Source: Thiohalomonas denitrificans (GTDB lineage Bacteria > Pseudomonadota > Gammaproteobacteria > Thiohalomonadales > Thiohalomonadaceae). From it: 36,075 nucleotides of DNA. The stretch's first letter is position 1. The number at the start of each line of letters is the position of its first letter. Below are positions 1 to 36,075 of the stretch, piece by piece. The position numbers and the translations under genes are program-made. The notes beneath the pieces are model-generated. The model worked only from the letters and a program-made list of their open reading frames with translations, ran no database searches and was not told the DNA's origin. The DNA lies in assembly GCF_016841685.1 (NCBI RefSeq), contig NZ_JAENYR010000036.1, forward strand, positions 1 to 36,075, read 5' to 3'.

Positions 1-213
1 CGTTCGTCACCGATTCGGGGCCGCGTAGCGGCGGGTACGGCTCGCAATGACGGCTAAATCTTCGTCACTGAGCGCAGCAGGGGGTACGGCTCGCAATGAC
101 GGCCAAATGTTCATCATTGATTCGGGCCTGCCTGGCAGGGCGCACGGCTCACAACGACGGTCTACGTTCCTCACTGATTTGGGCTGCGCAGCAGGGGGAC
201 GGCTCGCAAGAAG
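1..213. repeat. Degenerate tandem copies of a dispersed repeat
   Basis: Four imperfect units of about 48-59 bp follow one another (about 1-59, 60-108, 109-165, 166-213). Each carries a version of GTTCGTCACTGATTCGGG followed by GTACGGCTCGCAATGACGG. The same family occurs in inverted orientation at 35743-35812 and 36003-36075. No coding signal is convincing here; the short frames across it change with each repeat unit. Confidence 0.75.
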
Positions 214-250
214 AGTTTGCTGAAAGGCTGGACCGGCCCCTCGGTTGTGC

Positions 251-1630
251 TTACTTTTTTACGGAAACGACAAGGTCCACCCGGCGGTTTGTCGCACGTC
301 CTTCCGCAGTTCCATTGGCGGCTATAGGAACAGTGTCACCGTGACCTACGTGCTCCAGAGGATAACCACTCCCAAGGGAGGAGATATAGTCGGCAACCGC
401 GATCGCCCGTTCTTCGGAGAGCTTGAGGTTTACATCCACCGGCCCGATCGAATCGGTATGTCCCTCAACGATGACGGTCTCGGCATCCAGTTTCCCGATG
501 ATGGTATCAACCTTCGACAGCAAGGGTTTCGACGCCTCGGGGATGATGGCAGTTCCGGTCTTGAAGTTAATGCGTTTGAGCCTGAACACCAGTGTGTTCC
601 CCTGCTGGTACACGAGTGCATCACTTTGTGGCACCACTTCGCGTGCCTCGTCCATCGCCTGCTGAAATCTCACCTGCACGGAGGCCCTGGCAAGCTGTTC
701 CTCCTGTGATTCCAGAACATCCTGGGTGTTTCTCAGTTCAGTCTCTGTCAGCTTTAATGCTCCTTCTTTTTCCTGAAGGGTTTCCTGGGTTGACTGAAGA
801 TTGGCATTCAGTCTCCCCACGTTAGTGGTCAACTCGCCCAGCTTCCTTTTCTGCGTAACGATCTGTATTGCGATCTTTTCCGGTGTGCCCTTGGCATCCA
901 TAATCACGTCCATCACGTCCTGGAGCATCATGGTGCTTTCCAGAGCTGTCTGGACACTCTGCTTGTACTGCTCTGCGTTGCGCGGGCTTCGTGCAATGGT
1001 GTTTTCCGCATCTTTGTAATCTAGGGATGCAGTTTGCAGACTCTTGGGGGCTAAACGCCCGGCTCTGTTTTTGGTCGCATTCTCAATGGCCGCCGCGGCG
1101 TCCCCGAGTTCCTTGAATTGGATCGCCTTAATCTCCAGGACGAGATACTTTTTCTGGAAGTCGGAAAACTCTTCGGGTGTGAGTGCCCGTGAAAACTGAT
1201 CGGTTTGATCCTTCAGTTCACCATCAACCGTTTCCAGCTCCTTTGGAAGCGGTGCGCTATCACGCAGTCCGGCCTTCAGGGCAGCTTTGCGTGCCTCAAG
1301 TATTCGGCCAGCTATGCGCTTTCTGGGCTGTGCGGTTTCCACGGCATCCTGAAAAAAGGCTTTTGCGATGGCGGCATTTTCCAGAATACTGTTGATGCTT
1401 CGCCCCTTTTCCAAGCTGAACTGAGCCCTCGTGAGGTATTTTTTTCCATCTTCAAATTGGCTGTCGGCCAAAACATCGATCTGATCGCTGAGGGCATCCT
1501 GTCTTATTTGATTGACCTCCGCGACAGCCATTTGCGGATCATTGTCGTGTGTCAACTCGGCCTTTCTTGCATTGCTACACCCAAACAGCGATATCGCGAC
1601 AAGGGCGTAACCGATGACTTGTTTATTCAT
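251..1630 (-). CDS. OmpA-family peptidoglycan-binding lipoprotein with coiled coil
   Basis: A 459-residue outer-membrane lipoprotein. The ATG at 1630 is chosen over an upstream in-frame start because GAGGAG lies about 10 bases before it and a lipoprotein signal (MNKQVIGYALVAISLFGC) follows directly, with Cys at about residue 18. The middle is helical, and residues about 265-335 are a Q/E/T-rich coiled coil. The C-terminal ~110 residues are an OmpA-like domain: INFKTGTAIIPEAS, then VEGHTDSIG, and finally ATNRRVDLVV, which carry the conserved Asp and Arg that bind diaminopimelate in peptidoglycan. The likely role is tethering the outer membrane to the wall. It is a single gene read toward the left-end repeats. 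The precise function of the N-terminal half is not recognised. Confidence 0.88.
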   Translation of the reverse strand: MNKQVIGYALVAISLFGCSNARKAELTHDNDPQMAVAEVNQIRQDALSDQIDVLADSQFEDGKKYLTRAQFSLEKGRSINSILENAAIAKAFFQDAVETAQPRKRIAGRILEARKAALKAGLRDSAPLPKELETVDGELKDQTDQFSRALTPEEFSDFQKKYLVLEIKAIQFKELGDAAAAIENATKNRAGRLAPKSLQTASLDYKDAENTIARSPRNAEQYKQSVQTALESTMMLQDVMDVIMDAKGTPEKIAIQIVTQKRKLGELTTNVGRLNANLQSTQETLQEKEGALKLTETELRNTQDVLESQEEQLARASVQVRFQQAMDEAREVVPQSDALVYQQGNTLVFRLKRINFKTGTAIIPEASKPLLSKVDTIIGKLDAETVIVEGHTDSIGPVDVNLKLSEERAIAVADYISSLGSGYPLEHVGHGDTVPIAANGTAEGRATNRRVDLVVSVKK

Positions 1631-2024
1631 GTTTTTTATTCTCCTCTTAACCCGTAACTGCAACAAACCTTGCGAACGGTGGCAGCGCCAATGGTCGGGA
1701 GGGGCGGAATATCAGTTCGCAAGATCCTTCTTTTCAGCGTGGCCTGCCGAATCGCAGAGTTCTCTGGCGACAATAACCTGGAGATTGGCCCTGCCTTGCG
1801 TCCTCCGGATAACGCACCCACTATCATCTCGTTTCGTCCCTGCCTTGTACTATGACTAACTCACAAAATGAGACCGTGGTTTAATTTGGCGGCACCCTAT
1901 CATGCGGGTGGGAGGCGCCGCCTGTGCTGGCATAGAATGCGGTTGATAGAACCGGAAGAAAGGAAGGGGGTGCACCGTTCTTTTCCGCTATCATTTTCGG
2001 ACACTCCTTCTGGAAGGTGAGCCG
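1631..2024. other. Intergenic region between divergent genes
   Basis: About 390 bp separate the OmpA lipoprotein (leftward) from the methyltransferase (rightward), so both promoters should lie here. A 9-bp inverted pair CTTGCGAAC / GTTCGCAAG lies near 1675 and 1730. No gene with a ribosome binding site and family signature was found; short frames on both strands look random. Confidence 0.5.
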
Positions 2025-2741
2025 ATGAAAGGTTTTCTGCGACTTCTCCTTGTTCCGCTCTTTATAGGTGGGGCCTTTGCCGGGCCATCGGGGGTAGTAG
2101 CTGAACAGGAGGCCCAACCGCAGGTCGATCCCTCCATTAATGCGCGGTATCAGGAGCCCGACTTTGATTCCTGGGTAAGGATTTTCGAGAGCCCCGGGCG
2201 AGAGGTATATGACAAGCGAGAGGCGATTGTGCAGGCGACCGGTGTAAAGGCTGGACAGACGGTTGCCGACATCGGTGCCGGGACGGGGCTGTTTACGCTG
2301 ATCTTCGCCGAAGAGGTGGGTCCGAACGGACGGGTCTATGCCGTTGACATTTCGCGCTCCTTTATCCGCAATATCGAGCGCCGCGCATTGGAGAGGGGAT
2401 TCGGCAACGTCGAGGGCATCGTCAATGACCAGAGGTCAGTGAAGTTGGCCGGTCAGACGGTGGACGTGGCATTCATCTCGGATACCTATCACCACTTCGA
2501 GTATCCGCGGGAAATCGTCTCATCCGTGCATCGGGCGCTCCGTCCGGACGGTACCCTTGTGGTTATCGATTTCCGAAAACAGGGGGTCGACGGATGGGTG
2601 CAGGGACACGTGCGTGCAACCAAATCAACCGTGGCCGAAGAGATTGAGTCGCTGGGCTTCGAGTTGGTCGAGGACCGGGATTTGATGGAAAAAAACTATT
2701 TCCTGCGCTTCCGCAAAGTGGCCGGCCCCGATTATCCATAG
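2025..2741 (+). CDS. Exported class I SAM-dependent methyltransferase
   Basis: A 238-residue Rossmann-fold methyltransferase. The start is supported by GGAAGGTG just upstream. Residues 1-27 form a signal peptide (MKGFLRLLLVPLFIGGAFAG, possible cleavage around AFA or VVA). The SAM-binding motif I is VADIGAGTGLF at about 80-90. It is followed by the acidic loop VYAVDIS and by the post-I/IV region with SDTYHHF, and the C-terminal strands (TLVVIDFRK) close the fold. The EREVYDKREAIV segment before motif I is typical of a widespread group of such proteins with signal peptides. The substrate is unknown. The oddity is export, since the periplasm is not known to hold SAM; either the hydrophobic N-terminus is a membrane anchor or the protein has another role. 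It appears monocistronic. Confidence 0.85.
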   Translation: MKGFLRLLLVPLFIGGAFAGPSGVVAEQEAQPQVDPSINARYQEPDFDSWVRIFESPGREVYDKREAIVQATGVKAGQTVADIGAGTGLFTLIFAEEVGPNGRVYAVDISRSFIRNIERRALERGFGNVEGIVNDQRSVKLAGQTVDVAFISDTYHHFEYPREIVSSVHRALRPDGTLVVIDFRKQGVDGWVQGHVRATKSTVAEEIESLGFELVEDRDLMEKNYFLRFRKVAGPDYP

Positions 2742-3104
2742 TTCCGGGGGGCATGGTGGCATGGATCGCCTCACCGCTTCCGGTGACTTCTCCGACTTGA
2801 CTGGCAACAAGATCACATCGAGAGGTGCATGCCCATCCCTCATTTCCTTGTTAGTGAATTACAGGATGATTCGTGGGGATGCTCAGGATCTGGTCCTTAT
2901 TCGCCGTTGCAAAGGAAGCGATAATTGCTGCTGGGGGTGCCGTCAGGGATCGATTATAGCGGTATAAGTTGCCAGCGCCGTCCGTACAGGGGCTCGATGT
3001 CCGTTTACGTGCGCTTGGTATGGGACAATCCGCCCAACTGACTGCTAAGATTGCTGGTTATGCATTTTTGGGGTTCAGTGGATCTTTTGGCGAATAATAG
3101 AGCG
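2742..3104. other. Intergenic region, no gene recognised
   Basis: About 360 bp between the methyltransferase and the retropepsin operon. A 68-codon frame at 2761 lacks a ribosome binding site and any recognisable motif, so it was not called. The promoter of the downstream three-gene operon presumably lies in the second half. Confidence 0.4.
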
Positions 3105-3869
3105 ATGAAGACGTTTTTTTCCCTGTTGTGTGGTGTTGTGGTGGTCACCGCCGGTTGTGCGATGGACAAGGAAGCAGTAAAGCGTATCGAACAGGAGCAG
3201 CTCCGGCAGTCCTGGTTGCTCGCCGAACAGAGCTCAATGCTGATGGGGCATTCGGCGTTGCTTGCGAAGCAGATTGAGAAGCAGCAGCAGATGATTGACT
3301 TGCTGGCTGACATCGAACACTCCTGGGACGAGCACCGTAAACGGAGTCGTACACCTGCTGCTGCAGAGGTCGCACCTGACACTGCGACACCGGAACCCAC
3401 GCTGGTACTGAGCGAGGAGGGCAAGGCGGTTTTCGGGCGCAACGAGTGGGCCTGGTTGGAACTGCTGGGTCGAAATCTCAAGGTGCGTGTCGACACGGGG
3501 GCCCTTTCGTCCTCATTGAATGCCGTGGACCTGCAGCCCTTCGAGCGCGACGGTCGGGACTGGATACGCTTTCGCCTACCGGATGAAGAACATCCGGAGG
3601 GTGGCGAAGTGTACGAAACTCCCCTGGTGCGTCATGTAAAAATCCGTCAGGCGTCGGCCGACGAACTTGAGCGACGACCAGTGGTTCGTCTCAAGGTGCG
3701 CGTGGGCGGATTATCCGACGATGCGGAATTCACCCTCACAAATCGTGAAAACATGCTGTATCCCATGCTATTGGGCCGTAATTTCCTGCGTGATGTCGTG
3801 GTCGTCGATGTGGCGCGAAAATTTGTGCAGAAAAAATACTCTCCCGAACCAATGGAAGTGCGTGAATGA
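3105..3869 (+). CDS. Retropepsin-like (Zn_protease family) lipoprotein
   Basis: A 254-residue protein. The ATG at 3105 is preferred to an in-frame ATG 54 bases upstream because it begins a lipoprotein signal ending VVVVTAGC (Cys 18). Residues 20-75 are a charged, Gln-rich helix. From about 105 to 245 comes the retropepsin-like fold named in databases as putative ATP-dependent zinc protease (PF05618), with the catalytic-type triplet DTGA at 130-133 in VRVDTGALSSSL and the second-half strand MLLGRNFLRD. Family knowledge: this domain is regularly encoded with an inactive transglutaminase/7TM protein and an ATP-grasp ligase, as here. The stop overlaps the next start by 4 bases (ATGA), indicating translational coupling. 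The coiled, lipid-anchored N-terminus suggests a periplasm-facing sensor or protease; the substrate is unknown. Confidence 0.87.
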   Translation: MKTFFSLLCGVVVVTAGCAMDKEAVKRIEQEQLRQSWLLAEQSSMLMGHSALLAKQIEKQQQMIDLLADIEHSWDEHRKRSRTPAAAEVAPDTATPEPTLVLSEEGKAVFGRNEWAWLELLGRNLKVRVDTGALSSSLNAVDLQPFERDGRDWIRFRLPDEEHPEGGEVYETPLVRHVKIRQASADELERRPVVRLKVRVGGLSDDAEFTLTNRENMLYPMLLGRNFLRDVVVVDVARKFVQKKYSPEPMEVRE

Positions 3870-5392
3870 AAACGGGCCGTGGACCGTTTTACCTGCTTGT
3901 CACTCTGCTGCTGATCACGGGTAGTTTGTTGACGGCGTATCGGTATGCAATGTTCGATGTCCCATGGATGCCGGGTGAGAAAAGGCAGATATGGTCTGTC
4001 GAGGCGCAGGTGGACTTTATTGCGCTCGGTGAGCCGGTGAAGGTATCGCTTGCCATTCCGGATTCACAGCCCGGGTTCGAGCGCGTCGGCGAACGTACAG
4101 CGAGTCCGGGATACGGGCTTGCCTTTGTTGAGAATAATGAGAACAACCATGGTCGACGGGCCGAGTGGTCGATTCGCGAGGCGCAGGGGCGGCAAACGCT
4201 CTACTACCAGGTGGAGATGCTGGTAGATCCCGATGCCGCCGGAGCCGAAACGGCAGTGGAGCCGCCCATATCGCGGGTTCGTCTCGATGGCCCCCATGCC
4301 ACGGTCGTGAACCTGATCCTGGAACGCGCGCGTGAGCGCTCCGCCGATCCGTACACGCTGACCCGTGAACTGATCCATGAATTCAATCGCCAGAGTCAGA
4401 GCGCGAGCCTGCTGACGCAGATGAAACCGCGAGGTGCATGGCTGGTCGATATGCTGCACATGGCAGGTATTCCTGCCCGGGAAGTGCAGGCGTTGAATCT
4501 CGAAGATGGCCGTCGGCGCCAGCAAGTCGTCAACCTGCTGCAGGTTTTCGAAGGCGAAAACTACCAGCTTTTCGACATGCATTCCGGAAAGCCGGGGAAG
4601 CAGACCAATCAGCTGCTTTGGGAGTACTATTCGGCGCCGCTGCTGGATATCGTAGGCGGCCGCAATTCCCGACTCAGCTTTTCCATGATCGAACAGGAAG
4701 TGCCGGTCAATCGCATGCTTGAGGAAGGTACATTTCCCGCTGCACAGAACCTGCTCGACTTTTCCATCCACAGTCTGCCGTTATCCGAACAGGCTCTGTT
4801 CAAGGGTATCCTGCTGATTCCGGTGGGCGTGCTGATCGTCTCGCTTCTGCGCATCATTGTTGGTGTGCGCACGTCCGGCACGTTCATGCCGGTGCTGATC
4901 GCCATGGCATTCATACAGACGAGCCTGCTGACCGGGCTGGTGGGCTTCATTCTCATCGTCGCTGCCGGGCTTATGATCCGCTCTTATCTGTCGCGGCTCA
5001 ACCTGCTGCTGGTGGCACGAATCTCGGCCGTGATCATTTCCGTGATTATCATGATCGCAGCCTTCTCCGTACTTTCCTACCAACTGGGACTCACCGAGGG
5101 GTTGAAGATTACCTTCTTCCCGATGATTATCCTCGCGTGGACTATCGAGCGGATGTCGATTCTGTGGGAGGAGGAGGGTCCCAAGGAAGTGCTTACGCAG
5201 GGCGGTGGCTCGCTAATGGTTGCGTTGTTCGCCTACCTGGTGATGAGCAATGACGTGGTGCGGCATCTGACGTTCAACTTCCTCGGTTTGCAGTTTCTGT
5301 TCATGGCGCTGGTGCTGCTGATCGGCAACTACACCGGATACCGCTTGCTGGAGTTGCGACGCTTCCAGCCGATGCTTGGCGAGCGCGCGTGA
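3866..5392 (+). CDS. Inactive transglutaminase fused to seven TM helices
   Basis: A 508-residue membrane protein, second gene of the operon. One N-terminal TM helix (about 8-26) is followed by a periplasmic transglutaminase-like domain (about 40-290) and a C-terminal bundle of about seven hydrophobic helices (about 310-495). In the segment GAWLVDMLHMAGIPAREVQ the fold's usual G-x-C-x-D...GIPAR pattern is recognisable, but no Cys is present, so the domain should be catalytically dead and probably binds a peptide. This matches the known family described as inactive transglutaminase fused to 7 TM helices. The start overlaps the retropepsin gene by 4 bases, and its stop shares a base with the next ATG. 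It is likely the membrane hub of a system that makes or senses a periplasmic peptide-like compound. Confidence 0.88.
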   Translation: MKTGRGPFYLLVTLLLITGSLLTAYRYAMFDVPWMPGEKRQIWSVEAQVDFIALGEPVKVSLAIPDSQPGFERVGERTASPGYGLAFVENNENNHGRRAEWSIREAQGRQTLYYQVEMLVDPDAAGAETAVEPPISRVRLDGPHATVVNLILERARERSADPYTLTRELIHEFNRQSQSASLLTQMKPRGAWLVDMLHMAGIPAREVQALNLEDGRRRQQVVNLLQVFEGENYQLFDMHSGKPGKQTNQLLWEYYSAPLLDIVGGRNSRLSFSMIEQEVPVNRMLEEGTFPAAQNLLDFSIHSLPLSEQALFKGILLIPVGVLIVSLLRIIVGVRTSGTFMPVLIAMAFIQTSLLTGLVGFILIVAAGLMIRSYLSRLNLLLVARISAVIISVIIMIAAFSVLSYQLGLTEGLKITFFPMIILAWTIERMSILWEEEGPKEVLTQGGGSLMVALFAYLVMSNDVVRHLTFNFLGLQFLFMALVLLIGNYTGYRLLELRRFQPMLGERA

Positions 5393-6411
5393 TGGCCTGG
5401 CATCGGCTGATGAGGTTGCTGCCATTCCGGCGTCTCTCCGAGCAAGGCGTTCTGGGCATGAACCGGCGCAACATCTCCTACATCAGTAGCTACAATCCGC
5501 GCGAACTCTATCCGCTGGTGGATGACAAGTTGAAGACCAAGCGGTTGGCGTTGCACCACGGCGTCACCACGCCGGAATTGCTCGGCGTCATTGAATACCA
5601 GCATGATGTAACGCGTGTGGGAACGCTGGTCGAGGGTCTGGACAACTTTTGCATAAAGCCCGCCAAAGGTTCGGGTGGCAAGGGGATCCTGGTGGTCTCG
5701 CGCGTCGAGGACGGGGTCTTCTATCGTTCCAATGGCCAGGAACTGAGCCTGCGCGATCTGAAGCGGCACGTTTCCAACATCCTGGCCGGCTTGTTCTCGC
5801 TGAGTGGTTCGCCCGACGTTGCGGTGTTCGAGGCCTTGATCGAAGCGGACGACTCGCTACGGGATTACTCCTTTGAGGGCGTGCCGGACGTGCGGATCAT
5901 CGTCTTCCGCGGCTTTCCCGTTATGGCGATGATGCGGCTTTCCTGCGCCGTGTCACATGGCAAGGCAAATCTGCACCAGGGCGCGGTCGGCGTCGGTATC
6001 GACATTGCAAGCGGTGCCGCAGTACGCGCGGTGCAGCGAAATAAACTCGTTCTTTCACACCCGGATACCGGCAAGGATCTCCAATCCCTGAGGATCCCGC
6101 AATGGCCGACACTACTTGATCTCAGCTGTGCCTGCGCAGATATGACGGGTTTGGGCTACCTGGGTGTCGACCTCGTATTGGATCGGCGTCGCGGCCCAAT
6201 GCTGCTGGAACTGAATGCGCGACCGGGGCTGACCATCCAACTCGCAAACGGTGCCGGGCTGCTGCCGCGGCTTCGTCGGATCGAGGCGTTCACACAGGTG
6301 CCGCAAATGACGATTGCACAGCGGGTTGCGTACGTACGCAAACACTTTGCATCGGTCGATGCACAGCGAAATTCACCGCCACAGTTCGTTCCGGAGAAAT
6401 GCTCAGGATAG
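5392..6411 (+). CDS. Alpha-L-glutamate ligase-like ATP-grasp protein
   Basis: A 339-residue cytoplasmic enzyme of the ATP-grasp fold (sugar-transfer-associated/RimK-like group), third gene of the operon. The nucleotide-binding region is seen as FCIKPAKGSGGKGILVV. The metal and ATP ligands are in YLGVDLVLDRRRGPMLLEL followed by NARPGLTIQLANGAGL. The N-terminal LGMNRRNISYI is typical of the family. ATG 5392 overlaps the upstream TGA (TGATG); GTG at 5389 is an in-frame alternative one codon earlier. By family knowledge it should join an amino acid or amine to a carboxylate using ATP. The product here is unknown, but coupling to the transglutaminase/7TM and retropepsin genes suggests one pathway for a modified peptide or osmolyte acting in the envelope. 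Confidence 0.87.
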   Translation: MAWHRLMRLLPFRRLSEQGVLGMNRRNISYISSYNPRELYPLVDDKLKTKRLALHHGVTTPELLGVIEYQHDVTRVGTLVEGLDNFCIKPAKGSGGKGILVVSRVEDGVFYRSNGQELSLRDLKRHVSNILAGLFSLSGSPDVAVFEALIEADDSLRDYSFEGVPDVRIIVFRGFPVMAMMRLSCAVSHGKANLHQGAVGVGIDIASGAAVRAVQRNKLVLSHPDTGKDLQSLRIPQWPTLLDLSCACADMTGLGYLGVDLVLDRRRGPMLLELNARPGLTIQLANGAGLLPRLRRIEAFTQVPQMTIAQRVAYVRKHFASVDAQRNSPPQFVPEKCSG

Positions 6412-6538
6412 CGATCGTTTTAACGTCTGCCGCTGATCAGAGTGATGACTTCCACCAGACAACCTGCAAGAATCGCCGCCGTAGGCGCGTCTTGCTTGGG
6501 GTAATGGCAGGGTAAACGCATACTCACAAACCTGGTGC

Positions 6539-6871
6539 ATGGTGGGGGCGCTGGCGTTTGCCCTGCTAATCGGTGTGCAGTATGCGGTCACCTGGTCCGG
6601 TGTTCGTGCCCGCTGGTTCCGTGGTCTGGTCACGGGTGAGCCCGCGCTATTACTCTATCGGGGAGCCTTTCTGAAGGCCGCGCTGGCCTCTGCCAGGGTT
6701 ACCGGGCACGAGGTGCGAGCAGCGGTACGATCCGTCGGGATGGCGACGCTGAACGAGGTTGAGGCGGTTGTGCTGAAAACCGACGGCTCTTTTAGCGTGG
6801 TCCGCGGAAACGGGGGCTCCGGGGAATCGAGCCTCACCGGGATCGAGCGGCCGGGTTCAGGCTCCGATTGA
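6539..6871 (+). pseudogene. N-truncated DUF421 (YetF-type) membrane protein remnant
   Basis: A 110-codon frame that matches only the back part of DUF421 proteins. It begins within the last TM helix (ALAFALLIGVQYAVTWSGVR) and then has the soluble domain pattern: GEPALLLYRGAFLKAALASA, RVTGHEVRAAVRSVGM, ATLNEVEAVVLKTDGSFSVV. Normal members are about 150-230 residues with two or three TM helices ahead of this part. The frame upstream to the stop at 6482 shows no such helices, and no ribosome binding site precedes the ATG. This is therefore probably a decayed fragment, though expression of a short form cannot be excluded. Confidence 0.6.
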
Positions 6872-6889
6872 AAACCGATTGTAGTCTTT

Positions 6890-7432
6890 TTAAGGTTTGG
6901 TCCCGAAACTGCCGCAGTCGGATGACAGCCATTCGCCGGATTGCTGCATGGTCAACCGCTCGGCCCTGCCTTCGGCCGTTGTGTTGATGATCGCTTTTCC
7001 GGTATAGGCGGTAGGGCTTGTGAAGGTGATTTCGCCTTCGCCGCTGGAGGGCGGGTTGTCGGCGCACTGGAACCGGGTTCTTATGGTATTGCCGGTACGC
7101 TCAATAATTTCCTGAGTGCAATAGCCGTCCTTTTGTGGCACGTCGCCGCGTGCAGCTTCCTCTTCGCTGACGCAGACCTTCACGCTCTGGCCGGAGGGTC
7201 CGAACTGCACGCCCTGTGCCGCCATCATCTGTTCCATTATCCTGCGCTGTTGGGGCGGCATGTTCCTCAGCTGCTGCTGCATTTCGCGGATGGCGCTTTC
7301 CACCTCGCCGTTTTGCGACTCCACGGCGAAGCTATGCTTCCATAGTCCGGGACGCATCTCCGGCTGTGCCAGTGCCTGGGAGCCGATGATGCTACCGGCC
7401 AGTATCGCGCTCAGGGTAGATCCCGATTTCAT
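6890..7432 (-). CDS. DUF3617-family exported protein
   Basis: A 180-residue periplasmic protein of unknown function. AAAGGAGG lies just before the ATG at 7432. The signal peptide is MKSGSTLSAILAGSIIGSQA with cleavage near ALA-QP. The mature protein has the family pattern MRPGLWKHS near its start, a Gln/Met-rich helix (about 45-75), and the four-Cys core with VKVCVSEEEAA, YCTQEI, FQCADN and SSDCGSFG. These Cys residues probably form disulfides. Proteins of this family are widespread in Proteobacteria and have no assigned role. It converges with the DUF421 remnant, 18 bases apart. Confidence 0.85.
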   Translation of the reverse strand: MKSGSTLSAILAGSIIGSQALAQPEMRPGLWKHSFAVESQNGEVESAIREMQQQLRNMPPQQRRIMEQMMAAQGVQFGPSGQSVKVCVSEEEAARGDVPQKDGYCTQEIIERTGNTIRTRFQCADNPPSSGEGEITFTSPTAYTGKAIINTTAEGRAERLTMQQSGEWLSSDCGSFGTKP

Positions 7433-7680
7433 TTTTCAACCTCCTTTTTCAGCGCGCCTGACTGCGGCATAACCCATCGAATAGAGGGCCATGCCTCTCC
7501 TGCATGGATTATAGCTGGCGCCCAGCGAACGCCGAATGAGCTTCCCGGTATCTCGCTGAAGTTGCTTCCCACCACGGCTCCATCCTCCCAACGTCCTGAC
7601 CGTCATCCAGATAGCTGCGCGAAATCGGCGGTTGAAGAGCATTGCCGAAGCGCAGCGCATTTCAAGACAGGATTTAAGGG

Positions 7681-7694
7681 TTGATCTAAATCAA
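7681..7694 (+). promoter_or_regulatory. FNR/ANR/DNR-type box (perfect TTGAT-N4-ATCAA)
   Basis: TTGATCTAAATCAA matches the FNR-family consensus in all ten conserved bases. It is the only perfect copy noticed in the window. It lies 250 bp before the DUF11 operon. With its centre at 7687.5, a start point at -41.5 would fall near 7729, and TATTGT (7717-7722) is placed correctly as a -10. Alternatively it is the -81.5 site of the downstream promoter described with the CRP-type box. No -10 fits on the minus strand for the DUF3617 gene at the -41.5 spacing. Confidence 0.75.
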
Positions 7695-7719
7695 GGTGAT
7701 CGGGTATAACGTCGAATAT

Positions 7720-7735
7720 TGTGAACTCTGTCACA
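7720..7735 (+). promoter_or_regulatory. CRP/Vfr-type box (perfect TGTGA-N6-TCACA)
   Basis: TGTGAACTCTGTCACA matches the CRP half-sites in all ten conserved bases. Its centre (7727.5) is exactly 40 bp downstream of the FNR-type centre, close to four helical turns. A class II promoter would start near 7767-7769, and TAAGAT at 7755-7760 is a plausible -10. If instead the FNR box drives transcription from about 7729, this site would cover that start and act as a repressor site. Confidence 0.7.
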
Positions 7736-7768
7736 GTTTTTGTCCGTTCTACGGTAAGATCCGCGCCT

Positions 7769-7945
7769 TGAAAAACACGTTCACAGGGAGTGTGGGCGAA
7801 TTGCCTTGCCCGTTGGCATACCCCTGGTGGAAGTCTTGGCGAATTTTCCAGCTCGTTTTCAGGGGTGCAACAGCATCGGGAATCCCCGGCTGTCTACGGG
7901 ACAGTCGGCCACGGTCCAGTGCGGCCGCACGATTACTGACGATGA
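7769..7945 (+). promoter_or_regulatory. Structured 5' leader of the DUF11 operon
   Basis: The roughly 180-base leader can form several helices. ACCCCTG (7820-7826) pairs with CAGGGGT (7860-7866) around an inner TGGAA/TTCCA pair. CCGGCTGTC (7886-7894) pairs with GACAGTCGG (7900-7908) over a five-base loop, with one G-U pair. GTGCGGCCGCAC (7919-7930) is a perfect palindrome lying 15 bases before the GTG start. It matches no riboswitch class I could recognise. Confidence 0.4.
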
Positions 7946-8905
7946 GTGAATCGGGTGTTGATATTTGCACGACAGGCAGATCTTCCTGAGCGGATTTTCC
8001 GGATTCGTGGTCTGCTGTTTGCGGTGCTATTTGTGGCGACGGGAGTCCAGGCGGCAAACGATGCCGATCTGGCGATCGTAAAAACGGTCGACAACGCCTT
8101 CCCGCAGGAGGGCGACACCCTCGTCTATACCCTGACGCTCACCAACAACGGCCCGAAAAACGCCAACAACATCGCGGTGAGCGATCTATTGCCGGCCGGT
8201 TTGGCTTACGCCTCCCATGTTGGCAGCGGCACCTATGACCCTGGGACCGGAGAGTGGTCGCCGGGAACTCTTCTGAAGAGTGGCGAAATGGTGCAGCTCG
8301 CCATCACTGCAATGGTGAATGCCGGCACGGCCGGGAGCATTCTTACCAATACCGTCACGGTTACCGGAAGCACGGCGACGGATCCGGAATCCTCAAACGA
8401 CAGCGGTAGTGTCGACATCACGGTGGTTGCGCCCAATCTGACCATGCTCAAGTCGGCCCAGACCGTCTCGGATCCTGTCAACGGCGTCGATTCGCCCTAC
8501 GACATTCCCGGCGCGACCGTGCTCTACAGCGTGCAGACCACCAACACCGGTCTCGGAGTACCGGACAGCGATACGCTGGTGATGAGCGATCCGATCCCTG
8601 CCTATACCGAGCTGTTCGTCGGCGATCTCGACGGCGCCGGTTCCGGACCGGTTCTGCTGATTGATGGCCATGCGCCGGTGAACAGCGGCCTGACCTACAT
8701 CTTCTCCGGCCTGGCCAGCGCCACCGATGACCTCGAGTTCTCGAACGACAACGGCGCGAGCTGGGGCTATACCCCGGTCCCGGACATCGATGGCTACGAC
8801 GCCAATGTGACCCACATTCGCGTCAATCCGAAAGGGGAGATGCGTGCCTCCAACGGCACTGACCATCCGACCTTTACTCTGCGATTCAGGGTGAGGGTGC
8901 AATGA
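7946..8905 (+). CDS. Secreted DUF11-repeat protein A
   Basis: A 319-residue protein, first gene of the five-gene DUF11 operon. The start is a GTG at 7946 with no strong ribosome binding site; GTG 7955 is an alternative. Either gives a Sec signal (IRGLLFAVLFVATGVQA-AND). Residues about 38-150 form a classic DUF11 (PF01345) module: ADLAIVKTVDNAFPQEGDTL, YTLTLTNNGPKNANNIAVSD, LLPAGLAY. A second, diverged module follows (LTMLKSAQTVSDP, VLYSVQTTNTGLG, DPIPAYTELFVGD). DUF11 modules are Ig-like beta domains of large surface proteins. There is no membrane anchor or LPXTG. The stop overlaps the next ATG by 4 bases, so translation is coupled. The exact role is unknown. Confidence 0.83.
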   Translation: MNRVLIFARQADLPERIFRIRGLLFAVLFVATGVQAANDADLAIVKTVDNAFPQEGDTLVYTLTLTNNGPKNANNIAVSDLLPAGLAYASHVGSGTYDPGTGEWSPGTLLKSGEMVQLAITAMVNAGTAGSILTNTVTVTGSTATDPESSNDSGSVDITVVAPNLTMLKSAQTVSDPVNGVDSPYDIPGATVLYSVQTTNTGLGVPDSDTLVMSDPIPAYTELFVGDLDGAGSGPVLLIDGHAPVNSGLTYIFSGLASATDDLEFSNDNGASWGYTPVPDIDGYDANVTHIRVNPKGEMRASNGTDHPTFTLRFRVRVQ

Positions 8906-9900
8906 TGAAGCGCACGCTGGCGGGAATACCTCTGTGGCTGCTCCTGCTGGCCCCGTGGCTGGCGCTGCCATCGCCCGCACTGGCCACCGGCACCAGCGCC
9001 GGCGTTGATATCAGGGCTACGGCCACGGCGGAGTACAGCATCGGCGATAGCCGTAGCAGCGTTACCAGCAACACGGCGATCTTCCGGGTCGATCAAATAC
9101 TTGATGTCACCCTCAGCTGGCAAAATGCCGATCATCGCCCGGTCGGCTCGCCCGATTCCGATCAAGTACTGAGCTACCTGCTCACCAACACCGGCAACGG
9201 GGACGACAGTTATTCCCTCAGTGTGGAGAACGGCCTGGGCGGCGATCAGTTCGCCCCGGAGTTTGTGGACATCTACCTGGATGCGGATGGCAATGGTCTG
9301 CTGGACCCCGAGTTCGACACCCTCTACATCACCGGCCGCAACGACCCGCAGCTGACGGCTGATGCCGCACGGGTTGTGTTCGTGCGCAATAACATCCCCG
9401 CCGACCTGCATGACGGTGACCTGGGTAGCAGCCAACTCAACGCCACCTCCAACACCGGCAGCGGTGCGCCGGGAACGACTTTCGATGGCGCCGGCAACAA
9501 CGGTATCACGGCGGTGGTCGGTGCTTCCGGCGGCACGGACGGCGCGACTGGGAGCTATCAGGTCAGCGGCGCCGGTGTCTCGCTGTTGAAGTCCGTGGCA
9601 ATCGTGAACCCACTGGGTGGGGAGCAGCCGGTAACCGGTGCGCTCATGACCTACCGGATCGAGGTCACCGTCAGCGGCACGGCCAGGGCGAACGGCGTGG
9701 TGATTACCGACTCGATCCCGGCGAACACCAGCTATGTCCCGGCGAGCCTGACCCTGAATGACGAAGCGCTCACCGACGCCGCCGACGGGGATGCCGGTGA
9801 TGTCGGCGACAGCCGCGCCGATACGGTCACGGTGGACCTGGGCGATCTGAACCCGGGCTCGCCGACTCGCATCATCACTTTCGACGTCCTCATCGATTAA
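8902..9900 (+). CDS. Secreted DUF11-type protein B
   Basis: A 332-residue exported protein overlapping gene A by 4 bases (ATGA). The signal peptide is MMKRTLAGIPLWLLLLAPWL followed by ALPSPALA-TG. The mature N-terminus has a pattern shared with protein D and with the giant barrel protein: an alternating strand with ATAEYSIGD and VTSNTAIFRV. The middle contains an acidic, possibly calcium-binding loop (YLDADGNGLLDPEFD). The last third is a DUF11 module (VSLLKSVAIVNPLG, MTYRIEVTVSG, VITDSIPANTSYVPASLTL) ending TFDVLID. It is clearly paralogous to the gene at 10569. The function is unknown; it is likely a periplasmic or surface structural subunit. Confidence 0.83.
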   Translation: MMKRTLAGIPLWLLLLAPWLALPSPALATGTSAGVDIRATATAEYSIGDSRSSVTSNTAIFRVDQILDVTLSWQNADHRPVGSPDSDQVLSYLLTNTGNGDDSYSLSVENGLGGDQFAPEFVDIYLDADGNGLLDPEFDTLYITGRNDPQLTADAARVVFVRNNIPADLHDGDLGSSQLNATSNTGSGAPGTTFDGAGNNGITAVVGASGGTDGATGSYQVSGAGVSLLKSVAIVNPLGGEQPVTGALMTYRIEVTVSGTARANGVVITDSIPANTSYVPASLTLNDEALTDAADGDAGDVGDSRADTVTVDLGDLNPGSPTRIITFDVLID

Positions 9901-9918
9901 TCGCAATGGGAGAACATC

Positions 9919-10398
9919 ATGAAGCCATTACTCTTCTTTAGCAGCATCCTGCTGCTGGCCCTGTTCAGCGCCCCGCTGCTGGCCGAGATCACCCTCACCA
10001 CGGTGGCGGAAACCGAAGTCACGGAGGTCGACGCACGGGGCGAGGAGATCGTCCGGCGCACCCGCGCCAATCGGGTCGTGCCGGGTAGCGAGGTGATCTA
10101 CACCATCACCGCCAAAAACAGCGGCGCCGAGCCGGCCGACAACGTCGTGGTGACCAATCCGATCCCGGAACAGACCGTGTATGTCGACGGCAGTGCGTTT
10201 GGCGCCGGCACGGAAATCATCTTCTCGGCCGATGGCGGCAAGCACTATGACGCTGCCGGACAACTGACGGTGAAACAGGCGGATGGGCTGTCGCGGGCCG
10301 CCACCGGGGAGGACTACACCCATGTGCGTTGGCATCTGGCGTTCAGCCTTGCACCGGGTGAGGAAGCGCCGGTGGGCTATGTCGTGCGGGTGAAATAG
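9919..10398 (+). CDS. Small secreted DUF11-type protein C
   Basis: A 159-residue exported protein with GGGAG 9 bases before the ATG. The signal is MKPLLFFSSILLLALFSAPL-LA. The mature protein is a single DUF11-like beta module: VVPGSEVIYTITAKNSGAEP, ADNVVVTNPIPEQTVYVDGS, then an Asp/Gly region and a C-terminal APVGYVVRVK. It lies 18 bases after gene B and about 170 bases before gene D, in the same direction. Its single-domain size suggests a minor or capping component, but that is inference. Confidence 0.8.
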   Translation: MKPLLFFSSILLLALFSAPLLAEITLTTVAETEVTEVDARGEEIVRRTRANRVVPGSEVIYTITAKNSGAEPADNVVVTNPIPEQTVYVDGSAFGAGTEIIFSADGGKHYDAAGQLTVKQADGLSRAATGEDYTHVRWHLAFSLAPGEEAPVGYVVRVK

Positions 10399-10568
10399 CG
10401 GACGCGCACTTACCAAAACCGTTTTTCTGGTGCGCGGCGAGTGTGTTCGAAAGTTCACGCCGCCGCGGCCATCCCGGCCAGCAGCGGCCGGTCCTTCCCG
10501 CAGGGGATTTGATGCGGCCATGCCGCAACCATTTTTCGACCAGGCAACAACAGAAAAGGAGTAGTCCC

Positions 10569-11603
10569 ATGCAGTACAACAACAAGAGCAACACCGCGGG
10601 CCTGATATTGGGTCTGACATTTTTCATCGGGGGAGTGCAAACCGTACACGCGGCCGGTACGGAATCCGGAATAACCATCAGCAACAGTGCCACCGTCGAC
10701 TATCAGGTCGGTGGTGTCGACCAGACACAGTTGACCAGTAACGCGGCGGAGTTTGTGGTGGACAACCGGGTCGACCTGACCGTCGCTAACCCATCGGGCA
10801 CCAGTGTGGTTCCGAACAGCACAGCACAGGCCCTGACCTTCACCGTTACCAATACGGGTAACACCGAACAGGGTTACTCGCTGTCCGCAGCCAATACAGG
10901 CGGTGATGACTTCGACATGACGAACGTTGCCATCTACATCGAAGATGGAACAACGCCCGGGTTTCAGAGTGCGGAGGACACCCAGTACTCAGCGGGTGCC
11001 AATGCGTCTGATTTGGCAGCGGATACCAGTACAACGGTCTATGTCGTGGCGGATACCCCGGCTACGGCGCTCGATGGAGAGGCAGCCGATATCGTCCTGA
11101 CAGCAACAACGCTCGATGCGGGTACGAGCGCCATCACGGTAGAAACCGTCGGCGCAAACAATGCCGGTGCGGTCGATGTGGTGTTTGGCGATGGTGCCGG
11201 GGCAGCCGATGCAGCCAGTGACGGCATCCATTCCGCGATAGGCACCTACACCGTCACCAGCGCGGCGCTGACCGTCAGCAAGAGTGTTGCGGTGACGGAC
11301 GATCCCTTTAACGGAACGACCGATCCGAAGGCCATTCCCGGTGCCACCATGCGCTACACGATTGACGTGCAGAACGGCAGCACGACGACGGCGGCAGACA
11401 ACGTGGTGTTGGTCGATGCGCCTCCGGCAAACACGAGCTATGAGGTCGGCACGATTACGCTGAACGGGGCGGCAAAGACGGACGGTGCAGGTGACGACGA
11501 AGCGGACTTCAACGGCACCAATGCCAATGCCGTTACAGTAACGATACCGACTGTGGCAGCAGGCGGCACGGCAACCATCACCTTCGATGTGACGATCGAT
11601 TAA
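10569..11603 (+). CDS. Secreted DUF11-type protein D, paralogue of B
   Basis: A 344-residue exported protein. ATG 10569 is chosen because AAAAGGAG precedes it and a signal peptide follows (NTAGLILGLTFFIGGVQTVHA-AG); the frame is open further upstream without such signals. Like protein B it starts with GITISNSATVDYQVGG and LTSNAAEFVVDN, carries a middle beta domain, and ends with a DUF11 module (LTVSKSVAVTDDP, MRYTIDVQNGST, LVDAPPANTSYEVGTITLNG) finishing TFDVTID. Composition is rich in Ala, Thr, Asp and Gly and nearly lacks Cys, as in secreted structural proteins. B and D probably arose by duplication within the operon. Confidence 0.83.
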   Translation: MQYNNKSNTAGLILGLTFFIGGVQTVHAAGTESGITISNSATVDYQVGGVDQTQLTSNAAEFVVDNRVDLTVANPSGTSVVPNSTAQALTFTVTNTGNTEQGYSLSAANTGGDDFDMTNVAIYIEDGTTPGFQSAEDTQYSAGANASDLAADTSTTVYVVADTPATALDGEAADIVLTATTLDAGTSAITVETVGANNAGAVDVVFGDGAGAADAASDGIHSAIGTYTVTSAALTVSKSVAVTDDPFNGTTDPKAIPGATMRYTIDVQNGSTTTAADNVVLVDAPPANTSYEVGTITLNGAAKTDGAGDDEADFNGTNANAVTVTIPTVAAGGTATITFDVTID

Positions 11604-11621
11604 TTACGTCTTCGAACGTCC

Positions 11622-14600
11622 GTGGTGACCGGGTTGTTGCGTACTGCATGGCGGCGTGCCGCCGGCCTTCTGGCCGGCGGTATTGTCGTGTCTGCACGTT
11701 CGAAACAACCCGCCGCCGACTTTGCCATGAAAGCAGACAGGGCATATGCCAGGCTGCACCGGAAAGCCGGTCTGCCCATGGCTGCGCGCCAAAGGCGCGG
11801 TTATGGGCAGGCCGGTTTCCGGTGGCTGTGGCTCAGCCTGCTGCTGTTGCCGATTCCCGGCCAGGCCGTTCCCCCGGGGACGGTGATCGAGAACACGGCG
11901 AGTGCAACCTTCAGTGGCGGTATCACCCGTCTCTCCAACATGGTTTCCACCGTGACGGTTGCCAGAACGCCCTCCAGTCTCGAGTTCCTGCAGTACGCAC
12001 CTGAGTCAGCGGCGGCACAAGCCGTAGCTGTGGCTGTCACCGAATACAGCACCAGCGGTATGACGGCCGGACCGTTTGTCGCCATGTCGCCGCCGACGGC
12101 CGCAGGGAACAGCACAGCGATCAACCTGGCTGATGCGGTGCCGCTGGAATTGGTCACTGTATATCACGCCGGTGCCCCGATCTTCGTACGGGTGACCGAC
12201 CGGGACCAGAACCTCGACGCCGGTGCGGTGGAAACGGTGAACGTGACGCTCACGGTGAACGCAACCGGGGACCGCGAGGTACTGCGTCTGCAGGAGACCG
12301 GCCCGAACACCGGTGTGTTCACCGGCTATATCCAGTCGTATCTCATTGCTTCCAATCCAGGCGCCGCGCAGCCGGCGAACGGCCAACTGGGCCTGCATGA
12401 AAAGGTGAACATCACCGGCCGTTACGTCGACGTGGTCGACGACACGGACACCACCACCGAGAGCGCCCTGGTCGACCCCTTCGGTGTGGTGTTCGACAGC
12501 TCGACTGGCCAGGTGATCGACGGTGCCCGGGTGACACTCATCGACGCCGCCACCAATCGGCCGGCAACGGTCTATGGCGATGATGGCATCAGCACCTTCC
12601 CGTCGACCATCACCAGTGGCGGCAGCGCCACCGACAGCGCAGGGACGGTGTACCAATTCGATCCCGGCCGATACCGGTTCCCCGTCGCGATGCAGGGGAC
12701 CTATCGCCTTGAGGTGACTCCGCCTGCCGGGTACAGCGCCCCCAGTGTGGTGCCGACCGCGGTGCTGCAGAACCTGCCGGGTGCACCCTATGTCATCGAC
12801 GAACAGGGATCGCGCGGCGAGCCGTTTGAAGTGGTGGTAGGGCCGGCGATTCAGGTTGATATTCCGCTGGACCCGCGAAACAGCGGCCTCTTCCTGGTGA
12901 AGGAGGTGAACAAGAGCGTGGCTGCGGTGGGGGATTTCATCCAGTATCGTCTGGGCCTGACCAACGATGCGGGTGTTACCGCGGGGGCCCCGCAGATCAT
13001 CGATACGCTGCCTGCGGGTTTTCGCTATCAGCACGGCAGTACCACCCTCGACGGCAATGCCGCCCCTGAACCGGAGATCACTGCCGACGGGCGCACTCTC
13101 ACTTTCACACTTGATGACCTCCCTGAAGGTAATGCGCTCGAGGTGCGCTATGTGGTCGAGATCGCTGCAGGAGTGCAGGACGGGGAGGCCATCAACCACG
13201 CCGTGGCCAGCGCCAACGGAGGGAGGCTCGTTTCCAACCCTGCCAGCGCAAGCGTCCGCGTCAGCCAGGAGCTGTTGCGCGATCAAAACATCCTGATGGG
13301 CCGCGTGATTGCCGGCGAGTGTGAGGCGCCGGAGAGCGACATCGCCAAGGGCGTCGCCGGGGTACGCCTCTATCTGGACAACGGTACCTATGTGGTGACC
13401 GATGAGCAGGGGATGTTCCACCTCGAAGGCATTCGCCCCGGCAGTCATGTGGTGCAGATGGACCTGAATACCCTGGCACCGCAGTACGAACCGGTGATCT
13501 GTGATGAGCACACCCGGTTTGCCGGGCGCAGTTTCTCCCGCTTTATCGACTTGCAGGGCGGCACCCTGTGGCGCACCGATTTCCATGTCCGGGAGCGGCC
13601 GCCGCCGACGGCGGAGGTGGAGTTGTCGCTCGGCAGTGGCGTGGAAGGGCACATGGCTACCTACCACGTGGCCATGAAAGGCGGAGATGTGCCGTTGCAG
13701 AACATGCGTTTGATGATCAGTCTGCCGCCGGGTACCCGCTACCTGCCGGGCAGCAGCGTGCTGGACGATCGCCTCGTCGGCGATCCCGAGCAACAGGGCT
13801 CGGTGCTGGTCTACGCCCTGGGCGAGATCGAGGGCGCCTGGGACAAGGAGCTCAACTTCCTCGCCGAAGTGGAGGTGAAAGGGGAGAGCGCCCTTCTGCA
13901 AAGCAAGGCATTCATGATGTTCGATAGTCCGGAGAAAAAGAATCAGCGCACACCTGTGGTGGAAACCGTTATGAAGCGCCTGCGCCATGAGAAACAGCTC
14001 AAGGGTGAGAAGAGCCTGCAGTTTGAAACCTTCAGCACGCTATTGACGGAGAGGGACAGGGAAGAGCTGGAACGGGTGGCCGAGCATTTGCGTGAGCACC
14101 GGGTGATCCGCATCGAGGCGACCGGGCATACCGACAACCTGCCGATCCGCGAACGTTCGAACAGCCGGTTTGCCGACAATATGGCACTCTCCACCGCCCG
14201 TGCCAGGGAGGTCGGAGAATACCTTGTCACGCTGCTGGAGTTACCTGATTCCGCCCTGGTGATCAATGGAATGGGTGCAAACGTACCGTATGCACCGAAT
14301 GCTACCGAACAGGGTCGCAGCCGCAATCGCCGCGTCGAGCTGCGCATTGTCACCGAAAGCCTGCTCGATGCCTCACAGCTGAATGACATCACAACCGTGA
14401 ACAACATCGTGGTCGAGGTTGAAGGGGAGTGGAAACAGCCGCCGGTGCCCGAGCGAAAAACCTCGAGCGAAGAGGTGAAGCTCTACAGCATGCCCGACTA
14501 TGACAAGGCCCGGCTCGAATCTGCCGAACCGGGGCTGGAGTTACTCTGGCCTCCGGAAGGCTATAACCCGCCGATACCGAGCATCAAGGTCGCGGTGAAA

Positions 14601-17594
14601 CACGATCCCGCGCAGCACCTGTCGCTGTTTTTGAACGGCCAACCGGTGAGCGAACTGAATCGTGACAGCCGGATCCGCAATGCACAGGGCACGGTGGCGG
14701 TGAGCTCGTGGGCGGGTGTTGATATCGACAAGGGCAGCAACACCCTGGTGGCGGAGGTGCGCGATGCCGACGGGACATTGCTGGAGCGCCTTGAACGCGA
14801 AGTGCGCCTGTCATCCCTGCCGGTACGGGCCGAGCTGGTCGAGGAGCAGTCGCGCCTGGTGGCCGACGGCCGGCAAACACCCGTGATCGCGGTACGCCTG
14901 TTCGACAAGGATGACCGACCTGTTCGTGAAGGTCTGATTGGCGAGTTTTTCGTCGAGGCGCCACATGTCGCACAACTGGATGTTGATGATCTGCAGCGTC
15001 AGCCGTTGACCGGTCTGGATCGGGGTAACCCCCGCTACCGTGTCGGCAAGGATGGCATTGCTCTCATCGAGCTCAAGCCGACCACCACCACCGGCGAGGC
15101 GATACTGGTTCTTCCCATGCAGGGTCGCGAGGTGACCTTGCGTCCCTGGTTAGAGGCGGCGCAACGGGACTGGATTCTGGTGGGGCTGGCCGAGGGCACC
15201 GTCGGCCACAACACCGTCAGCGGCAATCTGGAAACGCTCGAGGCCGCCGATCTGGAAAAAGAGACCTACAGCGATGGCAAGGTCTCTTTCTTCGCCAAGG
15301 GCAGTATCAAGGGCGAATGGCTGCTCACCCTGGCGTATGACTCCGACAAGCAGGAAGCAGAGCGCAATACCCTGTTTCAGGAGATCGATCCCGACAGCTA
15401 TTTCCCGGTCTACGGTGACAAGAGCACGCAGGGCTATGATGCGGCCAGTCGCGAGAAACTCTATGTGCGACTGGAGCGGCGTCAGTTCTACGCCCTGTTC
15501 GGAGATTACACCACCGGCCTGACCGTGACCGAGCTGGCCCGTTACGACCGCTCGCTGACCGGTGTCAAATCCGAACTGCACAGCGAGCACTTCAAGTTCA
15601 ACGTGTTCGCCAGTGAAAACGACCAGAATTTTGTCCGGGATGAGCTTCGCGGCGACGGCACCTCCGGGCTCTATCGCCTGCGCTATCCGGACCTGGTATT
15701 CAACTCCGACAAGGTACGGATCGAGACCCGCGACCGATTTCGTCCCCAGCTTGTGCTGTCGTCCCGGCCGATGACACGCCATCTCGATTACAACATCGAC
15801 TACGACGCCGGTACGCTCTATTTCAAGCAGCCGGTAGCGAGCAAGGATGCCAAGCTTAACCCGATTTACATCGTCGTCGATTATGAAACCCGCAATGAGG
15901 GGGTCGACGCCCGGACCTGGGGCGGCCGCGGTGCGGTGCAGCTGCTGGAACAGAAGGTTGAAGTCGGCGCCAGCTATATTAACGAGGGACGCGACAGCGG
16001 CGAGGAGACCCTTCAGGGGCTCGATGCCATCGTCGACTTCAGCCTCAGTACCCAAATGAAGCTCGAGTACGCCACCAGCCAAAGCGTGGATGGGCAAGAC
16101 AGCGATGCCTATCTGGCGGAGCTGCGCCATACCTCCGGTAAGGTCGATGGTCGCGCCTACTACCGTGAACAGGAGGTGGATTTCGGCCTCGGCCAGCAAA
16201 GCGTCATCGGCTCCGGCACCCGGCTGGTCGGTATTGACGGGCGTTATCACCACAGTGACACGCTCGATTATGTCGCGGACATCTTCCGCGAGAAGGGCCT
16301 GCAGACGCAGGCGGAGCGGGATGTGATCGACACAGGGGTCGTCTACGACACCAGCCGCTACGGCGCCTCCGCCGGGTTGGTGATGGCTCGGGACAGCTAC
16401 CGTGACGGCACGGAGGACATCTCGGAACAGTTGAGTCTGGGTGCGCACCGCGCGTTTCTTGATAATCGGCTCGAGTTGCGCATCGATCACTATCAGTCGC
16501 TATCGAGCAATGAGAATCCTGACTACCCCACCCGCACGCTTATGGGTGGGGATTACCGGCTCAATCCCTCCACGGCACTGTTCCTGGAACAGGAATTCAC
16601 TTTTGGGGAGGAAGAGGAAACCCGCGCTACCCGGCTGGGTATGAAGCACCAGCCATGGACCGGCGCGACCCTGAACAGTTCTCTGGAGCAGCAGAATAGT
16701 GAGGCCGGTGAGCGCCTGTTTGCCAATGCCGGCCTGATGCAGACCTGGCAGGTCACCGAACGCTGGAGCATGAATGCCAGCATTGACAACAGCACCACGA
16801 TCGAGGAGCCGGAAGATGCGTCGTTCGGCAGCAGCTTTTCGACGGCATCCACCGAAACGGAAGATTTCACCGCCGTATCGCTGGGTGCCAACTATCAGCA
16901 CCAAAGCTGGTCCTGGACCTCACGCGTGGAGCAGCGCGATGCCAAGAGTGAGGACAAGTGGGGTTTTTATTCGGCGACCGCGGGTGAGCCGCGCAAGGGC
17001 CTGGGGCTGTCGGCTCGACTGGAGCTGTTCGAAACGCAAAGCACCAGCGGCGTTGAAGAGAAGAGTGGCGACTTGCGCCTGGGCCTGGTGCGGCGTCCGT
17101 TTGGGCGTCGCTGGACCATTCTGAATCGCGCTGACTATGCCGTTGATACTCAGACTGGGGGTACCAGTGACTTCGATAACTGGAAAGTGGTCAATAACCT
17201 GCTGGTCAACTATCGTCGCCGTGCTTCCCAGATCAGCACCTACTACGGCGCGAAATACGTGCGCGACACCATCGATAGTACCGTCTATTCCGGTTACACC
17301 GATTCGCTCGGGGTGGAGTCACGCCATGACCTGAACAAGCGCTGGGATATCGGTGCGCGAGCCAGTACGCTGCGTAGCGTGAACAGCGATCTCTACGAGT
17401 ACTCCTACGGGCTCTCCGTGGGCTTTAATCCCGCCACCAATCTCTGGTTGAGCGTCGGCTATAACTGGGCGGGCTATGAAGATGACGATTTCTCCCTGGC
17501 CGGTTACGCGGCAAAGGGCCCCTACCTGAAGCTTCGCTTCAAGTTTGATCAGCAGTCGCTGCGGGAAGTGGCCAGCGGCTTTACCCGCCACTGA
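11622..17594 (+). CDS. Giant DUF11/OmpA/outer-membrane barrel protein
   Basis: About 1990 residues, last gene of the operon. The GTG at 11622 gives the longest form. The export signal (FRWLWLSLLLLPIPGQA-VPPG) is at residues 66-82, so ATG 11778 (26 codons shorter than a third option at ATG 11727 plus its leader) or ATG 11727 may be the true start. Order of modules: a B/D-like N-terminal strand (VIENTASATFSGG, RLSNMVSTVTV); beta domains to about 420; a DUF11 module (about 420-545); an Sdr/CarboxypepD-reg-like domain (GVAGVRLYLDNGTYVVTDEQ, about 552-640); another DUF11-like stretch; an OmpA domain (about 800-915) with EATGHTDNLPIRE and RSRNRRVELRI; Ig-like domains to about 1185; and about 800 residues of alternating beta strands, probably an outer-membrane barrel (segments LYVRLERRQFYALFGDYTTG, YNIDYDAGTLYFKQPV). 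It probably anchors proteins A-D at the outer membrane and the wall. It ends without an aromatic residue. Confidence 0.85.
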   Translation: MVTGLLRTAWRRAAGLLAGGIVVSARSKQPAADFAMKADRAYARLHRKAGLPMAARQRRGYGQAGFRWLWLSLLLLPIPGQAVPPGTVIENTASATFSGGITRLSNMVSTVTVARTPSSLEFLQYAPESAAAQAVAVAVTEYSTSGMTAGPFVAMSPPTAAGNSTAINLADAVPLELVTVYHAGAPIFVRVTDRDQNLDAGAVETVNVTLTVNATGDREVLRLQETGPNTGVFTGYIQSYLIASNPGAAQPANGQLGLHEKVNITGRYVDVVDDTDTTTESALVDPFGVVFDSSTGQVIDGARVTLIDAATNRPATVYGDDGISTFPSTITSGGSATDSAGTVYQFDPGRYRFPVAMQGTYRLEVTPPAGYSAPSVVPTAVLQNLPGAPYVIDEQGSRGEPFEVVVGPAIQVDIPLDPRNSGLFLVKEVNKSVAAVGDFIQYRLGLTNDAGVTAGAPQIIDTLPAGFRYQHGSTTLDGNAAPEPEITADGRTLTFTLDDLPEGNALEVRYVVEIAAGVQDGEAINHAVASANGGRLVSNPASASVRVSQELLRDQNILMGRVIAGECEAPESDIAKGVAGVRLYLDNGTYVVTDEQGMFHLEGIRPGSHVVQMDLNTLAPQYEPVICDEHTRFAGRSFSRFIDLQGGTLWRTDFHVRERPPPTAEVELSLGSGVEGHMATYHVAMKGGDVPLQNMRLMISLPPGTRYLPGSSVLDDRLVGDPEQQGSVLVYALGEIEGAWDKELNFLAEVEVKGESALLQSKAFMMFDSPEKKNQRTPVVETVMKRLRHEKQLKGEKSLQFETFSTLLTERDREELERVAEHLREHRVIRIEATGHTDNLPIRERSNSRFADNMALSTARAREVGEYLVTLLELPDSALVINGMGANVPYAPNATEQGRSRNRRVELRIVTESLLDASQLNDITTVNNIVVEVEGEWKQPPVPERKTSSEEVKLYSMPDYDKARLESAEPGLELLWPPEGYNPPIPSIKVAVKHDPAQHLSLFLNGQPVSELNRDSRIRNAQGTVAVSSWAGVDIDKGSNTLVAEVRDADGTLLERLEREVRLSSLPVRAELVEEQSRLVADGRQTPVIAVRLFDKDDRPVREGLIGEFFVEAPHVAQLDVDDLQRQPLTGLDRGNPRYRVGKDGIALIELKPTTTTGEAILVLPMQGREVTLRPWLEAAQRDWILVGLAEGTVGHNTVSGNLETLEAADLEKETYSDGKVSFFAKGSIKGEWLLTLAYDSDKQEAERNTLFQEIDPDSYFPVYGDKSTQGYDAASREKLYVRLERRQFYALFGDYTTGLTVTELARYDRSLTGVKSELHSEHFKFNVFASENDQNFVRDELRGDGTSGLYRLRYPDLVFNSDKVRIETRDRFRPQLVLSSRPMTRHLDYNIDYDAGTLYFKQPVASKDAKLNPIYIVVDYETRNEGVDARTWGGRGAVQLLEQKVEVGASYINEGRDSGEETLQGLDAIVDFSLSTQMKLEYATSQSVDGQDSDAYLAELRHTSGKVDGRAYYREQEVDFGLGQQSVIGSGTRLVGIDGRYHHSDTLDYVADIFREKGLQTQAERDVIDTGVVYDTSRYGASAGLVMARDSYRDGTEDISEQLSLGAHRAFLDNRLELRIDHYQSLSSNENPDYPTRTLMGGDYRLNPSTALFLEQEFTFGEEEETRATRLGMKHQPWTGATLNSSLEQQNSEAGERLFANAGLMQTWQVTERWSMNASIDNSTTIEEPEDASFGSSFSTASTETEDFTAVSLGANYQHQSWSWTSRVEQRDAKSEDKWGFYSATAGEPRKGLGLSARLELFETQSTSGVEEKSGDLRLGLVRRPFGRRWTILNRADYAVDTQTGGTSDFDNWKVVNNLLVNYRRRASQISTYYGAKYVRDTIDSTVYSGYTDSLGVESRHDLNKRWDIGARASTLRSVNSDLYEYSYGLSVGFNPATNLWLSVGYNWAGYEDDDFSLAGYAAKGPYLKLRFKFDQQSLREVASGFTRH

Positions 17595-17651
17595 GGGAAA
17601 GGAGTTGTCTCAAAGCGTTTTAAAGGGGCAGTAACCTGTGGAACTCAGAGC

Positions 17652-17873
17652 TCAGCGGCGGCTCACGTCGAAGCGCATCCGTTTGAGTGCTTCCCAGATG
17701 GGCAGGGCGAAGAGGCCGCCGATGATCCCCGCGACATAGCTGGGGATGTTCGTGTTGAACATCGCTTGCCAAATCTGACCGAACAGAAAGCTGGCGATCA
17801 GCATGGCGACGATCGTGATCAGGATCCGCTGCCAGAATGGGAGACCCCTGGTGGGCTTGGTTTGTTCTGTCAT
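17652..17873 (-). CDS. Small two-helix membrane protein
   Basis: A 73-residue protein with two hydrophobic segments, about 15-33 (WQRILITIVAMLIASFLFGQ) and about 44-61 (YVAGIIGGLFALPIWEAL), joined by a polar loop, with a basic C-terminus (KRMRFDVSRR). The codon pattern and the TAAGGA directly before the ATG support expression, though the spacing is short. It is divergent from nirS, sharing a 235-bp upstream region, and converges on the giant barrel gene. No family is recognised. A role linked to nirS is possible from position only. Confidence 0.65.
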   Translation of the reverse strand: MTEQTKPTRGLPFWQRILITIVAMLIASFLFGQIWQAMFNTNIPSYVAGIIGGLFALPIWEALKRMRFDVSRR

Positions 17874-18087
17874 TCCTTACTACCGCGGTGGCGACCGGCT
17901 GAATCATTATAGAGCTAAAGGTAGCCGGCGTTACAGTCTCCTGCCTGAACGCCAGTGAAGCGCCGTGCCCATTCCTATCCTTTGTATCCCGAAGTGGCGC
18001 CGGCAGGCGGCAATTAGCCATAAACATGGAGCACAAAAATTTCGCTGCTAACCTGATTGTAGGCTCTGAAACTCGTTGCCCCGTTGA

Positions 18088-19842
<1,755 letters not shown>

Positions 19843-19875
19843 ACACGCCGGGGCGAGGAGGCACGGCTTTTCGCG

Positions 19876-21162
19876 TCAGAACGAGCCGCTGACCCCGGCC
19901 ATGAAGAGGTTGCGCTCGTAACTGTAGCTGGCAATGTTCGATTGATTGTCGCTGTGGATGTAGGTCCCATAGAGCGCCCAGCGTTTATCCAGCGCTCGCT
20001 GAAGGTGCAGTTCGGCCTCGGTCAGATCGTCCTCCCGGTTGATCCGGGTGCTGTCGAGCAGGACATCCGTATCGTCGTAATGGCTGTTGCGGAATTTCAC
20101 CTTGGCCGAGGCACGCCAATCCGTGCCGATGGGGCGATCGATGCCGGCGCGGAGGGTATTGCGGACGGGCGAGTAGCTGGTGAAGGTGGTGGCCGTGGCG
20201 AGATCGTTGCGGTCATTAAGTTCCAGGGTATAGCGGATGCTGAGCCGGGCCTTTCCGGCGGGCCAGATCCCTTGCACGTCGGCTTGCTGTCTTGAGCCTT
20301 CCAGGTGATTGAACGCTGTGTCGAGGGCAGTGTATTGATCGAAACGGTAACGCAGACGCAGCCGTAGGTCCTCGAAGCTGCGCCGGCCCTGAAACTGTAG
20401 CCTGCCCCGTCCCAGGTAGGGGTCACCACCCAACTGGCTGTACTCGCCGAACAGGCCCGCCTCTGCGCGCCAGGCACCAATGGGCTTGAGCCGCGAGATA
20501 CCGGCAAGCAGGGCTCCGAGGTCGTAGGCATCGATCGATTGGTAGTCGGAGAGGTAGGCACTGGCATCGAGGCGCCACTGCTTTTTTTCACGGGTGGTGT
20601 GGCTCAGGGAGCCGAACAGCTCGATGAACGAGTCACTCTCCTGCCGGGGCGTGAGCAGGGCCGGGTCGATCACATTGTCGTCGTAGCCCAGTGCGAGGCT
20701 GGCCGTCGCCAAGGTTTCGCCCTTCGGCGCGGGACTGAGCTGCTCAAGGCGGGTGGTTGCGAGGGCTGCCAGTTTTGTGTTGCTGCCGGTCTGTGCCTTA
20801 CGGAACTGCTGGGCTGCGGCATCCGGGCGCTTCTGTTGCAGGGCGACCAGTCCCAGGTTGTAGCTTGCCAGCTGGGCCCAGCGCGGGTCGGCCGCGGCTC
20901 GAACGAAAGCGCGTTGGGCAGTCGCATAGTGGCCGAGTTGGTATTCGGTGACGCCCAGGTTGTACCAGAGAGCGGGCGTGTCGAGTCCGGCCTGGCGTGC
21001 CCGCTCAAAGGCCGCGCGCGCTTCCTCGTAATCCTTCTTCTGGAAGGCCCGGGTCCCTTTGTCGAACTCCGAACGGGGGTCGGCCCCACTGGCGGTCATC
21101 GCGAATAGTGCAAAAAACAGAAAGGCCCCGAACAGGACCGGTTTGGAAAGTGAGGTAGCCAT
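19876..21162 (-). CDS. TPR-containing outer-membrane beta-barrel protein
   Basis: A 428-residue exported protein. ATG 21162 is chosen over an in-frame TTG 27 bases earlier because it begins the signal peptide (LFGAFLFFALFAMTASGA). Residues about 30-150 contain three or so TPR repeats (FDKGTRAFQKKDYEEARAAF, ALWYNLGVTEYQLGHYATAQ, SYNLGLVALQQKRPDAAAQQ). From about 165 to the end, strands alternate as in an outer-membrane barrel (LATASLALGYDDNV, LRLRLRYRFDQYTAL), and the last residue is Phe (AGVSGSF), the usual BAM signal. The architecture resembles Slam-like or surface-assembly barrels with periplasmic TPRs, but identity is not certain. It starts 25 bases beyond the terminator of the ECF operon, in the same direction. 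Confidence 0.8.
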   Translation of the reverse strand: MATSLSKPVLFGAFLFFALFAMTASGADPRSEFDKGTRAFQKKDYEEARAAFERARQAGLDTPALWYNLGVTEYQLGHYATAQRAFVRAAADPRWAQLASYNLGLVALQQKRPDAAAQQFRKAQTGSNTKLAALATTRLEQLSPAPKGETLATASLALGYDDNVIDPALLTPRQESDSFIELFGSLSHTTREKKQWRLDASAYLSDYQSIDAYDLGALLAGISRLKPIGAWRAEAGLFGEYSQLGGDPYLGRGRLQFQGRRSFEDLRLRLRYRFDQYTALDTAFNHLEGSRQQADVQGIWPAGKARLSIRYTLELNDRNDLATATTFTSYSPVRNTLRAGIDRPIGTDWRASAKVKFRNSHYDDTDVLLDSTRINREDDLTEAELHLQRALDKRWALYGTYIHSDNQSNIASYSYERNLFMAGVSGSF

Positions 21163-21186
21163 TATCTGGTCCGCTTCCGGTATCAA

Positions 21187-21220
21187 CAAAAATAGCGGAC
21201 CTCCCCGAAGGAGGCCCGCT
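21187..21220 (-). terminator. Rho-independent terminator after the ECF operon
   Basis: Read on the minus strand, AGCGGGCCTCC and GGAGGTCCGCT form an 11-bp stem with one mismatched or wobble position and a TTCGG-type loop, followed at once by ATTTTTG. It ends transcription from the sigma/anti-sigma/coiled-coil genes. It lies only about 25 bases before the TPR-barrel ATG, so it may also act as an attenuator for that gene. Confidence 0.85.
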
Positions 21221-21250
21221 CATTAAACCCGCCAAATCGTCTAGCTGCAG

Positions 21251-21646
21251 TTATTGTTCGCGCTGGTCACGGGTCTGCTGCTGGAATTCATACTGCTCCT
21301 GACGCATTTCCTGATTCATCTCCTCACGCTGCTCCTGAAGCTGCTCGCGCATCTCCTTGCGATGCTGCTGCATCTCCTCTCGCTGTTCGTTCTCCTCGCG
21401 ATTGGTGCGCAGCCGTTCCTGATTGCGCTCACGCTGCTGATTGGCCGTTTCCAGCCCATCGGTCGCGCTCTTACGCGCCTGTTCCCGGACCTGTGCAGGC
21501 AGTTCGATGCGCTGGGTCACTGCGTCGGGGGTCGCCTCGGGGCCGACCACCTGCATGGTGACATCATCGACATCCTCCGCAAAGGCACCGGCTACGGGCG
21601 CGATCAGCCCGCCTATCATAATTGCACTTACCAGGGTTTGTTTCAT
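21251..21646 (-). CDS. Exported Glu/Gln/Arg-rich coiled-coil protein
   Basis: A 131-residue protein. ATG 21646 is preferred (GAGGAGATGAAATC before it) and overlaps the anti-sigma stop by 4 bases. The signal peptide is MKQTLVSAIMIGGLIAPVAG, cut near AFA-ED. After a short acidic region, residues about 55-131 are one long, highly charged amphipathic helix of Q, E, R and M, repeating patterns such as REEMQQHRKEMREQLQEQRE. No Cys or enzymatic motif is seen. Helical periplasmic proteins of this sort (compare Spy/CpxP-like chaperones) are common targets of envelope stress regulons, but no family match is claimed. Its place in the operon suggests a periplasmic effector or signal input of the ECF system. 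Confidence 0.78.
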   Translation of the reverse strand: MKQTLVSAIMIGGLIAPVAGAFAEDVDDVTMQVVGPEATPDAVTQRIELPAQVREQARKSATDGLETANQQRERNQERLRTNREENEQREEMQQHRKEMREQLQEQREEMNQEMRQEQYEFQQQTRDQREQ

Positions 21647-22344
21647 GATTTCATCTCCTCGAAAGGGTTTGTGGTTGTAGGGTCTTTTGACCAATACACA
21701 TGCCGGTCCGGTGTTAACCGTCGGGTGTGATTCGCTGCTTGGATCTCGAGGCGTAGCCGAAACGCTTTCGATTTTCCGCCGTGCTCGATTCGTGCCACCA
21801 GTTCACCTCCACGGCCTTCCCGTGCCCTCACCGGGAGGGAGAGCAGATTGGTGCCCTGTTGCAGGTCGGTCTGCCAGGTCAGCTGACGCTGGTCCGGGTA
21901 GCCGGCCAACTCCACGCCGGCCGGAAGCTCCATGACAAGCGTGCCGCCGCGGATTGCCTGTGGCACATTGAACGCAAGATCGACCGTGCGCTCCTCGTGC
22001 AGGGCCAGTGTGATCCCGTCGAGGGGAGTGGACGCCTGATGCCCGACCATGAGGCCTGCCCAGGAACCGGTCAAAAGGAGGGCGACCGCTGCTGCCGCCG
22101 CCCATCGGCGCTGGATAGTACGGGTGTAGCCTGATGAGGCGGCCAGGGCGCGTCTGGCGAATCCGGGGCTTGCCGGGGGGATCGGCAGCGCACGCAAGTT
22201 GCGCATTAGCGAGTGAGCCGCGATCAGCTCTGCCTTGCAGCGGTCGCATGCGTCGGTGTGTCGCTCCATGGCCTCCATCGCCTGGCGGCCCAGTTGGCCG
22301 TCCAGGTGGTCGTCGAGCCGCTGTTTGAAATCGGTGCAGTTCAT
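21643..22344 (-). CDS. Anti-sigma factor with zinc-finger (zf-HC2) domain
   Basis: A 233-residue single-pass membrane protein. The N-terminal cytoplasmic domain has the zinc-binding anti-sigma motif H-x3-C-x2-C in MERHTDACDRCKAEL (about 26-40), preceded by DDHLDGQLG. A TM helix lies at about 82-103 (AAAAAVALLLTGSWAGLMVG). The periplasmic part (about 105-233) is a beta-rich domain of unknown type (GGTLVMELPAGVELAGYP), which may be the sensor. It follows the sigma gene after 11 bases and overlaps the coiled-coil gene by 4, the usual sigma/anti-sigma arrangement. The role is to hold the ECF sigma factor inactive until an envelope signal arrives. Confidence 0.9.
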   Translation of the reverse strand: MNCTDFKQRLDDHLDGQLGRQAMEAMERHTDACDRCKAELIAAHSLMRNLRALPIPPASPGFARRALAASSGYTRTIQRRWAAAAAVALLLTGSWAGLMVGHQASTPLDGITLALHEERTVDLAFNVPQAIRGGTLVMELPAGVELAGYPDQRQLTWQTDLQQGTNLLSLPVRAREGRGGELVARIEHGGKSKAFRLRLEIQAANHTRRLTPDRHVYWSKDPTTTNPFEEMKS

Positions 22345-22355
22345 GTCGTTGTCCT

Positions 22356-22922
22356 CTATCCCTCTAAACGCACAGATTCGTCAAAAGGTTTCATCTCCGG
22401 CTCCAATTCTTCCCGGAGTCGGACGCGCGCCCGGTGCAGACGTGACTTCAGGGTGCCGATCGGTGTACCCAATAGCCTCTCCAGCTCCGGGAGCGCATAG
22501 CCTTCGATATCGTGGAGCGCTACCAGGGCGCGCTGGTCCGGATTGAGCTTTTTCAGGGCACCCTCGATGCGGCGCTGCTGGAGGGTCGTCTCGGTTGCGG
22601 ACTCAGGATCGGTAGCGGGATCGGTCGCTGCGGTGGCATCCGGATCGCTCTGTTCGGTGACCGGCGTACGACCGGCCTGCCGCCGTTGATCGATGAATAG
22701 ATGGTAGAGCGTCCGCGTGAGCCATGGCTTCAGCTGCTCGATCGCAGCCAATTCTCCACGGCGGGGATAAAGCTTCACCAACAGGTCCTGTACCAGATCC
22801 TCTGCATCGGTACGGTTGCCTGTGAAGCGGTAGGCGAGATGGTACAAATGATCCAGATTGGGTCCGAGGAGCCCCTCGAATTCGCGCTTCCGGCGTTTGA
22901 AAAGATGGATTAGGTTGGCCAT
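22356..22922 (-). CDS. ECF-type sigma-70 family RNA polymerase sigma factor
   Basis: A 188-residue sigma factor with AAGGGAGG before the ATG. Region 2 spans about 20-85 with HLAYRFTGNRTDAEDLVQDL and QLKPWLTRTLYHLFIDQRRQ. A low-complexity Asp/Ala/Thr-rich linker (about 92-115) follows. Region 4 spans about 118-172 with LNPDQRALVALHDIEGYALP, then ELERLLGTPIGTLKSRLHRA, the helix-turn-helix for the -35 element. It lacks extra C-terminal domains. It heads an operon with its anti-sigma and a coiled-coil exported protein, so it probably controls an envelope-stress regulon. An autoregulated promoter is expected in the 200 bp upstream; I did not identify its sequence. Confidence 0.93.
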   Translation of the reverse strand: MANLIHLFKRRKREFEGLLGPNLDHLYHLAYRFTGNRTDAEDLVQDLLVKLYPRRGELAAIEQLKPWLTRTLYHLFIDQRRQAGRTPVTEQSDPDATAATDPATDPESATETTLQQRRIEGALKKLNPDQRALVALHDIEGYALPELERLLGTPIGTLKSRLHRARVRLREELEPEMKPFDESVRLEG

Positions 22923-23135
22923 TGCCTCCCTTAACGCCGAGCGATGAGAAAAGGTTCCCTTCGGGAGGAAATGGTTCGGTCCAAAGGCCCGCGGTGTTCA
23001 CTCGCGCATTATTGCATGCTGGAGGACCCGCGACCTATGTGCGCGGCGGCGTGGTCGAGATCACCTTCATTTTAACTACATCCGACGGGCACCGGAAACC
23101 GCTTACGGTTTCCGGCTGTGAGCTGGTTCACTATA

Positions 23136-23351
23136 TCAATGGCTCTGCTTTTGTTGTTGACAGGTGTTGATGCCCAACAGGGCATTGGCGGGGCAAAAAC
23201 GGACCAGGCCGGTCACCACACCGATGGCACCGACGATGAGAGCCAAGGTCTGCCAGAGGGTGGACAGGGGGTAGAACAGGCCGATTGCGAGCAGAACGAT
23301 ACCCAGCACGATGCGAATGGTGCGGTCTGCTCCGCCTACGTTGCACTTCAT
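23136..23351 (-). CDS. DUF2892 (YgaP-type) small membrane protein
   Basis: A 71-residue inner-membrane protein with TGGAGGTCATC before the ATG. It starts MKCNVGGADRTIRIVLGIVL, the typical opening of DUF2892 proteins. Two TM helices follow (about 12-30 and 33-52), then VRFCPANALLGINTC, which carries the conserved Cys pair. In other bacteria this domain occurs alone or fused to rhodanese domains. The function is not established; a link to sulfur transfer is inferred from those fusions. It stands alone, next to a MITE-like element. Confidence 0.85.
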   Translation of the reverse strand: MKCNVGGADRTIRIVLGIVLLAIGLFYPLSTLWQTLALIVGAIGVVTGLVRFCPANALLGINTCQQQKQSH

Positions 23352-23368
23352 GATGACCTCCAGTTGTG

Positions 23369-23584
23369 CCAGGAGCCTGTCGGACTTAACACTGATCTAC
23401 TCGGCTCGGGCGTCCTGCTTCGCTCTAACTCCTCCATCCATGGAGTCGTGCGGAAAAGCCGGATTTGGCCAGATTGTCCGATCTTTCCCGTTAAATAGAC
23501 CCGCTATTCGCCTCGAAAGATCGAAAAATCTGTCTCAAACCGGCTTTCCCTCGCTACGATCGGTCAAGTCCGACAGCCTCCCGG
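23369..23584. mobile_element. MITE-like element, diverged copy
   Basis: About 216 bp with imperfect terminal inverted repeats: CCAGGAGCCTGTCGGA at the left and the complement of CCGGGAGGCTGTCGGA at the right (14 of 16 matching). The interior shares a block with the element at 29284-29546 (GCTTCGCTCTAACTCCTCCA and TCCATGGAGTCGTG). It encodes no transposase; short frames across it are by-products of the repeat. Confidence 0.7.
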
Positions 23585-23775
23585 CAACAGGTAAACTGTA
23601 GATGTACCTGCCCTCGATACTCGCCGGCAGCGTCGGGACGTGGACGGCGAGCGAAAGCAGGAACGAATCGGATCTGAATCCGTTCTGAGTTATGTTAGTC
23701 AAAAAGACCAATATAACCAGAGTCCGTCGCGGCACCGGGACGTATAGTTACTTATCAAACCGAGAGAGCATCATC

Positions 23776-24273
23776 ATGAAGAACAAAAAAGGCCTGTTTC
23801 AGCGCACATCATTCGCGGCAGCTTTGCTGCTGTCTGCCACTACCGTGGTCGGCGCGCCGGAAACAGTGACCGAGCGGTTATCGCCGGAGACGCGACAGAT
23901 ACTGATTGAAGAGATGCAGTTGCTGGCATCGGCCATGGGGCCATTGCACACCGCCGTGGTCACCGGAGAGCACGAATCTGTGGCTCAACATGCGCGACAG
24001 ATATACGACAGTTTTGTCCTCAAGCAGAAGCTTGGTGCCGACCAACGGAAGGAGATTGGTACTCTTCCCCAGCAGTTTATTGCTGCCGACCGCGATTTCC
24101 ATGAGCTGGCGGCCCATCTGGCCGAGGCGGGTGAACAACAAAAACCGGCCCTGGAGCGCTTCTATTTTGAAGAGATGACCCGCTCCTGCCAGAGCTGCCA
24201 TGAGGATTTCGCCGGGAAACGGTTCCCCGGTCTGGCCAACGGAGGCACCAAACAGAACACACATGAGCACTGA
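23776..24273 (+). CDS. Mono-haem periplasmic cytochrome c (c'/c556-like)
   Basis: A 165-residue exported cytochrome. ATG 23776 begins the signal peptide (KKGLFQRTSFAAALLLSATTVVGA) and has GAGAG upstream; the frame is open earlier but without a signal. The mature part is helical, with one CxxCH near the C-terminus (RSCQSCHEDF, Cys138 to His142), as in the four-helix cytochrome c'/c556 class where the haem motif lies in the last helix. The C-terminal tail is NTHEH. The likely role is electron transfer or nitric-oxide/redox buffering in the periplasm, which would suit the nirS and norEF neighbours, but neither is proven. It appears to be a single gene. Confidence 0.8.
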   Translation: MKNKKGLFQRTSFAAALLLSATTVVGAPETVTERLSPETRQILIEEMQLLASAMGPLHTAVVTGEHESVAQHARQIYDSFVLKQKLGADQRKEIGTLPQQFIAADRDFHELAAHLAEAGEQQKPALERFYFEEMTRSCQSCHEDFAGKRFPGLANGGTKQNTHEH

Positions 24274-24336
24274 CCGGGTAGTGCGGTCGCTTCGGCGCGA
24301 AAAGCGGCCGCTCTGCGAGAATATCTGGCCGGACGC

Positions 24337-24831
24337 TTAGCGAAAGCGCCCGGCCTTTATCAGTCGCGCCTGCCAATAGGGGTTGGAAAGGGATCCGTAA
24401 CTGACGAGCTTGCCGCTGGAAGGGGCATGCAGAAAGCGGTTGTTTCCGGCATAAATGCCGACGTGTGAGGGCTTACCGTCAATACGGAAAAAGAGCAGAT
24501 GCCCGGGCAATAGACGGGACCGGTCTACCGGATGGATAGCGGCAAACTGGGCGGCCGTAGTGCGCGGCACCACGTAGCCCGCTTCGCTATAGGCATACCA
24601 GACGAGCCCGCTGCAGTCGAAGCCGCTTTGGGGTGAATTGCCGCCGTAGCGGTAGGGCGTGCCCAGCAGGGTTTCGGCGATACTCATCACCGGGCCTTTG
24701 GGGAGAGCGCTCTGCTGTACCGGCTGGAAGCTGCAGCCAGCCAGGATCGCTCCGGCCAGTAGTGCGGAAATCGCGGCTTGCATGCCTACCATCATCCCCG
24801 TGCAGTGGCGAAAAGCGGTGATCCGTTTCAC
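24337..24831 (-). CDS. NlpC/P60 (C40) peptidoglycan endopeptidase lipoprotein
   Basis: A 164-residue lipoprotein from the GTG at 24831; ATG 24795 or 24783 are possible shorter starts, and TATAAT lies just before the GTG. The lipobox is LAGAILAGC (Cys33). The C40 domain follows: TPYRYGGNSPQSG, the catalytic Cys73 in FDCSGLVWYAY, His123 in SHVGIYAG, and the third polar residue His135 in RFLHAPSSG. The family cuts gamma-D-Glu to diaminopimelate bonds in wall peptides. At this size it is one minimal catalytic domain, as in Spr/NlpC. It should act at the inner face of the outer membrane. Confidence 0.9.
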   Translation of the reverse strand: MKRITAFRHCTGMMVGMQAAISALLAGAILAGCSFQPVQQSALPKGPVMSIAETLLGTPYRYGGNSPQSGFDCSGLVWYAYSEAGYVVPRTTAAQFAAIHPVDRSRLLPGHLLFFRIDGKPSHVGIYAGNNRFLHAPSSGKLVSYGSLSNPYWQARLIKAGRFR

Positions 24832-24873
24832 GAATTATACCCAGAGTTCGTCTTGTTCGTGCGGAACCCGCTC

Positions 24874-24963
24874 CTAGAAGATGAGGGCGAGTAGGCCAAT
24901 CACCACCAGCAGTCCGATAAGAAAGATGATGAACGCACTCCATCCCAGCGCTTTGAAAACCAT
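24874..24963 (-). CDS. 29-residue single-helix membrane peptide
   Basis: A tiny gene beginning MVFKALGWSAFIIFLIGLLV and continuing VIGLLALIF to a TAG at 24874-24876. It has GAGGG seven bases before the ATG (and AAGGAA next to it). Nearly all residues from 8 on form one TM helix, with a Lys at position 4 inside. It is divergent from norE, 190 bp apart. Small helices of this kind stabilise respiratory oxidases (for example CcoQ or CydX), so an accessory role in a membrane complex is possible; this is inference. Confidence 0.5.
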   Translation of the reverse strand: MVFKALGWSAFIIFLIGLLVVIGLLALIF

Positions 24964-25153
24964 TTCCTTGCCCTCAGGTCGACGTGATTGTGGACCCCGC
25001 CACTGCCTTCGAGTCTAGCGCACCGCGATATACAGGCAATCACTGCTGCGTCGAATCGTGCCTTTACCTGTGGCGTTTCCTTTCGCATCTATAGTTCGCA
25101 GCGTATGTCACTGATAGAATTGAACTCGCTTCGGTAGTTAAGGAAAGCGCTGC

Positions 25154-25756
25154 ATGGTTGAAGCCGCACTCGATCCCGCCCCGACGGTGATCATCCCGCG
25201 GGAGGGGCGAATACCCGGAAACAAGGGCATATGGGTTGGTATTACCTGTGTGTTTGTGGAGTTCGCGATGATGTTCGTGATCTATTTCATCGCCCGCGCC
25301 CATTATCCCGAAGCCTTTCACGAAGGACCCGGCAGGCTGTCTAGTGCTGCCGGCACGGTGATCACTCTTCTCATGGTCACCAGTAGCTACTTCATTGCCT
25401 GTTCGGTGAAGTCGATTGGTCACGGTCGCAGTCGCAGGGCCGTAATGTGGCTGGTCGCCGGTTTACAGGTGGCACTGCTCTACCCGCTGGTGAAGTATCT
25501 CGAGGTAAGCTGGAATCTTGGCAACGGGATAGAAGGCGACTCAGGCATTTTCTTTACCATATATTACTACCTGACGCTGAATCACCTGGTGCACGCGTCG
25601 TGGGGCATCCTGGGGATGCTTTTTGTGTTGGTGCGCCTGGTCTTTGGTGGTTATTCGGCCGAAGAGCATTCCGGGATGGTGGCGCTGGCGAGTTACTGGC
25701 ACGCAACCGACATCATCTGGCTGGTCATCTTTCCCCTGTTTTACGTCCTGGCATAA
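25154..25756 (+). CDS. norE: NorE-like cytochrome c oxidase subunit III family protein
   Basis: A 200-residue membrane protein with about five TM helices, beginning after GIWVGITCVFVEFAMMFVIY and ending WLVIFPLFYVLA. It has the short subunit III form without the first two helices of classical CoxC. Conserved features include the FFTIYYYLTLNHLVHASWGI segment and HSGMVALASYWHATDIIWLV. With the adjacent small subunit-IV-like gene two bases downstream, it matches the norE-norF pair that supports full activity of nitric-oxide reductase in denitrifiers. No norC/norB is in the window. The symbol is assigned from family plus context; a quinol-oxidase subunit III is the alternative. Confidence 0.75.
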   Translation: MVEAALDPAPTVIIPREGRIPGNKGIWVGITCVFVEFAMMFVIYFIARAHYPEAFHEGPGRLSSAAGTVITLLMVTSSYFIACSVKSIGHGRSRRAVMWLVAGLQVALLYPLVKYLEVSWNLGNGIEGDSGIFFTIYYYLTLNHLVHASWGILGMLFVLVRLVFGGYSAEEHSGMVALASYWHATDIIWLVIFPLFYVLA

Positions 25757-25758
25757 AG

Positions 25759-26058
25759 ATGATGAGAGGAAAATCGGACGGCTTTGCGCTTCTGACCACG
25801 GCCTGGCTGGCCCTGGTTGCACTGACGCTGCTCAGTCTGGGACTCGGAGAGTGGTTCGGTACTGCCTCCTGGTTGCCACTATTGATGGCTGCCATCATGT
25901 GGGTCAAAGGTATGATAGTCGCCGGGTACTTCATCGAGTCGGATATTGCACACCCTTTTGTCAGGTACCTGGTAGGTGCCTTTGTCGCCCTGTCGCCGAT
26001 TGCTTTGGTGATTACGGTCTTTTTCGGCGATCAGATCGCCCGCTGGTCCGCTCTGTAG
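25759..26058 (+). CDS. norF: NorF-like subunit IV family membrane protein
   Basis: A 99-residue protein with three TM helices: TTAWLALVALTLLSLGLGEW, SWLPLLMAAIMWVKGMIVAG and LVGAFVALSPIALVITVFFG. This is the small cytochrome c oxidase subunit IV/NorF type, with the conserved MWVKGMIVAGYFIE stretch. It begins two bases after the norE stop, with ATG at 25759 or 25762, so the two are co-translated. It is thought to assist nitric-oxide reductase assembly or activity; how is not known. An 8-bp inverted pair AGCCGACC / GGTCGGCT (26057-26098) follows the stop and may end transcription, though it has no T run. Confidence 0.72.
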   Translation: MMRGKSDGFALLTTAWLALVALTLLSLGLGEWFGTASWLPLLMAAIMWVKGMIVAGYFIESDIAHPFVRYLVGAFVALSPIALVITVFFGDQIARWSAL

Positions 26059-26124
26059 CCGACCCGCCGACCGCGCGAGAAGCCTCGGCTGGTCGGCTGC
26101 CCCGGGGACGCGAACGGCGCCCCT

Positions 26125-27057
26125 TCAATGCCCGCCAATGGTATAGATACCGCTGTTGCCCATCACTTCCACGGCACGGATGTAGTTGGGACTGGCCTTC
26201 ATTAACAGCAGAGCGCCGCGATGGAAGGGCAGGGTGCCCGCATTCTGGATGATGCGCTGGCCTTCAACAGAGAAGGCAAAATCGACGAATTGGCTGAGCA
26301 CCGGATTCGACTCATAGTCCTGCGGAGCGACCAAAAACAGGATACGGAACAAGGGGTATTTGCCGCGTTTGAGGGTGACAAGAGAAGCATCGATACCCTC
26401 GAGATTAAGCATTTTCACGGCACGATGGCGACTACTGCTAATCCCACTGACGGCGAACCCGTCCGGATCGCCCTCGATCGCCTTTTCGATCTTTCCCGAG
26501 GAGGGCAAAATGGTAGCCCGTTGAGCGAACGACTTGTCGGGATCGTCGAAAAGCTGCTGGCGAAGGGTAAGGCCGACGCCGGAGATTTTGCCCTTGCGCA
26601 CGTAGAGGTTGATGGGTCGATTCGAGCTACTTCCCAACTCCCCCCAGGTGGTGATCTTCCCGGTAAGAACGTCTTTGAGTTGTTCGCGGGTGATATTGGA
26701 AACGGACTCGTTTTCCGGATGCACGGTGACGACCAGCGCATCCCATCCTATCGGGATCAATTTGAGCTTGGCTTCGGAGTCGATTGCACCGTCGCCGCTT
26801 GCATTAAGCAGCGGTAACCGGCAACTTCCCCCTAGCTGACTTTTCCCAGCGTTGACGGACCGAAGGCCGCGGGTCGCACCGCCGCCTTCCAGCTGAAATG
26901 GGGTGCCGGTTTTGTTCTCGAATGCTTCTGCGAGTGCCTGCATATAGCCAAGCTTTGAGATGCCGCAGCCCACCCAACTTACGGCGTCATCCGCTCGGAC
27001 CATGTTTACAGTAACCGTAAGCGATATGATTACGCCCCAGAATACTCCCCTATCCAT
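26125..27057 (-). CDS. PstS-like periplasmic substrate-binding protein
   Basis: A 310-residue exported protein with GAGGGAAAAAC before the ATG. The signal peptide is VFWGVIISLTVTVNMVRA-DD. The fold is the PBP-like group 2 (PF12849) of phosphate-binding proteins: VSWVGCGISKLGYMQALAEA, FQLEGGGATRGLRSV, LIPIGWDALVVTVHPEN, ITREQLKDVLTGKITTWGEL and GYTIGG-like C-terminal strands. The motif with GGGATRG corresponds to the phosphate-binding loop region. No pstC/A/B genes are near, so it may act in sensing, in binding another anion, or in electron-transfer-linked uptake with the divergent di-haem cytochrome. Phosphate as ligand is a family inference only. Confidence 0.82.
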   Translation of the reverse strand: MDRGVFWGVIISLTVTVNMVRADDAVSWVGCGISKLGYMQALAEAFENKTGTPFQLEGGGATRGLRSVNAGKSQLGGSCRLPLLNASGDGAIDSEAKLKLIPIGWDALVVTVHPENESVSNITREQLKDVLTGKITTWGELGSSSNRPINLYVRKGKISGVGLTLRQQLFDDPDKSFAQRATILPSSGKIEKAIEGDPDGFAVSGISSSRHRAVKMLNLEGIDASLVTLKRGKYPLFRILFLVAPQDYESNPVLSQFVDFAFSVEGQRIIQNAGTLPFHRGALLLMKASPNYIRAVEVMGNSGIYTIGGH

Positions 27058-27084
27058 GTTTTTCCCTCTTGAAATTTGACTCTT

Positions 27085-27100
27085 TTTCGGGATCCCGAAA
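27085..27100. promoter_or_regulatory. 16-bp perfect palindrome, candidate operator
   Basis: TTTCGGGATCCCGAAA is self-complementary over all 16 bases and lies 28 bases before the PstS-like ATG, inside the 190-bp region shared with the divergent di-haem cytochrome gene. A second palindrome CTCTAGAG follows at 27103-27110. The position fits an operator for a dimeric regulator; as RNA it has no real loop, which argues against a terminator. Confidence 0.4.
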
Positions 27101-27247
27101 CACTCTAGAGCATGTTAGGAAAAGATCAATAAGAATATGAGCCGGCACGGCTCCTTTTTGTATTTTTTCCTGGATGCAGAGCATTCAGCTTTGCTTCAGA
27201 AAACGGCGCTAGAATAGAACATCCGAAGCTTCAGGAGTGAACATAAC

Positions 27248-27814
27248 ATGAACTGGAAGAGAACGGCCCAATGGGTCTGTGTCGCGTCAATCATATTGAC
27301 GGCGCCGGCAATAGCTGATAGAGAGCGGTCTCCGGACGGGGAGCGGGCGTCGCCGGCTGTTCAGAATGCAGCCGATGTCGTGCCGGCTGCATCCTCCTCC
27401 TATCGGAAGGCCTGTGGGGTCTGTCACTTTGCCTATCCGGCGGGTTTACTTCCCCCGCAGTCCTGGGAACGGATACTGACCGGACTGGACGATCACTTTG
27501 GCGAAAGCGTCGAACTGTCGCGCAGTGAGCTGGATAGCGCCCGTCGCTACCTTTTGAACAATGCCGCCGGCCGGGGGCCACATCAACTGCCCTATCAACT
27601 GCTGCGCTCGCTCGGTGACGATGTGGAGCCGCTTCGGATCACGGGGATTCCGTACTTTATTGAAAAACACGATGGCATTCCGGGGGCGGCGGTCCGGGAT
27701 AACCCGCAGGTACGCTCCTGGAGCCACTGCGATGCCTGTCACACCCGTGCCGACGAGGGCCGTTTCTCCGAGGATGAGGTTCAGATTCCGGGCTTCACCG
27801 GTAGCTTGGACTAG
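27248..27814 (+). CDS. Di-haem cytochrome c (DHC family)
   Basis: A 188-residue periplasmic cytochrome with CAGGAG 12 bases before the ATG. The signal peptide is QWVCVASIILTAPAIA-DR. There are two haem motifs, CGVCH (56-60, in SYRKACGVCHFAYPAGLLPP) and CDACH (161-165, in SWSHCDACHTRADEG). The first is followed by the family-typical SWERILTGLDDHFGE. This is the di-haem cytochrome c family (PF09626) known from phototrophs and methylotrophs, usually beside a membrane cytochrome b. No such gene is adjacent here. The stop codon lies within the start of a MITE-like terminal repeat (27811), so the 3' end is shared with mobile-type sequence and the last residues may be derived from it. Confidence 0.88.
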   Translation: MNWKRTAQWVCVASIILTAPAIADRERSPDGERASPAVQNAADVVPAASSSYRKACGVCHFAYPAGLLPPQSWERILTGLDDHFGESVELSRSELDSARRYLLNNAAGRGPHQLPYQLLRSLGDDVEPLRITGIPYFIEKHDGIPGAAVRDNPQVRSWSHCDACHTRADEGRFSEDEVQIPGFTGSLD

Positions 27815-28039
27815 GAGCCTGTCCGAGATAGCGACTATTGAATCAGGTTTTTCGGTTCAGCGAGGCGAGAAGCGGCCAGATGCAAGGCACTTGCCCGCCG
27901 GGGGAGGTCATTCCACCTCAAGGGCAAGTAAGCAGGCTTATCACCTCGCCCGAAGTGAGCCCCCGAGCGACGCCGGTGCGGCGTTGCAGCGCTTGACAAG
28001 GGAATGGCGCGCTGCGCCTTGCCCTGACGCCGCTCGGGG
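27811..28039. repeat. MITE-like left end plus palindromic dispersed repeat
   Basis: The 16 bases CTAGGAGCCTGTCCGA at 27811-27826 match the terminal repeat of the element at 29284 in 15 positions. No matching right end lies before lpxD. The interior differs from the other copies. Downstream, CCCCGAGCGACG (27961-27972) and CGCCGCTCGGGG (28028-28039) form an inverted pair around a nested hairpin with GGCGCGCTGCGCC. No gene is recognised between the di-haem cytochrome and lpxD (27815-28194). Confidence 0.6.
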
Positions 28040-28194
28040 ACTCTGAAGGCGCCATTAGGCGTGTGGGCTGGCGGCGGCTCTTGTTGAGCGCTTTACCGTA
28101 GTGACCTGAGCCGGTATTCGTCTGCCGAGGTTCCAGGAGCCCGGCTACCGCAGATCCAGCAAAAAGAATTGCAAAAAAAGAGCAGGGTAAATGG

Positions 28195-29172
28195 ATGAGC
28201 TACACGTTAGCCGAAATTGGTGAACATTTTGGCCTGAAGGTCGAGGGCGACCCCGCCCTGACCATAGAAGGGCTTTGTGGGTTGACGGACGACCTTCCCG
28301 GTCGCCTTTCCTTTATCGGATCCCCGAAGCTTCTGGAACAGGCGGCCCGATCGCGGATTGACGCCTTTATCACCAAGCCGGGGATGGTAGTCGAGGGCAA
28401 GGTCAATCTCTACAGCGATGACCCGGAGTACGCCATCGCGCAGATTGCGGAGTGGTTCCGTCCGGCGCCCATGCTACAGGATGAAAGGATCCATCCCGGC
28501 GCCGTTATCGGCAACCATGCCGACCTGGGCGAGGCGGTGCGGATTGGCCCGGGGGTAATTCTCGGTCGCCACGTCCGCGTGGGGGACCACACGGAGATTC
28601 TGGCCGGAACCGTCATCATGGACCACGTCGTGATCGGCGAAAACTGCCTGATCCATCCGAATGTAACGATTCGAGAGCACTGCAGCATCGGTGATCGGGT
28701 GATTTTACAACCGGGAGTCGTTATCGGCGGGGATGGTTACGGCTATCTGCTGCGAGATGGCGAGCACAAGAAGATTCCTCAGATTGGTGGAGTGATTATC
28801 GATAATGACGTCGAGATTGGAGCTAATGCCACCGTGGACCGCGGGCGCTTCTTGTCGACCCGTGTCGGGCGGGGCACCAAAATCGATAATTTCGTTCACG
28901 TGGCTCATAACGTGCAAGTTGGTGAACACTGCCTGCTGGTATCGCACGTCGCCATCGCCGGCAGCACGAAATTGGGTAATCACGTCACCCTGGCTGGTCA
29001 GGTCGGGCTGGTTCACCACATTGATATTGCCGATGGGGTCACCGTCCTCGGGCAGTCGATGGTTACCAAGAGTATCAATGAAAAAGGCGTGTGGGCCGGC
29101 AGTCCGGCGCAGCCCGCCGATCTGTGGCGACGTTCAGTGGCACTGGCTTACAAGCAGGCAAGGAAGAGGTAG
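28195..29172 (+). CDS. lpxD: UDP-3-O-acylglucosamine N-acyltransferase (LpxD)
   Basis: A 325-residue cytoplasmic enzyme that adds the N-linked acyl chain in lipid A synthesis. The N-terminal uridine-binding domain (about 1-95) has LTIEGLCGLTDDLPGRLSFI and ends AEWFRPAP. The left-handed beta-helix with hexapeptide repeats runs from about 98 to 290 (HPGAVIGNHADLGEAVRIGP), with the catalytic His238 in VHVAHNVQVGEH and DRGRFLSTRVGRGTKIDN. The C-terminal helix ends YKQARKR. The length is slightly under the usual ~340. It is not in the normal bamA-skp-lpxD-fabZ-lpxA cluster; it stands alone between MITE-like ends, so it may be a second, acquired copy. The ribosome binding site is weak (GAGCAGGG). 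Confidence 0.95.
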   Translation: MSYTLAEIGEHFGLKVEGDPALTIEGLCGLTDDLPGRLSFIGSPKLLEQAARSRIDAFITKPGMVVEGKVNLYSDDPEYAIAQIAEWFRPAPMLQDERIHPGAVIGNHADLGEAVRIGPGVILGRHVRVGDHTEILAGTVIMDHVVIGENCLIHPNVTIREHCSIGDRVILQPGVVIGGDGYGYLLRDGEHKKIPQIGGVIIDNDVEIGANATVDRGRFLSTRVGRGTKIDNFVHVAHNVQVGEHCLLVSHVAIAGSTKLGNHVTLAGQVGLVHHIDIADGVTVLGQSMVTKSINEKGVWAGSPAQPADLWRRSVALAYKQARKR

Positions 29173-29283
29173 AAACGGCCACGTATCACGAACAGGTCGT
29201 GATGAGATTCGGTGGCGATCCACCCAAAAATGTCCGGTTTGGTGCTCGTAGAAATACGAATGGTGGAACAGGACTGATCGTGC

Positions 29284-29546
29284 CTGGGAGCCTGTCCGAG
29301 AAGAGACTGACCTACTCGGCTCTGGCCTCCTGCTTCGCTCTAACTCCTCCATCCATGGAGTCGTGTGGCCAAGCCTGCTTGACCAGATCTCCCGCTCATT
29401 TTCGTTGAATAGAACCACTCGGCTCGGGCATCCTGCTTCACTCTACCGACTGCGTCCATGCAGTCGTATTCGTCTCGAATGAGCGAAAAATCTGACTCAA
29501 TCAGTCTTGCCCTCGTGACGGTCGCTATGCTCGGACAGGCTCCCAG
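29284..29546. mobile_element. MITE-like element with 16-bp perfect terminal repeats
   Basis: A 263-bp non-coding element bounded by CTGGGAGCCTGTCCGA (29284-29299) and its exact complement (29531-29546). The interior shares GCTTCGCTCTAACTCCTCCA and a repeat of the 'ctcggctc...cctgcttc' block with itself and with the copy at 23369-23584. No target-site duplication is evident. It encodes no transposase and was probably moved by a related insertion sequence elsewhere. Confidence 0.8.
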
Positions 29547-30038
29547 AGTCTTGTCACCTCTAATGGCGCCTTGCCGGGCCCGCGATGCCCTACATGAAAA
29601 GCTGGAGCAACCGCAGTCGACGGGCCGGTATGGTGATGCTTGGTACCCGCGCCGCGGTATTCCTCCACTGTTTGAACTTCGATGGTATGACGAAAAAAAA
29701 CTGACGGCGGCACGGGAATTTGGAAGAGTACTCCGGCCCACGCGCTCTGATGTGGGAGGCGCGAAGTCGGCCATTTTCCCTCCCCGCTCGTAATTCGTTG
29801 AACGCCAGCCTTTGGTAGCTGGATTGCCGGGCCCGTCCAGATGTGAATTCGGGTCGGGCATGTGAACGGGTTCCAGCCGAGCCGCCAACCCTATCGCAAA
29901 TCATAAGAACTCCTAACCTGATGAGACTGAACGCACATTGAAAAGCCCTCAACACTTTTATTCTGCCCACCTCATTTAAACGGCAAAGGGCAGTGCCGCA
30001 ATCATTCTCCAGGGAGGGCGATTTCCGGAGGTGTGTGG
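29547..30038. other. Intergenic region without a recognised gene
   Basis: About 490 bp between the MITE-like element and the Ig-like lipoprotein. Frames on both strands run through part of it, but they start inside the element and show no family motif or ribosome binding site. It could hold decayed coding sequence. The lipoprotein promoter should lie at its right end. Confidence 0.4.
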
Positions 30039-30866
30039 ATGTTTTCCCTGCGTTGGCTTGGTCTTTTTGTGGTCTTGAGCACGACTGTGGTTTTGTCGGC
30101 CTGCGGTGGAGGTGGTGATACGCCACTGGATCCTGTTCCCAGTGAACCGATCTCTGAAGATGGGAGTGGGACCGAACCGGCCGGTCTTGATGGTGATGGC
30201 ACATCCGATACCGATGGTACGGATGGTACGGAATCCGCTTCTGGCGAGGTTCAAGACCCGGAGAGCTCCGATTCCGATTCGGCAACCGATGAGGCCGATG
30301 TTGCTGACCCTGATCCCGTAAACCGTGCTCCGGAGATCAGTGGCACGCCATCCACCGAAGTGACCGAGAACAGCGAATACCAATTCACCCCCACGGCCTC
30401 CGACGCGGATGGGGATGACCTCTTCTTCCGCATTGAAAACCGTCCGACCTGGGCGCAGTGGGATGACAAAACGGGGACACTGAGCGGGACGCCGGACTAT
30501 ACCGATGTGGGGACAACCAATGGAGTGGTGATTAGCGTGACGGACGGTGTATTGACGACGGCTCTCGAGGCATTTGATCTCACCGTTATCGGCGATGGCA
30601 TCGGCAACGGCACGGCGGCAATCAGCTGGACGCCCCCGACCACCCGCACCGATGGCAGTGCACTGACGGACCTTTCAGGATACCGGATCCATTATGGCCA
30701 GCAATCCGGCGAATACTCTGAAATCGTCGAGGTAGGTCCGGGGAACACCGCCCACGTCATCGAGCAATTGGATCAGGGGCAGTGGTATTTCACCATGACT
30801 GCTCTGGATGGCGAGGGGTTGGAGAGCGAGTTTTCGGAGGAGGACCAAAAGCTCATCGCCTACTGA
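30039..30866 (+). CDS. Lipoprotein with Ig-like and fibronectin III-like domains
   Basis: A 275-residue lipoprotein. ATG 30039 is favoured over GTG 30033 because GGAGG is seven bases before it. The signal ends VVLSACGGGG (lipobox LSAC, Cys about 22). Residues about 25-95 are an Asp/Ser/Thr/Gly/Glu-rich low-complexity linker with DGDGTSDTDGTDGT. A putative Ig/cadherin-like domain follows (NRAPEISGTPSTEVTENSEY, FTPTASDADGDDLFFRIENR, GTLSGTPDYTDVGT), then an FnIII-like domain (GTAAISWTPPTTRTDGS, SGYRIHYGQQSGEY, GQWYFTMTALDGEG). It is likely surface-exposed and binds calcium through the acidic loops. The ligand is unknown. Confidence 0.82.
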   Translation: MFSLRWLGLFVVLSTTVVLSACGGGGDTPLDPVPSEPISEDGSGTEPAGLDGDGTSDTDGTDGTESASGEVQDPESSDSDSATDEADVADPDPVNRAPEISGTPSTEVTENSEYQFTPTASDADGDDLFFRIENRPTWAQWDDKTGTLSGTPDYTDVGTTNGVVISVTDGVLTTALEAFDLTVIGDGIGNGTAAISWTPPTTRTDGSALTDLSGYRIHYGQQSGEYSEIVEVGPGNTAHVIEQLDQGQWYFTMTALDGEGLESEFSEEDQKLIAY

Positions 30867-30886
30867 TGCGGGTGAGTGTGTCGGCT

Positions 30887-31213
30887 TCAGCAGCGATTGA
30901 TGAAGTTATCGAACTGTTTGATCAACACCAGCAGCATTCCCGTATCGCAATCGACTTCCCGGAAGGTGTGCTCGGCGATCGGAAAGATATCGGAACGGGA
31001 TGGCCAGTCTTCTCCAATCTCCACAATCGTTTTGGTCTTGGGGATGAAGACCCACTGCAGCCACTGGTGGAATTTCAGCGTGTCATAGCAGAAGGGCGCG
31101 AGGCTCGACAACGCCTCTTCCGGAGGCGGGCTTGCCTCCCACAACCCGATACAGTGCATTTCTGCCTCGATGGCCAGTAGTAGATCGGCAAGCTGATGGG
31201 TTTCGCTGTTCAT
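30887..31213 (-). CDS. YqcC-family (DUF446) protein
   Basis: A 108-residue all-helical cytoplasmic protein. ATG 31213 is preferred to an upstream TTG because the family begins in this way (MNSETHQLADLLLAIEAEMH). Characteristic segments are CIGLWEASPPPEEALSSLAP, FCYDTLKFHQWLQWVFIPK and the C-terminal GMLLVLIKQFDNFINRC. In enterics yqcC lies beside the tRNA pseudouridine synthase truC; no truC is adjacent here. The molecular function is unknown. The family is typical of Gammaproteobacteria, which supports the taxonomic guess. Confidence 0.87.
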   Translation of the reverse strand: MNSETHQLADLLLAIEAEMHCIGLWEASPPPEEALSSLAPFCYDTLKFHQWLQWVFIPKTKTIVEIGEDWPSRSDIFPIAEHTFREVDCDTGMLLVLIKQFDNFINRC

Positions 31214-31379
31214 GATTTCTGTGGGAAGGGCGGCGCGTCTTTCGGACAAGCTTTCATGGTACCACCGGTTCGTTGCACAGTAACCCCGCGTCTGCGTCCA
31301 TCCCGCCTTGGGGGCTGTAGACCCGGGGAATGGTTACGGGTGAAAATAGTCGTGTCCATTCTGTAACAGAGGTCATACG

Positions 31380-31958
31380 ATGAACCGAACCATCAAAGGG
31401 ACACGGACTGAGAAAAACCTGCTGACCGCTTTCGCGGGTGAGTCGCAGGCGCGTAATCGCTATACCTATTTCGCCGCCGTGGCCCGCAAGGAGGGATTGG
31501 TTCAGATCAGCCATATCTTCGAGGAAACCGCTGACCAGGAAAAGGAGCATGCCAAGCGTTTCTTCAAGTTTCTGGAAGGTGGCGAGGTGGAGATTAATTA
31601 TTCCTTTCCGGCGGGGAAGATGGACGACACCCTGGAAAATCTCTATGCAGCCGCTGAGGGAGAGAATTACGAGTGGGCGGAGATGTATCCCGCCTGTGCT
31701 CAGGTGGCAGAGGAAGAGGGGGTCTCCGACATTGCCGCGGTCTTCGAGGCGATTTCGATCGCTGAAAAGCAGCACGAGCGCCGTTATCGGATGCTTGCCG
31801 AGAACCTTGACGCGGGCCGGGTCTTCAGGCGCAACGGGAAGGTTATCTGGCGCTGTCGAAACTGCGGCTATCTCCATGAAGCCGAAGAGGCTCCCGAGGT
31901 CTGCCCGGCCTGCGATCATCTCCGGGCCCATTTCGAACTGCTGGCGGAAAACTGGTAA
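31380..31958 (+). CDS. Rubrerythrin
   Basis: A 192-residue non-haem iron peroxidase of the cytoplasm. AGAGGT precedes the ATG. The four-helix domain carries the di-iron ligands in GESQARNRYTYFAA (Glu21), EETADQEKEHAKRF (Glu54, His57), EGENYEWAEMYPACAQVAEE and EAISIAEKQHERRY. The C-terminal rubredoxin-like domain (about 155-192) has two CxxC pairs, WRCRNCGYLHE and EVCPACDHLRAHFE, binding one iron. Family role: reduction of hydrogen peroxide in anaerobes and microaerobes, which suits the low-oxygen genes elsewhere in the window. The next gene begins 12 bases after its stop. Confidence 0.94.
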   Translation: MNRTIKGTRTEKNLLTAFAGESQARNRYTYFAAVARKEGLVQISHIFEETADQEKEHAKRFFKFLEGGEVEINYSFPAGKMDDTLENLYAAAEGENYEWAEMYPACAQVAEEEGVSDIAAVFEAISIAEKQHERRYRMLAENLDAGRVFRRNGKVIWRCRNCGYLHEAEEAPEVCPACDHLRAHFELLAENW

Positions 31959-31970
31959 ATGGAGGCGGGT

Positions 31971-32330
31971 ATGCGCGCGGTTTTTGTCTGGTTCGTCCTG
32001 CTGGGCTGGTTGAGCCCTGTGCACGGTGCTGACTACCTGCGGGATCAGAGTGAAGTGCATTCACTCCTTGAGGGGCAGGTACTTCAGGGGATCTATCTTC
32101 GTACAGGCTCTGCCTACACCCTTGAGTTTGCAGAGGACGGCACTCTGCACAACAGCTCCGGGGCAAAGGGCCGCTGGTGGGTCAATGAGCGCGGTCAGTA
32201 TTGCCGGGAGTGGCTGAGCGGCCGCTTGAAAGGCAATCAGGCCTGTCTGGATTTGGTATTCGAAGACGGTGGCATTGCCATTCATTCCGGAGGGAAAAAA
32301 GTAGCCGAGGGTCGCCTCACCGGCAATTGA
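31971..32330 (+). CDS. Small secreted protein of unknown function
   Basis: A 119-residue exported protein. ATG 31971 is chosen over the ATG at 31959 because GGAGG sits correctly before it. The signal peptide is MRAVFVWFVLLGWLSPVHG-AD. The mature part is beta-rich: LLEGQVLQGIYLRTGSAYTL, FAEDGTLHNSSGAKGRWWVN, RGQYCREWLSGRLKGNQACL, with two Cys that may form a disulfide. The pattern of a G...W...Y...W loop recalls small periplasmic barrel or lipocalin-like proteins, but no family is claimed. It follows rubrerythrin closely and is probably co-transcribed with it. Confidence 0.72.
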   Translation: MRAVFVWFVLLGWLSPVHGADYLRDQSEVHSLLEGQVLQGIYLRTGSAYTLEFAEDGTLHNSSGAKGRWWVNERGQYCREWLSGRLKGNQACLDLVFEDGGIAIHSGGKKVAEGRLTGN

Positions 32331-32441
32331 TAGCCGGTTCTCTTTGCCTGGTCCGCAATTTCCCGGATAGGCAGCTGTCCTGTTGCCTCCTACGGTGGTT
32401 CGTAAGCGTACGCCCGATCAGATGGTGCAAGGAGGCTTGCT

Positions 32442-33227
32442 ATGAAACAGAAAAAACTGACCGTTGTGATAGCGGCGGTTATGGGGCTATCACTCGGTGT
32501 ACCTTCCTATATGCTCGGGCAGGAGCAGGGCGTGACAGACGCCGCTACCGAGCAGCAGCAGATCGGTTCAGAGCAGCCGTCCGGCAATATCATGAACATG
32601 GCCGCCAGCGAGCTGAAAGCCGAACCCATCTATAACGAAGTCTCCTCCGAAAATATGCGTCTGGCGGATGCCGCCCGGCAGGAACAGCAGACCTCTCAGC
32701 CGGTGGCCGCTGATACGCCCGCTGCCGACGTAGAGTTGGCTGCGTTCGAAGCGCTGGATGCAGACAGCGATGGCTTTATCGGCAGGCAGGAGTCCGGACT
32801 TAGCAGGCCCTTGGCGGAGAAATGGCTGGCGGTCGATATCGACTCCGACGGCCAGATCGATGAAACGGAATTCAGTGCCTTTGAAGCCGGTTACAGTGCC
32901 CACGTTCGGGCCCGGCAGGGAACGCAATCGCCAAGCCGGCGGCAGTCCGGAATGGCGCAGCAGCCGCAATCCCGCGATTCGCAAGAGCTCGCGCGGTTTT
33001 CTGAACTGGATGAAAACGATGATGGTTATCTGAGCGAACAGGAAGCCGAAGGCCATGAGCGACTCGTCGAAGACTGGGAACAGGCGGACACCAATAATGA
33101 CGGCCATGTGGACCCGGTTGAATTCAGCGCATTTGAAAGCGCAATTCGACCTGAACGGTCGATGCAGCGTCAGCGGCCTGAGGATCGGCCACCGTCCAGC
33201 GGAATGGGGCAGGAGCAAAATCAGTAA
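32442..33227 (+). CDS. Exported protein with four EF-hand calcium-binding loops
   Basis: A 261-residue protein with AAGGAGG before the ATG. The signal peptide is KKLTVVIAAVMGLSLGVPSYMLG. A Gln/Glu-rich region (about 25-95) precedes two EF-hand pairs: DADSDGFIGRQE (106-117), DIDSDGQIDETE (132-143), DENDDGYLSEQE (190-201) and DTNNDGHVDPVE (216-227). All have Asp at 1, 3 or 5 and Glu at 12, so each should bind calcium. The pairs are joined by a Gln/Arg/Ser-rich linker, and the tail is Arg/Pro/Gln-rich. It probably acts in the periplasm or outside as a calcium-dependent protein; the partner is unknown. A strong terminator follows. Confidence 0.88.
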   Translation: MKQKKLTVVIAAVMGLSLGVPSYMLGQEQGVTDAATEQQQIGSEQPSGNIMNMAASELKAEPIYNEVSSENMRLADAARQEQQTSQPVAADTPAADVELAAFEALDADSDGFIGRQESGLSRPLAEKWLAVDIDSDGQIDETEFSAFEAGYSAHVRARQGTQSPSRRQSGMAQQPQSRDSQELARFSELDENDDGYLSEQEAEGHERLVEDWEQADTNNDGHVDPVEFSAFESAIRPERSMQRQRPEDRPPSSGMGQEQNQ

Positions 33228-33248
33228 CGTTGATCCCCGTTAGGATTC

Positions 33249-33272
33249 ACCCGGCTTCGGCCGGGTTTTTTG
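33249..33272 (+). terminator. Rho-independent terminator of the EF-hand gene
   Basis: ACCCGGC and GCCGGGT form a perfect 7-bp stem over a TTCG tetraloop, followed by a T run (TTTTTT) and a second T run a few bases on. It lies 22 bases after the EF-hand gene stop. Confidence 0.9.
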
Positions 33273-33321
33273 TGTTTTTTAATAACTGCTTGCCCGGGTG
33301 ATCGCGCACGGCCCAGGAAAT

Positions 33322-33424
33322 CCGTCATCCCCGCGTAGGCGGGGATCCATTTTGAGCCATGCTTCTGTTCTCTGGATTCCCGCCTCCCCCCCCCGCCTGC
33401 GCGGGGGTGACAGGGAATGACGGA
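33322..33424. repeat. Dispersed GTCATCCCCGCG-type palindromic repeat
   Basis: CCGTCATCCCCGCG at the left and AGGGAATGACGG at the right bracket the repeat. Inside are CCCCGCGTAGGCGGGG (a hairpin) and CCCGCCTGCGCGGGG, together with a run of eight or more C. This is the well-known interspersed repeat found between genes in many Proteobacteria. It follows the EF-hand terminator and contains no gene. Confidence 0.8.
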
Positions 33425-33581
33425 GGGGGTGAGTAGCTGCGTTTTTTATTGCTTGGCGTGATCTGCGCGGGAAAATCTGGCAATTCGGGGCCTGGCATTT
33501 ATACTTTGCTAGTCCCTATGGCTAAAACAATTCCCGTGATATAACTGTTATGCAGTTCACAAAAAAACAAAGGAGTGACCC

Positions 33582-33887
33582 ATGGACCCCGCGTTTGATG
33601 TATCTCAAGTAATTACGTTCGCTGCTATTGCTGTCATGGGCTACTGTTTGTGGCTGGTGTTCAATCTGAAGGGCAGCATTCCCGGCGGCATCGTCGGCAA
33701 GAGCTGGGACACCCTGTTGTGGCTGGTGGGGCTATTTGCGGTGGGTTATATCAGTACGCCCTTTTTCAACTCCATGCCGGAAAGCGCCTTGCGGCTTCTT
33801 GTCGCCTGCATCTTCTTCTTCGGGGCAATCTACGTCTTGATCACCGTCAAGCTGCTCTATCGCGTGATCCAGGAGGTAATGGATTGA
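33582..33887 (+). CDS. Small membrane protein of unknown function
   Basis: A 101-residue protein with AAAGGAG eight bases before the ATG. It has three hydrophobic segments: VITFAAIAVMGYCLWLVFNL, TLLWLVGLFAVGYISTPFF and ALRLLVACIFFFGAIYVLIT. No signal peptide or catalytic motif is seen. The stop overlaps the next start (TGATG), so the two products are made together. No family is recognised. Confidence 0.78.
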   Translation: MDPAFDVSQVITFAAIAVMGYCLWLVFNLKGSIPGGIVGKSWDTLLWLVGLFAVGYISTPFFNSMPESALRLLVACIFFFGAIYVLITVKLLYRVIQEVMD

Positions 33888-34348
33888 TGGACAAAACGGC
33901 AACGGTCCGTAAAACCGACAAAGGTGAAGAGGAGCTTCGATCGCGAACCCTCGGCCTCGCCAAGGAATTGCGTCATGTCCTTATTCTGGTGGACGGACGC
34001 TCTTCGGTCGAACAACTGGCTGAAAAGGGGGGGCAGGACTGGGATGTGCAGGGCCGGTTGGTAGAGTTGGCCCGAGGAGGATTTGTCAGCATCGCCGGCA
34101 TGTCACCCGAGGTGTTTGAATCGGATATCAATATCGCAGCTATTCGTGATCAACTGGTACTGATCGCGGAAGATGTACTGGGCGATGACGCCACCAAGGT
34201 AGTGCAGAAGCTTAATGCCGCGCCCGAGACTCGAGAGGGACTGCTCCATGTGGCTGCCCAGTGCAAGAAGCTGGTGAAGCTGCTCATCGATGAAAGCAAG
34301 GCGGAAGAACTCGAGCGCCGTTGTCAGGGGGCACTCGCGGTCCTCTGA
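33887..34348 (+). CDS. Cytoplasmic protein with winged-helix-like N-terminus
   Basis: A 153-residue soluble protein. AGGAGG lies 11 bases before the ATG, inside the preceding gene. The first part (SRTLGLAKELRHVLILVDGR, SSVEQLAEK, LVELARGGFVSIAG; about 18-70) resembles the winged-helix-like module seen in many betaproteobacterial and gammaproteobacterial regulators and signalling proteins ('L...LR..L.LVDG..sv..L'). The second part (about 78-150) is helical, with a Leu-rich amphipathic helix and ending RRCQGALAVL. With the coupled membrane protein it may form a two-gene sensing unit. This is inference. Confidence 0.7.
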   Translation: MDKTATVRKTDKGEEELRSRTLGLAKELRHVLILVDGRSSVEQLAEKGGQDWDVQGRLVELARGGFVSIAGMSPEVFESDINIAAIRDQLVLIAEDVLGDDATKVVQKLNAAPETREGLLHVAAQCKKLVKLLIDESKAEELERRCQGALAVL

Positions 34349-34412
34349 AGTCGGGACCGGCGGCGGGCCGGATCCAAACCAACCGCTGTGCCGGCCGGAC
34401 TGCCCTGGGCGT

Positions 34413-34937
34413 TCATCTGCCGCTTTCGCAGAGATCGCGCATTGCGGTGTATTGCTCGAGTGAAATCCCGGCAGTGGAAAAGTCGAAGGCATCCGGATAA
34501 CCGCTGGCGGCCTCCGCACGTCTTTCGGCCTCACTGCACCATTTGATCGCCCATGCCGCGGGGGTGGCAGCTCCGAACGAGCCCGATGTCTCTGCCCGGC
34601 CCAGTGCCTGATGGAAGCCGCTGCGGGACAGGTTCCGGTGCACAGCGGCAACAGCGGCCGGATCCCGTTGTTGCACGGCTTCCACGAGAGAGTTGGCAGC
34701 CTGATCGATAACCGCCTGAGAGGCGGCTTCCAGGTGTCCTGCAATACGATCCCTGATTGCAGGATAAGTACTTGACGCCTTATCCCCCGAACCGGCGGTT
34801 TCCGCCAGGAAGGTCTGCAGCGCGGCCAGTCCTGCTACCGCCCGGCGCGCAGTCGCGGAGGAGCGACGTAGTCGTTCGCAGAAGGCGTCGATGCCGTCTG
34901 GCGTGATCGTTAATCGGAAAGGTTGATCAGCTCTCAT
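34413..34937 (-). CDS. Helical protein of unknown function
   Basis: A 174-residue protein. ATG 34937 (GAGAG just before it) is chosen; the open frame continues upstream through sequence overlapping the zinc-ribbon gene in another frame, which is unlikely to be coding. It is Ala-rich and largely helical: RLTITPDGIDAFCERLRRSS, AVAGLAALQTFLAETAGS, GHLEAASQAVIDQAANSLVE, and near the end EQYTAMRDLCESGR. There is no signal peptide or TM segment. No family is recognised. Confidence 0.65.
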   Translation of the reverse strand: MRADQPFRLTITPDGIDAFCERLRRSSATARRAVAGLAALQTFLAETAGSGDKASSTYPAIRDRIAGHLEAASQAVIDQAANSLVEAVQQRDPAAVAAVHRNLSRSGFHQALGRAETSGSFGAATPAAWAIKWCSEAERRAEAASGYPDAFDFSTAGISLEQYTAMRDLCESGR

Positions 34938-35007
34938 AGCTCTCTGCCCCCCCTTGCAGTAATTTCCACGCAACTTGGCACCGCGCACCGGCGGCCTGCC
35001 GGGAAAC

Positions 35008-35235
35008 TTACTGAGGGGCGGAGGTTTCAGTGAATTCTTCCCCGGATGTCGGGGGCAGCCATGCGACTTCGATAATAGCGCGGCTGGCCTGGAATGGCAC
35101 GCGCGCCCTGCAGCCGGCGCAAAGGAATTCCCGGTAGTCGCTGCGTGCACCTATCATCGCCATTCCCAGCCCGACGGTTCCCTGCGTTCCGCAGGAGGGA
35201 CAGACGATGTCTTCTGTTTTCCTGATTCCCGACAT
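35008..35235 (-). CDS. Small zinc-ribbon protein
   Basis: A 75-residue protein. ATG 35235 is chosen because GAGGAG lies eight to ten bases before it; a GTG eight codons earlier is possible. Two CxxC pairs (IVCPSCGTQGTVG and FLCAGCRARVPF) form a zinc ribbon at about residues 11-44. The remainder is short and polar. Such proteins can be nucleic-acid-binding or act as small structural zinc proteins; no role is assigned. It lies upstream of the helical protein in the same direction, 70 bases apart, so the two may be one transcript. Confidence 0.72.
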   Translation of the reverse strand: MSGIRKTEDIVCPSCGTQGTVGLGMAMIGARSDYREFLCAGCRARVPFQASRAIIEVAWLPPTSGEEFTETSAPQ

Positions 35236-35467
35236 GGCAGCTTCTCCTCTTCTACTCACGAACCACTATGCAACAGTAGCAGAAGATAACAAAAATTTTG
35301 GCGGAATTTACGGGGAAATCGGTACCGATAATAGGTGAGTTAACGCGAAGCATTCTGGTTCAGGATGGAGCGCGTCCCGACCTGGGCAGCATAAGGACGG
35401 AGGGAAACGGATCGGCTATGCGGTCCTGATTGTAGATGGATTAGATGGATCCAGTGTGGCGTAAGCC

Positions 35468-35689
35468 GTGCTGAAGTCGTACCTCAGAAAGGCGTTAACG
35501 AAAGCCGAGGATAGGGCCGCTGAAAAATTCCGCTGCGCACTCTTGGAACCGCATCCCGAGGGGATTACATTAACCGCCGTTGTGGGCGTTGCCGACACTG
35601 AGCGGCGGGGAGAGAACAATCGTGCCCGGCTCATCGCACTGGCAGGTGAGGCCCTTTACGAGGGAAAGACGGCCGGTCGAACTGCCTAG
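35468..35689 (+). pseudogene. Remnant of a GGDEF (diguanylate cyclase) domain C-terminus
   Basis: A 73-codon frame with a GTG start and no ribosome binding site. From about codon 14 it matches the end of GGDEF domains: AEKFRCALLEPHPEGITLTA, VVGVADTERRG and the terminal ARLIALAGEALYEGKTAGRT, which corresponds to the usual 'ADxALYxAKxxGRN' end. The active-site GGDEF loop and everything before it are missing, so the piece cannot make cyclic di-GMP. It lies just ahead of a cluster of dispersed repeats, which suggests loss by rearrangement. Confidence 0.6.
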
Positions 35690-35742
35690 ATTACAGTTCG
35701 ATACAGTTCGATAAAAAGACCTGAGCCGACTCGGCCAGGGTC

Positions 35743-35812
35743 TGTCATTGCGAGCCGTACCCGCCGCCTTGCAGCCCCGAATCAGTGACGAACCTTTAGC
35801 CGTCATTGCGAG
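35743..35812. repeat. Dispersed CATTGCGAG repeat, inverted relative to left end
   Basis: This ~70-bp unit begins GTCATTGCGAGCCGTAC, contains CCCCGAATCAGTGACGAA, and ends AGCCGTCATTGCGAG. Its complement matches the family at 1-213, and a second copy in the same orientation lies at 36003-36075. Confidence 0.75.
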
Positions 35813-35884
35813 GAGCCTCAGCGGCACGGCAATCTCGCTGTTAGGACACCAGATTACTTCGTCGCCGGGGCTCCTCGTAATGAC
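35802..35884. repeat. Palindromic GTCATTGCGAGGAGCC element
   Basis: GTCATTGCGAGGAGCC (35802-35817) pairs with GGCTCCTCGTAATGAC (35869-35884) in 15 of 16 positions. The interior contains GGCAATCTCG and AGATTACTTCGTCG, which also partly pair. It is a common interspersed extragenic palindrome and is non-coding. Confidence 0.75.
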
Positions 35885-35948
35885 AGCGGGGGCAAGTTCT
35901 TCAGGAGGAGCCCAAGCGACGAAGGCGGAATGAAAGAGGTAATCACCC

Positions 35949-35977
35949 GTAGGGTGGATAAGCGAAGCGCATCCACC
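35949..35977. repeat. GTAGGGTGGATAAGCG-type short palindromic repeat
   Basis: GGTGGAT (35953-35959) and ATCCACC (35971-35977) are exact complements around AAGCGAAGCGC. This short repeat is frequent between genes in environmental Proteobacteria. No gene is present. Confidence 0.65.
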
Positions 35978-36002
35978 AAGCGACCCGAGAGAACGGGGAT
36001 GG

Positions 36003-36075
36003 CATTGCGAGCACTACCCACCGCTCCGCAGACCCGAATCAGTGACGAACCTTTAGCCGTCATTGCGAGCCGCAG
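36003..36075. repeat. Second inverted copy of the end repeat, cut by the window edge
   Basis: It begins CATTGCGAGCACTACCC and contains CCGAATCAGTGACGAACC and AGCCGTCATTGCGAGCC. It is the same family as 35743-35812 and, as its complement, 1-213. It probably continues past the window. Confidence 0.75.

Follow-up and report, generated by a model that had tools for sequence, protein, structure and literature searches.

Gene content and domain organization of the operon

The window studied here is a 36,075-nt stretch of Thiohalomonas denitrificans DNA (NZ_JAENYR010000036.1). Its positions 7946-17594 hold five forward-strand ORFs (A-E in the ORF list), which encode proteins of 319 (A), 332 (B), 159 (C), 386 (D, as listed) and 1990 aa (E). 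A and B overlap by 4 nt, and the remaining intergenic gaps measure 18, 44 and 18 nt for the ORFs as listed. Started at the ATG at 10569, D would have 344 aa; this is the likelier start, lying just before the signal-peptide-like segment that, judged by eye, each of the five proteins carries near its beginning. All five are genuine genes. The same-strand order and the A/B overlap had been put forward in an initial sequence-only reading of this DNA; both hold, and the order is more than chance, as it recurs in most related loci.

The Pfam DUF11 model (PF01345, cut-off 24.6 bits) scores 113 bits in A, 25.6 in B, 35.6 in C and 36.4 in E. D is absent from the PF01345 rows but passes TIGR01451 (26.2 against a cut-off of 24), a model above cut-off in all five proteins. 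The four small products are therefore DUF11-type proteins, A, B and C by Pfam and D by TIGR01451, as had been proposed. The paralogy claimed for two of them applies to B and D; in a quick tree, B forms one side of a branch (SH-aLRT 94). Among the modules first ascribed to the giant protein E, DUF11 and OmpA stand (PF00691 at residues 801-903, 55.2 bits against a cut-off of 27.2), and the "Sdr-like" module falls below cut-off (19.1 versus 29.7 bits).

The features are listed below. "Acceptor" refers to a C-terminal part-domain, "donor" to an N-terminal segment that resembles the strands such a part-domain lacks, and hmm positions to our own 125-position DUF11 profile.

7946-8905, + strand: A; signal-peptide-like start, complete DUF11 at aa 41-160, C-terminal putative acceptor domain of ~160 aa (A-CTD; triad residues Lys169 and Asp215), no N-terminal donor
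8066-8425, + strand: complete DUF11 of A (hmm 1-125 of 125)
8902-9900, + strand: B; signal-peptide-like start, N-terminal donor-like segment (aa 27-60; in this copy with Ala in place of Asn and a score inside the shuffle range), NEW3-like Ig domain (assigned by paralogy with D), C-terminal putative acceptor DUF11 ending at strand F
9598-9897, + strand: acceptor part-domain of B (hmm 9-88 of 125; one residue after it; Lys230, Asp270)
9919-10398, + strand: C; one acceptor-like DUF11 domain, Lys absent, Asn in place of Asp, no donor
10443-11603, + strand: D; paralogue of B, with putative donor hairpin, NEW3-like Ig domain and CnaA-like acceptor domain
10650-10757, + strand: donor hairpin of D at the mature N-terminus (Asn81 in ORF numbering)
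11268-11600, + strand: acceptor part-domain of D (hmm 2-89 of 125; zero residues after it; Lys280, Asp325)
11622-17594, + strand: E; giant protein of 1990 aa, putative outer-membrane base
11865-11960, + strand: donor hairpin of E (aa 82-113; Asn91)
12897-13259, + strand: complete DUF11 within E (aa 426-546)
14022-14330, + strand: OmpA peptidoglycan-binding domain of E (aa 801-903)
15174-17549, + strand: barrel predicted in E (aa 1185-1976; 38-40 strands counted from DSSP of the model)
15651-15860, + strand: insertion resembling a plug within the barrel (aa 1344-1413); highly conserved, with no sequence relative found in Pfam or PDB

DUF11 was rightly taken for a known family at the outset, and a function for it has been described. 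In a 2025 survey (PMC12617251), the crystal structure of one such domain was solved and DUF11 renamed CLIPPER; it forms an intramolecular Lys-Asn isopeptide bond with the help of a catalytic Asp, the triad in 9IFR being Lys 715, Asp 748 and Asn 806. The complete DUF11 of A, which found no match among PDB sequences at E ≤ 0.01, holds the whole triad within a single domain of one chain. The terminal domains of B and D have Lys and Asp only; in most relatives an Asn is carried by the N-terminal segment of B, D or E.

Distribution and conservation of the operon

A scan of named genomes gave at least 537 relatives of the C-terminal part of E among at least 591 pattern matches, and the best 80 were kept; in 57 of these loci the DNA upstream of E extends for 3.5 kb or more. 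Of the 57, 55 contain C, and homologues of the giant protein are thus usually accompanied by small DUF11 genes, in line with the association first suggested. D was called by script in 53/57 and is also present, by eye, in L073 and L084, where it was missed because the ORFs overlap or are long. B occurs in 44 loci and is absent from 13, and B, C and D occur together in 42/57. Median lengths in this set spread narrowly (B 337, C 165.5, D 384.5, E 1959 aa). A-like genes, by score, accompany 26/57 loci, upstream in 15 and downstream in 12, with both arrangements in one locus. Two loci depart from the pattern: L029 and L031 are without C, and L031 is also without B and D. Comparison of these loci establishes the gene order as a family trait at the sequence level.

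By record labels the relatives belong to seven phyla (Thermodesulfobacteriota, Myxococcota, Nitrospirota, Krumholzibacteriota, Eiseniibacteriota, Pseudomonadota and Campylobacterota). Within the window's class, a profile of the E plug matched 50/369 genomes and one of D 28/369 (E ≤ 1e-10), and the system is therefore patchy. Plasmid p4 of Acinetobacter haemolyticus carries a variant with DUF11 genes, an E relative of ~2000 aa, OmpA encoded separately and one more DUF11 gene; its E has no donor match. Among the matches listed, the closest relative of E (L018, 66% identity) sits in a MAG titled as a Halobacteria archaeon, probably a binning error. The genome of the window itself bears another locus (L016, G000:C104), in which the gene for a DUF11 protein of ~4170 aa precedes that for a ~1740-aa protein containing several OmpA domains as well as a related barrel. 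Such gene pairs also exist in other genomes, and in a variant form on plasmids of Sinorhizobium meliloti and Eleftheria (further loci L012, L013, L014, L099 and L100).

A DUF11 domain split between neighboring genes

The DUF11 profile was built from 85 internal, complete, non-C-terminal repeats plus the seed, taken from A-like and giant DUF11 proteins (30 of the 85 from two giant proteins), with no B, C, D or E included. A domain was counted as complete when it ran from hmm ≤15 to ≥115 with a score >10. In the complete repeats the triad is well kept (K 68/82, D 84/85, N 75/85).

By this definition a complete DUF11 occurs in 0/46 B, 0/59 C and 0/63 D proteins, all three of which end with a domain about 70% complete. 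In 44/46 B and 50/63 D the C-terminal match breaks off at hmm 88-89 of 125 (medians), roughly one residue before the protein ends, and in 36/59 C it does so nearby (median hmm 87). N-terminal matches to the tail only set in at hmm 88-89 (medians) in 41/46 B, 54/63 D and 35/68 E, against 2/59 C. Across the family, alignment to the profile thus places the cut in DUF11 at one fixed point, between positions ~89 and ~90. No split DUF11 was detected in the giant-protein clade (L012, L013, L014, L016).

A tail-only profile scored best at the N-terminus in 40/46 B, 56/63 D and 52/68 E, where protein length alone would predict 22, 29 and 5.8%; in C the N-terminus was best in 27/59 (expected 45%), with a negative median score. 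N-terminal segments exceeded all of 100 shuffles in 32/46 B, 38/63 D and 41/68 E, compared with 2/59 C and 0/24 A (one of these 24 being the D of L073, which sat among the A rows in the A-CTD, shuffle and full-profile counts). As a control, 634 other ORFs of the related loci, A-like genes included, were searched. A tail-only match at the N-terminus appeared in eight, seven of which read as missed or second members of the system by sequence and place: second D-like subunits, the missed D of L073, a second operon in L049 and a broken E in L054. A C-terminal partial match appeared in 16/634, read as A-, C- or D-type genes. The N-terminal pattern that the sequence-only reading had noticed in B, D and E is, by profile searches, shuffles and comparison with other ORFs, real and specific within the family.

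The catalytic residues follow the same division. In the putative acceptors of B, D and A-CTD, Lys and Asp are kept and the Asn strand is missing: Lys and Asp are each present in 45/45 B, 59/59 D and 29/33 A-CTD. At their mature N-termini, B, D and E carry segments that resemble the absent strands, Asn included (40/45 B, 56/59 D, 64/68 E), with the limit that E donors pass the full DUF11 profile in only 35/68. C retains Lys in 4/58 and Asp in 10/58, so most copies would be unable to form the bond. These counts exclude rows of odd length (1/46 B, 4/63 D, 1/59 C and short rows of the A-CTD alignment). Loss of the A acceptor Lys and of the B donor Asn, compared by eye, coincides in L064, and the window, L040 and L037 do not follow; this comparison is given no weight here.

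In the window copy, the acceptor of B covers hmm 9-88 and that of D hmm 2-89, and C matches only hmm 10-71. As for donors, that of E (hmm 91-123) scores 12.1, clear of its shuffles at 2.8; that of D (hmm 89-112) scores 7.3, barely over shuffles at 7.2; and that of B (hmm 74-103, Ala for Asn) reaches 2.2 bits, within its own shuffles (maximum 7.3). As only E is clear, D is marginal and B lies within its shuffles, the case for a split domain in this copy rests on the family.

One-chain relatives spanning the junction

Among relatives and the 369 genomes of the window's class, loci with a D-type N-terminus in a frame longer than 700 aa were fetched (G007, G093, G370, G275, G040 and G057). Six loci (L010, L132, L133, L134, L135 and L136) encode one protein of 780-1008 aa with two B/D-like units in place of B and D; that of L136 begins at the edge of the DNA stretch taken. 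In 6/6 the inner DUF11 runs from hmm 4-20 through the split point to hmm 115-122, and the proteins' own C-termini end at hmm 89. The Asn strand at the L136 junction is AGDIDNTATVEY. By alignment, the junction of the two units reads as one continuous DUF11 in these six relatives. Describing the proteins as a fusion of B and D stays a reading, because they hold more Ig-like domains than B plus D.

The independent Pfam DUF11 model covers 3-108 of 114 at the L136 junction and ends at 83 of 114 at the C-termini of L010 and L135; its best stretch falls short at the L133 and L134 junctions, ending at 67-70, and lies elsewhere in L132. The E protein downstream of the one-chain protein opens with a donor in L010, L132, L133 and L135 (scores 4.0-8.1) and with a weak one in L136 (2.2). 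E of L134 has no donor match by profile, and the pattern is present by eye. A fusion of D with E was sought in the same six relatives. In the E proteins of L010, L135 and L136, a motif shared with the window's E is preceded by a donor, then a middle region, then a DUF11 that is complete or nearly so, a layout no more than suggestive of a D-E fusion; the remaining three are without the window-E motif. Both L133 (11687-12262) and L134 (2445-3191) have, between E and a second B/D-like gene, a short ORF that resembles a lipoprotein and contains CVSTEELYA.

The predicted model of D (pLDDT 94.5) has an ordered N-terminus, with blocks of pLDDT 92-98. Single PDB domains match residues 39-41 to ~204 (Z up to 8.0, rmsd ~2.3 over 99), and residues 205-316 match the CnaA-like collagen-binding RspB (Z 7.5, within the noise range of the tool; rmsd 2.8 over 93). 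The donor (residues 1-38) consequently falls outside both domains. The top PDB rows are integrins spanning the whole model, N-terminus included (Z 8-9, rmsd over 8), and Foldseek likewise returned mostly integrin and other Ig folds, indicating fold class only.

The confident modeling of this N-terminus within a single chain would agree with a hairpin that closes the C-terminal domain of its own chain, giving closed monomers and no chain of subunits. We consider this highly improbable: domain 1 begins right behind the hairpin (model residue ~40) with no linker reaching back, E has a donor without an acceptor and A an acceptor without a donor, and in the six one-chain proteins the tail completes the preceding domain.

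A as a proposed variable end

The A-CTD profile (~160 aa) matches 47 proteins. In 33 the match takes in the whole profile and reaches to within 0-2 residues of the C-terminus; apart from the D of L073, these 33 are A-like proteins of 154 to 1438 aa, lengths that are lower bounds because several run off the stored DNA. Their genes are located upstream or downstream of the core. The other 14 matches are partial or internal; they include giant proteins as well as A-like genes from two Sulfurovum-type loci (L086 and L089). In two Sphingomonas loci (L078, L081) the A-CTD stands alone. The DUF11 profile recognizes A-CTD weakly, in 8/34 rows or 7/33 without the stray D of L073, and its acceptor status rests for this reason on the Lys and Asp columns and the end strand. 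Such a pattern suits a stalk that varies in length and is anchored through its C-terminal end.

E as a putative base

AlphaFold2 was run on E 930-1990 plus 71 relatives from the best 80 loci (nine omitted for incomplete alignment), giving a barrel model with pLDDT 83.2 and pTM 0.79. From residue 1185, where the sequence-only reading had also begun the barrel, DSSP assigns 42 strands of at least five residues; leaving out two in the plug gives 40, and counting two tight hairpins as single strands gives 38. E 1185-1976 is accordingly predicted as a barrel of 38-40 strands with an internal plug. Its tight turns suggest that in the model both barrel ends are periplasmic and that the plug (1344-1413) enters from the periplasmic side. 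Mean column identity is 65% in the plug (34 sequences) versus 46% for the whole stretch (72 sequences).

E 925-1990 has no Pfam match (E up to 0.1) and none among 25 of the 35 NCBIfam rows listed, and an autotransporter beta-domain is absent among the eight Pfam matches of E (E up to 0.1). Foldseek placed SlpA, MtrB, ApoB100, SprA and BtuB first, with TM-scores by query ≤0.21. VIA gave MtrB at Z 17.1 (rmsd 12.1 over 341) and ushers at Z 11.3-13.6, several of them aligned from the first strand. For the modeled barrel these matches are a likeness of barrels, not kinship. The plug motif "DY.IDY..G" may resemble SprA. A sequence relationship of the plug to SprA was considered and rejected: the best PDB match has E 0.059 (AdpA, a chance match), and Pfam offers nothing better than E 0.05, in one member. 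SprA_N (PF14349) matched 0/20 genomes, in a search whose control was also without a match.

Proposed assembly and alternatives

We think it rather probable that A-E form a multi-subunit surface fibre with its base, a chain A|B|D|E joined by strand complementation on a base bound to wall and outer membrane. In this chain, A, B and D would each end in an acceptor domain short of its last two strands, B, D and E would each begin, once mature, with a donor supplying such strands, and every donor hairpin would insert into the acceptor of its neighbor. The genes would set its polarity, as A is without a donor (distal end) and E without an acceptor (base). Because the acceptor keeps Asp and Lys and the donor brings Asn, a Lys-Asn isopeptide bond between two proteins is probable at each junction, and the junctions, judging from these residues, are probably covalent. 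Such a split junction would be the natural counterpart of split isopeptide tags. E would hold the chain through its OmpA domain in the wall and a very large plugged barrel in the outer membrane, and the chain would probably pass through this barrel or be exported by it. A would form a variable outer part with a conserved C-terminal acceptor. C is probably a placeholder, cap or chaperone guarding the donor strands, a role that we offer as a guess. Surface location, and adhesion as the use of the fibre, are what we infer from this arrangement. The earlier proposal of one structure fixed to both wall and outer membrane accordingly stands as far as the complementary DUF11 parts on neighboring proteins, the OmpA domain and the predicted barrel are concerned, and its assembly would follow from them by inference.

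Simple topology would leave the N-terminal part of E on the periplasmic side, which counts against this fibre reading. Strand parity, taken from the model, puts that part, OmpA and both barrel ends in the periplasm, as would suit a periplasmic and outer-membrane scaffold in which A-D decorate E and stabilize the envelope with nothing exposed. We regard a scaffold as quite unlikely: the length of A varies around a conserved C-terminal domain, as expected for a surface stalk; a pore of 38-40 strands far exceeds the needs of an anchor; and DUF11 is typical of surface stalks, according to PMC12617251.

B and D each have a donor and an acceptor, like pilins, and L033, L039, L049 and L087 contain an extra D-like subunit. 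Both points would agree with B and/or D homopolymerizing into a pilus by strand exchange; A would then be the tip, E the base or an export platform and C a chaperone, and there would be no fixed one-copy A|B|D|E. Such a homopolymer seems unlikely, since B and D separate as two old groups in the quick tree and the two B/D-like units per chain of the six one-chain relatives are better suited to a fixed chain. Returning to the fixed A|B|D|E chain, a wider claim could be built on it, to which we give a little less than an even chance: a multi-phylum class of Gram-negative fibres with enzyme-free cross-links by isopeptide domains split between neighboring genes, a wall-tied plugged barrel of 38-40 strands, and C, a dead acceptor, as assembly guard.

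Comparison with known systems

Chaperone-usher pili (FimD/PapC) are similar in having incomplete Ig-like subunits with an N-terminal extension, a likeness seen here by sequence only, and in the resemblance of their usher barrels to that of E noted above. Usher barrels carry an inserted plug. The operon differs in its lack of a match to the usher family, its far larger predicted barrel and its residues for a covalent bond. In the window's genome the usher model PF00577 reached at best 9.9 bits (cut-off 27.1), on another contig, with an E. coli control matched; by this test the operon is outside the chaperone-usher family.

The SprA translocon of type 9 secretion likewise has a very large barrel, of 36 strands. 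Foldseek relates it to E at E 9e-8 to 2e-5 with TM-scores by query of 0.11-0.17; no sequence relation was found between SprA and E, in which the plug is an internal domain. If the prediction is true, the base barrel of E would be, to our knowledge, as large as any known. Deinococcus SlpA, by PDB titles the outer-membrane protein of an S-layer complex, supplied the top Foldseek rows (7zgx, 8agd and 8ae1; E 5e-9 to 4e-8, TM 0.20-0.23), and with TM-scores this low the likeness is one of barrels only. We know of no DUF11 partner operon for SlpA.

CLIPPER fibrillar adhesins, such as B9T28_05395 of Acinetobacter silvestris, share the DUF11 stalk with Lys/Asp/Asn, the OmpA-type anchor and the Gram-negative setting; as described in PMC12617251, they are single chains with complete domains, whereas in the operon several genes share one domain and the base has a predicted giant barrel. 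The archaeal threads of Saci_0406 also combine donor strand complementation with a proposed intersubunit isopeptide bond. In PMC9715654, the partners of this bond are the N-terminal amino group of subunit n+2 and an Asn of subunit n, within a single repeated subunit type of an archaeal envelope, whereas a Lys-Asn bond in a CLIPPER fold is proposed here. A full-text PMC literature search, including the accessible parts of PMC12617251, PMC9715654, PMC11952670, PMC3751524, PMC12502724 and PMC10151520, found no account of the operon or of a split DUF11; the portion of PMC11952670 available has DUF11 only as repeats in a spore-fibre anchor. A split triad with strand complementation on the CLIPPER fold looks undescribed.

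If the proposed fibre is true, a widespread surface system has been annotated only as scattered "DUF11", "OmpA family" and "TonB-dependent receptor" genes, and it would be a natural source of split protein-tagging pairs. Its clear prediction is a covalent Lys-Asn link between two gene products.

Other features of the window

Directly downstream of E, an ORF at 18109-19842 fuses a cytochrome c domain to a cytochrome d1 domain. Genes for a putative Zn protease, a 7TM-transglutaminase-like protein and a sugar-transfer ATP-grasp protein cluster at 3051-6411. On the reverse strand, 21643-22922 encodes a sigma-70-type factor adjoining a zf-HC2 protein, probably a sigma/anti-sigma pair. Finally, a tandem repeat of ~58 bp is present in 2.4 copies at 75-209.
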